64,000 bases of DNA, taken from Leptolyngbya sp. FACHB-321 (GTDB lineage: Bacteria > Cyanobacteriota > Cyanobacteriia > Leptolyngbyales > Leptolyngbyaceae). The stretch lies in assembly GCF_014695975.1 (NCBI RefSeq), contig NZ_JACJPI010000084.1, forward strand, positions 124,001 through 188,000. The letters are read 5' to 3'. Below the pieces are notes generated by a model that was not told the DNA's origin, made no database searches, and was given only the letters and a program-made list of their open reading frames with translations. Positions within the stretch are counted from its first letter, which is position 1. Every line of letters starts with the position of its first letter. A program made the position numbers and the translations under genes. Below are positions 1 to 64,000 of this stretch, in pieces.

Positions 1-1253
1 CTTTCGGCAATTTGAGGACGACGTAGCTTTCGCATTGCTTTGCTTTGAATTTGCCGTACCCGTTCGCGTGAAAGGTTAAACAAGCCACCGACTTCTTCTA
101 ACGTGCAGGGTTTGCTAGAGGTTAGCCCATAGCGCAGGGAGATAATGTCTTTCTCGCGTTGGGTTAGCACATCGCCTAGCACATCCCAAATTTCCTGACG
201 CAGCATGGTTTCACTCATCTGTGCTTCTGGCGACTGAGTATCACCATCTTCCAGCAGATCCATGAGTTCTGTGTCCTCACCTTTACCCACACGATGGTTT
301 AGCGATAAGGACTTACGGCGCACTTGCTGCAAATTTCGTAGCTGCTCTGGTGTAACTTCTAGGGCATTCGCTAGCTCTACTTCAGTGGGGTTGCGGTTTA
401 ACTCTTTACGCAGATCGCGGTGCGCTTTCTTGAGCTTGTTCAGCTTTTCGACGATGTGGATTGGGAGACGAATGGTGCGGGCATCATTGGCGATCGTCCG
501 CGTAATACCTTGTCGAATCCACCAATAAGCGTAGGTCGAAAACTTATAGCCCTTGTCTGGGTCAAACTTTTCGGTCGCACGGTTCAACCCTAGGGCACCT
601 TCCTGAATTAAATCTAGAAAAGGAACGCCCCGGTTGAGATAGCGTTTGGCGATCGATACAACCAGCCGCAGGTTCGATCGAATCATCTTACGCTTGGCAA
701 CCCGGCTGCGGTACAAACGATGCTCTAGCTGCCGTTCGGTTAGTTCGACAGCGGCAGCAAGTTCTGCCCGAGTCGGAACGCGATCCAATTCCTCAATTAG
801 CCGCGATTGCACAGCATCCATGTCAACCAGATAGCGAATCCGCCGCGCTAGCTCAACTTCCTCATTCGGTTTCAGTAAGGGATAGCGCGCCATCTCTTTG
901 AAAAATGCACCTACCGCATCATCTGAACTAGTTTTGCTATAGCCAGACGGACGCGCACTGGCAATTTGATCTACATCCTCGTCCGTGCTCATCGCTTCGT
1001 CATCATCACTAGCGACAGCATCAAGCAGACTGGCATCGGTAATGACGGCATCAGCCGCGTCGTCGCCCTGAAAAAGTTCAGCTTCGGCAGCATCAATATC
1101 AGCAAAGTCGGGTTCAGCCAAATCGTCAGCAGCTAACCCAATAGGCAAATTTCCATCAGCCACCAGTTGCAACGATTCAAGCATTGCGTCAGCAGGCATT
1201 GCCTCATGCTCAAACGCCGCTACATCTTTAGATTGAATGGTCTCTTGGTGCAT
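1..1253 (-). CDS. sigC: RNA polymerase sigma factor, group 2, SigC-like (3' end outside window)
   Basis: This is a sigma-70 family factor directing RNA polymerase to promoters. The reverse strand reads open from ATG at 1251-1253 to the window edge (417 codons), so the C-terminus is missing. Residues 1 to about 110 are a very acidic, low-complexity extension rich in Asp, Ala and Glu. Region 1.2 follows (GAFFKEMARYPLLKPNEE), then region 2 with DLIQEGALGL and a KFSTYAYWWIRQGITR-type -10 recognition helix. Region 3 follows, and near the edge the region 4 helix-turn-helix with LSRERVRQIQSKAMRKLRR. The GAFFKEMARYPLL start of region 1.2 and the acidic N-terminus resemble the cyanobacterial SigC subgroup rather than the principal SigA; this is from memory of the family, so the subgroup is less certain than the sigma-70 call. 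It is divergent from priA across an 838-bp gap. Confidence 0.93.
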   Translation of the reverse strand, partial: MHQETIQSKDVAAFEHEAMPADAMLESLQLVADGNLPIGLAADDLAEPDFADIDAAEAELFQGDDAADAVITDASLLDAVASDDDEAMSTDEDVDQIASARPSGYSKTSSDDAVGAFFKEMARYPLLKPNEEVELARRIRYLVDMDAVQSRLIEELDRVPTRAELAAAVELTERQLEHRLYRSRVAKRKMIRSNLRLVVSIAKRYLNRGVPFLDLIQEGALGLNRATEKFDPDKGYKFSTYAYWWIRQGITRTIANDARTIRLPIHIVEKLNKLKKAHRDLRKELNRNPTEVELANALEVTPEQLRNLQQVRRKSLSLNHRVGKGEDTELMDLLEDGDTQSPEAQMSETMLRQEIWDVLGDVLTQREKDIISLRYGLTSSKPCTLEEVGGLFNLSRERVRQIQSKAMRKLRRPQIAE

Positions 1254-2091
1254 AAAAATAATTGGTGTGAGGGGGGCTGCTTACTTAAAAGGGGGGGTAA
1301 GTATACGCTTTTCTAAGCGATGAAATCTCTGAATCCAGCTATGCAAGCTGAGTAAATTACTTAACCTCTAGATTTGCCGAACTCAACGACTCAACTAGGA
1401 ACGTGGGAAAAGGGTGTTGCCTGCAGGCGACATACCAGCAGAGAAACGCTTGACCAGTACCATGCCATGAGCCGATCGCCTTCTGTTAAACTACTTGAAG
1501 CAAATTTTTAGGCTGTTCGCTCGACTACAAAAAAGCCTTTCAACCCTGTTTAATCGCTTCAACAAGTTGGTAGAGAGAAACAAGTAACGCTATAAAAAGA
1601 GATGATGATCGGCAAACTCCAAGGTGCGAATCTCTAGAGCAGGTGCAAATCTTTGGAGTGGAAAGACTTTTGCCCGACAATCACAGTGAAAGTTGCTACC
1701 CCCTTTTCTCTTGCAAACTCTCGGCAGATGCCAGAGACAAACAGGTCTTGAGACGTGCCGCTCAACAGGCATCATTTATAGCTGAACGTAGTTGAACATT
1801 GTCATACGTTTGACAGGAAGACTCCTTGCTTGCTGCACTAATCCGCATACTGCGGTCAAAACGCTGGCTGTGCTCAACTGCTTATCCTTTTAAAAGAGTC
1901 CCATAGAGTTCATACGTCTCCTATCTATCGGTAGGGTGAAAACACCTCTTCCACAAGCTAGAGTGTGAAAAGCTGTAGGAAGAGGGAAAAGCAAACGCCG
2001 CACCTTTCTGGTAAGCAGAAGACGAGATTAAGTACTGAAGCCCTTTCCGTAAGCCTTCACCACGGCTATATTCTAAAGTCTGAATCCCCTG
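1254..2091. other. Long divergent intergenic region between sigma factor and priA
   Basis: These 838 bases separate two divergent genes and should hold both promoters. A run of seven G lies near 1294-1300. I see no convincing RNA gene, no tRNA fold and no reading frame with protein-like composition; the short frames present lack a ribosome binding site and resemble no family I know. Confidence 0.5.
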
Positions 2092-4686
2092 ATGTTTGTG
2101 TTGGCTGAACCTGGAACCGATTATTTTGCTGATGCACCCGTAGCTGCCTGGGTCGAAGTGCTGGTAGATTGTCCCGGTGCTCAAGGCGTTTTTACCTATC
2201 GGCTACCGCCCTCTCTGGTGGTTCAACCAGGCGATATTTTAAGCGTGCCCTTTGGGATGCAACAGGTAGGCGCGATCGCCATTCGTTGTCTTGCCACTCC
2301 GCCTGCTGACCTAGAGTCAACCCAAATTAAGGATGTTGATACGCTCTTACAGACGGGCTTCTTTTCGGCGACCTATTGGCAGCTCCTAACCCGCGTAGCA
2401 GACTATTACTGCACCTCTCTAATGCAAGTAGTGCGCGTTGCACTACCGCCAGGATTGCTGACGCGATCGCAACGGCGCGTACGGCTGGTAGACGGCAAGG
2501 CAAACGGCAAACGGCAAACGGCAAACGGCGAAACCGATGCTTCCCCTCCCTCCTCTCCCCTCTCCCCTGCCGCTCAACAACTCCTCACACTCCTAAATGC
2601 AAGCAAGACGGGAGACTATACCTGGCAGTACCTACAACGCCAGTGTCAGGGTGCACATCAAGGGCTGCAAGAACTTGTCCGCAATGGCTGGGTCGAAAAT
2701 TATCTAGAGCCGCCAGCAACCGTTCGCCCCAAGCAACGGTTGGCAGTCACCCTGGTTGCATCGTCTCCCACTGACCTTACCCTGACCACCCGGCAGCAGG
2801 AGATTCTGGCAGTGCTGCGACGGCAGGGCGGTGAGCTGTGGCTAGCGGATCTACTCCAGCAATGCCGTACCAGTTCCACAACGCTGAAAGGTTTGGCGCA
2901 GAAAGGGCAGGTTGTGATTCAGCCACGTGAAGTGCTCCGGCGTGAGCATGCCCCGACGATCGCAGCCGATGTGTCGAAGCCCTTGACTCCAGACCAGACA
3001 GCAGCGTTGGAGCAGCTTCAGGCACTCTCTGGCTTTGCTCAGGTGTTGCTACATGGTGTCACTGGCTCTGGTAAGACCGAAGTTTACCTACAGGCGATCG
3101 CGCCCATGCTGGAGAACGGGCAATCTGCTTTGGTGCTGGTGCCCGAAATTGGGCTGACACCACAATTGACTGATCGTTTTCGTGCCCGTTTTGGCGATCG
3201 TGTCTGCGTTTACCACAGTGCCCTCTCAGATGGCGAACGCTACGATACTTGGCGGCAAATGCTCAATGGCGATGCTCAAGTTGTAATTGGCACTCGCTCT
3301 GCCGTCTTTGCACCGTTGCCACGTCTGGGTCTCATTGTGCTGGATGAAGAACACGACTCCAGCTTCAAGCAAGACCAGCCTGCTCCTTGCTATCACGCCC
3401 GCACGGTTGCTAGCTGGCGAGCAGAGTTAGAAGATTGTCCGCTGCTGCTAGGGTCGGCAACGCCGTCGCTGGAAAGCTGGGTTTTCTGTAGAAGCCAGAA
3501 GGCAGAGGGCAGAAGGCAGAAGGCAGAAGTAACTCAAAACTCTCTAGCGCAGCGGCACGAAGTGCTACTTAAAACTTCCACCCCTCACCCCTCACCCCTT
3601 TTCCTCTCCCTTCCCACCCGCGTTCACGATCGCCCACTGCCCTCGATCGACGTGGTGGACATGCGTCGGGAACTTCATGAAGGCAATCATTCAATTTTTA
3701 GTCGATCGCTGCGAGCAGCACTCCTTACTATGAAGGAACGGCAGCAGCAGGGCATTCTATTTATTCACCGTCGTGGGCATAGCACCTTTGTTTCTTGCCG
3801 AAGCTGTGGTTACGTTGTCACCTGTCCTAACTGCGATGTCTCGCTGGCGTACCATCATGTTCACAGTGAGGCAACACCCCTATTACGCTGCCACTACTGC
3901 AACCACACCCGTTTACTACCCAACGACTGCCCAACCTGTCACTCGACCTACTTCAAGCATTTTGGCAGCGGCACTCAGCGTGTTGCTCAAGCGCTGGCGC
4001 AGGAATTTCCTGACCTTCGCCTGCTGCGGTTTGACAGCGATACAACGCGCACAAAAGGTTCGCATCGAGCACTGCTGAACCAGTTTGCGGCTGGCGAAGC
4101 AGACCTTTTAGTGGGCACTCAGATGCTAGCGAAAGGGATTGATCTACCGCAAGTGACGCTAGTTGGCATTGTGTCAGCCGATGGGCTACTGCACATGGCA
4201 GATTATCGTGCGAGCGAACGCGCGTTTCAAACGCTGACCCAGGTAGCGGGGCGCTGTGGACGTGGGGACGATCCGGGACGGGTGATTCTGCAAACCTATG
4301 CACCTGACCATCCAGTCATTCAAGCTGTACAGCAGTATGCCTACGAGCAGTTTGTGGCTACGGAACTGGGTCAGCGATCGCAGCTCAACTATCCACCCTA
4401 CGGTCGCTTGGTCTTATTGCGGTTTGGCAGTACCAGCCCGATCGCAGTGCAGCAAGCTGCCGAACGGGTAGCACTAGCACTGGCAGACTTAGAAGCGCAG
4501 GGTGTAGAGCGTCTAGGACCCGCGCCTGCTGTTATTTTGCGCGTTGCTCGTCGCTACCATTGGCAAATCTTGCTGAAGCTACCGCTTCATACCGCAGTGA
4601 CGCTGCCCGATAGCACCACACTCCGGGCACTCTGTGCCAGCAATGTTAGTTTAACGATTGATGTTGATCCACTAAATTTGTTCTGA
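2092..4686 (+). CDS. priA: Primosomal replication restart helicase PriA
   Basis: PriA is a 3'-to-5' superfamily 2 helicase that reloads the replisome at stalled forks. The 864-residue product has an N-terminal 3'BD fold (residues about 18-110), then Walker A GVTGSGKT at about 322-329, the DEEH Walker B box at about 418-421, and a zinc-binding region with eight cysteines in CxxC pairs (SCRSCG, CPNC, CHYC, CPTC). The helicase C-lobe follows with VGTQMLAKGIDLP and QVAGRCGRG. The ATG at 2092 is the first in frame; no clear Shine-Dalgarno is visible. Two stretches look foreign. Residues about 135-160 come from a GGCAAAC tandem repeat followed by a pyrimidine-rich run. Residues about 466-505 come from an AAGGCAG repeat between the helicase lobes. 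Both keep the frame and avoid the motor motifs, so the protein is probably functional. Confidence 0.96.
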   Translation: MFVLAEPGTDYFADAPVAAWVEVLVDCPGAQGVFTYRLPPSLVVQPGDILSVPFGMQQVGAIAIRCLATPPADLESTQIKDVDTLLQTGFFSATYWQLLTRVADYYCTSLMQVVRVALPPGLLTRSQRRVRLVDGKANGKRQTANGETDASPPSSPLSPAAQQLLTLLNASKTGDYTWQYLQRQCQGAHQGLQELVRNGWVENYLEPPATVRPKQRLAVTLVASSPTDLTLTTRQQEILAVLRRQGGELWLADLLQQCRTSSTTLKGLAQKGQVVIQPREVLRREHAPTIAADVSKPLTPDQTAALEQLQALSGFAQVLLHGVTGSGKTEVYLQAIAPMLENGQSALVLVPEIGLTPQLTDRFRARFGDRVCVYHSALSDGERYDTWRQMLNGDAQVVIGTRSAVFAPLPRLGLIVLDEEHDSSFKQDQPAPCYHARTVASWRAELEDCPLLLGSATPSLESWVFCRSQKAEGRRQKAEVTQNSLAQRHEVLLKTSTPHPSPLFLSLPTRVHDRPLPSIDVVDMRRELHEGNHSIFSRSLRAALLTMKERQQQGILFIHRRGHSTFVSCRSCGYVVTCPNCDVSLAYHHVHSEATPLLRCHYCNHTRLLPNDCPTCHSTYFKHFGSGTQRVAQALAQEFPDLRLLRFDSDTTRTKGSHRALLNQFAAGEADLLVGTQMLAKGIDLPQVTLVGIVSADGLLHMADYRASERAFQTLTQVAGRCGRGDDPGRVILQTYAPDHPVIQAVQQYAYEQFVATELGQRSQLNYPPYGRLVLLRFGSTSPIAVQQAAERVALALADLEAQGVERLGPAPAVILRVARRYHWQILLKLPLHTAVTLPDSTTLRALCASNVSLTIDVDPLNLF
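2494..2530. repeat. GGCAAAC heptanucleotide tandem repeat inside priA
   Basis: Four perfect GGCAAAC units run from 2499 to 2526, flanked by degenerate units. A pyrimidine-rich run (2541-2573) follows and resembles the intergenic filler elsewhere in the window. The segment is translated in frame within priA. Confidence 0.85.
3490..3530. repeat. AAGGCAG-type heptamer repeat inside priA
   Basis: Degenerate copies of GAAGGCAG or AGAGGGCAG occupy this stretch and run into GTAACTCAAAACTC. A related string (GGCAGAAGTAACTT, then CTCAAAACTG) lies in the non-coding gap at 41712-41740. Inside priA it is translated in frame. Confidence 0.8.
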
Positions 4687-4963
4687 TTTGCTTCAAGAAA
4701 TGCTTTAACCGACGGGGAGGGAACGTTAGGCGAGACAGATACCGATCGCCTGCAAGTAGTGATGTGCTTACAGTCAAGCCTCTTAAATTCCATCCCTGCA
4801 AATACGGAATAGAGCAAGCGCGTCTCGTTTCTTTAAATGTAGACACTAGCCGCGCACAGACGACCATGCGAACTTTTCGCTGCATGGGTAAGAAAATGTC
4901 AAGCTTTAAGTGCCTGGACTAGCCAACGTCTTTATTCTACCGATTTCATCGAGACAAGCCCTT

Positions 4964-5899
4964 ATGACCTTCCAACCTGTTAAACTGACTGCCCTCATTA
5001 TACTTTTAGCTAGCGTTGCTACGCCCCCCGATTCGGCGCAGGCAGCAGCATTGGGTCAAGTAACGCCTGCTAACCGTCCAGCGACCCTACTTCTTACACA
5101 AGCACAGCCTACTCCTGTTGCCCGTCTGCTCAAGGACGGCAATGCCTTGCTGAATGAGGGTAAGTCGGAGCAAGCGCTATCTTTGTTTAAGCAAGCGCTA
5201 GACGCTGACGCAAAAAATGTCCAAGCCTGGATTGGTCAGGGCACTGCGTTCTACAATTTGGAGCAGTATGACGAGGCGATCGCTGCCTATAAGCGTGCCA
5301 CAGAACTCGATTCGCGCTCAGTGTCTGGCTGGGTCGGGCTAGGCAATGCATTGGATGACAGCAAAAAGCCAGAAGATGCTCTGAAAGCTTATGACACAGC
5401 GCTGAAAATTGACGCTAACGATGCCAATGTCTGGTACAACCAAGGTGTAACGCTCAGTCGCCTACGCCGCTATCAGGACGCACTGACTGCGTACGATAAA
5501 GCGATACGCTTGCAACCAGCCTATGGAAGTTCCTGGTACAACCGAGGCGTAGTGTTAACCAAGCTGCAACGTTATCCTGAAGCGCTTGCGTCTTATGACC
5601 AGGCAATAAAAATCGCCCCTGATCGCGCGGATACCTGGATCAATCGCGGGAATGTGCAGTTTAACCTCAAACGCTATCAAGATGCGGTTAAATCCTACGA
5701 TCGAGCCATCACACTCCAAGCAAGTAACGAAGATGCCTGGTTTAATCGTGGTGTTGCCTTAGCCCAACTTGAGCGTTATCAAGATGCGATCGCGTCCTTT
5801 GAGAAAACGCTTAAAATCAACCCCAACAACACAGATGCTCGCGAAAACCGCGATCTCTTGCTCAAGCAAGTGGGACAACTTAATCAAGACGCTGTGTAA
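4964..5899 (+). CDS. Secreted or lipid-free periplasmic TPR-repeat protein
   Basis: A 311-residue protein made of a signal peptide and about seven consecutive 34-residue tetratricopeptide repeats. I chose ATG 4964 because it starts a classical signal sequence (MTFQPVKLTALIILLASVA, cleavage likely after the AQA near residue 28); an upstream in-frame ATG at 4910 would bury it. The repeats carry the W-x-x-x-G-x-x-L / Y-x-x-A-x-x-x-Y-x-x-A pattern and cover roughly residues 50-290. TPR arrays scaffold protein-protein contacts; the partner is not apparent from the context. The 3' end overlaps the convergent ACT-domain gene by 16 bp. Confidence 0.88.
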   Translation: MTFQPVKLTALIILLASVATPPDSAQAAALGQVTPANRPATLLLTQAQPTPVARLLKDGNALLNEGKSEQALSLFKQALDADAKNVQAWIGQGTAFYNLEQYDEAIAAYKRATELDSRSVSGWVGLGNALDDSKKPEDALKAYDTALKIDANDANVWYNQGVTLSRLRRYQDALTAYDKAIRLQPAYGSSWYNRGVVLTKLQRYPEALASYDQAIKIAPDRADTWINRGNVQFNLKRYQDAVKSYDRAITLQASNEDAWFNRGVALAQLERYQDAIASFEKTLKINPNNTDARENRDLLLKQVGQLNQDAV

Positions 5900-6201
5900 G
5901 TGAGCGAAGCAGGCACTACTTGATGCCCAGCTTGCAACAATACTTGAACAGCTCTCTTCAAAACTGATTGCTTCACCAAAACGTAATCTGTGTTGTAGGC
6001 AGAGATAGCAAAAATGCTAATGTCAGCGGTCGGCGGGATGACTGCTTGGGTACACATAATCGAGAGTTTGTCCTGCGTCCGCGCCACAGCAAAAAATCCT
6101 TGCAGACTCCAAGCTGATATGGGCAGAGCGCGATCGAGCTGACAGATAGCAAACACCTCTTGCAAGATGGCAAGAGTAAGTTGCACGTCAGAGGTAATCA
6201 A
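5884..6201 (-). CDS. ACT-domain protein (CASTOR/ACT_7-like)
   Basis: A 105-residue protein resembling the short cyanobacterial ACT-fold proteins. The sequence has the W-S-L-x-G-F-F-A-V-A and [18 protein letters not shown] segments typical of that family, which in better known members binds amino acids. Its ATG (6201-6199) overlaps the stop of the upstream sulfur-carrier gene by 4 bp (ATGA), so the two are translationally coupled. Together with thrC upstream this suggests an amino-acid sensing or regulatory role, but the ligand is unknown. Confidence 0.78.
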
Positions 6202-6473
6202 CCACCCGCGATCGCAGGAATAATGCTAACCTCATCGCCATCTTTTAGGGGGGTTTTAGCACCCTCTAAAAAGCGAATATCTTCACTGTTGACGTAGAAG
6301 TTGACGAAACGACGCAACTCACCTTTGTCATCACATAACCGCGCTTTGATGCCGGGACAGCTTGCTTCCAGCGATTCCAACAAATCAGAAACGGTATCAG
6401 CGTTACATTCAAGCGTTGCCTGATTGTTCGTCAGCTTTTGAAGTGGAGTCGGAATAAGAACTTTAATGGACAT
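6198..6473 (-). CDS. MoaD/ThiS-family ubiquitin-like sulfur carrier
   Basis: A 91-residue beta-grasp protein ending in Gly-Gly, the C-terminus that MoaD/ThiS-type carriers need for adenylation and thiocarboxylate formation. The body shows the usual pattern: [12 protein letters not shown], a helix with [29 protein letters not shown] and [16 protein letters not shown]. It lies between thrC (99-bp gap) and the ACT gene (4-bp overlap), not with molybdopterin or thiamin genes. By analogy with CysO in Mycobacterium or HcyS in Wolinella it may carry sulfide for amino-acid synthesis. That is an inference; no partner E1 enzyme lies in this window. Confidence 0.88.
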
Positions 6474-6572
6474 GGGTTGAAAAGATAAAAGGATAAATCA
6501 TGAAATAGCACAAAGATGAAGTAAGAAAGGGCTGTTTTGACGTTTTAGCCTTCAGCCCTTATCCTTCTATTC

Positions 6573-7874
6573 TTAAACTAAAACTTGCTGCCATTCCAAG
6601 CGCTCTAACGTGTGTGAGCGTTCGAGTGCCCGCTCAAAGCTGTCTAGTTTGGGTTCGATCGTAAACGGTTCGCCGATGTAACCCTGCATTGCTTCTTGGG
6701 TTTTTAGACCATTGCCTGTGATGTAAACAACTGTCGTTTCATCAGGATCAATCTTGCCAGCTTCCACTAGCTTTTGCAGCACTGCTACAGTCGTGCCGCC
6801 AGCAGTTTCGGTGAAGATGCCCTCAGTTTCTGCTAATAGCTTGATGCCTTCAATAATTTCGGCATCGGTAACAGATTCAATATTGCCGTTGGTCTTGCGA
6901 GCAATGTCGATCGCGTAAACCCCATCTGCCGGATTGCCGATCGCTAGTGATTTAGCAATGGTGCTGGGCTTCACAGGTGTTACAAAGTCACGTCCCTCAC
7001 GGTACGCCTGGGCGATCGGAGAACAACCGTCCGCCTGCGCGCCGCTAAAGCGCACGTGCTTATCAGCAACCAATCCCACATCTACAAATTCTCGGAAACC
7101 CTTATAGATTTTCGTGAAGAGAGAACCTGAAGCTAGCGGTGCCACAACATGGTCGGGCAACTGCCAGCCTAGTTGTTCTGCCACTTCATAGCCCAGCGTT
7201 TTGGAGCCTTCAGAATAGTAAGGGCGCAGGTTGATATTGACAAAGCCCCAACCATGCGTGTTGGCAACTTCAGAACAGAGGCGGTTTACCTGATCGTAAT
7301 TGCCCTGCACCGCCATCACGGTGGGACCATAAATCAATGTGCCCATAACCTTACCAGCTTCCAGATCGGCAGGAATGAAGACACAACAGTCTAAGCCTGC
7401 ATGAGCCGCGATCGCCGCTGTAGAGTTTGCCAGATTGCCAGTGCTAGCGCACGAGACAGTCGAAAAACCTAACTCTTTTGCCCGCGTTAGCGCTACTGAT
7501 ACCACCCGATCCTTAAAGCTAAGGGTGGGCATATTCACTGCATCATTCTTGATGTACAGCTTATTCAAGCCAAGGCGACGTGCCAAGCGTTTCGCCTGCA
7601 CGAGCGGTGTCATACCTGTACCTACGTCGATCGGCTGGTTGGTTTCAACAGGCAAAAAGGATCGATAGCGCCAGATCGAATTTGGTCCTGCCTGAATCGT
7701 TTCGCGGGTCACTGTTTGACGTAGAGCATCGTAATCGTAAACAACTTCCAAGGGACCAAAGCAGTACTCGCAGACGTGCATAGCCTTGAGTTCGTACTCT
7801 TCGCCACACTCTTTACACTTAAGCGCACGAAAGGTTGCAGCAGATTTGGTTTTTGGTTGAGTTGCCTGGGTCAT
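6573..7874 (-). CDS. thrC: Threonine synthase
   Basis: A PLP enzyme converting O-phosphohomoserine to threonine in the cytoplasm. I start it at ATG 7874 (MTQATQPKTK, 433 residues), preceded by GAGAGC; the frame stays open 29 codons further upstream but that part is not protein-like. An N-terminal zinc-ribbon-like segment has Cys20, Cys23, Cys35 and Cys38. The PLP lysine is Lys121 in LSFKDRVVS, and the phosphate-binding loop is in ASTGNLANSTAAIAAH. It is the first gene of a leftward group with the sulfur carrier and the ACT protein. Confidence 0.96.
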   Translation of the reverse strand: MTQATQPKTKSAATFRALKCKECGEEYELKAMHVCEYCFGPLEVVYDYDALRQTVTRETIQAGPNSIWRYRSFLPVETNQPIDVGTGMTPLVQAKRLARRLGLNKLYIKNDAVNMPTLSFKDRVVSVALTRAKELGFSTVSCASTGNLANSTAAIAAHAGLDCCVFIPADLEAGKVMGTLIYGPTVMAVQGNYDQVNRLCSEVANTHGWGFVNINLRPYYSEGSKTLGYEVAEQLGWQLPDHVVAPLASGSLFTKIYKGFREFVDVGLVADKHVRFSGAQADGCSPIAQAYREGRDFVTPVKPSTIAKSLAIGNPADGVYAIDIARKTNGNIESVTDAEIIEGIKLLAETEGIFTETAGGTTVAVLQKLVEAGKIDPDETTVVYITGNGLKTQEAMQGYIGEPFTIEPKLDSFERALERSHTLERLEWQQVLV

Positions 7875-8275
7875 AGTCAAAAGCTCTCGGTGATGGTGAA
7901 GGACACGATTAAAGACGAAGTTCGATTGATGGTAACACGGGTAACAAAACCAGTCAAACATACCCGACCTTTTTTATCGGGTATTAGTGCTGATGAGCAT
8001 TTCAGCCATTTTTACCGCGAATGCCGTAGAGAAGTGCCATATATCCTCTAAACGAAGAACGTCATCTTTACTACAGATAAAGTTGGCATGGTCTGACAAG
8101 CTACTCGCAGCTTTAGTCTGCCAGTCATAACTGCCAGTTAGCAGCGTAAAGGCTGTGCCAGAACAGCAGTATTAAGCGTGATTGAGTATGCTTCTGCAAA
8201 AACGCAAGTGATGTACAGCGAAACACATACTGCTTAGGGCAATCTTTGCAACCTGAAACAGTAACGAGAGCCGTA

Positions 8276-8289
8276 GTACAGGCACATAC
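8276..8289 (+). promoter_or_regulatory. Candidate NtcA-binding site upstream of nblA
   Basis: The sequence reads AGTA-N8-TACT (8275-8290), an exact match to the GTA-N8-TAC core bound by the cyanobacterial nitrogen regulator NtcA. It lies about 187 bp before the nblA start. nblA genes are typically induced on nitrogen starvation and several are NtcA targets. A match of this core is expected by chance roughly once in 4 kb, so position is the main support. Confidence 0.45.
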
Positions 8290-8313
8290 TAGCGAACTAG
8301 TCCGAGAGGGGGA

Positions 8314-8342
8314 TGGTCACTTTGTCAAACAGTTGTTATATT
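8314..8342 (+). promoter_or_regulatory. Candidate -35/-10 promoter of nblA
   Basis: TGGTCA at 8314-8319 and TATATT at 8337-8342 are separated by 17 bp, predicting transcription start near 8349. The NtcA-like site would then be centred near -66. This is prediction from hexamer resemblance only. Confidence 0.35.
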
Positions 8343-8354
8343 TTGTAATAACAA
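8333..8354. promoter_or_regulatory. Inverted repeat over the nblA -10 region
   Basis: TTGTTAT-N8-ATAACAA is a perfect 7-bp inverted repeat covering the predicted -10 box. Its length and half-site spacing suit a dimeric regulator; binding there would be expected to block polymerase. The regulator is unknown. Confidence 0.45.
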
Positions 8355-8475
8355 GCGGATCACTAATTCTGACTCTTGGGAAACCGTAAGCAGAAGCAGC
8401 GAGCGCTAGAAACGTCCAACTGAAGCGATTCGCTATTGGGCGGTCAAAACACACTCTCTCAAACTGGAGCCGAAT

Positions 8476-8673
8476 ATGAGCCAACCTGTTGACCTATCTT
8501 TAGAACAGCAATTCAGTATCCGTTCCTTTGAATCCCAAGTGCAGAACATGAGCCGTGAACAAGCTCAGGACTTCCTCGTCAAGCTCTACGAGCAAATGGT
8601 AATGCGTGAGAACATGTACAAGCATTTTCTTAAGCACCAATGGGGATTAGAATCGGGTCCTCAGTTTCAGTAG
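8476..8673 (+). CDS. nblA: Phycobilisome degradation protein NblA
   Basis: A 65-residue protein matching the NblA/Ycf18 family along its whole length: LSLEQQFSIRSFESQV, then SREQAQDFLVKLYEQMV and the YKHFLKHQWGLE tail. NblA forms a helical hairpin dimer that binds phycobiliproteins and delivers them to the ClpC protease during nutrient starvation. It is a single gene here, with a control region carrying an NtcA-like site and a perfect inverted repeat. Confidence 0.97.
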   Translation: MSQPVDLSLEQQFSIRSFESQVQNMSREQAQDFLVKLYEQMVMRENMYKHFLKHQWGLESGPQFQ

Positions 8674-9033
8674 CGTTTTCTGCGCTGTGGACGACCTCTA
8701 TCTCTTGCTTTTTTCAGACTTAATGGAAGAGAGCTGGGGGTGCTGGGGCGTCAAGTGCAGTCTATTTAGTTTTTTTGATTGCCAGTACTGCTAATTTAAT
8801 TTGCTTGATTAACGTTTTACTCGTCTTTCTCAAGCGTTGATGTCAGCTATCATCTTGAACAGACCTTTGTCTTAAATGACTGGAAAACGCTGTCTGGCTC
8901 CGATCAGCGCGTGCCGACCAGTAAAAAAGCATTTAGCCAAAACCAATACCTTAATGAAATCACCACGCTGTTTTGTTCTGCAATGGTAGTTTAAGGACAG
9001 GTGAGCTGAAGAGCGCTTGCCAACCTGGATACC
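8674..9033. other. Intergenic region between nblA and universal stress protein gene
   Basis: About 360 bp. I see no protein-like frame, no clear terminator hairpin and no RNA gene here. Confidence 0.5.
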
Positions 9034-9909
9034 ATGTTTCAGCGTTTAATAATCTGTACAGACTTTTCGGACGGACTGCACCGCCTCGCAAGCTTCGTGT
9101 CTAGCTTTGCAGAAGGTGGTGTGAAGCAGCTTGTCTTTTTGCATAGTGTTCCGTATGTTGAGCGCAACAACGTTCCACGGATTAATGAGGAAGGGATCAA
9201 GCAGGCACAGGAACGCTTGAGCACTGCGCTGAAAAACCTTCCTCCGGGCATTGATGTACAAGTGGAAGTCGAGTGTGGTAATCCGGTTGACTTGATCTTA
9301 AAGGTAGCTAATAAATATGCGGCAGATCTAGTGCTCACTGGCACCCCAACCCGCAGCCTTCTGGCAGAAAAATTCTTTGGTAGTACGACTGTCGCGCTGG
9401 TACAACGGTTGACAGTGCCCTTGATGGTGATGCGTCCGCAGTTGATTGCAACTTATACAGCGGAGGAATTGTCTTTGCGCTGCCGTCATCTGTGCCGCTA
9501 CTTACTAGTGCCTTACCATGGAAGTCCTGCCTCAAAGTATTTGGTGCAGCAACTGAAGCAAAGCTTTCAACCGTCGATCGAGTTACAGCTACACCTATGT
9601 TGGGTTGTGGATGGGATGCGACGGCGCGACGTGCCTACCGACCATCAGCTTGCCAGCGCACGTAAAGAACTGGAGACGATTGCCGCTGAACTAAGAACGG
9701 CAGACATAACGATCGATCCGGTCGAAGTTCGGGAAGGCGACCCACTGACAGAAGTATTGGCAGCAGCACAGGAAGCCAATGTCAGCGCGATCGTTACGTC
9801 CTCAAGCGTACCCAATAAGCTGTTGAGTTGGTCTGCACCACAGTTTACAGACGAGCTGTTGCGTCGGAGTTGGCATCCAATTATCTACTTCCCACCGTCG
9901 CGACAGTAA
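9034..9909 (+). CDS. Tandem-domain universal stress protein
   Basis: A 291-residue protein with two UspA-like Rossmann folds. The first domain (1-135) begins RLIICTDFSDGLHRLASFV and contains TGTPTRSLLAEKFFGSTT, which resembles the G-x2-G-x9-G(S/T) ATP-binding loop. The second (about 155-291) begins YLLVPYHGSPASKYLVQQL and ends with VTSSSVPNKL and a degenerate loop without the glycines, so probably only domain 1 binds nucleotide. Such proteins aid survival under stress by poorly defined mechanisms. It stands alone between nblA and the signalling cluster. Confidence 0.88.
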   Translation: MFQRLIICTDFSDGLHRLASFVSSFAEGGVKQLVFLHSVPYVERNNVPRINEEGIKQAQERLSTALKNLPPGIDVQVEVECGNPVDLILKVANKYAADLVLTGTPTRSLLAEKFFGSTTVALVQRLTVPLMVMRPQLIATYTAEELSLRCRHLCRYLLVPYHGSPASKYLVQQLKQSFQPSIELQLHLCWVVDGMRRRDVPTDHQLASARKELETIAAELRTADITIDPVEVREGDPLTEVLAAAQEANVSAIVTSSSVPNKLLSWSAPQFTDELLRRSWHPIIYFPPSRQ

Positions 9910-10040
9910 GTAGAAAGGCTAAATCAAACACCACTGAAGGACCGGGTTTCGACTGCGCTCAACCTGCCGACACGCAGGACTAAGAGCATTGAGCGAAGTC
10001 GAGATGTGTCTCTATCAATAATTACGCCCAGCGACTTAGA
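9909..10040. repeat. Dispersed palindromic repeat, copy A
   Basis: This stretch shares long collinear matches with 37461-37614: AGTAG-AAGGCTAAAT at the left edge, CCGGGTTTCRACTGCGYTC, then CCGACAYRCAGGACTRAGAGC, and ATTACGCCCAGC-ACTTAGA at the right edge. Internally it contains the inverted pair TCGACTGCGCTCAA / TTGAGCGAAGTCGA, so it can fold into a hairpin. It starts at the very end of the universal stress protein gene. Confidence 0.82.
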
Positions 10041-10064
10041 AGCATTGCAACCTGTCCTTACACT

Positions 10065-10083
10065 TGATCAAAAATTTTGATCA
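10065..10083. promoter_or_regulatory. 19-bp palindrome TGATCAAAA-A-TTTTGATCA
   Basis: Perfect 9-bp arms around one central base, 217 bp upstream of the histidine kinase start. It could be an operator, or the outer edge of the neighbouring dispersed repeat. No -35/-10 pair can be placed with confidence. Confidence 0.4.
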
Positions 10084-10299
10084 GAGCTGCACTGGGTGGA
10101 ATATATTGCCGTAGTCCCTTTTAGGTCTAGTGCAGGGTTTGACAAAGCAGCAGGCGATCGACGTAGAAGCAGTGGCACTACGACTACCAGCCAGTAGTGG
10201 CGTGGGAAATAAGATTTACAACATTAAGATCTGTTCGCTTTAAAGTTTTGAAGGGTTGGGTCAACAATTAAAGAGACTTGTCTGCATAGCTGTACTGAA

Positions 10300-11934
10300 G
10301 TGTCTCAACCGTCTTCTCAAAAATTCACAGCGTCTGAGGCTCAGAAAGCCAAACAGTACGAATCCATGCAGGCAGAGCTACGCAAGCAGCAGCAACAGAT
10401 GGCACTGTTTGGTGAAGTGACGCTCAAAATTCGGCAGTCGCTTCAGCTCGAAGATATTTTGCATACGACTGTGACAGAGGTGCAGCGCCTTTTGCAAGTC
10501 GATCGCGTGTTGATTTACCATGTCTTACCTGATCACACTGGCAAGACCATTAGCGAGGCAGTGTCGCCAGAGTATCCGGCACTAATGCATTTAGAGTTTC
10601 CCGAAGAAGCGTTTCCTCAAGACTATCAGCAGCTTTATGCTCAAGGACGAGTGCGGACGATCGCCAACGTACGCGATCCGACCGCTGGTTTAGCGACTTG
10701 TTTAGTGAAATTTGTGGAGCAATTTGGCATCAAAGCAAAGTTAATTGTGCCGATCGTCCAGACGCTTACAGTTCAAACTCACGGTAATGCTCTTGTTCAG
10801 CAGCACCTCTGGGGTTTGTTAATTGCCCATCAATGCCAGAGCACCCGACAGTGGGTCGAGTTTGAGCGAGAGCTCATGCAACAACTGGCAGTGCATATCA
10901 GCCTTGCCCTCTCGCAAGCACAACGGCTAAAACAACTGGAAGCAGTTATAGAAGCCCGTACCGCAGACCTGCAAGCAGCTCAACACAATTTGCAGCAGGA
11001 AAGCAACGGGCGGATGCAAGCAGAAGCTGCCCTACGTCAAAACAATGAGTGCCTAGCTATCATCAGCCACGAACTGCGAACACCGCTAACCTCCTTGCAC
11101 AGTGCCCTCAAAATTTTGGCGACTGGGCGTTTAGGCAACCTCTCAGCCAAAGGGCAACAAATGCTGACGATCGCGGATGCCAGCACTGAAAGGCTTGTGC
11201 GGCTAGTCAACAACGTACTCGATTTACAGCGGATTGAGTCTGGTAACCTCATGATGCAACGACAAGCGTGTAATGCCGCCTACCTGCTCACTCAGGCAGC
11301 AGAGGCAATGCAACCGATGGCAATGCAACACGGCATTACCCTGGTGACCCAGCTAGAAGATATTTCTGTCTGGGCGGATGCTGATTACATTCTGCAAACG
11401 CTGACCAATCTACTTAGCAATGCCATCAAGTTTTCACCCCCATATGGCAAGGTCTGGTTGAGCGTTGCCCGTTCCGATGCCCTCTCTCCGTACCCTGCAC
11501 CCGCTCAGCAAAACATCTCGATGGTGGGTTCAACTGAAAGCCACGATCGTAGCCTAGACGAAACCCTACACCTCATACCCAAGCCCGTTCGGCTGCATAC
11601 TCACGCCGAAACCCAAGCCCGTTCAGCTGAGTTCATGTCGAAGCCACTCCCCACTCCCGTTCGGCTGAGCGCTCACGTCGAAGCCCACTCCCCGCTCCCT
11701 GAAGCAGTCTTCCGTATCCGTGATGAGGGGCAAGGCATCCCAGAGAATCAACTAGAACGTATTTTTGAGCGGTTCCAACAGGTCGATGCCTCCGATTCTC
11801 GCCAGAAAGGGGGCACGGGCTTAGGGTTAGCAATTTGCCGCAACGTTATTGAGCAACACAGCGGCAAGATTTGGGCTGAAAGCACCCTGGGCTGTGGCAG
11901 CACCTTTGTGTTCACCCTGCCTATGCCCAGGTAG
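10300..11934 (+). CDS. Sensor histidine kinase with cyanobacteriochrome-like GAF domain
   Basis: A 544-residue cytoplasmic kinase starting at GTG 10300. Order: short coiled coil (15-40), GAF domain (about 45-210), coiled-coil linker, HisKA with the phospho-acceptor His257 in SHELRTPL, and HATPase with N-box TNLLSNAIKF and G-boxes RDEGQGIP and GGTGLGLAI. The GAF matches the phytochrome/cyanobacteriochrome type (GRVRTIANV, LIVPIVQ, LWGLLIAHQC). Cys134 falls where bilin-binding GAFs have their Cys, but the following residue is Leu135 rather than the usual His. About 70 residues (roughly 395-468), encoded by repeat-like DNA, interrupt the ATPase domain between the N-box strand and the G1 box. Two response regulators and pcyA follow on the same strand. 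Confidence 0.92.
   Translation: MSQPSSQKFTASEAQKAKQYESMQAELRKQQQQMALFGEVTLKIRQSLQLEDILHTTVTEVQRLLQVDRVLIYHVLPDHTGKTISEAVSPEYPALMHLEFPEEAFPQDYQQLYAQGRVRTIANVRDPTAGLATCLVKFVEQFGIKAKLIVPIVQTLTVQTHGNALVQQHLWGLLIAHQCQSTRQWVEFERELMQQLAVHISLALSQAQRLKQLEAVIEARTADLQAAQHNLQQESNGRMQAEAALRQNNECLAIISHELRTPLTSLHSALKILATGRLGNLSAKGQQMLTIADASTERLVRLVNNVLDLQRIESGNLMMQRQACNAAYLLTQAAEAMQPMAMQHGITLVTQLEDISVWADADYILQTLTNLLSNAIKFSPPYGKVWLSVARSDALSPYPAPAQQNISMVGSTESHDRSLDETLHLIPKPVRLHTHAETQARSAEFMSKPLPTPVRLSAHVEAHSPLPEAVFRIRDEGQGIPENQLERIFERFQQVDASDSRQKGGTGLGLAICRNVIEQHSGKIWAESTLGCGSTFVFTLPMPR
11584..11685. repeat. Three imperfect palindromic repeat units inside the histidine kinase gene
   Basis: Three copies of a unit beginning CCCGTTCGGCTG and ending CACGTCGAAGCC start at 11584, 11618 and 11656. 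Unit 3 is nearly palindromic around TGAGCGCTCA. The pattern resembles the TTCGACTGCGCTCA core of the dispersed repeat at 9909-10040. All units are translated in frame. Confidence 0.75.
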
Positions 11935-12129
11935 AGACGCGTAGACAGGCGCTTCCTCCGATGCTCCTACCAAATGCCCTAATGCCCTAGCTCGAACCGT
12001 TTGCAACACGCTGTGACTAGCAGTTCTTACCTAGACGGAAGGACACCTTGCAGCCTAGATTCATTAGCTGCACCACAATTGCCGAGAAAAGGCTATATGC
12101 TCATTCCCAATCTCAGGTAGTGGAAACTC

Positions 12130-12504
12130 ATGCCCACCAAACGAATCTTAATTATTGATGATGAAGAAACCATTCAAACCGTAGTGCAATTTGGCATCCA
12201 GATGAGCGCAGGATGGGACGTTTTGCTTGCCAGTTCGGGGGCGCAAGGCATTGTCATTGCCCAGACTGAACAACCCGATGTCATTTTGTTGGATGTTGTG
12301 ATGCCTGCTATGGATGGTCTTGCAACGTTCAAAGCGCTCCGATCTCATCTTGCGACAAAACATATTCCTGTAATCTTTTTAACGGCTAAGGTGCAAACGG
12401 CAGCAAGGGGTCAATTCGATGGCTTGGGAATCAGTGGTGTCATCACAAAACCATTCAATGCACTGCATTTACCAGAGCAAATTGCCCGCATTCTCCATTG
12501 GTAG
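12130..12504 (+). CDS. Single-domain response regulator (CheY-like)
   Basis: A 124-residue stand-alone receiver. The acidic pocket is Asp10/Asp11, the phospho-acceptor is Asp55 in VILLDVVMP, and the conserved Thr and Lys appear in FLTAK, with a second KPF near the end. It has no output domain, so it should act by phospho-relay or protein contact. It lies 195 bp after the kinase and its stop is 9 bp before the ATG of the next regulator, which makes it a likely partner of both. Confidence 0.92.
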   Translation: MPTKRILIIDDEETIQTVVQFGIQMSAGWDVLLASSGAQGIVIAQTEQPDVILLDVVMPAMDGLATFKALRSHLATKHIPVIFLTAKVQTAARGQFDGLGISGVITKPFNALHLPEQIARILHW

Positions 12505-12512
12505 CGATCGCC

Positions 12513-14468
12513 ATGAAAATTCTGCTGGTTGAAGATGATGATGTCCTGATCAAGGTGCTGACGAAAACGCTGAAGGCACATCACTACATTATTGATGCTG
12601 TCAAAGATGGGGAGATGGGATGGACTTATGGGTCGACCTTTGAATACGACCTGATTGTGTTGGATGTTGTCTTGCCTAAGCTTGATGGCATTAGCCTATG
12701 CAAACGCTTTCGTGCTGAGGGCTATGTCACCCCTATTTTGCTGCTGACCTCTCAGACGGCAAACTCCGCTAAGGTACAGGGTTTGGATGCGGGAGCGGAT
12801 GACTATGTGGTGAAACCGTTTGATCAGGCTGAACTAGCAGCTCGGATGCGGGCATTGCTACGGCGGGGTAGTCCCAATCCCTTTCCACTGTTGACGTGGG
12901 GTGATTTAATGCTGAACCCCAGCACCTGTGAGGTGAGTTATCGGGGTCAACGCCTTGACCTGACCACAAAGGAATATGAGTTGCTGGAACTGATGCTGAG
13001 AGATACTCAGCACGTTTTTAGCTCAGATGAGTTGCTGGATCATCTGTGGTCGTCAGAAAAGTTTCCGTCTGAGGCAACAGTGCGTTCCCATATTCGGCGG
13101 GTGCGCCACAAATTAGCGGCGATCGGTGCGCCCCAGGACTTTATTGCCACCTTACATGGACGCGGTTATTACTTGAAAGCGCTTCAAACAGAGGTAGCTA
13201 TGCCGACAATAACCCCTCCACCCTTACGATCGCCCTCCCTAGAGGTTGCCTCTGAACCTAAGATTGATTGCTCGCACGACAGTACATCCTCCTTACCCGT
13301 TGACGATCGCTCAACCACTGCTCAACAGCAATATCTTGCCTTTCTCAACGAAACCTGGACGACAACACAGCCCGATAGTATCGACCAGGTAAGAGTTTTG
13401 CTCCAGGCGATCGGAGATTTGCATGCCGACCAACTGACTCCACAACATCAGACGCAGGCACAACACCTGGCACATAAGCTAGCTGGTACTCTGGGCATCT
13501 TTGGCTTGCATAAGGCAGTTCACCTAGCCCGCCAATTGGAGCATTGGTTGGGCGGTCAAGCCCCCCTACCTGCCAACCAGGCACCGTTAATGAAAGGGCT
13601 GGTAACGGCTCTCCAGCAGGAAATCGAGGCTACAAGCCAGATTCAACCGTCTCAAATCCCCAGTGGGCAGTCACCGCTACTCTTACTCTTAAGCGATAAC
13701 GAGTCGTTGAATCATGCGCTCCAAGCCATCGCCGCGAGCCGAGGTGTTCAGGTTGAGCTAGTGTCTCCACTCGCACTGGATACGACCTTGAGTGCACTGG
13801 ATGCCACGATCGACGAGATTGGACAAGCACCTGATGTCATTCTGTTGCACCTGTCCATAGATCGAGCGATGTACAGCCACTTAGGTCAGGCGCAACCGCC
13901 ATCTCTTTTGCAGATTTGCACTCAACGGTATCCAGCTTTGCCGATCATAGTTATGGGCGATCGCCAGGAATGGCGCACTCGGCTAGAGGTGGCACGGCAT
14001 GGTGGCAAGCTCTTTCTAGACACTTCAACGTCACCAGAACAGGTGATTGCTACAGTTGTTGATTTGTTGACACGATCAAAACTGCCCACCAAGGTCATGG
14101 TCGTCGATGACGATCATCATTGGTTACGCACCTTGCCTACCTTACTGAAACCATGGGGATTTAAAGTTACGACCCTGGCTGATCCGCAGCAATTTTGGAC
14201 TGTCTTGCAAGCTGTCACCCCTGATGTTGTGGTTTTGGATGTCAATCTGCCCGAAATCAACGGCTATGAACTGTGTCAGATGCTTCGCAGCGACCCTGAC
14301 TGGCAACGATTACCTGTATTATTTCTAAGTGCGCTGACAGATGCCTCTAGCCAGCAGAAAGCCTTTACCGTTGGCGCAGATGACTACTTACATAAACCGC
14401 TGATGGGAGGGGAATTGGCAACTCGGATTCTGAATCGCTTACAGCGCGTGCAAGCTTATCAGGGTTAA
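12513..14468 (+). CDS. Multi-domain response regulator: REC - OmpR winged helix - Hpt - REC
   Basis: A 651-residue regulator. I start it at ATG 12513 (MKILLVEDDD); an in-frame TTG lies 15 bp upstream. Order: receiver with Asp51, OmpR/PhoB-type winged helix (about 125-225; RSHIRRVRHKL, HGRGYYL), a low-complexity linker, an Hpt domain with His321 in LAHKLAGTLG, a middle domain resembling a receiver without its Asp (about 395-515), and a final receiver with Asp576 in VVVLDVNLP. It can thus be both a DNA-binding regulator and a phospho-transfer intermediate. It follows the single receiver by 8 bp, and pcyA starts 82 bp downstream. Confidence 0.9.
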   Translation: MKILLVEDDDVLIKVLTKTLKAHHYIIDAVKDGEMGWTYGSTFEYDLIVLDVVLPKLDGISLCKRFRAEGYVTPILLLTSQTANSAKVQGLDAGADDYVVKPFDQAELAARMRALLRRGSPNPFPLLTWGDLMLNPSTCEVSYRGQRLDLTTKEYELLELMLRDTQHVFSSDELLDHLWSSEKFPSEATVRSHIRRVRHKLAAIGAPQDFIATLHGRGYYLKALQTEVAMPTITPPPLRSPSLEVASEPKIDCSHDSTSSLPVDDRSTTAQQQYLAFLNETWTTTQPDSIDQVRVLLQAIGDLHADQLTPQHQTQAQHLAHKLAGTLGIFGLHKAVHLARQLEHWLGGQAPLPANQAPLMKGLVTALQQEIEATSQIQPSQIPSGQSPLLLLLSDNESLNHALQAIAASRGVQVELVSPLALDTTLSALDATIDEIGQAPDVILLHLSIDRAMYSHLGQAQPPSLLQICTQRYPALPIIVMGDRQEWRTRLEVARHGGKLFLDTSTSPEQVIATVVDLLTRSKLPTKVMVVDDDHHWLRTLPTLLKPWGFKVTTLADPQQFWTVLQAVTPDVVVLDVNLPEINGYELCQMLRSDPDWQRLPVLFLSALTDASSQQKAFTVGADDYLHKPLMGGELATRILNRLQRVQAYQG

Positions 14469-14550
14469 GATCGCATCGTCTTGGCACTAGCCTTATGTTG
14501 CCTGACACCAAATTATTAGCTACGTATTCAAATAAAACTATTAACAATTT

Positions 14551-15285
14551 ATGGAAGGGTCATTAAGAAGCCGCCAGCATCCTCTGATTTGCCGCTTGGC
14601 GGACACCATTGAAGACGTTTGGCGGCAAAACCTTGATCTGTCGCCGTATAGCGTGCCAGAGGATTTGGGCTATATCGAGGGCAGTTTGGAAGGTGAACGC
14701 TTAACGATCGAAAACCATTGCTATCAAACGCCACAATTTCGCAAACTGCATTTAGAACTGGCGCAAGTAAGCAACGGCTTAGATATTCTCCACTGTGTCA
14801 TGTTCCCCAAGCCGGAGTATGCGCTGCCAATCTTTGGTACCGATCTGGTAGGGACTCTCCGTGGTGGCATCAGTGCTGCAATCGCCGATCTGTCGCCCAT
14901 CCGAATCGATCGTACCCTGCCCGATCGCTACCAGCAGGAGTTAGCAGCGCTGACTAAACCCCAGTTTTCGCAGCCACGCGACTTGCCAGAGTGGGGCAAT
15001 ATTTTTTCGGATTTTTGTCTGTTTGTGCGTCCGGCTAGCGATCAAGAAGAGGAGCAATTTCTCGATCGGGTACGTGCTTTCCTTACCCTCCACTGCCAGA
15101 TTGCTAGCAGCGCAACGCCCCTAACTGCACCACTCGATATTCATGACGTTCTAGTTGGGCAACAAAACTACTGTACGAAACAACAGCAAAACGATAAAAC
15201 CCGCCGCGTGCTGGAAAAAGCCTTTGGCAGCGAGTGGGCTGATCGCTACATGAACACCATGCTTTTTGACTACGTAGCAGTTTGA
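14551..15285 (+). CDS. pcyA: Phycocyanobilin:ferredoxin oxidoreductase PcyA
   Basis: PcyA reduces biliverdin IXalpha by four electrons from ferredoxin to phycocyanobilin, the chromophore of phycobilisomes, phytochromes and cyanobacteriochromes. The 244-residue product has the family length. The catalytic pair is visible as His81 (DILHCVMFPKPEY) and Asp98 (FGTDLVG), equivalent to His88 and Asp105 of the Synechocystis enzyme. The start ATG 14551 lies 82 bp after the response regulator, so it may share that transcript. Confidence 0.97.
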   Translation: MEGSLRSRQHPLICRLADTIEDVWRQNLDLSPYSVPEDLGYIEGSLEGERLTIENHCYQTPQFRKLHLELAQVSNGLDILHCVMFPKPEYALPIFGTDLVGTLRGGISAAIADLSPIRIDRTLPDRYQQELAALTKPQFSQPRDLPEWGNIFSDFCLFVRPASDQEEEQFLDRVRAFLTLHCQIASSATPLTAPLDIHDVLVGQQNYCTKQQQNDKTRRVLEKAFGSEWADRYMNTMLFDYVAV

Positions 15286-15326
15286 TGAGCAACGGTTGAG
15301 TTTAAATCAGCACTCAGCACCGTACA

Positions 15327-16193
15327 TTAGTGTTCCAGATTCGCCAACCAGCTTTCTAACGCTGGCAAACCGGAAAAATCCAACAACGCCTCACCGAAAT
15401 CTTCTAGTTGAGCGATCGACAAACCCTGAATCTGGTGCTGCAACGCTTGTGGGACAGTACCCAAGTGTTGGGTTAGCTGCCGCACAATTAAGTTAACCTC
15501 TGCTTACAGTCCTTCCTGCAATCCCTGCTGCAACCCCTGCTGCAATCCTTCCTGCAATCCCTCTCGAAGAATTTCTTGATAGATGACAGATTCTTTCATA
15601 GTGGCGCTCCGAAAAAATTGATGAATTTGTTCGCTATCAAAGACTAAGCCTGCAAGTAACTGGGCGCAGGTTGAGATCGTTTACCACAGACTGCTTGGCT
15701 CGATTATATTCACCTGCGCTGCCACTTGTTGTAATAAAGCAGCAGGCACGTCTGTTTGCGTGAGAACGGCTAAAGGTAGCAAACTGGGAATGCTCAACAG
15801 GGTTGTAGGTTCCTCTTCCCAGATCCGGATTACCCGGTGGCGGTGAGCGGTTTTGGTAGCAGTGAAGCGATCGATGAAGACGGCTTCTGAAGTGGTTGGT
15901 TTAAGGAAAATAACGACCTGTTCAACCTCACAATTGTACTGACGGTAAAACCTCACCCAATAGTCCAGCATTCTGATTGGGAGAGAAGGGCTGGAATGTG
16001 GCAATGTTTGAAACTCTAAATGCAAAATTTGGTTGCTTGCCCGCAAAAAGATGACTGAATCTGCTCGAACTGGCTTAAGGCTCAACTCAGTTTTGAGAAT
16101 TTGAACATCTGTTGAAGCGGTGCCAAGCAACCACTGAGCAGACGTTTCAGGATCTTACTCAACTAGATATTTGAGTGTGTTGTCATATGCCAT
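15327..16193 (-). pseudogene. Rpn/PD-(D/E)XK transposase-like nuclease, broken by three TAA codons
   Basis: Read leftward from ATG 16193, one frame runs 288 codons to a TAA at 15327-15329 and looks like the cyanobacterial Rpn family (PD-(D/E)XK fold): MAYDNTLKYLVE, then DPETSAQWLLG, ILHLEFQT, MLDYWVRFYRQY, and a C-terminal (GLQQ/GLQE) repeat. It is interrupted by in-frame TAA at 16155-16157, 15681-15683 and 15504-15506. No indel is needed to explain the sequence; each TAA could be a C-to-T change from CAA. Upstream and downstream frames agree exactly, so this is a young pseudogene. The longest intact piece spans 15681-16130. Confidence 0.85.
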
Positions 16194-16222
16194 ACAAAAG
16201 TGAGAAAACGACCCATCCAGCA

Positions 16223-17173
16223 TCAGCGCGGTACTGGCACTTGGCTTAATAAGGCACCAATCACTGCATCCACTTGAAGTCCGTCCAACTGCGCTTCGGG
16301 GCGCAAAATAAAGCGATGTCGTAAGGTTGGTGGGGCGATCGCTTTGATATCATCTGGTGTCACGAAATCGCGCCCGCTTAGCCAGGCATTTGCCTTACTT
16401 GCCTGGAGCCATGCCACTGCCGATCGCGGGGAAGCCCCCAATGCCAGATCAGGGTGCTGGCGCGATCGCTGCACCAGTCCCAGCAAATAATCAATTAAGG
16501 GGTCAGTTACTTTCACCGATCGTACTGCCTGCCTTGCCGCCAAAATTTGTTCGACTGAGAGTAATGGTTTTAGCTTTACCAGGTCTAAGCGCTTAGTTTG
16601 CAAACCTGTTTGGCTATTCAGCAACATTTGTTTCTCTGCTTTTGGCTCGGGGTACGCCACGATAAGCTTAAAGAGAAAGCGATCGAGTTGCGCTTCTGGT
16701 AGCGGGTACGTACCTTCAAATTCGAGTGAGTTTTGCGTCGCAACGACCCAAAACAGCTCTGGTAGCGCCAAACTCTGCCCATCCAGCGTCACTTGCTGTT
16801 CTTCCATTGCTTCTAGCAGCGCTGCCTGAGTTTTGGGCGGTGTGCGGTTCACCTCATCTGCTAGCAAAAACTGGGTAAAAACAGGTCCTTTTTTAAGGGT
16901 GAAGTTTTTAGTATTCAGGTCAAAGATGTTTGTGCCGAGAATGTCGGAGGGTAGGATGTCGGGCGTAAGCTGAATGCGGCGAAAGTCTGCCTGCACCAAT
17001 TGCGCCAGCACCTTGACTAGCAGCGTTTTGCCCGTTCCTGGTACGCCTTCTAAAATGACGTGCCCACCCGCTAGCAGCGCAACCATAAATTGGTGCACTA
17101 GAGCAGTCTGCCCAACTACAACCTGGCTAAGGGCTTTGGAGAGGCGATCGAAGGTGTCGTTAAGTTCAGACAT
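16223..17173 (-). CDS. MoxR-family AAA+ ATPase
   Basis: A 316-residue AAA+ chaperone-like ATPase. Walker A is GVPGTGKTLL (about residue 43), Walker B is FLLADEVNRTPPKTQ, and sensor 1 is WVVATQNSLE; the C-terminal lid covers about 230-316. MoxR proteins usually help mature or assemble metal- or MIDAS-containing partners. In cyanobacteria and many bacteria they sit next to DUF58, DUF4129 and DUF4350 genes, as here with the last two. It is the third gene of a leftward set, separated from the DUF4350 gene by 146 bp of purine-rich repeat DNA. Confidence 0.93.
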   Translation of the reverse strand: MSELNDTFDRLSKALSQVVVGQTALVHQFMVALLAGGHVILEGVPGTGKTLLVKVLAQLVQADFRRIQLTPDILPSDILGTNIFDLNTKNFTLKKGPVFTQFLLADEVNRTPPKTQAALLEAMEEQQVTLDGQSLALPELFWVVATQNSLEFEGTYPLPEAQLDRFLFKLIVAYPEPKAEKQMLLNSQTGLQTKRLDLVKLKPLLSVEQILAARQAVRSVKVTDPLIDYLLGLVQRSRQHPDLALGASPRSAVAWLQASKANAWLSGRDFVTPDDIKAIAPPTLRHRFILRPEAQLDGLQVDAVIGALLSQVPVPR

Positions 17174-17319
17174 GAGGAGGTAAGGGGTGAAGAAGTAGAG
17201 GAGTGAAGGAGTTAGAAAGGCAGAGGAAGCTGGGGAGACTGAAAAAGCAGGAGAGGCAGGGGAAGGGAGGGAACTTGAATGAACTCAAAACTTTTATCCT
17301 TTAGCCCTCCTCCCTGCCG

Positions 17320-18546
17320 CTACAAAGCTAGCTGTTTCCGAACAGTCTGCATTGCCTCTAGCAACTTTGACAACTCTGCTTCGCTGCTTCGACGTGGGTG
17401 ATTGGTAGAGTTTAAGGCAGCCTCTAGAATAGCGGCGGGTTGACCAGTTTGTTGAGTCCAGGCATCAAGTAGCGTTGGCAGTGGGAGTGGTTCTGTACCT
17501 AGCCCCAGCGCTTTTTGGATTGCAAGCTGCTCTGCTTTACAGATGGTATCCACGACAAATTGATTGCTCTCAGCTTTCCGTAAGACGGCTGACATAGCTT
17601 GAATATATGCCTCGCTGTTGTCAACGATCGGGGTTGTGAGGGCGATCGCAGGACCGAACCGCCGATTTTGTCCCCAAAGGAGCACTAGCATCATGACGGT
17701 TACTTGAATCAAGACCAGCAGCAGGGGTGTTTTTGCCAGATAGCTGACTAAATTGCCATCTTCCTGCTTGATAACCTCTGCGTCTTTGTAGCCATGTGAG
17801 TATTCGTCTACCCAAATGGGCAGTTTCGTAGCTGTAACCAGCGTTGCCAAAAACTCAAAGTTACCTGGGGCATCTTGATAAGCATTGGCTGTTAGATGCG
17901 GTGTGGATGCAAAAACAACCCGTCCTTGCCCCATGGTCTGCTGCCAGACAACAGCACCAAACGAATCATTCAACAGTGGCTCGATTCTAGTGTCGCGATC
18001 GGTTTCGCGACGGCTCGTGTGGATTTGCACAGCACCAGCAGGACTGCCGATCGCGCTTTCAAACGGTGCTTTGGTAACTGGCGATTGCGCGCCCAGCAGT
18101 ATCAGCACATTACCGCGTTCGACCCATGCCATGCTTGCCACCGAGAGAGGTTCACCACTACTGACTTGCAGCAAGGTAATGGGGGAAGAGGTAGAGGCGG
18201 CAGGGGAAGCAAGGAGTTCAGGGGAAGCAGTAACAGACATGCTTATCTGTGCGTCTCTGTGTCTCTGCATCTCTGCGGTTTGGTTGGGATTGGCGGTTTC
18301 GATCGTCGGCGTTTTTAGCTCGCTGGGTTGGAATAGCAGCTTTAACGGCTTCTGCCAGCGCTGAATTGTGACGCCTCTGGATTCCATGAAGGCATACCAG
18401 GCTCCGTAGCCATCGGGCGATCGACCATAAGTGGAGCCACTTTGCTGCTGCTTGCCACCTGGAGCCGCAAAGAGACTAATGATCATCAGCGCAGCCAGGG
18501 CGATCGCGAGTATCCAGATTTGTCGCTTGGAGAGCGTCATGGGCAA
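17320..18546 (-). CDS. DUF4350-domain membrane protein
   Basis: A 408-residue protein with an N-terminal membrane helix (RQIWILAIALAALMIISLFA), a DUF4350-like domain (YGRSPDGYGAWYAFMESRGV, then GNVLILLGA and GRVVFASTPHLTANAY), a second membrane helix near residue 275 (LLLVLIQVTVMMLVLLWGQ) and a cytoplasmic tail. Residues about 90-125 come from low-complexity DNA (18180-18290) that looks like intergenic repeat and is probably an in-frame insertion. The function is unknown; the genomic link is to MoxR and DUF4129. Confidence 0.85.
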   Translation of the reverse strand: MPMTLSKRQIWILAIALAALMIISLFAAPGGKQQQSGSTYGRSPDGYGAWYAFMESRGVTIQRWQKPLKLLFQPSELKTPTIETANPNQTAEMQRHRDAQISMSVTASPELLASPAASTSSPITLLQVSSGEPLSVASMAWVERGNVLILLGAQSPVTKAPFESAIGSPAGAVQIHTSRRETDRDTRIEPLLNDSFGAVVWQQTMGQGRVVFASTPHLTANAYQDAPGNFEFLATLVTATKLPIWVDEYSHGYKDAEVIKQEDGNLVSYLAKTPLLLVLIQVTVMMLVLLWGQNRRFGPAIALTTPIVDNSEAYIQAMSAVLRKAESNQFVVDTICKAEQLAIQKALGLGTEPLPLPTLLDAWTQQTGQPAAILEAALNSTNHPRRSSEAELSKLLEAMQTVRKQLAL

Positions 18547-18682
18547 GGAGTGAGGGGAGAAAGGGTAAGGGAGAAGAGAAGCAGGGGAGGGAGAGGAAGC
18601 AAAGGGTGAGGAAGAGGAGCAGCAGTAAGAGGTTGGTGCAAGCTCAATTCAATGAACTCAAAACTGAAAATTCAAAACTCTC

Positions 18683-19264
18683 TCAAGCGGTTTCAATGTC
18701 TTGATAAGCGCGTTGGCAGCGATCGAACTCATCGGCTGAGATCTCGGCGTTGTCAAAGCAAAGTTGCTCGTGGGTGCGGATCAGCACCCGGTAAGGGGCG
18801 GAACGGGGTAACGTTTGGATAATTTGCAGGTATTCGCCGTTGGTGCGGCTGGGTTCGTGGGGAATGGGTTCGGTGTCATTTAAGCGTTGAAGTGCAGCCA
18901 TATAGAGGGCACGGCTCGCTTCGCGGTAGTCACCTTGCTGGGCAAAGGTACGCGATCGCCGGAGCCATTCTGCCACCGTCAACGGGCGATCAGTGCGATC
19001 GGGTTGAACAACCTGCCCCTGTTGTGACGGCACCAGGGCACTAAGGTAGGGACGCAAGAACGTGTAAAGCTGCCAGCTTAACCAGCCCAGCATTGCCCCT
19101 GCAATCACCCAAAACAACAGCCGCAGCAACCACTCTGGCAAAATTTCATTAGGCAAACGGGCGCGATCGACAGGTGCAAACAGCCGCTCTAACCACTCAC
19201 TCACCCGCTGCTGCATCAGCCGCAACTGCCATCCAATGCTGGTTTTCTCGAAGGAGCCTGCCAT
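18683..19264 (-). CDS. DUF4129-domain membrane protein
   Basis: A 193-residue protein with one central membrane helix (LLRLLFWVIAGAMLGWLSWQLY, about 47-68) and a C-terminal DUF4129-like region (LRRSRTFAQQGDYREASRALYMAALQRL). It is the first gene of the leftward DUF4129 / DUF4350 / MoxR set. In other bacteria DUF4129 is often the tail of a larger transglutaminase-like protein; here it stands alone. Start ATG at 19264. Confidence 0.85.
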   Translation of the reverse strand: MAGSFEKTSIGWQLRLMQQRVSEWLERLFAPVDRARLPNEILPEWLLRLLFWVIAGAMLGWLSWQLYTFLRPYLSALVPSQQGQVVQPDRTDRPLTVAEWLRRSRTFAQQGDYREASRALYMAALQRLNDTEPIPHEPSRTNGEYLQIIQTLPRSAPYRVLIRTHEQLCFDNAEISADEFDRCQRAYQDIETA

Positions 19265-19311
19265 CGGTTCACCTTAATCGCGATCGAGTCTTTGCGTTCA
19301 GACTTTAATAC

Positions 19312-19353
19312 TTGCCTCCTGCCTTCTACCTTTTGCCTCCTGCCTTCTACCTT
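19312..19353. repeat. Two perfect 21-bp tandem units in an intergenic gap
   Basis: The unit TTGCCTCCTGCCTTCTACC followed by TT occurs at 19312-19332 and 19333-19353. On the other strand it reads AAGGTAGAAGGCAGGAGGCAA, a member of the AAGGCAG-like family seen elsewhere in the window. Confidence 0.9.
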
Positions 19354-19369
19354 TTGCTTTTACCTGCCC

Positions 19370-20686
19370 CTAATCCACCCCCTCTATCTCTGGCATCTCC
19401 ACCAGAATGACACGCACACGCTGACCATCTTCAAGCACAGTAAGCTGCACGTTGTCAATTTGAAGACTATCGTTGGCTTCGGGTGGACGCTGCAACTCTT
19501 CAAGAAACAAGCCTGCTAGGGTTGCCGCTTCATCGCGCGGCAACTGAAGATTCAACTCGTTATTGACGGTCGCGATGCTAGCACGAATTTTGAAGATGCC
19601 TTCATGTTCACTAAGCTGACGAAATTCGCGTTCTTCTTCTGCATCATATTCGTCGCGAATTTCACCAACAATTTCTTCTAAAACGTCCTCTAGTGTTATT
19701 AATCCGGCTGTACCGCCAAACTCATCCTGCACAACGACCAGATGTAGCCGATTTTGCTTCATCTCTGCCAGAAGATCGGTTGCAAGCTTTGTTTCAGGAA
19801 CGTAGTGGACAGGGCGAAGCAACTCTTGGATGCCCGGAGCGTCTTCTGCGCTAACGGGAAAGGGGCGAATGAGATCTTTAACGTGCAGTATGCCTACGAT
19901 ATTGTCCAGGTCATCCTCGCAAACGGGCAGGCGAGTATGAGCATTCTCAGACACAATCTGGCAAGCATCTTGCAAGGATGTAGTGGTTTTAAGGTATTGA
20001 ATCTGCACTCGGGGCACCATGATTGCCCGTGCCGTGATGTGGCTGAGTTCGACAGCACCATGAATGATGCGTCGTTCTTGTTCGCCAACTGAGCCACCTG
20101 CAAGCCCAGCATCAACCATCGCTTTAATTTCTTCTGTGCTGATGGCTTCTTCTTCTTCGTTCGCTGCGTTGCCTGCCAGATCCAAAATCAAGTTGGTGGT
20201 TAGGCTCACAAGCTTAACCACAGGAGCGGTTAGCTTTTGCAGCAGACGCAGCGGACGAATGCAAACCAGCGCAAAGGACTCAGCATGACGGATTGCTAGC
20301 TTTTTAGGTACCAGCTCGCCGAAGATGAGACTAACAAGGGCGATCGCAACCGTCACCCCTACTAGCGCCACTTTTTCGGCTGTCGCTTCGGGGATAAATG
20401 GACTCAGCACCTTTGTCAGTGGTGTTGCCAAATTTTCAGCCGCGAAAGCACCGTTAAGGAAGCCCGTGAGGGTAATCACCAGTTGAATCGTCGCTAAAAA
20501 GCGGGTGCTGTCTGCCGTAGTTGCCAGCACCAGACGGGCACGACGGCTACCCTGATCAGCCAGGAGCTGTAGCCTCACATCACTCGCTGAGACAAGAGCG
20601 ATCTCTGCGGCGGCAAAAAAGGCATTGATGGCAATCAGCACAAGGTTGATGCCAATCAAAAGCGGAATATTGGTCGCTGTGTTCAT
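19370..20686 (-). CDS. CNNM/CorC-type membrane protein with DUF21, CBS pair and CorC_HlyC domains
   Basis: A 438-residue protein annotated in many genomes as hemolysin family or CorC. I start it at ATG 20686 (MNTATNIPLLIGINLVLIAI); an upstream in-frame start adds 11 residues but no recognisable sequence. Domains: DUF21 with membrane helices (1-195), a CBS pair (about 215-335, with MVPRVQIQYLKT and LVVVQDEFGGTAGLITLEDVLEEIVGEI), and a CorC_HlyC C-terminal domain. Relatives move or sense Mg2+ or other divalent cations. Upstream of the start lie 231 bp shared with the divergent glyoxalase-like pseudogene. Confidence 0.92.
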   Translation of the reverse strand: MNTATNIPLLIGINLVLIAINAFFAAAEIALVSASDVRLQLLADQGSRRARLVLATTADSTRFLATIQLVITLTGFLNGAFAAENLATPLTKVLSPFIPEATAEKVALVGVTVAIALVSLIFGELVPKKLAIRHAESFALVCIRPLRLLQKLTAPVVKLVSLTTNLILDLAGNAANEEEEAISTEEIKAMVDAGLAGGSVGEQERRIIHGAVELSHITARAIMVPRVQIQYLKTTTSLQDACQIVSENAHTRLPVCEDDLDNIVGILHVKDLIRPFPVSAEDAPGIQELLRPVHYVPETKLATDLLAEMKQNRLHLVVVQDEFGGTAGLITLEDVLEEIVGEIRDEYDAEEEREFRQLSEHEGIFKIRASIATVNNELNLQLPRDEAATLAGLFLEELQRPPEANDSLQIDNVQLTVLEDGQRVRVILVEMPEIEGVD

Positions 20687-20917
20687 GTTGCAGGTTGGCG
20701 AGCGGATGTCCAGACTCAAAAAGACACATCCAACGATCGAGCCAATAAATCATAAAAAAGAACTCTCCAAAGTTTAGCGCCTATCTTGTGACCTTTCTTA
20801 AAGGGATTCCTACAGAGGGGCTAAGGCACCGTCTATACCTGCTCTAGCTAAGCAGCTTTCGCACGCGCGAAGCATCCGTTCGCCTGTGGTACAAATGAAT
20901 TGTTTAAGGGAGAAAAT

Positions 20918-21342
20918 ATGCATCCAAGACTTAATCTTGTAACGTTGGGAGTGCATGACCTGTCGCGATCGCTCCAGTTTTACCGCGATGGCTTGGGCTG
21001 GAAACCTTCTAGCGCTAGTCAAGCAGAAATTGCCTTTTTTCAGCTTGGTGGACTGGTGCTAGCGCTGTATCCAAGAACAAAGCTAGCAGAGGATATAACG
21101 ATTGATGCCGTAGGAACAGGCTTTCCGGGGATCACGCTAGCATACAACGGCAAAAGTCGGGCAGAGGTCGATGAAGTGCTACAGCTCGTTAAACAGTTAG
21201 GTGCAAGGGTTGTGAAACCGGCGCAAGATGTTTTTGGGGCGGCTATAGCGGTTATTTTGCTGATCCAGATGGGCACCTTTGGGAAGTTGCCTGGAACCCC
21301 TTTTTCAAGTTCGATGCGGCTGATCAGCTCATTTTGCCTTGA
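20918..21342 (+). pseudogene. VOC/glyoxalase-family protein with a -1 frameshift
   Basis: The start ATG 20918 has a good ribosome site (GGGAGA). Residues 1-103 read as a vicinal-oxygen-chelate protein (LNLVTLGVHDLSRSLQFYRDGLGW). At 21231-21235 a run of five T is followed by GGGG. Adding one T restores a frame encoding DVFWGGYSGYFADPDGHLWE and the expected ending to TGA at 21340-21342. As given, the uncorrected frame runs on to 21436 with unrelated residues. This may be a true frameshift or a homopolymer sequencing error. Confidence 0.85.
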
Positions 21343-21358
21343 TACAAGAGAGTTGTTT

Positions 21359-22048
21359 CTAGCGTGGGTTTGTTCCAAAGATCGCGGTAGTGGCACGTTG
21401 CAGTCTGTTCAAGCTTTTGAGAGAGCCGTACACTAAGCGGGCTGCCGCGATCGGCTGCTTCACCATACCCCACGCTAACGGTAGCGGTTGCAGGGCACCA
21501 TCCTGGTCGATCGCGTTAGCAAGATTAGGCAGATCATGCTGTGCGTTATCACTAACGACACGCAGCATGGCAACCGTTGCACCCAGTTGGTAGAGGCTAT
21601 CGAGTGCAGCAAAGCCCTCCATATCAACTACATCTGCTGCGTAGTCTTGGGCTAACTGGTGTTTTTCTTGGGCAGACGAAACCAGGCGATCGCTCGTCAA
21701 GGCTCTAACCAATGCTGGCGTTGTCAGTTTTGTGTGCAGCCAGTCTGTAAGAGCCGTATCACAGGGCAGCACGGAGGCAGGATGTGTGCGATCAACGCAT
21801 TCTCGGTACAGCACTACGTCGGCGATCGCGTAGCGCGGTATAAGCCCACCACACAACCCCATCACCAAAAGCTTCTGTCCAGCAACAATGCGCCCCACTT
21901 TCTGCTGAGCGTGCAAGTACTGACGCAAGGGTGCTGACCCGATCGGGATGGGCAAAACAATTCCTGCTGCTGCCCGACCAATGCCCCGACAGACGGCTTG
22001 ATATTCTGCCCCTTGCGGCACCAAAATTAGATCAATACGCTGACCCAT
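21359..22048 (-). CDS. hpnG: Nucleosidase/phosphorylase-family protein, HpnG-like
   Basis: A 229-residue protein of the MTA/SAH nucleosidase superfamily, resembling hopanoid-associated HpnG. I start at ATG 22048 (MGQRIDLILVPQGAEYQAV); the frame upstream is repeat DNA. Visible motifs are LLVMGLCGGLIPRYAIADVV (ribose/phosphate loop), VVDMEGFAAL (purine site) and LRVVSDNAQHDLP with the catalytic Asp. HpnG removes adenine from adenosylhopane made by HpnH. hpnA and hpnH lie 6-8 kb downstream on the other strand, which supports the name. A general nucleosidase role cannot be excluded. Confidence 0.75.
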   Translation of the reverse strand: MGQRIDLILVPQGAEYQAVCRGIGRAAAGIVLPIPIGSAPLRQYLHAQQKVGRIVAGQKLLVMGLCGGLIPRYAIADVVLYRECVDRTHPASVLPCDTALTDWLHTKLTTPALVRALTSDRLVSSAQEKHQLAQDYAADVVDMEGFAALDSLYQLGATVAMLRVVSDNAQHDLPNLANAIDQDGALQPLPLAWGMVKQPIAAARLVYGSLKSLNRLQRATTAIFGTNPR

Positions 22049-22111
22049 GCACCATCCGCCAAAATTGCTGTGCCCTGATACTACAGCAAGTTGAAGACTC
22101 TCCTCTCCTGC

Positions 22112-22150
22112 CGCCCTTGTCCTTCTACCTTCTGCCTTCTGCCTTTCGCT
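22112..22150. repeat. Heptamer-type repeat upstream of the HpnG-like gene
   Basis: CCTTCTACCTTCTGCCTTCTG on this strand is the complement of the AAGGCAG/AAGGTAG family. It lies between the HpnG-like gene and the divergent DUF4912 protein gene. Confidence 0.7.
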
Positions 22151-22241
22151 CTGCAATGATTCTCCAACGCTGTAGGATTGGCACCGCATGATTGTTGTGT
22201 TACTTGTTAAGGGTTAGTACCAAGGGATCAGGGTTATTGAT

Positions 22242-24611
22242 ATGACGAGGTTGCGTAAGCAAGAGACTTCAATCGTCTCCCTGACAATACTATTTACACT
22301 GTCTTTTGCTGCAAGTGTAGCTGGTGGCGTTGTCGCATCCAAGGCGACGGCTGCTAGACCGCTAGCAGGGATGTTGATGATCAATCCTATCCTGGGTCAG
22401 ACGGCTAGTACGATCGCCTTTCCGCTGCCAACAAACGTACCTGTAGGCACCTCAATTCGCATTGGTGGTTCCAGCGGTATGGGGACGATCAACCAGGCGC
22501 TGAAACAACGCTTTGAGCAACGATTCGTTGGTACGAAGGTTGAACTGAACACCCAGGGCACAGGTCCAGCGATCAAAGACTTGATGGATAACAATGCTGA
22601 CTTGGCGGCGATCGGTCGTACGCTCATGCCGCAAGAAAAGGCGCAAGGGCTGGTAGCGGTGCCAGTCTCACGGCATAAAATCGCCATCATTGTGGGTGCC
22701 GAAAATCCGTTTAAAGGTGGGCTGACGTTTGAGCAGTTCGCCAAAATCTTTCGAGGTGAGATTAAAGACTGGGCACAAGTAGGGGGTGAACCGGGTCCCA
22801 TTCGGTTTATCGATCGCCCCGGTAGCAGCGACACTCGCCAAGCCTTTCGCAACTATCCAGTTTTTAAGCAGGCACCCTTTGTTACAGGAAAAACTGCCCA
22901 ACAGCTTGGACAAGATAGTACTAGCCAGGTAGTAGAGGCACTTAAAGTAAGTGGTATTGGCTACGCGATCGCTGACCAACTGAAAGACTACAGCAATGTA
23001 CGAATCGTCCCGATTAACAACACGCTGCCGAGCAACCCCAAATATCCCTTTTCCCAACCGTTGATTTACGTTTATAAAGGACCGCAGCCAAATCTCCCAG
23101 CGCAAGCGTTCTTGGGTTACGCCGCTGCACCTGTGAGTCGTCAAACGATTGAAACGGCGCGGAAAGAAGCAACAGCAAGCGCCACGAACCCGGACGTTAC
23201 ATCCCCTAGCCCGCAAGAAACGATTCCGAGTCCTCAGCCGGTGTCATCGGATGTGCCCGTGCCGTCAACGGTAGCACAAGCCCCCAGTGTGAACGGAGAC
23301 ACTGACGCACCAACAAAGTCGTGGCTCTGGTTACTGGCGCTACCACTCTTAGGCAGCTTTGTTTGGTGGGTACTGAAAAATCGTGATGCTGAGTCTGAGC
23401 TAGCAGAACCAGAGCTGGAGGAAGACATTGAAGAGGGCTTTATTCCTCCTACAGTTAACCCTATGCCGACCGGGGAGCCACTAACGGAAGCGTCAATCGT
23501 ACCTATTGCTGATGTTGCTGCGCCACTGCTCGGAGCCATTCAACCACTGAGCAGCAGTCGTTTAATTCTGGTGCCCCGCGACTGCAAGAATGCGTATGCC
23601 TACTGGGAAATCCCTGCTGAGGCACAAGCGTCGCTACAGCAGCAAGGTGCCCAGAGGTTGGTCATACGGCTCTACGACGTAACGGGCATTGACATTAGGC
23701 GACAACCGCCAGAAAGTCTTCAGGAGTTTGAGTGTGAGGCTCAGGCACAAGATCGACATCTCCCGATTCGGACGGACGATCGAACGTATCTTACCGAGCT
23801 TGGCTACATTGCGGCTGAGGGACGCTGGCTCCAGGTTGCTCGATCGGAGCCTGTACACGTACCTGCTTGCCCTGTGGCACAAAAGGCGATCGCGCCGGAT
23901 GCCGCAAGCGACGAGATACCAAGTGACAGTGTAGTGTTGGCAGATGGAACACTCTCAACAGAGGGTGCTGCGTCTCCGGTCATTGCTGTCGATCGCAGTG
24001 GATTGTATGCTACTGCTGACGACAACCAGCTTGTGCAGGAACCCTATGCTACTAGCACTGCCTTGCAAACAGGTGAGATAGCACGAGCAAGCGCCTGGTA
24101 TGACGAGTCTGAGGATGCTGCCTCGTTGACCGCTGACACGATAGCAAAGGGTGAAGTGATGGATGGGATGGTGTGGCATCGATCGCTAGAAGCCATCGCC
24201 TCGGAAACGCCAAACATTTCGGAAACACCAGAACCAGTCTTCGCAGCAAGCGCTCTTGCCGAGCGAACGATTGCCGACAGCTCTCAGCCGACGAGCCAAA
24301 GTCAGCTTATGCTCATTCCTCGCGCTGACCAAGCTTTATACGTATATTGGGAAGCAGATCAAGCCGAAAAAGATGCGCTAAAGCAACAGGGTGGGCAGCA
24401 GATGGTGCTACGAGTGTATGCCGCCACTGGTACAGGCAATGCTTTCCCTCAAAGCGTGCAACAGTACTTTTGTAATGACTGGGATCAGGATCAACATGTC
24501 TCAGTGCCCGTTAGCAACCTGGAATACATTGCTGAACTAGGCTACATGGCGCTAGATGGACGCTTTCTTATGCTGGCGCGATCAACACCGACCTGGGTTC
24601 CTGGTGCGTAG
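22242..24611 (+). CDS. PstS-like substrate-binding domain fused to a membrane helix and two DUF4912 domains
   Basis: A 789-residue fusion. The N-terminus has a signal-like hydrophobic segment (IVSLTILFTLSFAASVAGG). Residues about 70-310 are a PstS-like periplasmic binding fold (IRIGGSSGMGTINQALKQRF, AAIGRTLMPQEKAQGL, FIDRPGSSDTRQAF). After a Pro/Ser linker comes one membrane helix (WLWLLALPLLGSFVWWVL, about 360-378). The C-terminal half has two DUF4912-like copies (about 433-545 and 685-785), each with LxLxPR-D, a YxYWE motif and an ELGYxAxxGR ending. An acidic linker lies between them. The ligand is unknown: phosphate or another small anion is suggested by the first domain only. Confidence 0.85.
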   Translation: MTRLRKQETSIVSLTILFTLSFAASVAGGVVASKATAARPLAGMLMINPILGQTASTIAFPLPTNVPVGTSIRIGGSSGMGTINQALKQRFEQRFVGTKVELNTQGTGPAIKDLMDNNADLAAIGRTLMPQEKAQGLVAVPVSRHKIAIIVGAENPFKGGLTFEQFAKIFRGEIKDWAQVGGEPGPIRFIDRPGSSDTRQAFRNYPVFKQAPFVTGKTAQQLGQDSTSQVVEALKVSGIGYAIADQLKDYSNVRIVPINNTLPSNPKYPFSQPLIYVYKGPQPNLPAQAFLGYAAAPVSRQTIETARKEATASATNPDVTSPSPQETIPSPQPVSSDVPVPSTVAQAPSVNGDTDAPTKSWLWLLALPLLGSFVWWVLKNRDAESELAEPELEEDIEEGFIPPTVNPMPTGEPLTEASIVPIADVAAPLLGAIQPLSSSRLILVPRDCKNAYAYWEIPAEAQASLQQQGAQRLVIRLYDVTGIDIRRQPPESLQEFECEAQAQDRHLPIRTDDRTYLTELGYIAAEGRWLQVARSEPVHVPACPVAQKAIAPDAASDEIPSDSVVLADGTLSTEGAASPVIAVDRSGLYATADDNQLVQEPYATSTALQTGEIARASAWYDESEDAASLTADTIAKGEVMDGMVWHRSLEAIASETPNISETPEPVFAASALAERTIADSSQPTSQSQLMLIPRADQALYVYWEADQAEKDALKQQGGQQMVLRVYAATGTGNAFPQSVQQYFCNDWDQDQHVSVPVSNLEYIAELGYMALDGRFLMLARSTPTWVPGA

Positions 24612-24731
24612 GGAGTTTGTGGGCGATCGCTGGGACAATGGGGTTGAGACGTTAGCGCTATGCCAGCTTACGCTCGATCGTTTCAACGCCGTCGGTCATT
24701 GCTTTATCTAGCGTCAGCAAGGTATACAGTT

Positions 24732-25253
24732 ATGGGACTTTTTTTCGACATCCTTAGCGCCATTAATCATCCCAACCAGCAAGGCAGCGTCGAACAACTG
24801 AATATCATTGTAAGTGAGGCGCAACAGCTAGGCAGCAGCCACGGGTTCGATGATGCCATGCTCCAAACGCTGCTCTCGGTAGTAGGCGGTTTCTTGCAAA
24901 CAGTCTTTCGGCAGTCTGCTGTGATCGGTAGTGTGGCTAGTGATGCGCTAGTTAGTCAGACAGTCAGCACATCCCATTACGATGCTGCCTCGCTGCCAGC
25001 ATTTCTTACACCAGAGCGTCAGCAGCAGTTGCTTCAGGCTCTTGCCCAACGTACTGGCTTAAGTAACACGACGCTGCAAGCCGCACTGCCTGGTCTGGTT
25101 AAAGTGGCATTAGGGTTTCTCAATTTGGGAACGGGCACCTTCCGCACATCAGGAGCAAACCCTGTCCTGAAGTCATTTTTAATGACCGATCACAATGAGA
25201 ATATTGATTTAGGGGAGGTCTTTAAATTTTCTAATCGCTTGCTGCATCCTTGA
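24732..25253 (+). CDS. Small DUF937-like protein
   Basis: A 173-residue protein starting at ATG 24732 (MGLFFDILSAINHPNQQGSV); the frame is open 24 codons upstream without recognisable sequence. It is helical, with LQTLLSVVGGFLQTVFRQSA and TLQAALPGLVKVALGFLN segments that resemble the DUF937 family. No catalytic motif is visible and the function is unknown. It lies 120 bp after the DUF4912 fusion. Confidence 0.7.
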   Translation: MGLFFDILSAINHPNQQGSVEQLNIIVSEAQQLGSSHGFDDAMLQTLLSVVGGFLQTVFRQSAVIGSVASDALVSQTVSTSHYDAASLPAFLTPERQQQLLQALAQRTGLSNTTLQAALPGLVKVALGFLNLGTGTFRTSGANPVLKSFLMTDHNENIDLGEVFKFSNRLLHP

Positions 25254-25340
25254 CAAAACCAGCAGTCGCCTAGGCGCTGTAATCGGTAGCCTAAAACGGT
25301 AGGATGACTAGTAGCAACTGAAGTACCTGTAAGTTGAGGG

Positions 25341-28076
25341 GTGGATCGTCCTGCCATGTCTTTGCGAGAGCGTTTTAATATTTCTAGGCTAGCAATTCAG
25401 TATCCCTGGCTGACGCTAGGCTTCTGGATTGCCGTCTGTGTAGCAGGGTTGCTGGCTTTTAGCTCCCTCAAGTACGCCTTGTTTCCAGACGTTACCTTTC
25501 CGGTAGTAGTGGTTAATGCAACAGCTAGCATCCCTACAGCTCAGGAGACCGAAGCCCGACTTACGCAACCGATTGAGGAGACACTACAGCCCCTCGAAGC
25601 ACAGGGATTAAATTCCGTGCGATCGTCTACCTATCCAGGACGATCGATTGTCAGCCTTTCCTTTGCGGTGGGCACCGATCTTGACGAATCGGTGGCGCGG
25701 GTTGAGACGGAGCTTAAAAAACTCAAATTACCTGACAACAGCACTTACAAGATTACTCCGGTCAACCTGAATGAGTCAGCCGTTGTCAGCTACGCGATCG
25801 AAAATCCCAAACAAACCTTGGCGCAGTTGACCACACTAGCACAGGAGCGTATTCTCCCCACGATTGCTCAGGTGCCGGGTGTCTTAAAGGTCAACTTGCT
25901 GGGCGTTCCGGCTGGAGCCACAGTCACTACACCCACTGCTAAACCAAATGTGGCAGAACAAGCCGTATTGAATGCAGGTTCATCGGCGGTGCGCTTTGGT
26001 GGTCGCGATGCGCTAGCGCTTGAAGTGGTGAAGCGTGGCGATGCGAATACGCTGGATGTGGTTAAAGCAGTGGACAATGCTGTTGTCCAGTTGCGATCGC
26101 AGCTACCAGAGGTGCAGGTCAATCTAGCTGCGACCCAGGCAGAGTATATTCGTGAGGCAACTGATTCGACCGTCGAGGCGCTAGGGCTAGCGATCATCCT
26201 CTCCGTTATTGTCATCTTTCCCTTTTTGTGGGATTGGAAAGCCACGTTGATTTCGGCACTGGCGATTCCGACTTCGCTCTTTGGCACTTTCATTGTGATG
26301 GCGCTCTTTGGCTTCAACCTGGAGACGATCACCTTGCTAGCGCTAGCACTTGTTGTCGGGATCATTGTGGATGACGCGATCGTCGATGTTGAAAACATTG
26401 CCCGTCACCTGGATGAAGGTGGCAAATCACCCCGGCAAGCGGCGATCGAAGCTACGGATGAAATTGGCTTGACGGTGGCAGCTGCTACCCTGACGATCGC
26501 GGCAGTCTTCCTACCTGTCGCTTTTATGCGGGGCGTAGTCGGGCAGTTCTTTCAACCCTTTGGCGTTACCGTCTCAGCGGCAGTGCTGATTTCGCTGCTG
26601 GTTGCCCGCACCCTCTCGCCACTGCTGGCGGTCTACTGGTTGCGACCACGACCCCAAAAACCATCGGAGCAGGGTTTGTCAGGGTTTGTCAACGCCTACC
26701 GCAAGCTGTTGCAATGGTCGTTGAGGCATCGAGCCATTGTCATCGGCATTGCTCTGTTGAGCTTTGTTGCTGGTTTGGCACTTATTCCCATCATCCCCAA
26801 AGGGTTCATTCCTAAGCTCGATCGGGGTGAGTTCAACATTACCTACACGGCTCCTTTACCTGCGATCGCGCTTAATCAAGCTGCATTGGCTCAGGCGGCA
26901 CAGGCTCAAGCGGCTGGTGTGAAGCCAACCACGTTACCCCCTGGCGTAGACCCAGCCCTATTAGCAGCGGCACAGAAAGCACCCCCCATCAATCCACTTC
27001 AGGACTCTCTGGAAACAGCGAAAAAGCTAGAAGCCGTCGTGCTTCAGTCCCCTGAAGTCGAAAGTGTGTTTACAACGGTTGGCACTCGGCAGCAGCCCAA
27101 TAAAGGCACGCTTTACGTCAAGCTGCGAGAAGGGCATACCGTTTCAACCACAGCGCTGCAAGATCAGTTCCGGCAGCAGTTGCCTGTGCTTAAGAACGTC
27201 ACGACCAGCATCGAGGATATTCAATTTGTCGATACGGGTGGTGACAAACCGCTGCAAGTGGGGCTAATCGGTGATGATCCGCTGGTTCTCAGCCAGAGTG
27301 CTAAGACCATTAAAGAGCGGCTTGAAAAACTTCCTGGCTTTGCTGATGTGACAACCACTGGTGCTGCCAATACCGCAGATAGGATTGTTGAAATTGAGCG
27401 GCGCAATGCCCGTCGAGTAGCTTACGTCAGCGCCAATCTAGGAGAGAACATTGCGTTGGGTGATGCCACCGATCGCGCTGTGGCGATCGCCAACGAAGTT
27501 AAACCACCGTCCATATCACTCAATTTAGGCGGTGATTCAGCCAGGTTGGGCGAAATCTTCGGCAGTTTTGGCTTCACGCTGGGGCTAGCTGTGATTTGCG
27601 TACTGGCAGTCTTGGTGCTGCTGTTCCGCAGTTGGACTGATCCCCTTGCTATCATCTTCTCCCTACCGCTGTCGATCGTAGGTGCCTTGCTAGCTGCCCT
27701 CTTGACCCGCAGCGATTTTGGCATGATTTCCATCATCGGTATTATCTTTCTGCTGGGTTTGGTGAATAAAAGCGCCATTCTACTGGTGGACTATACTAAC
27801 CAGCTTCGTCGTAGCGGACTCTCCCGCTCTGAAGCCATCCTTACAGCCGCGCCTGTTCGCCTGCGTCCCATTCTTATGACGACCGCTGCAACCATTCTAG
27901 GGATGCTGCCGATCGCTCTTGGTTTAGGAGCGGGAGCCGAATTACGCGCACCGATGGCGATCGCCATCATCGGCGGACTGATTACCTCTACCCTTCTAAG
28001 CTTGATCGTCGTGCCCGTAGTCTACGCGCTACTCGATGACCTGAGGCTTCGGCTCAAGGGAAAGCGTGAGAATTAA
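25341..28076 (+). CDS. RND-family efflux transporter (AcrB/HAE1-like)
   Basis: A 911-residue inner-membrane transporter of the RND superfamily, shorter than the usual 1,020-1,050. The GTG at 25341 gives MDRPAMSLRERFN; an ATG at 25356 is an equally good start. The first helix (WLTLGFWIAVCVAGLLAF) is followed by a porter domain (FPDVTFPVVVVNATASIP), a second block of membrane helices with LVVGIIVDDAIVDVENIARHL carrying the paired Asp needed for proton flow, a second porter domain and a final helix block (IIGIIFLLGLVNKSAILLVDY). Two Ala/Gln-rich insertions sit near residue 510-550. No adaptor or outer-membrane partner is adjacent. hpnA begins 45 bp downstream. Confidence 0.93.
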   Translation: MDRPAMSLRERFNISRLAIQYPWLTLGFWIAVCVAGLLAFSSLKYALFPDVTFPVVVVNATASIPTAQETEARLTQPIEETLQPLEAQGLNSVRSSTYPGRSIVSLSFAVGTDLDESVARVETELKKLKLPDNSTYKITPVNLNESAVVSYAIENPKQTLAQLTTLAQERILPTIAQVPGVLKVNLLGVPAGATVTTPTAKPNVAEQAVLNAGSSAVRFGGRDALALEVVKRGDANTLDVVKAVDNAVVQLRSQLPEVQVNLAATQAEYIREATDSTVEALGLAIILSVIVIFPFLWDWKATLISALAIPTSLFGTFIVMALFGFNLETITLLALALVVGIIVDDAIVDVENIARHLDEGGKSPRQAAIEATDEIGLTVAAATLTIAAVFLPVAFMRGVVGQFFQPFGVTVSAAVLISLLVARTLSPLLAVYWLRPRPQKPSEQGLSGFVNAYRKLLQWSLRHRAIVIGIALLSFVAGLALIPIIPKGFIPKLDRGEFNITYTAPLPAIALNQAALAQAAQAQAAGVKPTTLPPGVDPALLAAAQKAPPINPLQDSLETAKKLEAVVLQSPEVESVFTTVGTRQQPNKGTLYVKLREGHTVSTTALQDQFRQQLPVLKNVTTSIEDIQFVDTGGDKPLQVGLIGDDPLVLSQSAKTIKERLEKLPGFADVTTTGAANTADRIVEIERRNARRVAYVSANLGENIALGDATDRAVAIANEVKPPSISLNLGGDSARLGEIFGSFGFTLGLAVICVLAVLVLLFRSWTDPLAIIFSLPLSIVGALLAALLTRSDFGMISIIGIIFLLGLVNKSAILLVDYTNQLRRSGLSRSEAILTAAPVRLRPILMTTAATILGMLPIALGLGAGAELRAPMAIAIIGGLITSTLLSLIVVPVVYALLDDLRLRLKGKREN

Positions 28077-28121
28077 AGAAATTCCCATGAGTCATACCAC
28101 CACAATTACAAGAACGACTTA

Positions 28122-29111
28122 ATGCAAGCATTTGTTACAGGTGGAACGGGGTTTATTGGCGCGAATTTAGTGCGCTTATTGCTACAAGAAGGATATGCGG
28201 TGAAAGCGCTAGCTCGATCGGGCAGTCGCTTAGACAACCTGCAAGGATTAGATGTAGAAATCGTCAAAAGTGACCTGAATGATCCTGACCTGTGGCAGCG
28301 CATCAATGGCTGTCAGTTTATGTTTCATGTCGCAGCGCATTACTCGCTGTGGCAGACCGATCGCGATGCGCTCTACCAGAACAATGTGGTGGGTACGCGA
28401 AACATTCTGGCAGCAGCCCAGAAGGCAGGCGTGGAACGCACCGTATATACGAGTTCGGTGGCAGCGATCGGCGTAGGTGCATCTGGCAGTGCCGTGGATG
28501 AAACTCATCAAAGCCCCATGGAGAAATTGGTTGGGCACTACAAAAAATCTAAGTACCTAGCAGAGCAAGAAGCGGTAAAAGCTGTTCAAGCAGGACAAGA
28601 TATTGTCATCGTTAACCCTAGCAGTCCGATCGGTCCCTGGGATATCAAACCGACACCCACAGGCGACATTATCTTGCGCTTTCTGCGTCGTCAGATGCCT
28701 GCCTATGTCGATACAGGGCTGAACTTTATCCATGTAAAAGATGTGGCTTGGGGGCATTTGTTAGCGTTGCAGAAGGGTAAGACAGGCGATCGCTATATCC
28801 TTGGCAATCAAAACCTTACTCTCAAGGAACTACTCGATCAGCTTGCTGCGCTTACCGGACAACCCGCACCCCAAAACGCTATTCCTGCCTGGATTCCCCT
28901 CACCGTTGCCTGGATTGATGAGCAGATTCTCGCGCCCCTCGGCAAAACCCCTTCCGTGCCACTGGATGGGGTGCGCATGGCACAGCAGCCCATGTATTAC
29001 AATGCCGCCAAAGCCGTTCGCGAACTTGGGTTACCCCAAACCCCCCTATCTACAGCTCTGCGCGATAGCATAGAGTGGTTCGTAAAAAATAGTTACGTCA
29101 AGAAAGACTAG
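28122..29111 (+). CDS. hpnA: Hopanoid-associated sugar epimerase HpnA
   Basis: A 329-residue extended short-chain dehydrogenase/epimerase. The NAD(P) motif is VTGGTGFIGANL at the N-terminus, SSVAAIG gives the serine, and YKKSK gives the Tyr-x-x-x-Lys pair. Match to HpnA is supported by the FHVAAHYSLW and NNVVGTRN stretches and by hpnH immediately downstream. HpnA acts on the sugar part of hopanoid side chains or their precursors; the exact step is not settled. Start ATG 28122, 45 bp after the RND gene. Confidence 0.9.
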   Translation: MQAFVTGGTGFIGANLVRLLLQEGYAVKALARSGSRLDNLQGLDVEIVKSDLNDPDLWQRINGCQFMFHVAAHYSLWQTDRDALYQNNVVGTRNILAAAQKAGVERTVYTSSVAAIGVGASGSAVDETHQSPMEKLVGHYKKSKYLAEQEAVKAVQAGQDIVIVNPSSPIGPWDIKPTPTGDIILRFLRRQMPAYVDTGLNFIHVKDVAWGHLLALQKGKTGDRYILGNQNLTLKELLDQLAALTGQPAPQNAIPAWIPLTVAWIDEQILAPLGKTPSVPLDGVRMAQQPMYYNAAKAVRELGLPQTPLSTALRDSIEWFVKNSYVKKD

Positions 29112-29211
29112 AGAAAAGCTAAAGGCTGAAAGCTAATTTTTTTATCTTTTAGACTTTATACTTCTCTTTTTCTCTTTCATCCGTGTTCCCGTTTTGAGGA
29201 GTGAAAAATGT

Positions 29212-30234
29212 ATGGCAGTTCTTCTACAGCAGGCGATCGAAGTTGGTAAGTACGTTGTCACCCAGCGCTTGACGGGTCGCAAACGTTATCCGCTAGTGCT
29301 TATGCTGGAACCATTGTTTCGCTGCAATCTAGCGTGCCCTGGCTGCGGCAAAATTCAGCATCCAACCGATATTTTGGTGCAGAACTTAACCCCTGCCCAA
29401 TGTTTTGCAGCAGTTGAGGAGTGCGGCGCACCCGTTGTCTCGATTCCTGGTGGCGAACCATTGCTCCATCCGCAAATTGATGAGATCGTGCGTGGCTTGG
29501 TGGAACGCAAGAAATACATTTACCTTTGCACAAATGGCATTTTGCTCGAAAAAAGCCTGAGCAAATTTACACCCTCGCCGTATCTCACCTTCAGCGTGCA
29601 TTTAGATGGGTTGCGTGAGCATCATGACAAGTGTGTCGATCGCAAAGGCATTTTTGACATCGCGGTCAAAGCTATCAAAGCTGCCAAAGCCAAGGGATTC
29701 CGCGTCACAACCAATACCACGGTTTTTGAAGGCACCGATCCAAAAGAAATGCAGGACTTCTTCGATTTCATTGCCACGCTTGGCACTGATGGCATGATGA
29801 TTTCTCCTGGCTATAGCTACGACTGGGCACCCGATCAAGAGCACTTCCTCAAGCGCGAACAGACCAAAGCGCTCTTCCGCGAAATTCTAGCGCCCCTCAA
29901 AGCAGGCAAAAAGAACTGGAACTTTAACCACAATCCTCTGTTTTTAGACTTCCTCACGGGTGAAAAAGACTATGAATGCACGCCTTGGGGCAGCCCTAGC
30001 TACAGTGTGCTTGGCTGGCAAAAGCCCTGCTATCTCTTGAACGAAGGGCATTATGAGACCTTCCAAGAGCTAATCGATCACACTGATTGGAGCAAATACG
30101 GGCGATCGAGTGGTAATCCTGAATGTGCTGACTGTATGGTGCATTGCGGCTACGAGCCTACTGCGGCTGTGGATGCCATGCAGCCACAAAATATGATGCG
30201 GGCGATCGGTAGCGTCTTTGGCATCGCAAACTAA
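29212..30234 (+). CDS. hpnH: Adenosyl-hopene transferase HpnH (radical SAM)
   Basis: A 340-residue radical SAM enzyme that adds the adenosyl group to diploptene to make adenosylhopane, the first step to bacteriohopanetetrol-type side chains. The iron-sulfur site is the CxxxCxxC motif in [11 protein letters not shown] near residue 40; the C-terminal region adds Cys residues in [13 protein letters not shown] 29212 is preceded by GAGGAG at 29196-29201. It is 100 bp downstream of hpnA on the same strand, followed by a hairpin at 30263-30294. Confidence 0.96.
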
Positions 30235-30262
30235 GTTCACGTACTAGAACATTGCAAATACA

Positions 30263-30294
30263 AGACCCCCAGCCTCTTAAAAAGCCGGGGGTCT
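30263..30294. terminator. Hairpin between convergent hpnH and a leftward gene
   Basis: AGACCCCC-AGC and GC-CGGGGGTCT form a strong stem with a 9-base loop containing an A-run. No long T-run follows on either strand, so it is a plausible but not textbook terminator for both genes. Confidence 0.55.
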
Positions 30295-30325
30295 AAATCA
30301 TTAGTAGTAACTTCTAACTGCGATC

Positions 30326-30709
30326 TTAATTAGTAAGATCCGTGGCTGCACGACCGGCAGCATCTCCAACTTGGTCAGCGGTTTTCTCAGCGCCTTTTGT
30401 ATAACCTGACCCAAATTCTTTGAAGGCTTCGGCTGACTCTTTACCAATGCGCTTCACGCGCTCACCAGGATTGCCTTCTACTTTCTTAGCTTCGCGGTTC
30501 CACTGTCCGGTTGTCTTGGGTCGATCGGCGTCATTTTGCTGAATACTCTCGCGCAGCTTTGCAGGTAACGGCTGGTCGTTCTTTCCTATATCAACGTTGG
30601 TTGTCAGTAGTAGAAACCCGACTAAACCAGCAGCAAAAAACTGCTTTACCTGTAGTCCTTCTAACAAAGTACTGATGTGAGCGATCGCCCTAGAAATCAA
30701 ATTTTTCAT
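30326..30709 (-). CDS. Small conserved membrane-anchored protein, function unknown
   Basis: A 127-residue protein from ATG 30709 with ribosome site GGAGTAATGGC. A hydrophobic segment (QFFAAGLVGFLLLTTNVD, about 23-40) is followed by a hydrophilic, charge-rich tail with VKRIGKESAEAFKEFGSGY and an Ala/Thr-rich amphipathic end (GAEKTADQVGDAAGRAA). The pattern is like the small low-temperature- or stress-induced cyanobacterial proteins, but I do not recognise a named family. The frame also runs upstream to 30826 without a better start. Confidence 0.68.
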   Translation of the reverse strand: MKNLISRAIAHISTLLEGLQVKQFFAAGLVGFLLLTTNVDIGKNDQPLPAKLRESIQQNDADRPKTTGQWNREAKKVEGNPGERVKRIGKESAEAFKEFGSGYTKGAEKTADQVGDAAGRAATDLTN

Positions 30710-31140
30710 GCCATTACTCCAATAGTTCATTCTCAAACATTGCTGCTGTGATGTGTTTTGATTTGACTTAGAAGCTGCGATTTGCCTTGGTAAACCGTTA
30801 GCAATTGCGTATCGCATCAGCTCCAATAGGAATTGAGCAAGAAGTGGTTTATTCTTCTAAAAACCTATGCTCTTAAGCCAAGCCATATCCATAAGCACAA
30901 GGTTAAAGTTAACGCTCACGAGAGAACAATTCCTCTGACAAAAGTCATAGCTCAATGGTGAGAAAAGCTGTGAGTGGTGCAGATTATTAGTCATAACGTC
31001 AAGCCGCTTGCTGAACCATTTTCTTTAAGCAGGAAAGTAAGGCTATGGAGAAGCGTTACAACGGCAGACTATTTGCTGTCTCATGCTCAAACACTAAAAA
31101 CGTCTATCAACACAAAGTTTCAAGGCATTTGCAGTGTGGC
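30710..31140. other. Intergenic region, about 430 bp
   Basis: Between two leftward genes. I see no protein-like frame, tRNA, or strong hairpin here. It probably holds the promoter of the small membrane protein on its left. Confidence 0.5.
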
Positions 31141-31602
31141 TTAATCACCCGGCTCTCGTTGCGATGACTGGGGTGCAAGGAGTGGCGGTTGCGGTGATGG
31201 GTTGGGGCTTTGCAAAACGGCAAGGGCGATCGACCAACCGACAACAAGACCTAGTCCACCAAAACGTACGATTTGCCAAAAGGGTTCTCGCAGGCTGCCC
31301 CAAGAAAACAGACGGCTCTCAAGCTTTACCTCTAGTGCATCGAGTTGTGTTTGCAGTTGGGTTAACTCGGCTTTGAGCGCGGGGGAGGGAGACCGCTGGA
31401 TCTGCTGCTTCAGTTGCTTCTGGTGTTCTTGAAGCTGTGCCTGCGTTTGCTCATCCTGTTGCACCTGCATGTAACGCTCTTTGAGGCCAGTCAGCGATCG
31501 CTCAATGGCAGCTAGCTCCTGCTCAAACGTTTGTGCATCCGATAACGGCACATCCTTATCAGAGCTGGAGGCAGAATCAGGCGATGGTGGGGGCAACGAC
31601 AT
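31141..31602 (-). CDS. Coiled-coil protein with C-terminal membrane helix
   Basis: A 153-residue protein: a Ser/Asp/Pro-rich start, a coiled coil (about 25-100, rich in Gln and Leu: LKERYMQVQQDEQTQAQ), then a single hydrophobic helix (VRFGGLGLVVGWSIALAVL, about 112-130) and a Pro-rich tail. It looks like a tail-anchored protein conserved in cyanobacteria, but I cannot assign a function. Divergent from the next gene with a 56-bp gap. Confidence 0.72.
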   Translation of the reverse strand: MSLPPPSPDSASSSDKDVPLSDAQTFEQELAAIERSLTGLKERYMQVQQDEQTQAQLQEHQKQLKQQIQRSPSPALKAELTQLQTQLDALEVKLESRLFSWGSLREPFWQIVRFGGLGLVVGWSIALAVLQSPNPSPQPPLLAPQSSQREPGD

Positions 31603-31658
31603 AACAGCAGTAGTAGAGTGGAGATACCCTTGATTATGCCCACGATCGTCGTAACCCT

Positions 31659-31976
31659 ATGCCCGATACGTCTCTTTCTGCTACGTCATCCCAGGTCACT
31701 AGTGCTGACCGAGGTAACTTGAGCGCATTTAGCGCTGCCGAACTGGCTCAAGCATTGCTAGAAAAACTTGCGATCGCCGAACGAGACTGGCATCGCCTCA
31801 AGTCAAACCGCAAAGTCCGTGCTAATGAGCAAGCCGCTGCCGCGATCGTCTTCCTGCTTAAAGACCAACCCGATGAAGCTTTGCCGCGGCTCCAGCAAGC
31901 GGTTGCATGGCTTGATCGATCGATTTCGGCACCACCCTGCCCCTCTCATGGCGATCGGGCAAAGCGGGAGGAGTAG
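31659..31976 (+). CDS. Small conserved cyanobacterial protein (DUF6439-like)
   Basis: A 105-residue protein. The core (ELAQALLEKLAIAERDWHRL, then ALPRLQQAVAWLDRSISAPP) resembles a family of short cyanobacterial proteins that I believe is called DUF6439; the number is from memory. No catalytic motif is visible. It sits head-to-head with the coiled-coil gene, 56 bp apart, so the two likely share a control region. Confidence 0.7.
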   Translation: MPDTSLSATSSQVTSADRGNLSAFSAAELAQALLEKLAIAERDWHRLKSNRKVRANEQAAAAIVFLLKDQPDEALPRLQQAVAWLDRSISAPPCPSHGDRAKREE

Positions 31977-32094
31977 AAGGCTAGCCTATAAACAGATCTT
32001 GGGCAGGAGTTGCACTGCCATAGCCTTGAGAGCTGCTCCAGGATCAAGGGTTAGTCTTTCTAGCATTTAGTTACCTAGGCTACAACCACTCCTA

Positions 32095-32868
32095 ATGGAG
32101 AACGAGCTAGAATCGAGTCGAAATCTAGTCGCAATTAACGTGACGAGAATGACTAGCAGACTTCAATCTTCCTATACCAGCCAGCAGGTATCTGTCTGGC
32201 TACGTGGGCTTTTAACAATCGCTTGGGCTGATGGACATTTCGACCCACAGGAGCAACATCTGATTACTTCACTTGTCAACCAGGAACTCAATGCCGCCGA
32301 CACCTCAAAGGCATTAGAGCCTGTTTCACCCGCCGAGCTTGCAGAAGCGCTTGGGCACGACTCTGCTTTAGCCGAAAACTTCATGAGAATGGCTGTTATG
32401 GTAGCCATTGCTGACGGTGCCTACTCATCTTGCGAGGACGAAATACTCTTTCAGTACTGCCAAGCACTTGGATTAAACACAGAGGTGTTAGAAGTCCTTC
32501 GCACAACCTTAAATGAGCCAGAAAGTGAGTCAGAAGCTGCACCAGCAGAGGCAATGCTTGTGTCTAGTGGCGAACGACCGATGCAGGCTTACCTTGACCT
32601 AAAACCGCAGCCAACGTTGCTGAATCCCGTGCGCGATTGGTTGGATAAAATGGAGGTGCAAGATCCAAAAATTGCACGTCTTCTCTGTAAGCTGATTCCG
32701 CCTCAGTGCCCGTTTGAGCGTGACATTAATTTCTTTGGTCGTACGATCGCTCATATCCCACCGCTTTGCAAACTCAACCCTCTTTACGATCAACTAGTTG
32801 GCTTGCGCTTTCGGGCGCTCTCTTATTTAGCTGACGATTGCGGCGAAGACATCTCCGCTTATTGCTAG
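32095..32868 (+). CDS. TerB-like domain fused to Mo-dependent nitrogenase C-terminal domain
   Basis: A 257-residue protein. Residues about 30-145 resemble the TerB helical fold (GLLTIAWADGHFDPQEQHLI, MVAIADGAYSSCEDEIL). Residues about 175-257 match the so-called Mo-dependent nitrogenase C-terminal domain (ARLLCKLIPPQCPFERDINF, ending PLYDQLVGLRFRALSYLADD). The domain name is historical: no nitrogenase genes are seen here. Start ATG 32095; M19 is an alternative. It ends 4 bp before the convergent CPBP gene. Confidence 0.85.
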   Translation: MENELESSRNLVAINVTRMTSRLQSSYTSQQVSVWLRGLLTIAWADGHFDPQEQHLITSLVNQELNAADTSKALEPVSPAELAEALGHDSALAENFMRMAVMVAIADGAYSSCEDEILFQYCQALGLNTEVLEVLRTTLNEPESESEAAPAEAMLVSSGERPMQAYLDLKPQPTLLNPVRDWLDKMEVQDPKIARLLCKLIPPQCPFERDINFFGRTIAHIPPLCKLNPLYDQLVGLRFRALSYLADDCGEDISAYC

Positions 32869-32872
32869 CTGA

Positions 32873-33715
32873 TTAGCTCACAAAGCTCCAGAGCAAGCCC
32901 CCTGTACCACAGAGTAGAAGCAGCCCCATGCCACCCGCAAGAGGCTGCTTTTTTATTCCGGTTAACCATTCAGAGCCGCGATCAGTGTAGCGAATGAGTT
33001 GAGCCGTATCAAGGCTTGCCATACCCCAGACCCAACCTGCATGAAGCCCACAGGCTAGTCCTAGGCTGCCACCGTCTGCCCAACGAGCAATGACTAAGAC
33101 CACTCCCATGAGCCAAAGCCCAGGTAACTGAGGTGCAATCTCCGTACCTTCCCAAACTAAGTGAAGCAACGCAAAAATGAGGCTAGAGCTAGCTGCTGCA
33201 ACCCAGGCAGCATATTCAAGCTGTAGCTGGTTAAGCAGGAAGCCGCGAAAGATTAATTCTTCAATCAGACTGATTAGCAGCCCCAGCGCAAGGGTAGGTA
33301 AAAGAGCGGCAACAAATTGGCGTTGGTTTGACTGCTCGATTTCGATCCACCCAGCCCAACGTTCAAGGCTAAATAAAAGTGCAATACCCAGAATGCCTAA
33401 TCCTAGTCCCAGTAGTAATGAGCTGAAGGTCGATCGCGCCAGTACAAGACCATATGCAGCAAAGGTACGCCCTTCAAGCTTCGCAAAGCCCCATAAAACG
33501 AGTGGTGCCAGCAAGTAAAGCGATAGAACCAGCGGAATTTTTTGAGCAATCGCCAGTGGCTTGGGAGGATGCCATTTCAGGCTAATTGCTAAGGGGATTG
33601 CAATCGGCAACCAAAGCAAAAGCCAAGCCACAAAAAAAGCGATGATTTTAACCACCGCCGAACTTGCTGCGATCACATCTAGCAAGGCATCTACTGGTTG
33701 AAATTGTTCAGACAT
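32873..33715 (-). CDS. CPBP-family intramembrane glutamic protease
   Basis: A 280-residue membrane protein from ATG 33715 (MSEQFQPVDALLDVIAAS). About eight hydrophobic helices are visible. The CPBP/Abi motifs are present: EELIFRGFL for motif 1 with Glu-Glu, ALLHLVW for motif 2 with His, and GLHAGWVWG for motif 3. In this fold (related to Rce1) the Glu and His residues form the protease site. The substrate is unknown. Confidence 0.9.
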   Translation of the reverse strand: MSEQFQPVDALLDVIAASSAVVKIIAFFVAWLLLWLPIAIPLAISLKWHPPKPLAIAQKIPLVLSLYLLAPLVLWGFAKLEGRTFAAYGLVLARSTFSSLLLGLGLGILGIALLFSLERWAGWIEIEQSNQRQFVAALLPTLALGLLISLIEELIFRGFLLNQLQLEYAAWVAAASSSLIFALLHLVWEGTEIAPQLPGLWLMGVVLVIARWADGGSLGLACGLHAGWVWGMASLDTAQLIRYTDRGSEWLTGIKKQPLAGGMGLLLLCGTGGLLWSFVS

Positions 33716-34113
33716 TGGGCTCAAAACTTGCTACCAACAGGCACAATCATAGTTTTTCAGCATTTTCCAAGCAAAGACATTTCACTTGTTCCAGGCGATC
33801 GCGCTGCACCCGTTCATTCTAATTCGAGTGAATTTGGCTCTAGTTTGGCTCTCATCTAGCTCCAGCAAAAGAAGTGCCAAAAACCTTCAGGAACAAAAAT
33901 ACAGTCCTACGTTGCTTAAAGAACAATAAATCCTAGCAAGAACTCCAACGGATAACAGACAAAGATGTTATCGACTAGAGTTCTTGCTTAGAGAAGCGAT
34001 CAGGCAACACAGTAGTGAAGCCACACAGTTTTCGTGGTTAAGTTTTAAGAACAGGAGCAGATAATACTACTCCATGCACTAATTCATCATTCAGAGAAGC
34101 ATCTGAATTTCTA
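33716..34113. other. Intergenic region between CPBP protease and cyAbrB genes
   Basis: Both flanking genes point left. The gap holds the extended hairpin described separately, and the upstream half of the CPBP promoter. No other feature is supported. Confidence 0.55.
33936..33987. terminator. Long double-stem hairpin, possible cyAbrB terminator or structured RNA
   Basis: GCAAGAACTC (33936-33945) pairs with GAGTTCTTGC (33978-33987), and inside it GATAAC (33951-33956) pairs with GTTATC (33967-33972), with 5-base symmetric internal loops and a 10-base apical loop. On the minus strand it lies downstream of the cyAbrB stop. There is no T-run, so it may instead be a processed or protein-binding RNA element. 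Confidence 0.5.
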
Positions 34114-34518
34114 TTAGGCTTCGTCATGAAAACCATTACTTTCACCCTTGCCAGCATCAAGCTGAATTAGATGAATGTGCTTGTAGCCAAGCTTAATCTC
34201 AAACTCATCTCCGGGCTTTAACCCCATTGCTTGAGTATAAGCAGCACCAATGACAATCTGACCGTTTTTGTGAACACTTACTCGATACGTTGGCTCGCGA
34301 CCGCGACCATCCTTAGAGCCTTCAGGACTCAACGGAATACCTCTAGCGCCAAGTACAGCGTCGTAGAAATCAGTTAGGTTAACGCGGGTCTGGTTGTTTT
34401 TCGTTACCGTATAGTACCCGCAGCGCTTTGCTGTTTCTCGGCGCGGCAAGTGTGAAAGTTCTTTTACTTTTTGAAGTAGGGCTTTTCCAGTAAGTGGAGT
34501 CGTTGCAGTATCAGTCAT
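34114..34518 (-). CDS. cyAbrB-family transcriptional regulator
   Basis: A 134-residue DNA-binding protein of the cyanobacterial AbrB-like family, starting at ATG 34518 (MTDTATTPLTGKALLQK). The cyanobacterial N-terminal part (LSHLPRRETAKRCGYYTVTK, FYDAVLGARG) is followed by the AbrB-like swapped hairpin (TYRVSVHKNGQIVIGAAYTQ, GDEFEIKLGYKHIHL). It most resembles cyAbrB2, a global regulator linking carbon, nitrogen and redox state. An AT-rich run upstream (34540-34670) probably holds its promoter; on the minus strand TATATT lies at 34583-34588. Confidence 0.93.
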   Translation of the reverse strand: MTDTATTPLTGKALLQKVKELSHLPRRETAKRCGYYTVTKNNQTRVNLTDFYDAVLGARGIPLSPEGSKDGRGREPTYRVSVHKNGQIVIGAAYTQAMGLKPGDEFEIKLGYKHIHLIQLDAGKGESNGFHDEA

Positions 34519-35294
34519 CTCTCTATCCTGAGAACTCCAAGGCATTGAAGCATGATTAAACCAGTAATCTGGCGCTATAGAAAATATAGCCTTAAATCAC
34601 TTAAACCTAACAATATTTTTTTTGCAGTTTTAGTATTATTTTTTTGCTTTGTTTTGCCGCTTTTCGTGTAGGTAGATCAGTTGCAGAGGATGTCTTAAAA
34701 GTCAGAATCGTTTTCTTACAGCTTGCGTTCCGCAGCATTGAAAGTTATGTTGCACGTCGGCTGCTTCCCACAACACCCCTGACATTTTAGAAAGGCAGAA
34801 GCATTCCTGAAGTGTTAGATCAAAGTTCAGCCATTCGCTAAGTTTCTTTTCTAGATCTCGTGCTGCTCTTATAGAGACACTTCATAAGCAGCATGAAGAA
34901 TGGAGCGTAGCTCAGACAACCTTTAAAGAAGGGTGACATTGAAACTTTAGTCGCTTGAATCGCGCTGCGCCCTACTTACTAAGTTTCATCAGTAGGGCAC
35001 GATCGCATAGGCTACTCCTGCCTGACTTAACCCAGGTAACTGCTGCCCGTCTTGTTTTGGATGTGTTTTCTGTTAAAAGCCAGACCGATGTTGAAGTGAG
35101 ATTAAGAGCCAAAGCTAGATTGTCAACCGAAAGCAAGTAATACATTTAGCAGCGCCACGATCGAGCAAAACCATCCTTTGGGCGGTTGCGTTAATGCCAT
35201 ATATTAGGACACCAAAAAAATTGTTCTTGCACCAGGTTGAACTTTTTAGCGCTTCCTATCGTCTAACACTACGTACATGAAGTTCATCAGCTAA
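34519..35294. other. Long intergenic region between divergent cyAbrB and ABC ATPase genes
   Basis: About 776 bp. The left end is AT-rich (34540-34670) and should contain the cyAbrB promoter. The rest has one short open frame (34955-35140) with no ribosome site and no family resemblance. I see no tRNA or strong hairpin. Confidence 0.5.
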
Positions 35295-36053
35295 ATGATT
35301 GCATACCAGTCACCTGTAGCGGCATATTCGCCCCCGATCGTTGCTACTGCGCCTACCTTTTTGCCTCGTACTGCGTTAGCGATCACTGCTAAAAATATTG
35401 GCATGACCTTTCAATCTGGTGCCGAACGCTATCAAGCCCTTAAGCAGATTGACCTGGAGCTAAAGCATGGCGAAATGCAGCTTTTGATGGGTCCCTCTGG
35501 GTCAGGGAAGACGACGTTGCTGTCCATTTTGGCAGGCATCATGACTCCTACTGAAGGCAGCGTTCATCTGTTAGGGCAGGAGATTACAGGTTTATCGCGA
35601 TCGAAACTAGCGCGGTTTCGTTTAGAAAACATTGGCTTTATCTTTCAAGGCTTTAACCTGTTTCCAGCCCTCACTGCGCTCGAAAATGTAGAAGTGGCTT
35701 TGCATATCAAAGGCATTCGTAAACACGCCGCCACGAAGCAGGCACACGTATTGCTAGAGCAAGTGGGATTGGCAGAAAAAGCCCACCAATTACCCCGTGA
35801 CTTATCGGGCGGGCAAAAACAACGGGTGGCAATCGCACGGGCGCTAGGCGGCGAACCAAAGCTGATTATGGCAGACGAGCCAACAGCCGCCTTAGATTCT
35901 CATAACGGCTATGCGGTGATCGAACTGCTGCATCGGTTAGCAAAAGAGCAAAACCGCACAGTGCTGATGGTGACACATGATCCACGGATCATTGACTTTG
36001 CCGATCGTGTCGTTAATCTTGAAGATGGCACAGTCAAAGAAAAGGATTTTTGA
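35295..36053 (+). CDS. ABC transporter ATPase, DevA/MacB/LolD-like, without adjacent permease
   Basis: A 252-residue nucleotide-binding subunit. The first 30 residues are an unusual Pro/Ala-rich extension. Then comes Walker A GPSGSGKTT, Q-loop FQGFNLFPALT, signature LSGGQKQRVAIARAL, Walker B LIMADEPTAALD and the H-loop MVTHDPRI. This is the LolD/MacB/DevA class. In DevA systems the ATPase is usually encoded with DevB and DevC; no membrane partner is found on either side here. Confidence 0.93.
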   Translation: MIAYQSPVAAYSPPIVATAPTFLPRTALAITAKNIGMTFQSGAERYQALKQIDLELKHGEMQLLMGPSGSGKTTLLSILAGIMTPTEGSVHLLGQEITGLSRSKLARFRLENIGFIFQGFNLFPALTALENVEVALHIKGIRKHAATKQAHVLLEQVGLAEKAHQLPRDLSGGQKQRVAIARALGGEPKLIMADEPTAALDSHNGYAVIELLHRLAKEQNRTVLMVTHDPRIIDFADRVVNLEDGTVKEKDF

Positions 36054-36148
36054 AGCATCGCTTGTCTTTGCAGCCCAGATCTAAAAAGTAGAGTAAATAG
36101 ATCTGTTTAAGCGGAGAATGAAAGCGCAGTAAGCAAGGTGTCTAGGCA

Positions 36149-37339
36149 ATGCGTTTAAGCCTTTGCATGATTGTGCGCGATGAAGAAGCAACGCTACGCC
36201 GTTGTCTAGACAGTGTACGAGGCGTGGTCGATGAGATGATCGTCGTCGATACTGGCTCCCGCGATCGCACCATTGCGATTGCCAAAGACTGCAAGGCAAG
36301 CGTGTATCCCTTTACCTGGTGTAATGACTTTGCGGCTGCCCGTAACGAGTCGCTTAAGTATGCCCAAGGCGACTGGATTCTAGTGCTTGATGCCGATGAG
36401 GTGCTGGTGCCAGAGAGCGTGCCAGCACTACAACAAGCCATGCAATTGGATGATGCGATCGCCATTGCCCTTTTGCGAGAAGAAGTCGGCACCCATCATC
36501 CCGACTCACAGCTTTCTCGCGTGTTTCGCAGGCATCCGGCGATCGCCTTTACCCGCCCCTATCACGAATTGATTGACGACAGCGTGACTCGGTTGCTGCA
36601 ACAAGAGCCACACTGGCGGGTCGTTGCCTTACCAGACATTGCTATTCGGCACACAGGTTACCAGACAGCGTTGATTGATCAGCGTCACAAGGTCGAGCGT
36701 GCCCGCACTATCATGGAGCGCTACCATACTGCTCATCCTGACGATGCGTACATTTGCAGTAAGCTAGGGGCGCTCTACATCGATTTGGGCGATCGGGTAC
36801 GCGGGTTAGCCCTACTGCAAAAGGGTTTGGAGACTGCGGCTGAAGCGGCAGTGCTATACGAATTGCATTATCACTTGGGAAGCTTCTACGGTCAGCAGCA
36901 ACAGTTAGACCAGGCAGCATGGCACTACGAAGCAGCGATCGCTCAACCATTACATCCACGCTTGCAGTTAGGCGCTTACAACAACTGGGGCAACGTCCTG
37001 AAAGATCAGGGCGATCTGGAGAAAGCAAAAGCGCTCTATGAAACCACGATCGCGATCGACCCAACTGGTGCCGTTGGTTATTACAACCTGGGCTTGACGC
37101 TCAAAGCAATGGGGCAGCTACAGGAGGCGATCGTACAGTATCAGCGCGCCATTCAACTCCAGCCTAGCTACGCCGCAGCGCACCAAAACCTGGGCGTGGC
37201 GCTACTTAAAGTGGGCAATGTGGTAGCCAGCCTAGAGGCATTTCAACAGGCGATCGCGCTCTACGAACAACAGCAAGCGCCAGAAGCCGCGCACCTACGG
37301 GACGCACTCAAGCAGATGGGACTTCTCGGTTCGCTGTGA
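36149..37339 (+). CDS. Glycosyltransferase family 2 fused to TPR repeats
   Basis: A 396-residue protein. Residues 1-215 are a GT-A glycosyltransferase (LSLCMIVRDEEATLRRCLDSV, then the DxD-type ILVLDADE at about residue 80). The C-terminal half holds about five TPR motifs (WHYEAAIAQPLHP, YNNWGNVLKDQGDLEKAKAL, YYNLGLTLKAMGQLQEAIVQ). This architecture is common for cyanobacterial glycan or protein glycosylation enzymes; the acceptor is unknown. Confidence 0.9.
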   Translation: MRLSLCMIVRDEEATLRRCLDSVRGVVDEMIVVDTGSRDRTIAIAKDCKASVYPFTWCNDFAAARNESLKYAQGDWILVLDADEVLVPESVPALQQAMQLDDAIAIALLREEVGTHHPDSQLSRVFRRHPAIAFTRPYHELIDDSVTRLLQQEPHWRVVALPDIAIRHTGYQTALIDQRHKVERARTIMERYHTAHPDDAYICSKLGALYIDLGDRVRGLALLQKGLETAAEAAVLYELHYHLGSFYGQQQQLDQAAWHYEAAIAQPLHPRLQLGAYNNWGNVLKDQGDLEKAKALYETTIAIDPTGAVGYYNLGLTLKAMGQLQEAIVQYQRAIQLQPSYAAAHQNLGVALLKVGNVVASLEAFQQAIALYEQQQAPEAAHLRDALKQMGLLGSL

Positions 37340-37716
37340 CGGGTTCTGCAACGGATGAAGGCTTACTCGTAATGAGCACCCAAATGTCCGTCCTACCATT
37401 GCTTCAGTACCCTTGCTGACCCTGTAGAAACCAGGGCTTTGAGAGTTGTTTGCAGCTTTAAGTAGGAAGGCTAAATTACGCATCAGAAACCGGGTTTCAA
37501 CTGCGTTCAACCCGCCGACATACAGGACTGAGAGCTTGAGACTTCGGCATGAGTGCTCAGTCGAACGTGAAGTCGAAAGGCGTCTTATCAATCATTACGC
37601 CCAGCTACTTAGAGAAAGATGGCGAAGCAAGACCTACGCACATAGAACTGAGTCGCAATGCAGCAGCGATTCTAAAAGAGTTGTTTGGTGAACAGCGTAC
37701 GCCTTGGGCTTACAGC
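37340..37716. other. Intergenic region holding dispersed repeat copy B
   Basis: This 377-bp gap between convergent genes contains the second copy of the palindromic repeat and several short frames across it that I take to be chance. Confidence 0.6.
37461..37614. repeat. Dispersed palindromic repeat, copy B
   Basis: Same edges and core as copy A at 9909-10040 (see there), with about 20 extra bases in the centre, around GACTTCGGCATGAGTGCTCAG. The core TTTCAACTGCGTTCAACC matches copy A with single-base changes. Confidence 0.82.
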
Positions 37717-38073
37717 TTAAGGTGTCGCAGCAGCTGGTTCTGTCTTGGCAACTTCTATATCGTCACCTTCATTCAACCGTTCTAGGTCCTGTTCAGTTAA
37801 ATGAGGCGTACTCACCTCTTCTTGAATGCAAAGGCGATCGCACGGAATGGTATCAGACAGGATTGCGCTTGCCATCATGCCGGTATGAATTTCCAGATGA
37901 GCGGCTGGAATTGCTTCAAACACCAACCGCTGCCCTGGAAACACAACCCGCTCAAAATACCAGTTAGTAACATTGCTGATGCGAGCAATCTGAATATGGC
38001 TCGTGGCATTCACATAGCAGCAAAGAATTGGGTTATCGCTATGCGATGGTAATGGATCGAAGATTTGAGCCAT
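37717..38073 (-). CDS. DUF1830-domain protein
   Basis: A 118-residue protein. The segment NPILCCYVNATSHIQIARISNVTNWYFERVVF, split here at LCCYVNATSHIQIARI and TNWYFERVVFPGQRLVFEA, is characteristic of the short cyanobacterial DUF1830 family. The tail is acidic. No function is known. Start ATG 38073. Confidence 0.85.
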   Translation of the reverse strand: MAQIFDPLPSHSDNPILCCYVNATSHIQIARISNVTNWYFERVVFPGQRLVFEAIPAAHLEIHTGMMASAILSDTIPCDRLCIQEEVSTPHLTEQDLERLNEGDDIEVAKTEPAAATP

Positions 38074-38587
38074 AAAAAAGACCCATACCGAAACTAGAGG
38101 GACTCTGTTGAACGTACCATTCTGTGATCCCCTTCGCTGTAAAGACGATTACCAATAAGCTAGCTGACGAAGATATCTACCAAAAGGTACAGATTGGCGA
38201 TCACGATGGGCAGATTTAAGCAAGCCTGATGGGCTCAAACAACCATCTAATCGCATTTGCGAGAAGATTTTCTAGTCTAGAGCAAAGACAAAGCGATCGC
38301 GCTACAGGTACAAAGGCAGCTGGTTTTTCTGTGCCTTGCTTTGAAAATGTCCATGCAGCAAAAGAAAGTCAGTGGTATCGTAAAGTTATATGAAAATCTT
38401 TTTCATAATTCATCTCGCCCGGGTTCCCAAGCATTTAGCAAGCCGTTAAATATCTGCAAACGGTTGTCTGGAGGATGGCTTCATAGCGAATGCTCTCCTT
38501 TACCAACACAGATGTTTGCACAATGGTTCTTCAAGGTGCTTTCACCCAGTTAGACCGATCGCTTTTACGTTAAGAACTCGCTTGCTC
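38074..38587. other. Intergenic region upstream of the radical SAM gene
   Basis: Divergent gap of 514 bp. It holds the inverted repeat at 38389-38407. I see no cobalamin riboswitch-like fold and no protein-like frame. Confidence 0.5.
38389..38407. promoter_or_regulatory. Inverted repeat TATGAAAA-TCT-TTTTCATA
   Basis: Perfect 8-bp arms with a 3-base centre, 181 bp before the radical SAM start. It may be an operator. It does not match a standard Fur or Zur box, and the regulator is unknown. Confidence 0.4.
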
Positions 38588-40162
38588 ATGGATAACCGGA
38601 TTCTCTACGTTCGTCTCCCCTGCAACCCGATTTTTCCGATCGGCGTCATCTATCTTGCCGATCATGTTCATAAGCAATTTCCAGCCGTTGAGCAGCGTCT
38701 TTTTGACCTGGGAACAGTGCCACCGCTGGATTATGCTTCGGCGCTGGACACCTGTATTGATGAATTTAAACCTAGCCTGCTGGTTTTCTCCTGGCGCGAC
38801 ATTCAGATCTACGCTCCGGTAGGCGGACGGGGCGGCAATCCACTTCAGCACACGTTCGAGTTTTACTATGCACGCAATCTTTTAGTGAAGCTGCGTGGTG
38901 CGATCGGGTTATTACGGGTCGCACAGGGTTACTATGGCGAACTCTGGCGTAACCTGGGCTTGATCAAGCGCGGCATGAAACGGGCAAGAAGATATAATCC
39001 GGCTGTGCGAGCGGTGGTGGGTGGTGGTGCGGTCAGTGTGTTTTATGAGCAGCTTGGACGTAGCTTGCCCAAAGGCACGATCGTGTCTGTAGGTGAAGGC
39101 GAAGCACTGTTAGAGAAACTGCTGCGCGACAAAGATTTTCTGGACGAACGATGCTACGTCGTTGGTGAAACAACAGCCCGCGATCGCATGATCCATGAAG
39201 TGCCCACACCAATTGAGAAAACTGCCTGCGACTATAGCTACATCGAAACAATCTGGTCAGAGTTTGACTACTACTTACAGGCACAAGACTTTTATGTCGG
39301 TGTGCAAACAAAACGTGGGTGCCCACACAACTGCTGCTACTGCATTTACACCGTTATTGAGGGCAAGCAGGTACGCATCAACCCAGCAGAGGAAGTGGTT
39401 GCCGAAATGCGCCAACTGTACGATCGCGGAATGCGTAACTTCTGGTTTACCGATGCTCAATTAATTCCAGCCCGCAAGTATATTGATGATGTGGCTGAAC
39501 TGTTGCAAAAGGTGCTGGATGCCGGAATGTCAGACATTCACTGGGCAGCATATATTCGGGCAGATAATCTTACGCCCGCCTTGTGCGACTTGATGGTGAA
39601 GACGGGCATGAACTACTTTGAAATCGGCATTACTAGCGGATCTCAGGAACTTGTTCGCAAAATGCGGATGGGCTATAACCTGAGAACAGTGCTGGAAAAC
39701 TGCCGCGATTTAAAAGCGGCTGGTTTCAACGATGTGGTCTCGGTCAACTATTCCTTTAACGTGATTGACGAGCGCCCAGAGACCATTCGGCAGACGATCG
39801 CTTATCACCGAGAGCTAGAGCGCATCTTTGGTGCTGACAAAGTTGAGCCAGCCATTTTCTTTATCGGCTTACAGCCTCATACCCATCTAGAAACCTATGC
39901 CTTCGCCCAGAATATTTTGAAGCCAGGCTATGATCCGATGAACATCACCCCCTGGACAGTCAGAAAGCTGCTTTGGAACCCAGAACCACTTGGCTCTTTG
40001 TTTGGTGAAGTTTGCCTCCAGGCATGGCAGCAGAATCCCAATGACTTTGGGCGTGAGGTCATGGCAATTCTGGAACAGCGGTTGGGGCGAGCCGAGTTAG
40101 AAACAGCCCTGACGGCTCCGATCTCGCCTGCCAAACCCCTAGCGCTTTCTACGTCCTCTTGA
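38588..40162 (+). CDS. B12-binding-type radical SAM protein (photosystem II high-light acclimation family)
   Basis: A 524-residue enzyme, started at ATG 38588 (MDNRILYVRLPCNPIFPIGV). The N-terminal part has the Rossmann-like shape of cobalamin-binding radical SAM proteins, although the classical DxHxxG is not evident. The iron-sulfur motif is KRGCPHNCCYCIY near residue 245 (CxxxCxxC). The C-terminal part is conserved helical. I recall this cyanobacteria-only family being annotated as photosystem II high-light acclimation radical SAM protein; the reaction is unknown. Confidence 0.82.
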   Translation: MDNRILYVRLPCNPIFPIGVIYLADHVHKQFPAVEQRLFDLGTVPPLDYASALDTCIDEFKPSLLVFSWRDIQIYAPVGGRGGNPLQHTFEFYYARNLLVKLRGAIGLLRVAQGYYGELWRNLGLIKRGMKRARRYNPAVRAVVGGGAVSVFYEQLGRSLPKGTIVSVGEGEALLEKLLRDKDFLDERCYVVGETTARDRMIHEVPTPIEKTACDYSYIETIWSEFDYYLQAQDFYVGVQTKRGCPHNCCYCIYTVIEGKQVRINPAEEVVAEMRQLYDRGMRNFWFTDAQLIPARKYIDDVAELLQKVLDAGMSDIHWAAYIRADNLTPALCDLMVKTGMNYFEIGITSGSQELVRKMRMGYNLRTVLENCRDLKAAGFNDVVSVNYSFNVIDERPETIRQTIAYHRELERIFGADKVEPAIFFIGLQPHTHLETYAFAQNILKPGYDPMNITPWTVRKLLWNPEPLGSLFGEVCLQAWQQNPNDFGREVMAILEQRLGRAELETALTAPISPAKPLALSTSS

Positions 40163-40255
40163 GTTGGATCACGTTAAGTTCTGTTTCAGGGCATACCACC
40201 ATTCCATCGCTGAGTTTACATCCACCTTGTTACTATCCCAACCGTCTCACTTGCA

Positions 40256-41704
40256 ATGCTAGAAGGTTCAATTCTCCAAGAGTTAGGCACTAATCATCAG
40301 GCTGGTCACCCTGGCAAACAGCCACTTAACTTTGGCGTTTACTACAAAAATACGCTAGTAGCGCTCTGTCATGCCCTCGAAGACTGCATTCTAACCAGCA
40401 GCAGTCAGCCATTGGTTGTGACTGCTTTTCAGCGTGGTAAGTGGTATTTGCAAGAAGCCGATCGCTACGCCGATTTGGCAGAGCGATCGCAGCAGATTGT
40501 GATCATGGCAGCGCCGGAAGGGGGCTTTGCCGAGCATCCCACTAGCCAAAAGGCGAACGTGGAGCTGGTCAGTCTTGATCCAGACGATCCAGTGTCACAA
40601 GAGTGGCATTTGATTATTTTTGCTCCGACCTATGCAGCCATGGTGTTGTGCCAGGAGTTGTCAGACGCTGATTATGGTGCACAAGGACAACCCACACAGG
40701 ATTTGGAACGCAAATTCTACGGTTTCTGGACGTTTGAGAGCAATCTAGTACAGGAGACGATTGAACTGTCGATCGCCCACATCCAGCGCTACGATGCGGC
40801 TCTCGCTGCAAAGCTAACCGCGCAAATGGAAGCCATTGCAGCAGCACAGACCGAGAAACGAGATGATCTGGGTCCCATCGTTGTACGTGTAGTGGACTAC
40901 TTGCAAGAAGGTCAAACCGCACTCAGCGCACAAATCAACGCTTACGATGCGGAACGGCTCCAGCGTGACCCTCTGGACAACAATCTGATCTCCAACGAAG
41001 TGCAGGCATTTCTCCGGATGGCGCAGTTGACTGATCAAGCAGATGCCACCAATTCTACGGCTGCTGCTGAGGTGGCATCACTGGCAGAAGCGATCGGGCA
41101 ACTGTTGGATTTACCCGTTTGGCAACTGCATCGTCTCAAGCTAGCAGGCTTACTGCACCGCCTTGCACCCTTGCAAGCGACAGAAACAGTTTTAAGTCCC
41201 GGCAGTTTTGGGCGCTACGGGGATGACGGTGCCCTCAGCACTGCGCCAAGCTGTCCCTTAGTGCCTGGAGCACAGGTTCTGCGGACGATGCCTCAACTGC
41301 GGGCAATCGCCACAATCATCACACACTTGACTGAATGCTGGAACGGTTCTGGTCAACCCGCTGGGCTAGCTGGAGACGAAATTCCACTGGAGTCGAGAAT
41401 TCTTGGGCTGGCAGCAGAGTTTCAGCAGCGCCTGGTAAAACTTCGCACCGCCATCACCGATACCCATACACCCTTGAGCCAAGATGAATGTATGACGAAA
41501 GCGCTGACTGACTGCCAACAGCAGCAGGGCGATCGTTGGGATCCTAAACTGGTCGATGCCCTGGCATTACTGGTTAACGGTTTTCAACAGGGGTTAGACC
41601 TATCAGTTAGCGTACCGAAAATTTCTGCTGGACTTTGGCTGATCGACTCTCACTATGGTGATGATTTATTTAAGGCAGTTAGTGAAGTTGAAGGTAAACG
41701 CTAA
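40256..41704 (+). CDS. DICT sensory domain fused to a degenerate HD-GYP-like domain
   Basis: A 482-residue signalling protein. Residues about 20-170 resemble the DICT domain (FGVYYKNTLVALCHALEDCI, FYGFWTFESNLVQETIEL). Residues about 270-440 resemble an HD-GYP phosphodiesterase, but the HD pair is not conserved (LAGLLHRLAPL in place of LLHDIG) and GYP reads GQP (WNGSGQPAGLAGDEIPLESR). It probably binds rather than hydrolyses its ligand. The ATG 40256 is the first in frame. Confidence 0.82.
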   Translation: MLEGSILQELGTNHQAGHPGKQPLNFGVYYKNTLVALCHALEDCILTSSSQPLVVTAFQRGKWYLQEADRYADLAERSQQIVIMAAPEGGFAEHPTSQKANVELVSLDPDDPVSQEWHLIIFAPTYAAMVLCQELSDADYGAQGQPTQDLERKFYGFWTFESNLVQETIELSIAHIQRYDAALAAKLTAQMEAIAAAQTEKRDDLGPIVVRVVDYLQEGQTALSAQINAYDAERLQRDPLDNNLISNEVQAFLRMAQLTDQADATNSTAAAEVASLAEAIGQLLDLPVWQLHRLKLAGLLHRLAPLQATETVLSPGSFGRYGDDGALSTAPSCPLVPGAQVLRTMPQLRAIATIITHLTECWNGSGQPAGLAGDEIPLESRILGLAAEFQQRLVKLRTAITDTHTPLSQDECMTKALTDCQQQQGDRWDPKLVDALALLVNGFQQGLDLSVSVPKISAGLWLIDSHYGDDLFKAVSEVEGKR

Positions 41705-41705
41705 A

Positions 41706-41820
41706 AAGCGAAAGGCAGAAGTAACTTAACGCTCAAAACTGCTCTTTCAGCCTCCGCTTTTCTCCTGCTTCCGCTTCTCTCCCTGCTCCACACTCTCTAT
41801 ACTTCACTCCCTCCCCCTCC
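41706..41820. repeat. Low-complexity intergenic repeat block
   Basis: AAAGGCAGAAGTAACTTAAC followed by a pyrimidine-rich run. The first part closely resembles the insert in priA at 3515-3540. Confidence 0.65.
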
Positions 41821-41823
41821 TCA

Positions 41824-42549
41824 ATGAACATTGACGCAATTCGCTCTGGTAAGGTAAAACAGCTTTCGGGTGCTGACCTGGAAGACGAAGATTTGTCTGG
41901 GCAGAACCTTCAAGGTGTAAACCTGGCAGGGGCACGGCTCATTGGTACCGATCTCAGCCGAGCCAATTTGGCTGGGGCATCGTTGGATGGTGCAAATATG
42001 GTTGGTTGTCAACTAGTTGCTGCCAATGTGAGAGCGAGTCTTGTCGGCGCTAACCTGATGCAGGCTAATTTAACTGAAGCTGATCTACGCGGCAGCAATC
42101 TGCGAGGTGCAAACCTAATGCGGGCAAGCGTGAGCCGAGCCTCGTTCGCTGGGGCATTTCTCAGCGGTGCTAACTTGATGGGTGTCAACTTGCAAGGCGT
42201 CGATTTGCGGGGAGCTGATTTACGCGGTGCAAACCTGAGCGGTGCAAATTTGCATGGTGCCAACCTCAGTCAGGTTGATTTACAAGGAGCCCTATTGAAT
42301 GAAGCTAACCTTGAGGAAGCTGATCTCAAGGGCGCGAATCTAGCTGGAGCTAGCCTGTGTGGGGCAAACCTGCTATGTGCTGAGTTAGAGAATGCCAATC
42401 TGGATGGAGTAAACTGTGCTGATGCGTGTCTGGTCGGTACGAATCTTGATCGAACGGTCAATCGTCTCGATTTGAAGCTGGCTCTGAAGCAGCCTGAAAT
42501 CGCTTTAAAGCAGCCTGAGACGGAGCCTTCTTACCGCCCAACTCTGTAG
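41824..42549 (+). CDS. Pentapeptide-repeat protein
   Basis: A 241-residue protein made almost entirely of A(D/N)LxG-type pentapeptides from about residue 12 to 215, for example ADLRGSNLRGANLMRASVSR. This sequence forms a right-handed quadrilateral beta-helix. Charged head and tail segments flank it. Some family members mimic DNA or bind membranes, but none of those features is diagnostic here. Cyanobacteria have many of unknown role. Confidence 0.93.
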   Translation: MNIDAIRSGKVKQLSGADLEDEDLSGQNLQGVNLAGARLIGTDLSRANLAGASLDGANMVGCQLVAANVRASLVGANLMQANLTEADLRGSNLRGANLMRASVSRASFAGAFLSGANLMGVNLQGVDLRGADLRGANLSGANLHGANLSQVDLQGALLNEANLEEADLKGANLAGASLCGANLLCAELENANLDGVNCADACLVGTNLDRTVNRLDLKLALKQPEIALKQPETEPSYRPTL

Positions 42550-42640
42550 ATTGCAGCCTTCAGGTTTTGGGCGTTCTAGTAAGATAGACCTTCCTGTAGA
42601 ATGACCTGAATTGTGCGATCGCACTGCAAACGCGAAACGA

Positions 42641-43711
42641 ATGAATGTAACTCAACTAAACAGCGCGTTTACGCTCTTTCTGAGTCTGCTGGTAGAAGCT
42701 GTTCCCTTTTTGCTCCTGGGGGTCTTGTTTTCGGGCTTGTTGCTTTTCTTTATTGATGAGCGCAAACTGGTAAGCTGGATGCCCAAAAATCCCTTCTTAG
42801 GAGCCTTAGCCGGTAGCTGCGTTGGCTTTCTGTTTCCCGTATGCGAATGTGGCAATGTGCCTGTTGCACGACGGTTGCTGATGCAAGGTGCGCCGTCTCC
42901 TGTGGCAATCGGCTTTCTTCTAGCAGCACCGACGATTAACCCGATCGTCTTCTGGGCAACATGGACAGCTTTTCGTGACCAGCCAGAGATTGTCTTTATG
43001 CGCATTGGCTTTTCGCTGGCGATCGCGACCATTATTGGTTGGGTCTTTAGTGCTCAGGCAGATTTGCGCCCCTTGTTGCAGCCTGCAGTAGCACGGGCAA
43101 TGCCTGGAAAAAGAGCGAAGGGAGAGGGGAGAGGGGAAGAACTGGGACTGAGAGGCGCAACATGGAATGAGCCGCAAGTCTCAACAGCACCACTGTTGCA
43201 GTCAGGAACGTATTTTTTGGGTCAGTCAGCGCAGCCGTTGCGGCTTGACACAGCAGAGCTACAGGCGAGAATGTTGGGAGCCAATACAGCCGACAAACCC
43301 CTATCCCACAAGCTGTTGCTGCTGTTGGAAAATACAGTGCAGGAGCTACGAGAACTAGGCGGTGTTTTGGTTTTGGGGAGCGCGATCGCGGCTATCGTTC
43401 AGGTCTTTGTGCCTCGCGATATCATCCTCAACCTGGGTCAAAGCCCCGTCACCTCGATTCTTGCCATGATGCTTTTGGCAGCCGTTGTCTCTATTTGCTC
43501 GACCGTCGATTCGTTTTTCGCCCTCTCGTTTGCCTCCACTTTTACCAGCGGTTCGCTTCTAGCCTTCCTCGTCTTTGGACCCATGATCGACCTCAAGGGC
43601 GTGGGCTTGATGCTGTCGATTTTCAAAGCGAGGGCTGTTTTCTACCTGTTTGCTCTGGCGGCTCTATTGACCTTTTTGTTTACGCTGCTTGTGAACCTGT
43701 ATGTGAGCTAA
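42641..43711 (+). CDS. UPF0718/ArsP-like permease
   Basis: A 356-residue membrane protein from ATG 42641 (MNVTQLNSAFTLFLSLLVEA). Several helices are clear, with the family motif FPVCECGNVPVARRLL near residue 70 (Cys-Glu-Cys-Gly) and a repeat-like C-terminal half with CSTVDSFFALSF. Residues about 150-200 form a hydrophilic loop encoded by purine-rich DNA (43100-43150), possibly repeat-derived. With the next gene it forms the YcgQ/YcgR-type pair, for which metal or redox roles have been proposed. Confidence 0.88.
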   Translation: MNVTQLNSAFTLFLSLLVEAVPFLLLGVLFSGLLLFFIDERKLVSWMPKNPFLGALAGSCVGFLFPVCECGNVPVARRLLMQGAPSPVAIGFLLAAPTINPIVFWATWTAFRDQPEIVFMRIGFSLAIATIIGWVFSAQADLRPLLQPAVARAMPGKRAKGEGRGEELGLRGATWNEPQVSTAPLLQSGTYFLGQSAQPLRLDTAELQARMLGANTADKPLSHKLLLLLENTVQELRELGGVLVLGSAIAAIVQVFVPRDIILNLGQSPVTSILAMMLLAAVVSICSTVDSFFALSFASTFTSGSLLAFLVFGPMIDLKGVGLMLSIFKARAVFYLFALAALLTFLFTLLVNLYVS

Positions 43712-43799
43712 TCCAGAAGTCAGCAGCTAAACCTTGAAAGGCGAAAACCCAAGTTAACTCAAAAGCCCCTCGCTCCCTGCTCTCTCATCCCCTTTCCCT

Positions 43800-44594
43800 A
43801 TGCCTTCCCGCTCCACTCGCTCTTCCCCAGCCTTTCAAACCTTGCTGCCCTGGCTCGATGTGGTGGCGATCGCTGCCTGGGGGATTCTCTTCCTCAAATA
43901 CTGGTTTACTGGCAAGCTGAATCTGCTGATTCATCCCAACTATATGGGGCTAACAGTCGTGGCTGGGGTCGTTTTGCTGTTGGTTAGCGGCATCAAAGCA
44001 GTTCTTTTAGTGAAGCAAGCGCGCCGACCGGTGAGGGGTAGCGCGATAGGACAGCACCTGACGTTGTTCCCACCGGGCTGGAGTACGACACTGCTATTGG
44101 GCACTGCAATTCTGGGCTTGCTGATTTCGCCACGTGCCTTTGCCAGCCAAACAGCGATCGATCGTGGCGTGAACGACAACATCACCCTCACTCGTGTGAA
44201 ACCGCAGGCATTTCGTGTGAGCACTAACACTGCCGACAAAACCCTAGTGGATTGGGTACGAACGCTGGCAGTCTATCCCGAACCCGATGCTTATACAGGG
44301 CAAAAGGCAAAAGTGCAGGGGTTTGTTGTTTATCCCAAAGATCTGCCTGCTGATTATTTCTTGCTGTCGCGGTTTGTGCTGACCTGCTGTGCCGCAGACG
44401 CCTACCCCATTAGCTTGCCCGTAAAGCTGCCTCAAGGTTCTGATGCTCAGGGGCGCGAAGCCTACAAACCTGATATGTGGCTCGAAGTTGAGGGGCAGAT
44501 GATCACAGCCGAACTTGCTGGCAAACGTCAGTTGACGATCGCAGCTAAAACGCTGAAACCCATTTCAGAACCCCAAAGACCTTACGATTATTAA
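43800..44594 (+). CDS. TIGR03943-family protein, partner of the permease
   Basis: A 264-residue protein with N-terminal membrane helices (LDVVAIAAWGILFLKYWFT, TVVAGVVLLLVSGIKAVLLV, TTLLLGTAILGLLISP) and a C-terminal soluble domain starting around residue 120. The VQGFVVYPKDLPADYFLLSR and FVLTCCAADAYPISLPV stretches are typical of TIGR03943 (YcgQ-like). It follows the permease by 88 bp, as in other bacteria. Function unknown. Confidence 0.9.
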   Translation: MPSRSTRSSPAFQTLLPWLDVVAIAAWGILFLKYWFTGKLNLLIHPNYMGLTVVAGVVLLLVSGIKAVLLVKQARRPVRGSAIGQHLTLFPPGWSTTLLLGTAILGLLISPRAFASQTAIDRGVNDNITLTRVKPQAFRVSTNTADKTLVDWVRTLAVYPEPDAYTGQKAKVQGFVVYPKDLPADYFLLSRFVLTCCAADAYPISLPVKLPQGSDAQGREAYKPDMWLEVEGQMITAELAGKRQLTIAAKTLKPISEPQRPYDY

Positions 44595-44730
44595 AGAGAT
44601 GAAGGCTGAAGGCTAAAAAGTTAACTGCTGATCGCTAGGCAGAAGACAGGCGGCAAAAGGCAGAAGTGAAAGGTTTAGAGGCAAGGCTTCTAGATTTAGC
44701 TGCCTGCTTCAGTGAGCTTTAAACTGCCGT

Positions 44731-45168
44731 ATGAGGCAAACTTTTGTGGAACCAGATGTCATCACGCAATACGCCTACGAGCATATCCCCATCACCAAAC
44801 ATATGGGAATAACGGTTCTGGCAGTAGACGATGTGCAAATTTCGCTGTTAGCGCCCTACGCGCCCAACATTAACCATCGAGAGACGATTTTTGGCGGCAG
44901 TATCTCTAGCCTGGGCATTTTGGCTGGCTGGGCGCTCCTATGGGTAAAACTCCAGGTGGAAGAGACGCCAAATCGCCTGGTGATTCAATCGAGCAGTACG
45001 AACTTCATGAAACCAGCGACGGACGCGATCATGGCTTGCTGTCAGTGCGATCGTGCTAGTTGGCTCACGTTCTACACTATGCTGCAACGGCATGGAAAAG
45101 CTAGAATCACCCTCAACACTGAAACGTCCTGTAGGGAAACCATTGTTGCCACACATACAGGACAGTAA
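44731..45168 (+). CDS. Hot-dog-fold thioesterase (YiiD C-terminal type)
   Basis: A 145-residue protein resembling the thioesterase domain of YiiD-type proteins (HIPITKHMGITVLAVDDVQI, NHRETIFGGSISSLGILAGW). It has no fused acetyltransferase. The substrate is unknown but likely an acyl-CoA or acyl carrier thioester. Start ATG 44731. Confidence 0.85.
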   Translation: MRQTFVEPDVITQYAYEHIPITKHMGITVLAVDDVQISLLAPYAPNINHRETIFGGSISSLGILAGWALLWVKLQVEETPNRLVIQSSSTNFMKPATDAIMACCQCDRASWLTFYTMLQRHGKARITLNTETSCRETIVATHTGQ

Positions 45169-45210
45169 GTTGCGATAAGAACCTGAAGGGGATAGCCATT
45201 AGCGGTCAGT

Positions 45211-45254
45211 TTCCAGCCTTCAGCCTTTAGCGCTTCCAGCCTTCAGCCTTTAGC
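45211..45254. repeat. Two direct copies of a 21-bp repeat
   Basis: TTCCAGCCTTCAGCCTTTAGC occurs at 45211-45231 and 45234-45254. On the other strand it contains AAGGCTGAAGGCTG, the sister of the AAGGCAG family. Confidence 0.85.
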
Positions 45255-45365
45255 TTTCATCCCTCATCTTTCTGCTTCCCCTGCATCCCCTTCCCCCTCT
45301 GCTCCCCCTTGCCTCCTATCTATGCTTTACTAATCCCTTAGTCACATACCTCTTTTCTCGCCACC

Positions 45366-46229
45366 ATGACTTCTACGCTCAACCAGCAAATTCAGCAGTT
45401 TTACGATGCCTCCTCCGGTCTGTGGGAGCAGATTTGGGGTGAGCATATGCATCATGGCTATTATGGTGCTGATGGTCGTCAACCCAAAGAGCGGCGGCAA
45501 GCCCAGATTGACCTGATCGAAGAACTGCTTCAGTGGGCACAGGTTGAGCAACCAGAGAGAATTTTGGATGTGGGCTGCGGCATTGGTGGCAGTTCGCTTT
45601 ACCTGGCGGAGAAATTTAGCGCGAATGTGACGGGCGTTACCCTCAGCCCAGTGCAGGCAGGTCGGGCAGCAGAACGGGCTAAAAGCGCAGGTATGGCAGG
45701 GAATGGTGCGGGAACAAGCGCGATCGCCCAGTTTCAGGTTGCCGACGCGCTCAATCTGCCTTTTGCCGATCAATCGTTTGACTTCATCTGGTCGCTAGAA
45801 AGCGGCGAACATATGCCCGACAAAGCTAAGTTTATGCAAGAGTGCTACCGAGTGCTGAAACCGGGCGGCACGTTCTTGATGGTGACGTGGTGCCATCGCC
45901 CCATCGATCGCCAACCGTTAACAGCCGACGAGCAGAAGCACCTGGCAGAGATCTATCGCGTCTACTGTCTGCCCTATGTGCTATCGCTACCAGAATACGA
46001 GGCGATCGCCCATACCCTCAACTTTCAGCAGATTCGTACCGCCGACTGGTCTACAGCCGTAGCACCGTTCTGGGACGTAGTGATTAGCTCCGCCTTCAAT
46101 TTTGAAGCGCTCGTCGGTCTACTCACATCTGGTTGGACAACAATTCAAGCCGCGCTCTCCCTCAGTCTTATGCAGCGTGGTTACCAAAGTGGACTAGTCC
46201 GTTTTGGGCTACTCCATGCAACGCGATAG
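45366..46229 (+). CDS. Class I SAM methyltransferase, tocopherol methyltransferase-like
   Basis: A 287-residue enzyme with SAM motif I ILDVGCGIGGSSLYLAEKF, the MHHGYYGADG start common to tocopherol and related methyltransferases, motif post-I VTGVTLSPVQAGRA and the LESGEHMPDKAKFMQECYRVLKPGG stretch (shown as LESGEHMP and ECYRVLKPGG). It most resembles cyanobacterial gamma-tocopherol methyltransferase, which makes alpha-tocopherol. It is also close to other methyltransferases of the group, so the substrate is likely, not certain. Confidence 0.82.
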   Translation: MTSTLNQQIQQFYDASSGLWEQIWGEHMHHGYYGADGRQPKERRQAQIDLIEELLQWAQVEQPERILDVGCGIGGSSLYLAEKFSANVTGVTLSPVQAGRAAERAKSAGMAGNGAGTSAIAQFQVADALNLPFADQSFDFIWSLESGEHMPDKAKFMQECYRVLKPGGTFLMVTWCHRPIDRQPLTADEQKHLAEIYRVYCLPYVLSLPEYEAIAHTLNFQQIRTADWSTAVAPFWDVVISSAFNFEALVGLLTSGWTTIQAALSLSLMQRGYQSGLVRFGLLHATR

Positions 46230-46486
46230 CAACCTTTTAGCGCTGCATCCCACTTTTGAAGACATAATTTGTCAAGACTTACGCTCAATACGAGCGAAAA
46301 AACGACCCGTTCATCCTGGAGCGATCGCCCCATAGCAGTCGAAGAGAACGCTAGGACAGACATCAACCTTGAAACTTCCTTTAAGCAAGGGCTTTTATTC
46401 ATCCCTCATCTTTCATCCTTTTGCTGCATCACACGTGCATTCAGCTTTAGCACTGTTCCCTACCACTATTCGAGAGCCATTAGCCC

Positions 46487-47134
46487 ATGCCGTTGTCATC
46501 ACCAAAAAAGATCCTCGTTGTCCTCAATGGCAAAGGAGGCGTTGGTAAGACAACCACTGCAATCAACTTAGCGGCGGCACTGGCGGCAAACCAGCGCGTC
46601 TTGCTGGTCGACGCTGATCCACAAGGGTCAGCGACCTGGTGGTTTAAGCATGGCAATCATCCTATGGGTTTTGATCTCAGGCAGGAGACTGAGCCAGCAG
46701 CACTTGCCGACCTGCGCGACGGAGGAGACTACGATCTGCTGGTCGTTGATACGCCTCCGGCTCTAGCTTCCGAAGGGCTGGCAGCCGTCATTCCTGTAAC
46801 GGACTACATGATTCTGCCAACACCACCTGCACCAATGGACTTAACGGCTTTAATTGAGACGGTACGGACGACAGTCACACCAAGAGGCATTGCCCATCGG
46901 GTGCTGCTGACACGAGTCGATCCTCGTAGCATCAATGAAGCAGTAGAAGCCCAACGCACGCTTAAAGAACTTGGTATTCCAGCCTGCACAACGTTCATTC
47001 GTGCCTACAAAGCCCACGAACGGGCAGCCTTAGAAGGACTACCAATTGCACTGTGGCACGGTAAAAATGCGCGTGAAGCTGAGGCTGATTATCATCAGGT
47101 TGCTGAAGAAATTCAGCGCGATTGGCAACAGTAA
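46487..47134 (+). CDS. ParA/MinD-family ATPase
   Basis: A 215-residue deviant-Walker ATPase. The P-loop is [14 protein letters not shown] near residue 13 with the signature Lys, Walker A' is [12 protein letters not shown], and Walker B is [11 protein letters not shown]. The length fits orphan ParA proteins that position protein cargoes rather than plasmids. No ParB is present. Downstream lies a coiled-coil gene with a basic N-terminus that could be its partner. Confidence 0.9.
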
Positions 47135-47290
47135 AACAGCCATGAAAGATCAAAGGCAGAAAGTTCACAGTGCAGTTTCGCTGGCAAATGGCAGTATGGT
47201 TTGTAGAGGTGCTGAAACAGAACTCGACACCGCCTTACCTGAGAAGGTATCTATTTAGAGTATTAGTGATGCATGGGGAACGGAGGACGC

Positions 47291-47968
47291 ATGGCTAGGA
47301 GACGATTGTCAGATTTATTGCGCGAAGAAGCAAATAAACCCTCAGAGGAGGCAACGGCTGCGGCAGAAGCTAAACAATCAGCCGATAAGCCAAAAGCAGA
47401 CGCTGGGGATGCAGCAGGAGAAACGACAGCCACCATGACAGACTCAGTTCCTACTAAAGCCACTACAACGGCAAAGAGTCGGGCGACCAAACAGACTGAG
47501 GTTACAGAGCTGGACCCTGCTCCCGAACCAAAACAGGACGAAATCTTACTACAGAAGATTACAGATCTGACGGCTGCACTAGAGGCCCAAAAAGAGACGA
47601 TCGAGCAGTTGCAGACTGATTTGAAGCAGACCCGCAAAGACGCGCGCCAGCTGACAGATACTAATGTCAAACTCGCCGAAGAACTGAAGACGATCGAGCA
47701 GTTGCAGACCGATCTGAAGCAGGCTCGCAAAGACGTGCGCCAGCTGACAGATGCCAATGCCAAACTCGCCGAAGAATTGAAGACCTTACAAGCAAAAGAA
47801 ACAGCCGTAGACAATAGCACTCTTCCAGTACCAATAAAATTGGCTCCGCAAGAGTTGAAGTTGGCACCTGAGCCTGTAGCCTCTGAACGTGTTGAAGCCT
47901 CTGCACCTGTTGAAGCCTCTGCACATCCGCTTAACTCCTTTAACCGAGATGTCGGCTGGTTTGACTAA
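47291..47968 (+). CDS. Coiled-coil protein with basic N-terminus, possible ParA partner
   Basis: A 225-residue protein starting at ATG 47291 (MARRRLSDLLREEANKPSEE); the frame is open six codons upstream. A short basic start is followed by an Ala/Thr/Lys-rich stretch, a coiled coil (about 90-165) and an acidic tail. The coiled coil holds two 31-residue units (TIEQLQTDLKQ(T/A)RKD...). The unit is duplicated at DNA level (47597-47689 and 47690-47782). ParA-type ATPases are often stimulated by partners with short basic N-terminal peptides, so adjacency makes this a candidate adaptor. Confidence 0.72.
   Translation: MARRRLSDLLREEANKPSEEATAAAEAKQSADKPKADAGDAAGETTATMTDSVPTKATTTAKSRATKQTEVTELDPAPEPKQDEILLQKITDLTAALEAQKETIEQLQTDLKQTRKDARQLTDTNVKLAEELKTIEQLQTDLKQARKDVRQLTDANAKLAEELKTLQAKETAVDNSTLPVPIKLAPQELKLAPEPVASERVEASAPVEASAHPLNSFNRDVGWFD
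47597..47782. repeat. Two tandem 93-bp units inside the coiled-coil gene
   Basis: The 93-bp unit starting ACGATCGAGCAGTTGCAGAC occurs twice back to back with few differences, adding 31 residues in frame. Confidence 0.9.
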
Positions 47969-48070
47969 TTGCTGTACTGACGCTTGTCACACTACGGATG
48001 CTCGCTACTTCCATTGTCAACACACAGTTACCGACACATTAGTTAGTTGCAAACCCACTTCATATCTGGC

Positions 48071-48769
48071 ATGGCAAACAAACTGATTCAAACGCTTGCC
48101 GTTGACATCGGTGGCAGCGGTATCAAAGTAATGGTGTTAGACGAGGAGGGCAATCCCGTCACAGAGCGCGATCGCGTTGAAACGCCCCAGCCTGCCAAAC
48201 CAGACGCAGTGATTGCTGCGATCGTTGGGTTGGCAAAGGGCAAGGAATACGATCGCGTCTCTGTAGGTTTTCCTGGTGTTGTTAAAGCAGGTGTAACCAA
48301 AACAGCCGCTAATGTTGACGCTGAATGGATTGGCTTTGATTTAGAAACGGCGCTCTCTCAGCAGCTAGAGAAGCCTGTGCGCGTCATTAACGATGCGGAT
48401 ATGCAAGGGCTAGGATCGATCGCTGGGAAGGGGGTAGAGCTTGTACTGACGTTTGGCACGGGACTTGGTGGTGCGCTCTTCCTTGACGGCAAGTTGGTGC
48501 CCAATCTGGAGCCAGGACACCACGAGTTTCGGAAGGGAAATACCTACGAACAACAATTGGGCAACGCCGCACTCGAAGAAGCGGGCAAGAAAAAATGGAA
48601 CGATCGGGTAGAAAAAGCGATCACGTCCTTGGAGCATCTGTTTAACTACGACATGCTCTATATTGGTGGCGGCAACGCAAAATTCATCACCGCTACCCTG
48701 CCTAAAAACGTCAAGATTGTACCAAATATTTCTGGCTTGCTCGGTGGCATTGCTCTGTGGCGGGAGTAG
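48071..48769 (+). CDS. ppgK: Polyphosphate glucokinase (ROK family)
   Basis: A 232-residue cytoplasmic kinase using polyphosphate to phosphorylate glucose. Start ATG 48071 (MANKLIQTLAVDIGGSGIKV). The ATP/polyP loop DIGGSGIKVMV, the VINDADMQGLG substrate loop and FGTGLGGALF are present, as in Ppgk. Compared with standard ROK kinases it lacks the zinc Cys motif, as expected for Ppgk. It lies 102 bp after the coiled-coil gene; no functional link is evident. Confidence 0.9.
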   Translation: MANKLIQTLAVDIGGSGIKVMVLDEEGNPVTERDRVETPQPAKPDAVIAAIVGLAKGKEYDRVSVGFPGVVKAGVTKTAANVDAEWIGFDLETALSQQLEKPVRVINDADMQGLGSIAGKGVELVLTFGTGLGGALFLDGKLVPNLEPGHHEFRKGNTYEQQLGNAALEEAGKKKWNDRVEKAITSLEHLFNYDMLYIGGGNAKFITATLPKNVKIVPNISGLLGGIALWRE

Positions 48770-48903
48770 AGAGCTTGAAGACGTAGGTTTAGTGCTCAGG
48801 TTTGAGTTCACCCTACACGTTCTTGAAGCACTCGTATTAAGGCACGCTGTCTATTAAGCAGCCATAACAGGTTAAGATAGACGACGTACTGCACCGACCT
48901 CAC

Positions 48904-48988
48904 GGAGAGGTGGCAGAGTGGTCGAATGCACTCGACTTGAAATCGAGCATCGCGAAAGCGATCGGGGGTTCGAATCCCCCCCTCTCCG
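48904..48988 (+). tRNA. trnS-UGA: tRNA-Ser (anticodon UGA)
   Basis: The acceptor arms GGAGAGG and CCTCTCC pair fully, with discriminator G at 48988. The anticodon stem CTCGA / TCGAG encloses the loop CTTGAAA, giving anticodon TGA. A long variable arm (CGCGAAAGCG) and the T-arm GGGGG-TTCGAAT-CCCCC mark a class II serine tRNA. The 3' CCA is not encoded. Confidence 0.97.
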
Positions 48989-49164
48989 CTTTAAGCAATA
49001 CTCATGCTACTAGCTACATCCCATTGCTACTTTGTGTTAGCAGTGGGATGTAGCAATAAATAGGGAAATATTACTTACAGAAGACGCTTAAGCACCCCAG
49101 CAGCGTGAGGCATCTACACGATCGCAGTCGTCGATTTTTGTTGCCTCCAAGGACTTTAATGGCT

Positions 49165-49965
49165 TCAGGTGCGTAGAGAAAATGAGACCGATCGCTGTTT
49201 ACGTAGTTCCAACTGATCAGCCAGTCTAGCTTCCCCCCAATCGAGAGGCGATTTTTCTTCGGGCGGGACAACCGTGACCGAGGCAACTTTAACTGGCGCG
49301 ACTTTGGCTAGCGCAACCGTTGGCTGCCCAGCAGCAGGCGCTGCCTTCGTTTGCTGAGCTTGATTCAATTGCATTTGAGCAAGCTGCATCAAGGTTACAG
49401 AAGGAGTAGCCTTAGTTGTCTGGTTACGACGTGGCTCCAGCACAAAAGAAGGCGCTGGGGCTGGGGCAGGCGGGGATGATGGGGTCGGTATAGAGAGTTC
49501 CATTGGCTCTGGCGCACTTGGAGTCTCCTCTAACGCACTTGGAGCAGGATGGGGCGCAAGGTGCTTTAGCTTCAGTTTAGGAGAGCGAACCTGAGGACGG
49601 GATGGGCGCATTGCCTGCTTAGCAACCAGCATAGAACCAGCTGCACAGCTTAGGGCGATCGCTCCAAACAGCCACAGTGGCAAACGACTTTGTTGCTCTC
49701 TCTGAGGCGTTTTAGCCATCGTTCTTACGATCGCCGCTTCTGTAGTTCTTTTCCCATCAGATGATTCAGGACTCAGCAAACCGCTGACTGCAACAAGAGA
49801 AATCACAACCATAACGACCCAGGCACCCCCCAAAACAGCGAAGGGGCGAGTCCATAGAAACCGACTAAAAGCAACTGTTATGACTGACTTTTGACGGTTC
49901 GGTTGGCTCGCTCGTGCAGGCATTGGTAATTGCGGTGGTTTTGATCGGTGCTGCTGCCTTTTCAT
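49165..49965 (-). CDS. Two-helix membrane protein with Pro/Ala-rich tail
   Basis: A 266-residue protein of unknown function. A basic start is followed by two hydrophobic helices (about 45-65, FAVLGGAWVVMVVISLVAV, and about 97-117, LPLWLFGAIALSCAAGSML). The remaining half is Pro/Ala/Lys-rich and predicted disordered, ending in VVPPEEKSPLDWGEARLADQ. It is alone in its direction. I do not recognise a family. Confidence 0.7.
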   Translation of the reverse strand: MKRQQHRSKPPQLPMPARASQPNRQKSVITVAFSRFLWTRPFAVLGGAWVVMVVISLVAVSGLLSPESSDGKRTTEAAIVRTMAKTPQREQQSRLPLWLFGAIALSCAAGSMLVAKQAMRPSRPQVRSPKLKLKHLAPHPAPSALEETPSAPEPMELSIPTPSSPPAPAPAPSFVLEPRRNQTTKATPSVTLMQLAQMQLNQAQQTKAAPAAGQPTVALAKVAPVKVASVTVVPPEEKSPLDWGEARLADQLELRKQRSVSFSLRT

Positions 49966-50180
49966 ACCACTCCCAGGTGCATGAACTCTTCTCTAGTTAG
50001 ATTTTACTCAATGCACTCAATAAGCAACATTAATCTCAGGAATTAGAAGCCTAAGCAATCGGTAAGCATGAAAAGCATTAAAAAAAGAAGCATGATGCGA
50101 ACGCGATCGCCGCTAGAATCGTCCATCTGCTAACCAACACGATTAAACTAAAGCAGCAGCCAATCTCAAAACGCTCCATC

Positions 50181-50603
50181 ATGTCATTGCCACCCTTGCC
50201 GCTTTCCACTCCAGCAGTGCTGCTGTATGCCATTGCTACCGCGGCTGTATTGGTATACCTACCCTTTCTTGTCGTCGCTTACGGTCGGCTTCAAGCTGGT
50301 TACGATATGGCGCAACCTCGTGCTCTTTTTGATAAGCTGCCAGCCTATGCCCAGCGAGCGACGTGGGCGCACGAAAATGCGTTTGAGTCTTTTGTACTGT
50401 TTGTGGCGGCGGCATTAATGGCATACGTCACGGGGCAGCAGTCCGCTTTAGCAGGTTGGGCAGCGATCGCCTACATCGTCGCGCGTTTGCTTTATCCCAC
50501 CTTCTACATTTTGAATGTGCCGATCGGGCGATCGCTCATGTTTCTGACTGGCTCACTGAGCATTACAACACTTATTGGCTTGAGCTTGCTTACAGTCAAA
50601 TAG
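50181..50603 (+). CDS. MAPEG-family membrane protein
   Basis: A 140-residue protein with four hydrophobic segments. The family pattern (RATWAHENAFESFVLFVAAAL, then YIVARLLYPTFYIL and RSLMFLTGSLSI) matches MAPEG proteins such as glutathione-dependent membrane enzymes; bacterial members are mostly uncharacterised. Start ATG 50181. Confidence 0.88.
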   Translation: MSLPPLPLSTPAVLLYAIATAAVLVYLPFLVVAYGRLQAGYDMAQPRALFDKLPAYAQRATWAHENAFESFVLFVAAALMAYVTGQQSALAGWAAIAYIVARLLYPTFYILNVPIGRSLMFLTGSLSITTLIGLSLLTVK

Positions 50604-50651
50604 TGCGTGAGATCATCCAGCAATAACAGCCCTACCTTTCAGGAGATACCC

Positions 50652-51332
50652 ATGACCGAGCGATCAAGTGGGTCGATTGACCTCGCTCCTTTTATTGATC
50701 ACACGTTGCTACATCCGACCGCAACACTAGAGCAAGTCGAGCAGTGGTGTGAGGATGCCGACCAATTTAACTTTGCGGCTGTTTGCGTTCATCCCGCTTA
50801 TGTGAGGCAAGCCGCCGCTTTACTACATGGCAAGCGACCCAACGTGTGTACCGTCATTGGGTTTCCTTACGGTGCCACCACCTCAGCCGTGAAGCTCTAT
50901 GAAGCGCAAGAGGCAGTAGAAAACGGGGCGATCGAGCTGGATGTAGTAATTAATATCGGTTGGCTAAAGGCAGGCAATATGGATGCCGTACATCGCGAAA
51001 TTGCCGAAATACATGAAGCGACTGGGCAAACAATTAAAGCAATTTTGGAAACCGCATTACTGACGGATGCCGAAAAACGATCGGCGGCTGAAGTTTGCAT
51101 GGAGGCTGGTGTTGCTTACCTCAAAACCAGCACCGGCTTGTATGGTGGGGCAACGGTTGCCGATGTCCGCCTACTGAAAGAACTGACTAAAGACCGGGTG
51201 GGGATTAAAGCCTCTGGGGGCATTCGTACGGTGGAACAAGCGTTAGAGTTAATCATGGCTGGAGCAACTCGACTCGGCACATCACATGGTCCTGAATTAA
51301 TCAGGCAGCGCGAAGGTAAAGCGATACGCTAA
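50652..51332 (+). CDS. deoC: Deoxyribose-phosphate aldolase
   Basis: DeoC cleaves 2-deoxyribose 5-phosphate to acetaldehyde and glyceraldehyde 3-phosphate. I start it at ATG 50652 with AGGAG directly before; the frame continues 15 codons upstream. The product has 226 residues. The Schiff-base Lys158 is in [12 protein letters not shown], and Asp97 (ELDVVINIG) and Lys186 (GIKASGG) complete the proton relay. Confidence 0.95.
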
Positions 51333-51518
51333 AAAGAGAAAGGCGGACGTACTTTAGCTTAAAAGATAGAGGGCAGAAGCGGCATAAAGCTGTTAACTGT
51401 TAGATTCAGGAAGGGCAAGACCCGATCTAGCCTAGAGATTTTCTCAAGACAAAATCCCCTTTCTTTCCCTCCGCACCTTTGCTCCTACTCTCCATATACC
51501 CATTGCATCACCGCCTGC

Positions 51519-52487
51519 ATGAGCCGTACTTATAAAGCGACTGGAATCAATCTCAAAAGTATGCCGATGGGTGAGTCCGATCGGTTGCTGACGATTTTGA
51601 CGCGCGAGTTTGGCTTGGTGCGGGCGATTGCCATGGGGTCGCGCAAACACAACTCGCGGATGGGTGGACGGAGCGAACTGTTTGTAGTCAATGAACTGAT
51701 GTTTGCGAAGGGACGGTCGCTCGACAAGATCACGCAAGCAGAAACGCTGGAGTCTTATCCGCGCTTAGGACAGGATTTAAGGAAGCTGATTGCCAGCCAG
51801 TATCTCGCTGAACTGTGTCTGCATCAGGCGTTGAGTGATCAGCCGCAAGAAGAATTGTTTTACCTGTTCAACGAACATCTGGCACGGTTGGAGCGATCGC
51901 CCGCATCACAGGTATTGGCTCATTTGACTCATGCAGTTTTTCAACTGCTTGTCCTAGCAGGTGTTGCACCCCAGGTGCATCTCTGCTGCATGACCCGAGC
52001 AACGCTGCCGCCTGACTTGACTGATTGCAACTGGCGCATTGGTTTTAGCATTCCAGCTGGCGGTACCGTGACGCTGGCAGTGCTTGAGCAATTGCTTGTT
52101 AAACCAGCACCGCGCCGTCATCAGGTTGCAGAAGCCACAGCCGTAAGGGTGCCACAGGTGGGGGAGCCGCACGCTATGTCTGACACTACCGCCATTACAA
52201 GTCGCCCAGTTAAGGTCTACCAGCCGTCACCAGCGATCGCCAGTTTGCATCGCCGTTTAAGTGCCCCGGAACTGATGCTGATGCAGCATCTCGCTGAAGC
52301 AACGTTGCCTGAGCCAGAAGCGTTGCTAGCGCAAATGCAGATGGCAGGAGAGTCTTACGGAACGCTCGACCCACTATGGCAGTCTGTTGAGCACGCCTTA
52401 CGCTCCTATGCTCAGTATTACCTCGATCGCCCGATCCGCTCTGCTAGCCTCATTGATGCCTGTTTTGCCACTGCCAATCCTGCCTAA
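51519..52487 (+). CDS. recO: DNA repair protein RecO
   Basis: A 322-residue RecO with the N-terminal OB fold (YKATGINLKSMPMGESDRLL, ILTREFGLVRAIAMGSRK) and the C-terminal helical part. RecO works with RecR and RecF to load RecA on gapped DNA. The zinc site is weak here: a CC and a lone C (CNWRIG) remain. A non-conserved insert (about 205-240) lies before the last helices. It is larger than the roughly 240-280 residues usual elsewhere but within the cyanobacterial range. Confidence 0.92.
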   Translation: MSRTYKATGINLKSMPMGESDRLLTILTREFGLVRAIAMGSRKHNSRMGGRSELFVVNELMFAKGRSLDKITQAETLESYPRLGQDLRKLIASQYLAELCLHQALSDQPQEELFYLFNEHLARLERSPASQVLAHLTHAVFQLLVLAGVAPQVHLCCMTRATLPPDLTDCNWRIGFSIPAGGTVTLAVLEQLLVKPAPRRHQVAEATAVRVPQVGEPHAMSDTTAITSRPVKVYQPSPAIASLHRRLSAPELMLMQHLAEATLPEPEALLAQMQMAGESYGTLDPLWQSVEHALRSYAQYYLDRPIRSASLIDACFATANPA

Positions 52488-52511
52488 TTCCCTCAAACAC
52501 CTCTTCAAGTT

Positions 52512-54248
52512 ATGATGCGATTGTCCAGCTCTGACCTACAAGCAACGCTGATGTTGTCCTTGAATCCAACGAATTCAGGTGACATGATCAACCACGAGTC
52601 ACGTAAGGTAGATCTTGATGCTTTACTCGGTGATCCAGCGTTGGCTTCGTCAAATGATTCGTCAGATGATTCCATGTCACCTCTAACCAGCCAGGACGCT
52701 GGCAAACCCAGATTGGCAGAGGACATCTTTAAAGCGGCAGAGGACAGAGTGGCAGATGACTTATCGCCGCAGCGCCGACTAGCGCAAGAGCCGTGGCAGC
52801 CAGCAGACGCCGAAACAATGCCTTTACCAGCATTGGAGCCACAGAACAATGGAAATGGAAATGGTCATGGGTCAGCGAACGGACTAGAATCGCTTGACAG
52901 TACCCCAACGAATCATCAAGCACCAGAGCCAGAGCAGGGCTTTTTTCCTGTTTTGAAGAACCGCAATTTTCTAACCTTGTGGAGTGGTCAGGTTTTTTCG
53001 CAACTGGCAGACAAGGTTTATCTGGTACTGATGATTGCCCTCATTGCCAGTCGTTTTCAGAGCGATGATCAGTCGATTAGTGGCTGGGTATCGTCGATTA
53101 TGATCGCGTTCACGATTCCAGCAGTGCTCTTTGGCTCGATCGCTGGTGTCTTTGTCGATCGCTGGTCAAAGAAAACGGTGCTGGTGCTGACCAATCTTCT
53201 GCGTGGCGGCTTGGTTTTTGCATTACCGCCGCTGCTCTGGCTATCGAAAGGTTGGTCGCCACTGGCAGGCTTACCCGTCGGCTTCTGTGTGCTACTTGGC
53301 ATCACGTTTTTAGTTTCAACGCTGACTCAGTTTTTCGCGCCAGCCGAGCAATCAACGTTGCCGCTAGTAGTGGAGCGACGGCATCTGCTGTCTGCCAACT
53401 CGCTTTATACCACCACAATGATGGCGTCGGTAATCATTGGTTTTGCCGTCGGTGAACCGCTGTTAGCGTTGGCAGATACTCTCATTAGCAAGCTCGGCTG
53501 GACGGCGATCGGGCTAGGTAAGGAACTGGTTGTTGCGAGTGGTTACACGATCGCGGGTGTTATCTTGCTGTGGCTGCGGACTGGCGAGAAAAGCCGTTTA
53601 GCAACCAACGCGACGGAAGAGGCGATCGATGCTGAGGCACCCCATGTTTGGCAGGACATCCGTGACGGCTTACGCTTTCTGGCAGAGCAAGGTCGCGTGC
53701 GGAGTGCGTTGATTCAACTAGTCATTCTATTCTCGGTTTTTGCAGCGCTGGCAGTCCTTTCGGTACGCTTGGCAGAGGTAACACCAGAAATCAAGTCTTC
53801 TCAGTTCGGCTTTTTGCTGGCAATGGGTGGCGTTGGTATGGCGATCGGGGCAACGTTTATCGGACAGTTTGGTCAGCGGTTTCCCCATACACAACTGAGC
53901 CTGGTTGGTTCATTGGGCATGGCAGCGTCGTTATTTGGTATTTCTCTCTCTGTTACACGGCTGATACCGACGCTACTACTGATTGCAGCCTTGGGAGGCT
54001 TTGCGGCTGTTGTCGGTGTACCGATGCAAACGGCGATTCAGGAGGAGACACCCGAAGCCATGCGGGGCAAGGTTTTTGGCTTACAGAACAATGCCATTAA
54101 CATTGCCCTTAGCCTACCGTTGGCGCTTGCTGGTGTGGCTGAAACGTTTTTTGGCTTACGTGCCGTCTTTATCGGTCTAGCTGTTTTGGTCGTCGCAGGA
54201 GGGGTCTTAACCTGGTATATTTCCCGTACAGGATTAAACCAGCGTTAG
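52512..54248 (+). CDS. MFS transporter with long disordered N-terminus
   Basis: A 578-residue carrier. The first 140 or so residues are hydrophilic, Asp/Ser/Asn-rich (including an NGNGNGHG run) and predicted disordered. After them comes an MFS fold: LWSGQVFSQLADKVYLVLMI, the loop 2-3 motif DRWSKKTVLVLTN, and about 12 helices. The fold resembles the enterobactin-exporter-like group. The substrate is unknown. Start uncertain: ATG 52512 or one codon later. Confidence 0.86.
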   Translation: MMRLSSSDLQATLMLSLNPTNSGDMINHESRKVDLDALLGDPALASSNDSSDDSMSPLTSQDAGKPRLAEDIFKAAEDRVADDLSPQRRLAQEPWQPADAETMPLPALEPQNNGNGNGHGSANGLESLDSTPTNHQAPEPEQGFFPVLKNRNFLTLWSGQVFSQLADKVYLVLMIALIASRFQSDDQSISGWVSSIMIAFTIPAVLFGSIAGVFVDRWSKKTVLVLTNLLRGGLVFALPPLLWLSKGWSPLAGLPVGFCVLLGITFLVSTLTQFFAPAEQSTLPLVVERRHLLSANSLYTTTMMASVIIGFAVGEPLLALADTLISKLGWTAIGLGKELVVASGYTIAGVILLWLRTGEKSRLATNATEEAIDAEAPHVWQDIRDGLRFLAEQGRVRSALIQLVILFSVFAALAVLSVRLAEVTPEIKSSQFGFLLAMGGVGMAIGATFIGQFGQRFPHTQLSLVGSLGMAASLFGISLSVTRLIPTLLLIAALGGFAAVVGVPMQTAIQEETPEAMRGKVFGLQNNAINIALSLPLALAGVAETFFGLRAVFIGLAVLVVAGGVLTWYISRTGLNQR

Positions 54249-54353
54249 TGGGTGATGGGCTGTGCGGTTTTGGTTAGGTGTACCCATGCTAATGGCTCGC
54301 TAATGACTGACCATTAATCACTGCACCCTATCCCTTTCGTTTCTATACCCTGA

Positions 54354-55505
54354 ATGCATATCGCCTGGCTCGGAAAAAAGTCGCCTTTCTGCGGCAATGT
54401 TACCTACGGTCGAGAGGTGACAAACGCGCTCTTAGATCGAGGTCACCAGGTCAGTTTTTTTCACTTTGCTCAACCGGAACCACCGCCGGACAACTGGCCT
54501 GACTTTCAAGAGATTTCGATACCGTTCCTTTACAAGTCGCAAATTTATACCATACCGACGTTCAAATCGAGCAAGATTCTGGCGCAGGCGCTTTATCGGC
54601 TCAAGCCTGATGTGGTTCACGCTTCACTGACCCTATCGCCGCTTGACTTTTTGCTGCCAGAAATCTGTCTTGAGCTGGGTATTCCGCTTGTTGCCACGTT
54701 TCATCCTCCCTTCGATCGCAAACCGCGTAATCTAACATCGGGCACACAGCATCTGATGTACCAGCTTTATGCACCGTTTCTAGCGAAGTACGATCGCGTC
54801 ATTATCTTTTCTCACATTCAAAAGGAACTGCTAATCCGCCTTGGTGTACCAGCCTCCAAGTTGGCAGTAATTCCTAATGGGGTAGATATACAGAAGTATT
54901 CTCCAGGACCATCAAGCCTCAAAGCAGAGTTAGATGCCGATCGCATCTTTGTCTACCAGGGACGCATCGCACCCGAGAAAAACATCGAATCCTTGCTTAA
55001 AGCCTGGAAACAATGTCGGATGGACGATCGCACCAAGCTAGTAATTGTGGGCAACCACGGCTCACTCGCAGCCTCTTTAATTCCGTTCTACGGTCCAGAG
55101 CACGGCATCATCTGGTCAGGCTTTATCGCTGACGAGCAGCAGCGGATTAACATCCTGCGTGGCTCTGATGTTTTTGTGCTGCCATCTCTGGTCGAAGGAC
55201 TGTCGTTGTCGCTCTTGGAAGCGATGGCATGTGGATTAGCCTGTGTTGCTACCGATGCGGGCGCTGATGGCGAGGTCTTAGAACATGAGGCAGGCGTGAT
55301 CTTAAAGACCCAAAACGTCGCGACCCAACTTAAAACGTTGCTTCCCCAACTATGTGAACACCCAGGCTGGACAACGTTGCTGGGGCAAAATGCTCGGCAA
55401 CGAGTTAAAGAGCGCTACACGCTCACCGACAATATCACACACTTGGAAAGCCTTTATGATGAGGTTTTACGGCATCAGCCTGCACCATTAAGGCGAGTTT
55501 CATAA
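54354..55505 (+). CDS. Glycosyltransferase family 4 (GT-B fold)
   Basis: A 383-residue enzyme with the GT-B pattern: N-terminal LGKKSPFCGNVTYGREVTNA, a hinge at about residue 180 (VIPNGVDIQKYSPG), FVYQGRIAPEKNIESLLKAW, and the donor-site motif LPSLVEGLSLSLLEAMACGL with the conserved E-x7-E pair. The start ATG 54354 is supported by the N-terminal strand. The amidase gene starts immediately after its stop codon (55506). Confidence 0.9.
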   Translation: MHIAWLGKKSPFCGNVTYGREVTNALLDRGHQVSFFHFAQPEPPPDNWPDFQEISIPFLYKSQIYTIPTFKSSKILAQALYRLKPDVVHASLTLSPLDFLLPEICLELGIPLVATFHPPFDRKPRNLTSGTQHLMYQLYAPFLAKYDRVIIFSHIQKELLIRLGVPASKLAVIPNGVDIQKYSPGPSSLKAELDADRIFVYQGRIAPEKNIESLLKAWKQCRMDDRTKLVIVGNHGSLAASLIPFYGPEHGIIWSGFIADEQQRINILRGSDVFVLPSLVEGLSLSLLEAMACGLACVATDAGADGEVLEHEAGVILKTQNVATQLKTLLPQLCEHPGWTTLLGQNARQRVKERYTLTDNITHLESLYDEVLRHQPAPLRRVS

Positions 55506-56912
55506 ATGAATTTGACTGATTTGGCTTTTACTCCTGCCCTGGAGCAGGCACGGTTGATTCGCCAGCGGGAAATCTCGCCGCTAGAGCTGGTTGAGCTTTA
55601 CCTGCAACGCATTGAGAAACTGAATGGGCAGTTGGGCAGCTATGTCACGGTGGCAGCAGAACTTGCCATTGCTGACGCTACAGCTAAAACGGAGGCGATC
55701 GCTCACAACAGCGAGGAGCTACCACCGTTTTTTGGTGTGCCAATCGCCATCAAAGACCTGAATGCAGTGGCAGGGTTGCCCTGTGCATATGGTGTCAAAA
55801 TTCTTAAAAAGCGCATTTCCACTGAAGACGATGGTGTTGTCTCCCGCATCAAGCAAGCTGGCTTCATCGTTCTGGGCAAAACTGCTACATCCGAAGTTGG
55901 GATGCTGCCTTATACCGAACCAGATGGCTTTCCACCTGCCCGTAACCCCTGGCATTTAGACTATACGCCCGGTGGTTCCAGTGGTGGCTCAGCAGCAGCT
56001 CTAGCAGCAGGACTCTGCGCGATCGCTCAGGGATCAGATGGGGGTGGCTCCATTCGAGGACCGGCATCGTGCTGTGGGCTCGTTGGTATCAAGCCTTCAC
56101 GGGGACGTGTAACCCATGCGCCCTATGGCGATCGACTCAGTGGTATTGCCACCAATGGACCAATGGGTCGCACAGTTGCTGATGCAGCAGCATTGCTCGA
56201 TGCTATGTCCGGTTATGTCGTTGGTGACCCTTACTGGCTACCCGATCCAGACCCCTCTTTTCTAGCAGCAGCCCAGAAACCACCGGGTCATCTACGTATT
56301 GCTTTTGCAACGACCATTGAACCAGTCGGAGCAGCAGACCCAGGCTGTAAGCAGGCTGTTTTAGATACAGTGCATTTACTACAGACGATGGGGCATACGG
56401 TAGAGCCAGGTTGCCCTGATTTTAGTGATCTGATTGAGCCGTTTAGCGTGGTCTGGCAGGCTGTCCTTAGTGAGGCAGGCATCCCGTTTATTTTTCTTGG
56501 CAAGATGAATCGGTGGTTACTCAATCGATCGCGCTTTCACTCCAGCGGCAAATACCTGCGAGCCGTTGGCAAAATGCAGATGGTTGCCCGTCGCATAGTC
56601 GCCTTCTTTGATGCAGTGGATGTGTTAGTGCTACCAACTTATCTACACTCCACTATCCGCGTGGGCGAGTGGGCAACACTTCGACCCAGCAAAACTCTGG
56701 AAAAAATCATCAACTGGGTAGCGCCCTGCCCCCCATTTAATGCAACTGGGCAGCCTGTAGTCACGATTCCCACTAGTTTTGACCAAAACGGTCTGCCGAT
56801 CGGCATCCAATTGATTGGTCGTCCCGCTGCTGACGCCACTGTAATTGCCCTAGCCGCCCAAATCGAAGCAGCAAAGCCTTGGATTCACCATCGCCCAGCT
56901 TTTGCCAAGTAA
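55506..56912 (+). CDS. Amidase signature family hydrolase
   Basis: A 468-residue amidase. The Ser-cisSer-Lys triad is visible as Lys83 (PIAIKDLNAV), Ser158 (TPGGSSGG) and Ser182 (GGGSIRGPASC), with the spacing of the family. It is not the GatA subunit, since no gatB or gatC is near and the N-terminus differs. It overlaps no gene but begins directly after the glycosyltransferase stop, so translation may be coupled. Substrate unknown. Confidence 0.92.
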   Translation: MNLTDLAFTPALEQARLIRQREISPLELVELYLQRIEKLNGQLGSYVTVAAELAIADATAKTEAIAHNSEELPPFFGVPIAIKDLNAVAGLPCAYGVKILKKRISTEDDGVVSRIKQAGFIVLGKTATSEVGMLPYTEPDGFPPARNPWHLDYTPGGSSGGSAAALAAGLCAIAQGSDGGGSIRGPASCCGLVGIKPSRGRVTHAPYGDRLSGIATNGPMGRTVADAAALLDAMSGYVVGDPYWLPDPDPSFLAAAQKPPGHLRIAFATTIEPVGAADPGCKQAVLDTVHLLQTMGHTVEPGCPDFSDLIEPFSVVWQAVLSEAGIPFIFLGKMNRWLLNRSRFHSSGKYLRAVGKMQMVARRIVAFFDAVDVLVLPTYLHSTIRVGEWATLRPSKTLEKIINWVAPCPPFNATGQPVVTIPTSFDQNGLPIGIQLIGRPAADATVIALAAQIEAAKPWIHHRPAFAK

Positions 56913-57287
56913 GACTAGTAGCCTCTTAAGGCTGAAGTATCTGCTAAGTCAAGAGGCTAGCTCAAGAGCAGGGATATAAGCACATGTCTTTCCTCTTCAC
57001 TCATCGACCCTTTACTTTATTACCCACTTATTAACCTCTCACTCTAGACCTTCCCCCTGCTAGCCAAACTCGTTAGCAAAATTAGTACAACTTTTATGCC
57101 TAAGCTAGAGACACAAAGCGAAATATTGGGTATGATACCTTCAAGAGTGTAGCTAGCAGGACAAAATGCTCTTGCTCTAGAGTCTAATGTTGATTACGCT
57201 TGAGTACGTCAGCTTGCTAGACAATCTGTAGTTACAAGCAACCTTGACAGTTGCTCTGTATTGGTGTGTGGAGGATAAATTACCGTC
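56913..57287. other. Leader region of the first SLH porin
   Basis: 375 bp without a frame that looks like protein. GGAGG at 57270-57274 serves the porin ATG at 57288. A TATGAT at 57132-57137 may be a -10 box, but no convincing -35 pairs with it. Confidence 0.5.
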
Positions 57288-59168
57288 ATGTCGAATCTCT
57301 TCTTGAAATCTCTGCTAGTTAGCCCCGCAGTTCTTGCTGCTGCTCTGGCAGTGTCTACATCCGCGATTGCAACTGAAGCTAAAGCAACAAACGATGTTGT
57401 GCAGTCTCAAGCTTCAGCCCTTCAGCCTCTTTCACTGGCTGCTGCGCCACAGATTGCTGCACCAGAAGTATCTGCTTCAGATGTTGCACCGATTGCGTCT
57501 GATCATGCGGTCACCAGCTTAGAGCCAAAAGCTTTACCTGCACCAGTAGAAGTTGCACAAGCAGCTCCCGCAGCCTCTGAGCCTGCTCTTTCTGAGTCGC
57601 CCTCGAACTCTCTGAATCAAATCAATCGGTATACCCGCGAAGGTCGTACCTCAAATGCTCAAGTAACTTCGGTTTCTCAACTTTCTGATGTTCAGCCAAC
57701 CGATTGGGCATTCCAAGCGTTGCAATCGTTGGTCGAGCGCTACGGTTGTATTGCTGGTTATCCTGACCGTACCTACCGTGGTAATCGTGCTACCACCCGT
57801 TACGAGTTTGCGGCTGGCTTAAATGCCTGCCTTGATCGCGTCAATGAACTCATTGCTGCTGGCACTGCCGATTTGGTGAAGAAAGAAGACTTGGCTGTGC
57901 TGCAAAAGCTACAGGAAGAGTTTGCGGCTGAATTGGCAACCCTTCGTGGTCGCGTTGATTCTCTAGAAGCTCGGACAGCAACCCTTGAGAAGCAACAGTT
58001 CTCAACTACCACCAAGCTTTCGGGTGAAGTAATCTTCGCTATCACCGACGAGTTCGGTCAGCCAAGAAGCAACGAGACTGTGTTCCAGGACCGGGTTCGT
58101 TTAGCTCTCAACACCAGCTTTACGGGTAAAGACTTGCTGGTCACTCGTCTTGCGGCTGGTAACTTTAGATCTTTCAACCTTGGAGATGACTTCTCAGGCG
58201 TTGGTTTACAGACATTCCAGTTTGGTAGTACAAATAACAACCAAGTCTTCGCTGACTGGGTTGCTTACTACTTCCCATTGGGTGAAAAGATTAGTGTTTA
58301 TGTTCCAGCCTTCGCAGGTCTGCAATATGACTACGCCCCTACTCAGTCAGGTCTGATGGAAGGCTTTGATGGTGGTTCTGGACCACTTAGCGTTTTTGCT
58401 CAACGCAACCCAATTTACAACATTGGTGGTGGTTCAGGTCTTGGTGTGAACTTTGACCTTACCAACAACTTCAAGATCAGCCTTGGTTATTTGGCAGACA
58501 ACTCCACTTTGAACGCAGAGGGCGGAACTCTTCAGCCACCAGCGGCTGCTTTTGGAGCGAATAACCCTGCTGAGAAGAACGGTTTGTTCAACGGTAGCTA
58601 CTCCGCTTTGGCTCAAGTTGCCTTCAATACTGATTTCTTCTCCATTGGTCTCACCTACGTGAATGCGTATCGTCGTGGTGCGATCTTTGACACCGGTAGC
58701 GGTGGTGCAGTTGTGGGTACAAGCCTGGCAAACCTAGCGTTTCTTAACCCCAATGGCACATTCACATCATCTCGAGTGAATGCTTACGGTATTTCAGGGT
58801 CGATTAACCTTGGCAGAAATATCTCGGTAAATGCCTTTGGTTCGTACATCGAAGCTGATAAAGTGGGCGATGGTTTTGATGCGGGCGATATCTGGACTTA
58901 TGGTATCGGTCTTGCCTTTGCTGATTTTGGCAAAAAGGGAAACCTGCTGGGTCTAATGGCAGGTGTTGAACCTTATCTGGGCAACAGCCAACAGCTTGGT
59001 CGTGGGACAGGAAACTCTGAGCCAATCCACCTTGAGGCGTTCTACAGATATCAGTTGACTGATAATATTTCTATTACGCCTGGTGTTATCTACGTGATTA
59101 ACCCTGGTCAAGTCAACAACAGCTCAGACATCTTCATTGGTACTTTGAGAACGACCTTTACGTTCTAA
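57288..59168 (+). CDS. SLH-domain outer-membrane porin, iron-uptake porin family, copy 1
   Basis: A 626-residue porin. A signal peptide (MSNLFLKSLLVSPAVLAAAL, Ala-rich to about residue 30) is followed by an Ala/Ser/Pro-rich linker, an SLH domain (about 124-190; SQLSDVQPTDWAFQALQSLV, GYPDRTYRGNR) that should bind peptidoglycan-linked polysaccharide, a coiled coil (EEFAAELATLRGRVDSLEA) and an OprB/Som-like beta-barrel ending in TFTF. Such proteins are the major cyanobacterial outer-membrane channels. The paralogues at 59609 and 61753 share the first half. A double terminator follows. Confidence 0.93.
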   Translation: MSNLFLKSLLVSPAVLAAALAVSTSAIATEAKATNDVVQSQASALQPLSLAAAPQIAAPEVSASDVAPIASDHAVTSLEPKALPAPVEVAQAAPAASEPALSESPSNSLNQINRYTREGRTSNAQVTSVSQLSDVQPTDWAFQALQSLVERYGCIAGYPDRTYRGNRATTRYEFAAGLNACLDRVNELIAAGTADLVKKEDLAVLQKLQEEFAAELATLRGRVDSLEARTATLEKQQFSTTTKLSGEVIFAITDEFGQPRSNETVFQDRVRLALNTSFTGKDLLVTRLAAGNFRSFNLGDDFSGVGLQTFQFGSTNNNQVFADWVAYYFPLGEKISVYVPAFAGLQYDYAPTQSGLMEGFDGGSGPLSVFAQRNPIYNIGGGSGLGVNFDLTNNFKISLGYLADNSTLNAEGGTLQPPAAAFGANNPAEKNGLFNGSYSALAQVAFNTDFFSIGLTYVNAYRRGAIFDTGSGGAVVGTSLANLAFLNPNGTFTSSRVNAYGISGSINLGRNISVNAFGSYIEADKVGDGFDAGDIWTYGIGLAFADFGKKGNLLGLMAGVEPYLGNSQQLGRGTGNSEPIHLEAFYRYQLTDNISITPGVIYVINPGQVNNSSDIFIGTLRTTFTF

Positions 59169-59178
59169 CTCTATACAG

Positions 59179-59210
59179 AAAGCCTCCCTGCACTAGTTGC
59201 AGAGGCTTTT
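59179..59210 (+). terminator. Rho-independent terminator after porin 1
   Basis: AAAGCCT pairs with AGGCTTT around an inner CTGCA/TGCAG stem, then TTTT. Confidence 0.85.
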
Positions 59211-59225
59211 GTACCGTTAACTTTG

Positions 59226-59257
59226 AAAGCTCTCCCTTTACACGGAGAGCTTTTTTT
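59226..59257 (+). terminator. Second rho-independent terminator after porin 1
   Basis: AAAGCTCTCC pairs with GGAGAGCTTT across an 8-base loop, followed by a T-run to 59257. It lies 15 bp beyond the first hairpin. Confidence 0.9.
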
Positions 59258-59608
59258 ATGGTTTTCTTGTTTGTAACAATCTTTACCAGCTTTATGTGAT
59301 GATTTTTACTGAAAACCTTAAGAGTTTACCTTTCTAAAACAAGTGCTAGAAAATAACCAGGGAAATAGTGTATATATTTAAAGTCCTGTTAACCATCGTC
59401 CCTAATAATCAGTAGAGAAGGTCGGTAGTACTATCCAACAGAGTGGTATTGCAGATTGCAAAATCGTCTCTTGAGTGACCCTTCTAAACCATTACTTTTG
59501 TTGAGGTTTCTAGCTTCTCTTTGAATCAGAGAAGTTGTCGAGGAACAGCGCGTTGATGAGTAATGTGGACGGTCTGTAAACGGAATCTTTTGTCTTTAAG
59601 GTGTGAGT

Positions 59609-61426
59609 GTGAAAGCAATGATGTCAAGAAAATTTTGGAAGCCTTTGTTGGCAGTCCCTTCTCTTTTGGGTGCAACGATCGCAGTATCTGCAATCGCAGC
59701 GACAAGCGTTGCCGCTAATGCTGCTGAAACAGCAACCGTATCAGTGTCTTCAGTAGAAGCTGCAGAGCCTGTAGTGGAAGCATCAGCAGCTCCTGTGGAA
59801 ACGACAACGATTGCTGACGCAACGATCGCTAACGCAGCACCAGCGCCAACGCAGTCTGCTACAACAGCGTCAGCTCAAGAAAATGAGGCTACTGCTGATT
59901 TAGCAGCGACAGGGATTGCAGGTCAAGTGACATCTGTTTCTCAGTTGTCAGACGTGCAGCCGACCGACTGGGCTTTCCAAGCACTGCAATCGCTGGTTGA
60001 GCGCTATGGCTGTATTGTTGGTTATCCTGATCGCACCTATCGTGGCAATCGGGCACTGACTCGGTATGAGTTTGCCGCTGGCTTAAATGCTTGCATGGAT
60101 CGGATCAACGAGTTGATTGCTGCAGGCACCGCTGATCTAGTCAAAAAAGAAGACCTCTTAGCAGTTCAAAAGCTGCAAGAAGAATTTGCGGCTGAACTAG
60201 CCACGCTGCGCGGTCGTGTCGATGCGGTAGAAGCACGGACAGCAACGCTGGAGAAGCAGCAATTCTCCACCACCACCAAGCTGGTTGGTGAAGCCATCTT
60301 TACGATCGCAGACACCTTCGGCGATAGCGCAACTAGAACCGGTAATGGCACCCTGATTCCTGGAACAACCGAGAACGACAACACAGAAACCATCTTTGCC
60401 GATCGTGTTCGTCTTAACCTAGACAGCAGCTTTACTGGTAAAGATCAGTTGCGGATTCGCTTGCAGGCACGCAACATCACGCCTTTTTCGGGTGCTGCCT
60501 TTACTGGAACGAATGAAACGCGGTTAGGTTTTGATGGCAACAACTCAAACTCTCTTGAAGTCAGTAAGGTCTTCTACCGTTTTGCTCTCAGCAACAACTT
60601 TAGATTGCAGGTTGATGCAGTCGGCAATGAGTTTTACAACGGTCTTGTTAGTACCCTAAGCCCCTTCACAAGCAGTGGTAATGGCGCACTGTCGCGTTTT
60701 GGACGGTTTAGCCCTATCTACCGGAGCAATGCAAACGGCGCTGGTTTTACGTTTGAGTACAAGTTTAGCGATTTTCTCGCTCTTCAAGGTGGCTATATTG
60801 CTGACACCCTTAGCAACGACCCAACTCCAACAAATGGTCTTTTCAACGGGGCTTACACTGCTTTAGGGCAGGTCGTTCTCAAACCCAGCAGAGCTCTTGA
60901 AGTCGCGCTGACCTATGCTCGCTCTTACTACCCTGGTAACGAGGTCAACATCACCTCAAGTACTGGTAGTGGGTATGCGTCTAACCCCTTTGCTTCCAGT
61001 GCAGCGATTCGTCGAGCCACATCATCTGATGCATTTGGTGTGCAGGCGCAGTTCCGCCTCAGCCCTAAATTTATTGTTGGTGGCTGGTTTGGCTACACCA
61101 AAGCCTATCAAGCTGGGAATGCAAATGAAGCCGATGTTCTTAACGGTTCTGTCTTCTTAGCCTTCCCCGACCTGGGCAAGAAAGGCAACTTGGGCGGCAT
61201 CATCGTGGGTATTCCACCGAAAGTTACTGGCAACGACTTTATTGCTGCTAATGGGCTGCGCCGCATTGATGACGACACCACATACCATGTAGAAGCGCTG
61301 TACCGCTACCGTGTGACCAACAACATTGCGATTACACCTGGTGTCATCGTTATCTTCAACCCAGAAGGAAACAACGACAACGCAACACAATATGTTGGCG
61401 TGATTCGGACAACCTTCTCGTTCTAG
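59609..61426 (+). CDS. SLH-domain outer-membrane porin, iron-uptake porin family, copy 2
   Basis: A 605-residue paralogue of copy 1. I place the start at GTG 59609, aligned with the start of copy 3 and 7 bases after AAGG; a GTG six bases upstream and ATG 59618 are alternatives. Signal peptide, Ala/Thr-rich linker, SLH domain (from about 59934) and coiled coil are followed by a barrel that differs clearly from copies 1 and 3. The N-terminal 360 bp are nearly the same in DNA as copy 3. It ends TFSF. A strong terminator follows. Confidence 0.92.
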   Translation: MKAMMSRKFWKPLLAVPSLLGATIAVSAIAATSVAANAAETATVSVSSVEAAEPVVEASAAPVETTTIADATIANAAPAPTQSATTASAQENEATADLAATGIAGQVTSVSQLSDVQPTDWAFQALQSLVERYGCIVGYPDRTYRGNRALTRYEFAAGLNACMDRINELIAAGTADLVKKEDLLAVQKLQEEFAAELATLRGRVDAVEARTATLEKQQFSTTTKLVGEAIFTIADTFGDSATRTGNGTLIPGTTENDNTETIFADRVRLNLDSSFTGKDQLRIRLQARNITPFSGAAFTGTNETRLGFDGNNSNSLEVSKVFYRFALSNNFRLQVDAVGNEFYNGLVSTLSPFTSSGNGALSRFGRFSPIYRSNANGAGFTFEYKFSDFLALQGGYIADTLSNDPTPTNGLFNGAYTALGQVVLKPSRALEVALTYARSYYPGNEVNITSSTGSGYASNPFASSAAIRRATSSDAFGVQAQFRLSPKFIVGGWFGYTKAYQAGNANEADVLNGSVFLAFPDLGKKGNLGGIIVGIPPKVTGNDFIAANGLRRIDDDTTYHVEALYRYRVTNNIAITPGVIVIFNPEGNNDNATQYVGVIRTTFSF

Positions 61427-61752
61427 TGAGCTAAAAGCTCAGGTTAATAAATAAACTAAGCCCCGTCGCGACGGGGCTTTTTTCATGCATCAGTTGCTTA
61501 TAGGAATGCAATACATATAGCTAAAGGATAAAGGATGAATAGAAGCTCCTGCTCAAAGGAGGTCTTAAGGTTCAAGCCTGTCCTAACGTTCTCTTTGGCT
61601 GCTATAAAAGCATAATCATCAAAAAGCACCTAAGCTTCGAGCTTTTTTGCTTAAGTCAGTGTAAAATCTGACGAGTTGAAAAAAACTCATTCGATGGGTT
61701 CTTTCAGCAGCTTTTAAGTAGGATTTGTCTCTTGAGTGTGAGGTGTGTGGGA
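61427..61752. other. Intergenic region upstream of porin 3
   Basis: Contains the terminator at 61458-61483. A small hairpin AAGCT-TCG-AGCTT followed by a T-run (61632-61648) lies about 105 bp before porin 3 and might be an attenuator. No gene is visible. Confidence 0.5.
61458..61483 (+). terminator. Rho-independent terminator after porin 2
   Basis: AAGCCCCGTCG pairs with CGACGGGGCTT around a minimal loop, then a T-run to 61483. Confidence 0.92.
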
Positions 61753-63612
61753 ATGAAAGAAATGATGTCAAAACAGTTTTGGAAGCCTTTACTAACAACT
61801 CCAGCGCTTCTGAGTACTGCTGTTGTTATTTCTACGATCGCAGGTACAACGTCGGCTGTAAAAGCGACGGAAACGATTGCTAGCGAGACTCAAACTCTAA
61901 CTGCATCGGCGCGTTCTGAAAGTCCCGCGCTTACAGCGGACGCTTCAGCCGTAACAGCTCAGCCTGTTGCATCAACAGCCCCTGTGAATCAACTGTCGGT
62001 TTACAGCGCTGAAGGTAAAGTTGAACCCGATGGTGTGAGTCAGGTGACATCTGTTTCTCAGTTGTCAGACGTGCAGCCAACTGACTGGGCTTTCCAAGCA
62101 CTGCAATCGCTGGTTGAGCGCTATGGCTGTATTGTTGGTTATCCCGATCGCACCTATCGCGGCAACCGAGCGCTGACTCGGTATGAGTTTGCTGCTGGCT
62201 TAAATGCTTGCATGGATCGAATTAACGAATTGATTGCTGCTGGCACAGCTGATCTGGCTAAGAAAGAAGATTTGCTAGCAATCCAAAAACTGCAAGAAGA
62301 ATTTGCGGCTGAATTGGCGACCTTGCGTGGTCGTGTCGATGCGGTAGAAGCACGAACAGCAACGCTTGAGAAGCAGCAATTCTCCACCACCACTAGGTTG
62401 GTTGGTGAAGCCATCTTTACAATCGCAGATGCGTTTGGTGATTTCCCACAGCAAGGAGGCACTAATACTGTCTTTAACGATCGCATTCGCTTAAACTTGC
62501 TGACGAGCTTTACAGGCAAAGATCGCTTGAGAGTACGCCTTCAAGCTGGTAACGCGACACGACTGCTCAGCAATCCCAGCATTCCTAACGCGCAAAATAA
62601 CTACCAGCGTACTAACGAAGGGAACTTACCCTATGACGGTGGTAACCCTGCTGCTGATGGCACAGTCACCGACCCAAACAATAGCGGCAATGCAGTCGCT
62701 TTGGAAGCACTCGATTACCGCTTCCCCATTGGCAACAATATCTTTGCGAACGTTTTTGCGAATGGTGCGTTGCACCACTACTATGCTGATACAGTCAACC
62801 CCTTCTTTGAAGGTAATGGCGGCGGTCAGAACGCACTGTCGCGTTTTGCTGAACGGAACCCAATCTACCGCATTGGACCCTTGGGCGCAGGGGTTGGGTT
62901 TAACGTTAAGTTTAGCAATAGCCTCAAGCTCGACCTTGGCTACATTTCTAACACTGCCAGCAACCCTGGACCTGATGCCGGTCTCTTTAATGGCAACTAC
63001 TCAGCGTTGGCGCAGTTGGTCTTTAACACGGGCGGCTTCAAGCTTGGTTTAACTTATGTACGGGGTTACGAGCGTAATACTCCTGGGCTGACGGCTGGTA
63101 ACAACTTCAACCTGGGTGGTACGGGTACAACGTTTGCCAACCTAAACAATAATTCCCTTTTGAGGGGACGATCGTTTCCAGTTGAAAGCAACTCGTTTGG
63201 TGTGGAAGCATCTTTTCAGCCAACCTCCAGCATCGTTGTCAACGGTTGGCTAGGCTATAGTGACGCGAATATCATTGGTCTAGGTGACGCAGATATCTGG
63301 AACTTTGCAGTTGCAGTTGGCTTCCCCAACCTGGGTAAGAAAGGCAACTTCTTGGGTATTGTTGCTGGGGCAGAACCAACATTGAGGGGCACTGATTTTG
63401 ACCCTGTTAACTTGAGTCCAGCCTTCGCTAGCAGAAGTCAGGATTTTGCTTACCACATCGAAGTTTTCTACAAGTACCAACTTACAGACAACATTTCGAT
63501 TACTCCCGGTGTGATTTATCTCCCCAGTGTCAACCAAAATGCAGGCATTCCTGGAGACAACTCCAACGCAGATGTCTTTATTGGAGTTTTACGCACAACC
63601 TTTACGTTCTAG
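61753..63612 (+). CDS. SLH-domain outer-membrane porin, iron-uptake porin family, copy 3
   Basis: A 619-residue paralogue, started at ATG 61753 (MKEMMSKQFWKPLLTTPALL) to align with copy 2; an in-frame TTG lies at 61732. Same order: signal peptide, linker, SLH domain (GYPDRTYRGNRALTRYEF), coiled coil and a beta-barrel ending in TFTF. The barrel has longer Asn-rich loops near residue 250-300 than the others. A 46-bp perfect palindrome serves as terminator downstream. Confidence 0.93.
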   Translation: MKEMMSKQFWKPLLTTPALLSTAVVISTIAGTTSAVKATETIASETQTLTASARSESPALTADASAVTAQPVASTAPVNQLSVYSAEGKVEPDGVSQVTSVSQLSDVQPTDWAFQALQSLVERYGCIVGYPDRTYRGNRALTRYEFAAGLNACMDRINELIAAGTADLAKKEDLLAIQKLQEEFAAELATLRGRVDAVEARTATLEKQQFSTTTRLVGEAIFTIADAFGDFPQQGGTNTVFNDRIRLNLLTSFTGKDRLRVRLQAGNATRLLSNPSIPNAQNNYQRTNEGNLPYDGGNPAADGTVTDPNNSGNAVALEALDYRFPIGNNIFANVFANGALHHYYADTVNPFFEGNGGGQNALSRFAERNPIYRIGPLGAGVGFNVKFSNSLKLDLGYISNTASNPGPDAGLFNGNYSALAQLVFNTGGFKLGLTYVRGYERNTPGLTAGNNFNLGGTGTTFANLNNNSLLRGRSFPVESNSFGVEASFQPTSSIVVNGWLGYSDANIIGLGDADIWNFAVAVGFPNLGKKGNFLGIVAGAEPTLRGTDFDPVNLSPAFASRSQDFAYHIEVFYKYQLTDNISITPGVIYLPSVNQNAGIPGDNSNADVFIGVLRTTFTF

Positions 63613-63715
63613 CTAGCTGTAGTCACTGTTCCTCTAACTTATGTATCTGACCTGATGATCTGCACTAGAACAGTTACTTAGTCACACTGCTAGTAAGAAG
63701 TGGTAACGGAAATGT

Positions 63716-63761
63716 AAGTGTATGAAAAAGCCCTGCGATCGCAGGGCTTTTTCATACACTT
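63716..63761. terminator. Perfect 46-bp palindrome terminator with HIP1 centre
   Basis: The arms (23 bases each) are exact reverse complements and meet at GCGATCGC. The stem contains AAAAAGCCCTGC, so both strands give a GC-rich stem followed by T5. It should work in both directions. Confidence 0.85.
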
Positions 63762-63849
63762 TCTTAAATTCACACAAACCCCAGCAAAGAACCGTAGTAT
63801 GATAGTGATGACTTAAACAGATCAATCTACTCTTTATTTAATTTTGCCT

Positions 63850-64000
63850 GTGGAAATTTCTAGTAAGAATGAGTATGCAATCCTGGCACTTATTGAACTG
63901 GCATCACATTATGCCAGTGGTGAGCCACTGCAAATCCGTCAGATCTCTGCTCAGCAACAAATTCCTGATCGTTACCTGGAGCAATTATTAGCTACACTCA
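63850..64000 (+). CDS. Rrf2-family transcriptional regulator (partial, 5' end)
   Basis: Only the first 50 codons are inside the window. GTG 63850 begins EISSKNEYAILALIELA, then QIRQISAQQQIPDRYLEQLL, the winged helix of Rrf2 regulators; the DNA-recognition helix is included. The region with the three Cys that bind iron-sulfur in IscR-type members lies beyond the edge. It resembles the cyanobacterial Slr0846 group. A TTG two codons upstream is another start. Confidence 0.9.
   Translation, partial: MEISSKNEYAILALIELASHYASGEPLQIRQISAQQQIPDRYLEQLLATL

Follow-up and report, generated by a model that had tools for sequence, protein, structure and literature searches.

Gene conversion confined to the SLH-coiled-coil anchor of two tandem OprB-type porin genes in Leptolyngbya sp. 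FACHB-321

Described systems and the tandem porin array

SLH-anchored porins are abundant in the cyanobacterial outer membrane, and the OmpM type has been proposed as an ancestral device for fastening that membrane to the cell wall. In OmpM1 of Veillonella parvula (8bym/8bys) and in the cyanobacterial SLH-OprB porins (NF033921) an SLH domain is followed by a coiled-coil stalk and then by a barrel. The OmpM study notes several paralogs per genome, and the word recombination is absent from its text (PMC10628300). Slr1908 of Synechocystis has been cited as iron-transporting, while a relation to iron uptake could not be established for porin mutants of Anabaena (PMC9705863). Segmental concerted evolution is known from the outer-membrane genes homA/homB and babA/babB of Helicobacter pylori, where it has been explained by gene conversion; the homogenised part there is segment 3 at the 3' end, and the variable middle has been discussed as antigenic (PMC2795765). 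For cyanobacteria, long-lasting whole-gene concerted evolution has been described for psbA and psbD in a survey that covers full-length cases only, names part-gene cases as future work and does not contain the word porin (PMC6053082).

The window analysed in this study is a stretch of 64,000 nucleotides from Leptolyngbya sp. FACHB-321 (contig NZ_JACJPI010000084.1, positions 124,001 to 188,000). Its interval 57288-63612 consists of three tandem SLH-coiled-coil-OprB porin genes, c1, c2 and c3, all on the + strand and at the positions where the initial annotation had placed them. The domain order is that of OmpM1 and the other SLH-OprB porins, and no structural difference from these was established. 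The pair c2/c3 resembles the H. pylori genes in that one segment clusters by strain and another by gene (PMC2795765), and it resembles psbA/psbD in that synonymous sites, checked against synteny, show the paralogs of one genome to be closer than orthologs (PMC6053082). Unlike in H. pylori, however, it is the periplasmic anchor and stalk that are homogenised, and the barrel remains gene-specific. The features are as follows.

57288..59168, + strand: c1, SLH-coiled-coil-OprB porin of 626 aa, with anchor and barrel orthologous to c1 of four congeners
57660..58049, + strand: c1 homolog of the tract (SLH, coiled coil, beta1), without conversion (third positions 49% identical to those of c2 and of c3; no significant run)
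59603..61426, + strand: c2, SLH-coiled-coil-OprB porin of 607 aa, GTG start as called, with a barrel orthologous to the congeners' c2
59924..60313, + strand: c2 conversion tract, aa 108-237 (SLH, coiled-coil helix, first beta-strand), from synonymous tests, orthologs and structure mapping
60314..61423, + strand: c2 barrel 3' of the tract, unconverted and c2-type from loop 1 on, from tree, synonymous codons and residues
61732..63612, + strand: c3, SLH-coiled-coil-OprB porin of 626 aa, TTG start as called, with c3-type barrel and linker
62041..62430, + strand: c3 conversion tract, aa 104-233, probably copied from c2, from synonymous tests, orthologs and tree
62431..63609, + strand: c3 barrel 3' of the tract, unconverted and c3-type, from tree, synonymous codons and residues

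All three proteins match NCBIfam NF033921 (por_somb, 'iron uptake porin') at 529-676 bits against a cut-off of 100 and over the full length of the profile (positions 1-485 of 485), and each chain carries both Pfam PF00395 (SLH) and PF04966 (OprB) above cut-off. The genome holds twelve main members of the por_somb family, including the three in the array, plus fragments. The anchor part matches PDB chains of OmpM1 and SlpA in sequence, and a porin model of moderate confidence (mean pLDDT 62) assigns aa 122-173 to SLH helices and 182-220 to a long stalk helix, followed by strands from 224 on; OprB (4gey) and OmpM1 are among its best fold matches. These similarities suggest that c2 and c3 are OmpM/SomA-type porins, with a cell-wall-binding SLH domain at the N terminus, an OprB barrel at the C terminus and a trimeric coiled coil as the stalk between them. 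Both the binding of the SLH domain to the wall and a stalk/SLH unit common to three chains are predicted here from likeness to OmpM1 in sequence and fold (PMC10628300).

Similarity of c2 and c3 within the genome and against orthologs

The identity of c2 and c3 is 90% across a stretch of about 390 nt that takes in SLH domain, coiled coil and first beta-strand, and a repeat finder returns a 300-nt block with 90% identity for c2-c3 and 77% for c1-c2. Third-position identity between c2 and c3 is 77% over the whole anchor, with 83% in the SLH domain, 72% in the coiled coil and 42% in the barrel. The initial annotation had described this anchor DNA as almost the same even at third codon positions. 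The contrast with the barrel that it drew is borne out by the synonymous codons, which are identical at 43/52 sites in the SLH domain against 71/146 in the barrel (p=1.6e-5), but the wording is too strong, as about a quarter of the synonymous codons in the anchor differ. A sliding window of synonymous distance, which had been set beforehand as the test, does not show uniform divergence for c2-c3. In the codon alignment their pS is 0.19-0.35 in the SLH domain and 0.4-0.58 in the coiled coil; elsewhere most values are 0.6-0.9, apart from a mid-barrel dip to about 0.55. The first copy, described as less close, is indeed at background: c1-c2 and c1-c3 pS are near saturation along the whole length, and third-position identity of the c1 anchor to either gene is 49%.

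The maximal-scoring run between c2 and c3 covers c2 aa 109-233, in which 92/120 synonymous codons are identical (permutation p=0.0005, 2000 permutations), and this result survives correction for 27 pairs. The same test finds no significant run for c1 paired with c2 or c3 (p=0.90 and 0.94). Among the 66 pairs formed by the twelve paralogs of the genome, c2-c3 has a synonymous identity of 0.75 and is the sole outlier, 5 s.d. above the other 65 pairs (mean 0.41, maximum 0.56). The promoter regions of c2 and c3 show no tract; they are alike just for a short distance around the start (79% over 63 nt).

In four congeners the array is syntenic, with the same neighbours on both sides. Three of the four have an array of four genes, c1-c2-c2b-c3, and c2b is absent from the array in the window genome and in one congener; the ancestral array probably had these four genes. 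A tree of the barrel DNA gathers c1, c2, c2b and c3 into one clade each across species, and forcing c2 and c3 of the window together is rejected (p-AU 0.0002). In the tree of the SLH-coiled-coil DNA, by contrast, window c2 and c3 are sisters with support of 98/98. The tests reject an orthologous c2 clade (p-AU 0.011) and an orthologous c3 clade (p-AU 0.012), while c1 and c2b still group with their orthologs. These values come from a tree redone without long branches; in the first tree, which included very distant rows, the test of the c3 clade was not significant (p-AU 0.227). Tree support inside the anchor is limited because this segment has only 360 nt.

The congeners are distant, with synonymous sites near saturation. 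Over the tract, pS between orthologs is 0.63-0.74, close to the 0.60-0.71 of the barrels, whereas c2 and c3 differ from each other at 0.35; third-position identity of the SLH domain to orthologs is 42-62% against 83% between c2 and c3. At synonymous sites the paralogs are closer to each other within the genome than to their syntenic orthologs, the pattern by which gene conversion is recognised. Since ortholog pS is as high in the anchor as in the barrel, the excess similarity of c2 and c3 does not come from codon constraint. The anchor protein is strongly conserved among orthologs (pN 0.01-0.08). Within this range, the anchor of window c3 has an unusually high pN of 0.04-0.08, compared with 0.01-0.02 for c1, although of the three barrels that of c3 varies least (pN 0.07-0.08), as expected if foreign residues had been imported into the anchor.

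The initial annotation had also proposed barrel diversification, perhaps for different solutes, as part of the process. However, the orthologous barrels have pN of 0.07-0.20 at near-saturated pS and are conserved across the genus, and in the barrel-wide ortholog comparison non-synonymous divergence is not above synonymous divergence, so that diversifying selection on the barrels was not detected. Each of the three barrels belongs to an old lineage of orthologs, anciently separated from the other two, and this part of the proposal is not supported. Comparison with relatives part by part supports conversion between c2 and c3, with orthologous barrels. Conversion among all three copies, as had been suggested, is not found, because c1 groups with its orthologs in the congeners by anchor and by barrel alike and shows no conversion.

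The tract is bounded on both sides by ortholog-type sequence. Upstream, at c2 aa 104-107, c2-type residues are present in c2 and absent from c3; downstream, own-type residues return at 238 (T vs A) and, within 242-246, at 243, 245 and 246. These own-type flanks delimit a tract of about 390 nt, from the border between linker and SLH domain to the end of the first beta-strand, and this bounded conversion between c2 and c3 took place after the sampled congeners had split off. The c2-type residues L152 and A211 occur within the tract of c3, which favours the direction from c2 to c3 for the anchor; the residues are few, and at the 3' end (aa 229-236) the direction is ambiguous. At aa 161-203, in mid-tract, similarity is only weakly above background, with 24/40 synonymous codons identical (p=0.22 vs barrel), and so one tract, two tracts, or one tract plus later change would each fit the data. 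The data for c2/c3 support one tract, possibly two closely spaced ones of different age, and the term repeated conversion, as used in the initial annotation, applies to the family and to the array of a sister species, described below, more than to this locus.

Competing explanations and a proposed mechanism

Taken as a whole, the best explanation of these data, and one that we hold with considerable confidence, is gene conversion, most likely from c2 to c3, in which an anchor of about 390 nt was copied after the split from the sampled congeners. It is also conceivable that the anchors of c2 and c3 were both replaced from another source, either a third, unlinked porin or a homolog gained by horizontal transfer. 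Four private states, Q119, R144, V209 and A231, are common to c2 and c3 and occur in no c2 or c3 of the sampled congeners, and the same Q and R are present in some dispersed paralogs. No dispersed paralog in the genome, however, exceeds a synonymous identity of 0.56 to c2 or c3. The dispersed paralogs of the window genome are therefore ruled out as donors, and although an extinct or unsampled donor is still conceivable, we regard a third source as quite unlikely.

Even less probable is a history in which c2 or c3 was recently duplicated in the lineage of the window and one copy then had its barrel replaced. This would likewise leave the 5' parts alike and the barrels different, and the Nostoc pairs L107 and L099 are indeed similar over most of the N-terminal part too. 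But each window gene has a linker and a barrel that match its own orthologs, in an array syntenic with four congeners, and the similarity is bounded on both sides, window c3 having a c2-type anchor between a c3-type linker and a c3-type barrel. Just as improbable is that purifying selection alone, acting on the SLH/coiled-coil protein and on codon choice through expression or RNA structure, kept the DNA alike without recombination. The anchor protein is highly conserved and porins can be strongly expressed, but synonymous divergence in the anchor from orthologs and from the c1 paralog is as high as in the barrels, and the SLH third positions differ far more from orthologs than between c2 and c3; near-saturated ortholog pS over the same stretch rules out codon or RNA constraint as the cause. 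A crossing-over between c2b and c3 that deleted c2b and left a hybrid gene would fit the missing c2b, found between c2 and c3 in three congeners, but such a hybrid would have a c2b-type signal, linker or upstream part, and it is ruled out by the c3-type linker end of window c3, the lack of c2b-type 5' sequence and SLH third-position identities of its anchor of 83% to window c2 and 42-58% to any c2b of the genus, making it extremely improbable as well.

For the favoured conversion from c2 to c3, we propose that non-reciprocal homologous recombination copied a stretch of about 390 nt that encodes SLH domain, stalk helix and first beta-strand, and that each gene kept its own linker upstream and its own barrel downstream. 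The agent may be RecA-type recombination between neighbours. Purifying selection would keep the anchors alike enough to recombine, while the barrels and linkers may have diverged too far. Anchor DNA identity between c1 and c2 or c3 is about 78%, and the longest exact-match runs of unconverted paralogs are typically 14-17 nt in the anchor vs 8-12 nt in the barrel, with the exception of the unconverted c2-c2b pair of congener G2, whose longest exact run, 21 nt, lies in the barrel. Swaps within the anchor would be harmless, because the three chains are expected to have a common SLH-stalk unit, as in OmpM (PMC10628300). We also consider it possible, though unlikely, that homogenisation of the anchor is itself selected and that conversion is adaptive instead of a by-product of sequence identity. 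If so, an identical SLH/stalk unit in co-expressed neighbours would let different barrels form mixed trimers on one stalk or, alternatively, the porins would all be kept matched to the strain's own cell-wall polymer.

Recurrence in other tandem porins and implications

The comparison with other tandem porins, which included a class-wide search, covered 26 tandem pairs from 136 loci, and in 7 of them the synonymous identity of the anchor exceeds that of the barrel after Bonferroni correction; this proportion is not an estimate of frequency, since some of the seven come from related genomes and some loci entered the sample through their similarity to one positive. The cleanest case, L155 from genus g43, has a synonymous identity of 0.98 in the anchor vs 0.46 in the barrel, and about 112 anchor codons are 100% identical, with about 60-80% identity directly on either side. 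Its relative L151, from a one-contig genome, has 0.81 vs 0.42, and L154 has 57%. The Nostoc pairs give 0.98 vs 0.52 (L107) and 0.90 vs 0.49 (L099), and these two may instead have arisen by duplication with a later exchange of barrels. In congener G1, a c2-c3 tract lies in the signal peptide, with 22/24 synonymous codons identical (p=0.0005), and the conversion candidates in the other congeners are weaker and are lost on correction. Repeated anchor conversion holds for the family, in several cyanobacterial groups. Proximity and anchor identity are not sufficient for conversion, because some adjacent pairs show none.

A literature search on gene conversion in cyanobacterial or SLH porins, with most subscription papers outside its coverage, returned nothing on point. 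Within the papers searched, anchor-limited conversion in SLH porins looks unreported, and segmental concerted evolution of outer-membrane paralogs is already known. Because conversion is limited to the anchor in several cyanobacterial groups, trees built from whole porins mix two histories. Anchor and pore evolve as separate modules, and the converted pairs are natural replicates for asking whether paralogous porins form mixed trimers on common stalks.

Start codons of c2 and c3

The second and third tandem SLH-OprB porin genes, c2 and c3, have GTG and TTG, respectively, as their called starts:
59603-59625, + strand, start region of c2
61732-61770, + strand, start region of c3

Because in both genes in-frame ATG codons stand just ahead of the conserved 'MS', the beginning of the signal peptide in other members of the porin family, translation may in fact start slightly later, by a few codons, than called.

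The absent array member c2b and porin remains

In three congeners a fourth porin gene, c2b, sits between c2 and c3; the window array is without it. A further congener, G1, has a c2b-type copy on a different contig; elsewhere in the window genome (97% complete) no gene at the similarity expected for c2b was found. On the window's contig, beyond the window, are broken remnants of one more SLH-OprB porin gene (L013, L015), with an SLH piece 76% identical to c2 and a barrel piece carrying two TAG stops.

61427-61731, c2-c3 intergenic stretch, site of the c2b gap
L048:6980-8782 and L057:5350-7179, c2b-related, congener loci
G000:C83:3390-3932, remnants L013 and L015, outside the window

Conversion and shared anchors in other tandem porins

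L051:3766-5640 and 5938-7743, both - strand, c2/c3 pair of G1
L137:4175-9732, three tandem porins, Spirirestis
L155:5071-8813, - strand, tandem porin pair

Between c2 and c3 of G1 the signal peptides hardly differ, with 22/24 synonymous codons the same; this is a short conversion of its own, which ends before the anchor (SLH plus coiled coil). In Spirirestis, two of the three porins are near-duplicates over their whole length (synonymous identity 0.89 in the anchor, 0.86 in the barrel), and the first has mainly the anchor in common with the second (0.77 versus 0.55). The L151 and L154 pairs, orthologous to the L155 pair, show conversion that is older, or none. The L155 pair itself, with about 112 codons 100% identical across SLH and coiled coil between two divergent flanks, is the clearest case of anchor-limited conversion among those seen.
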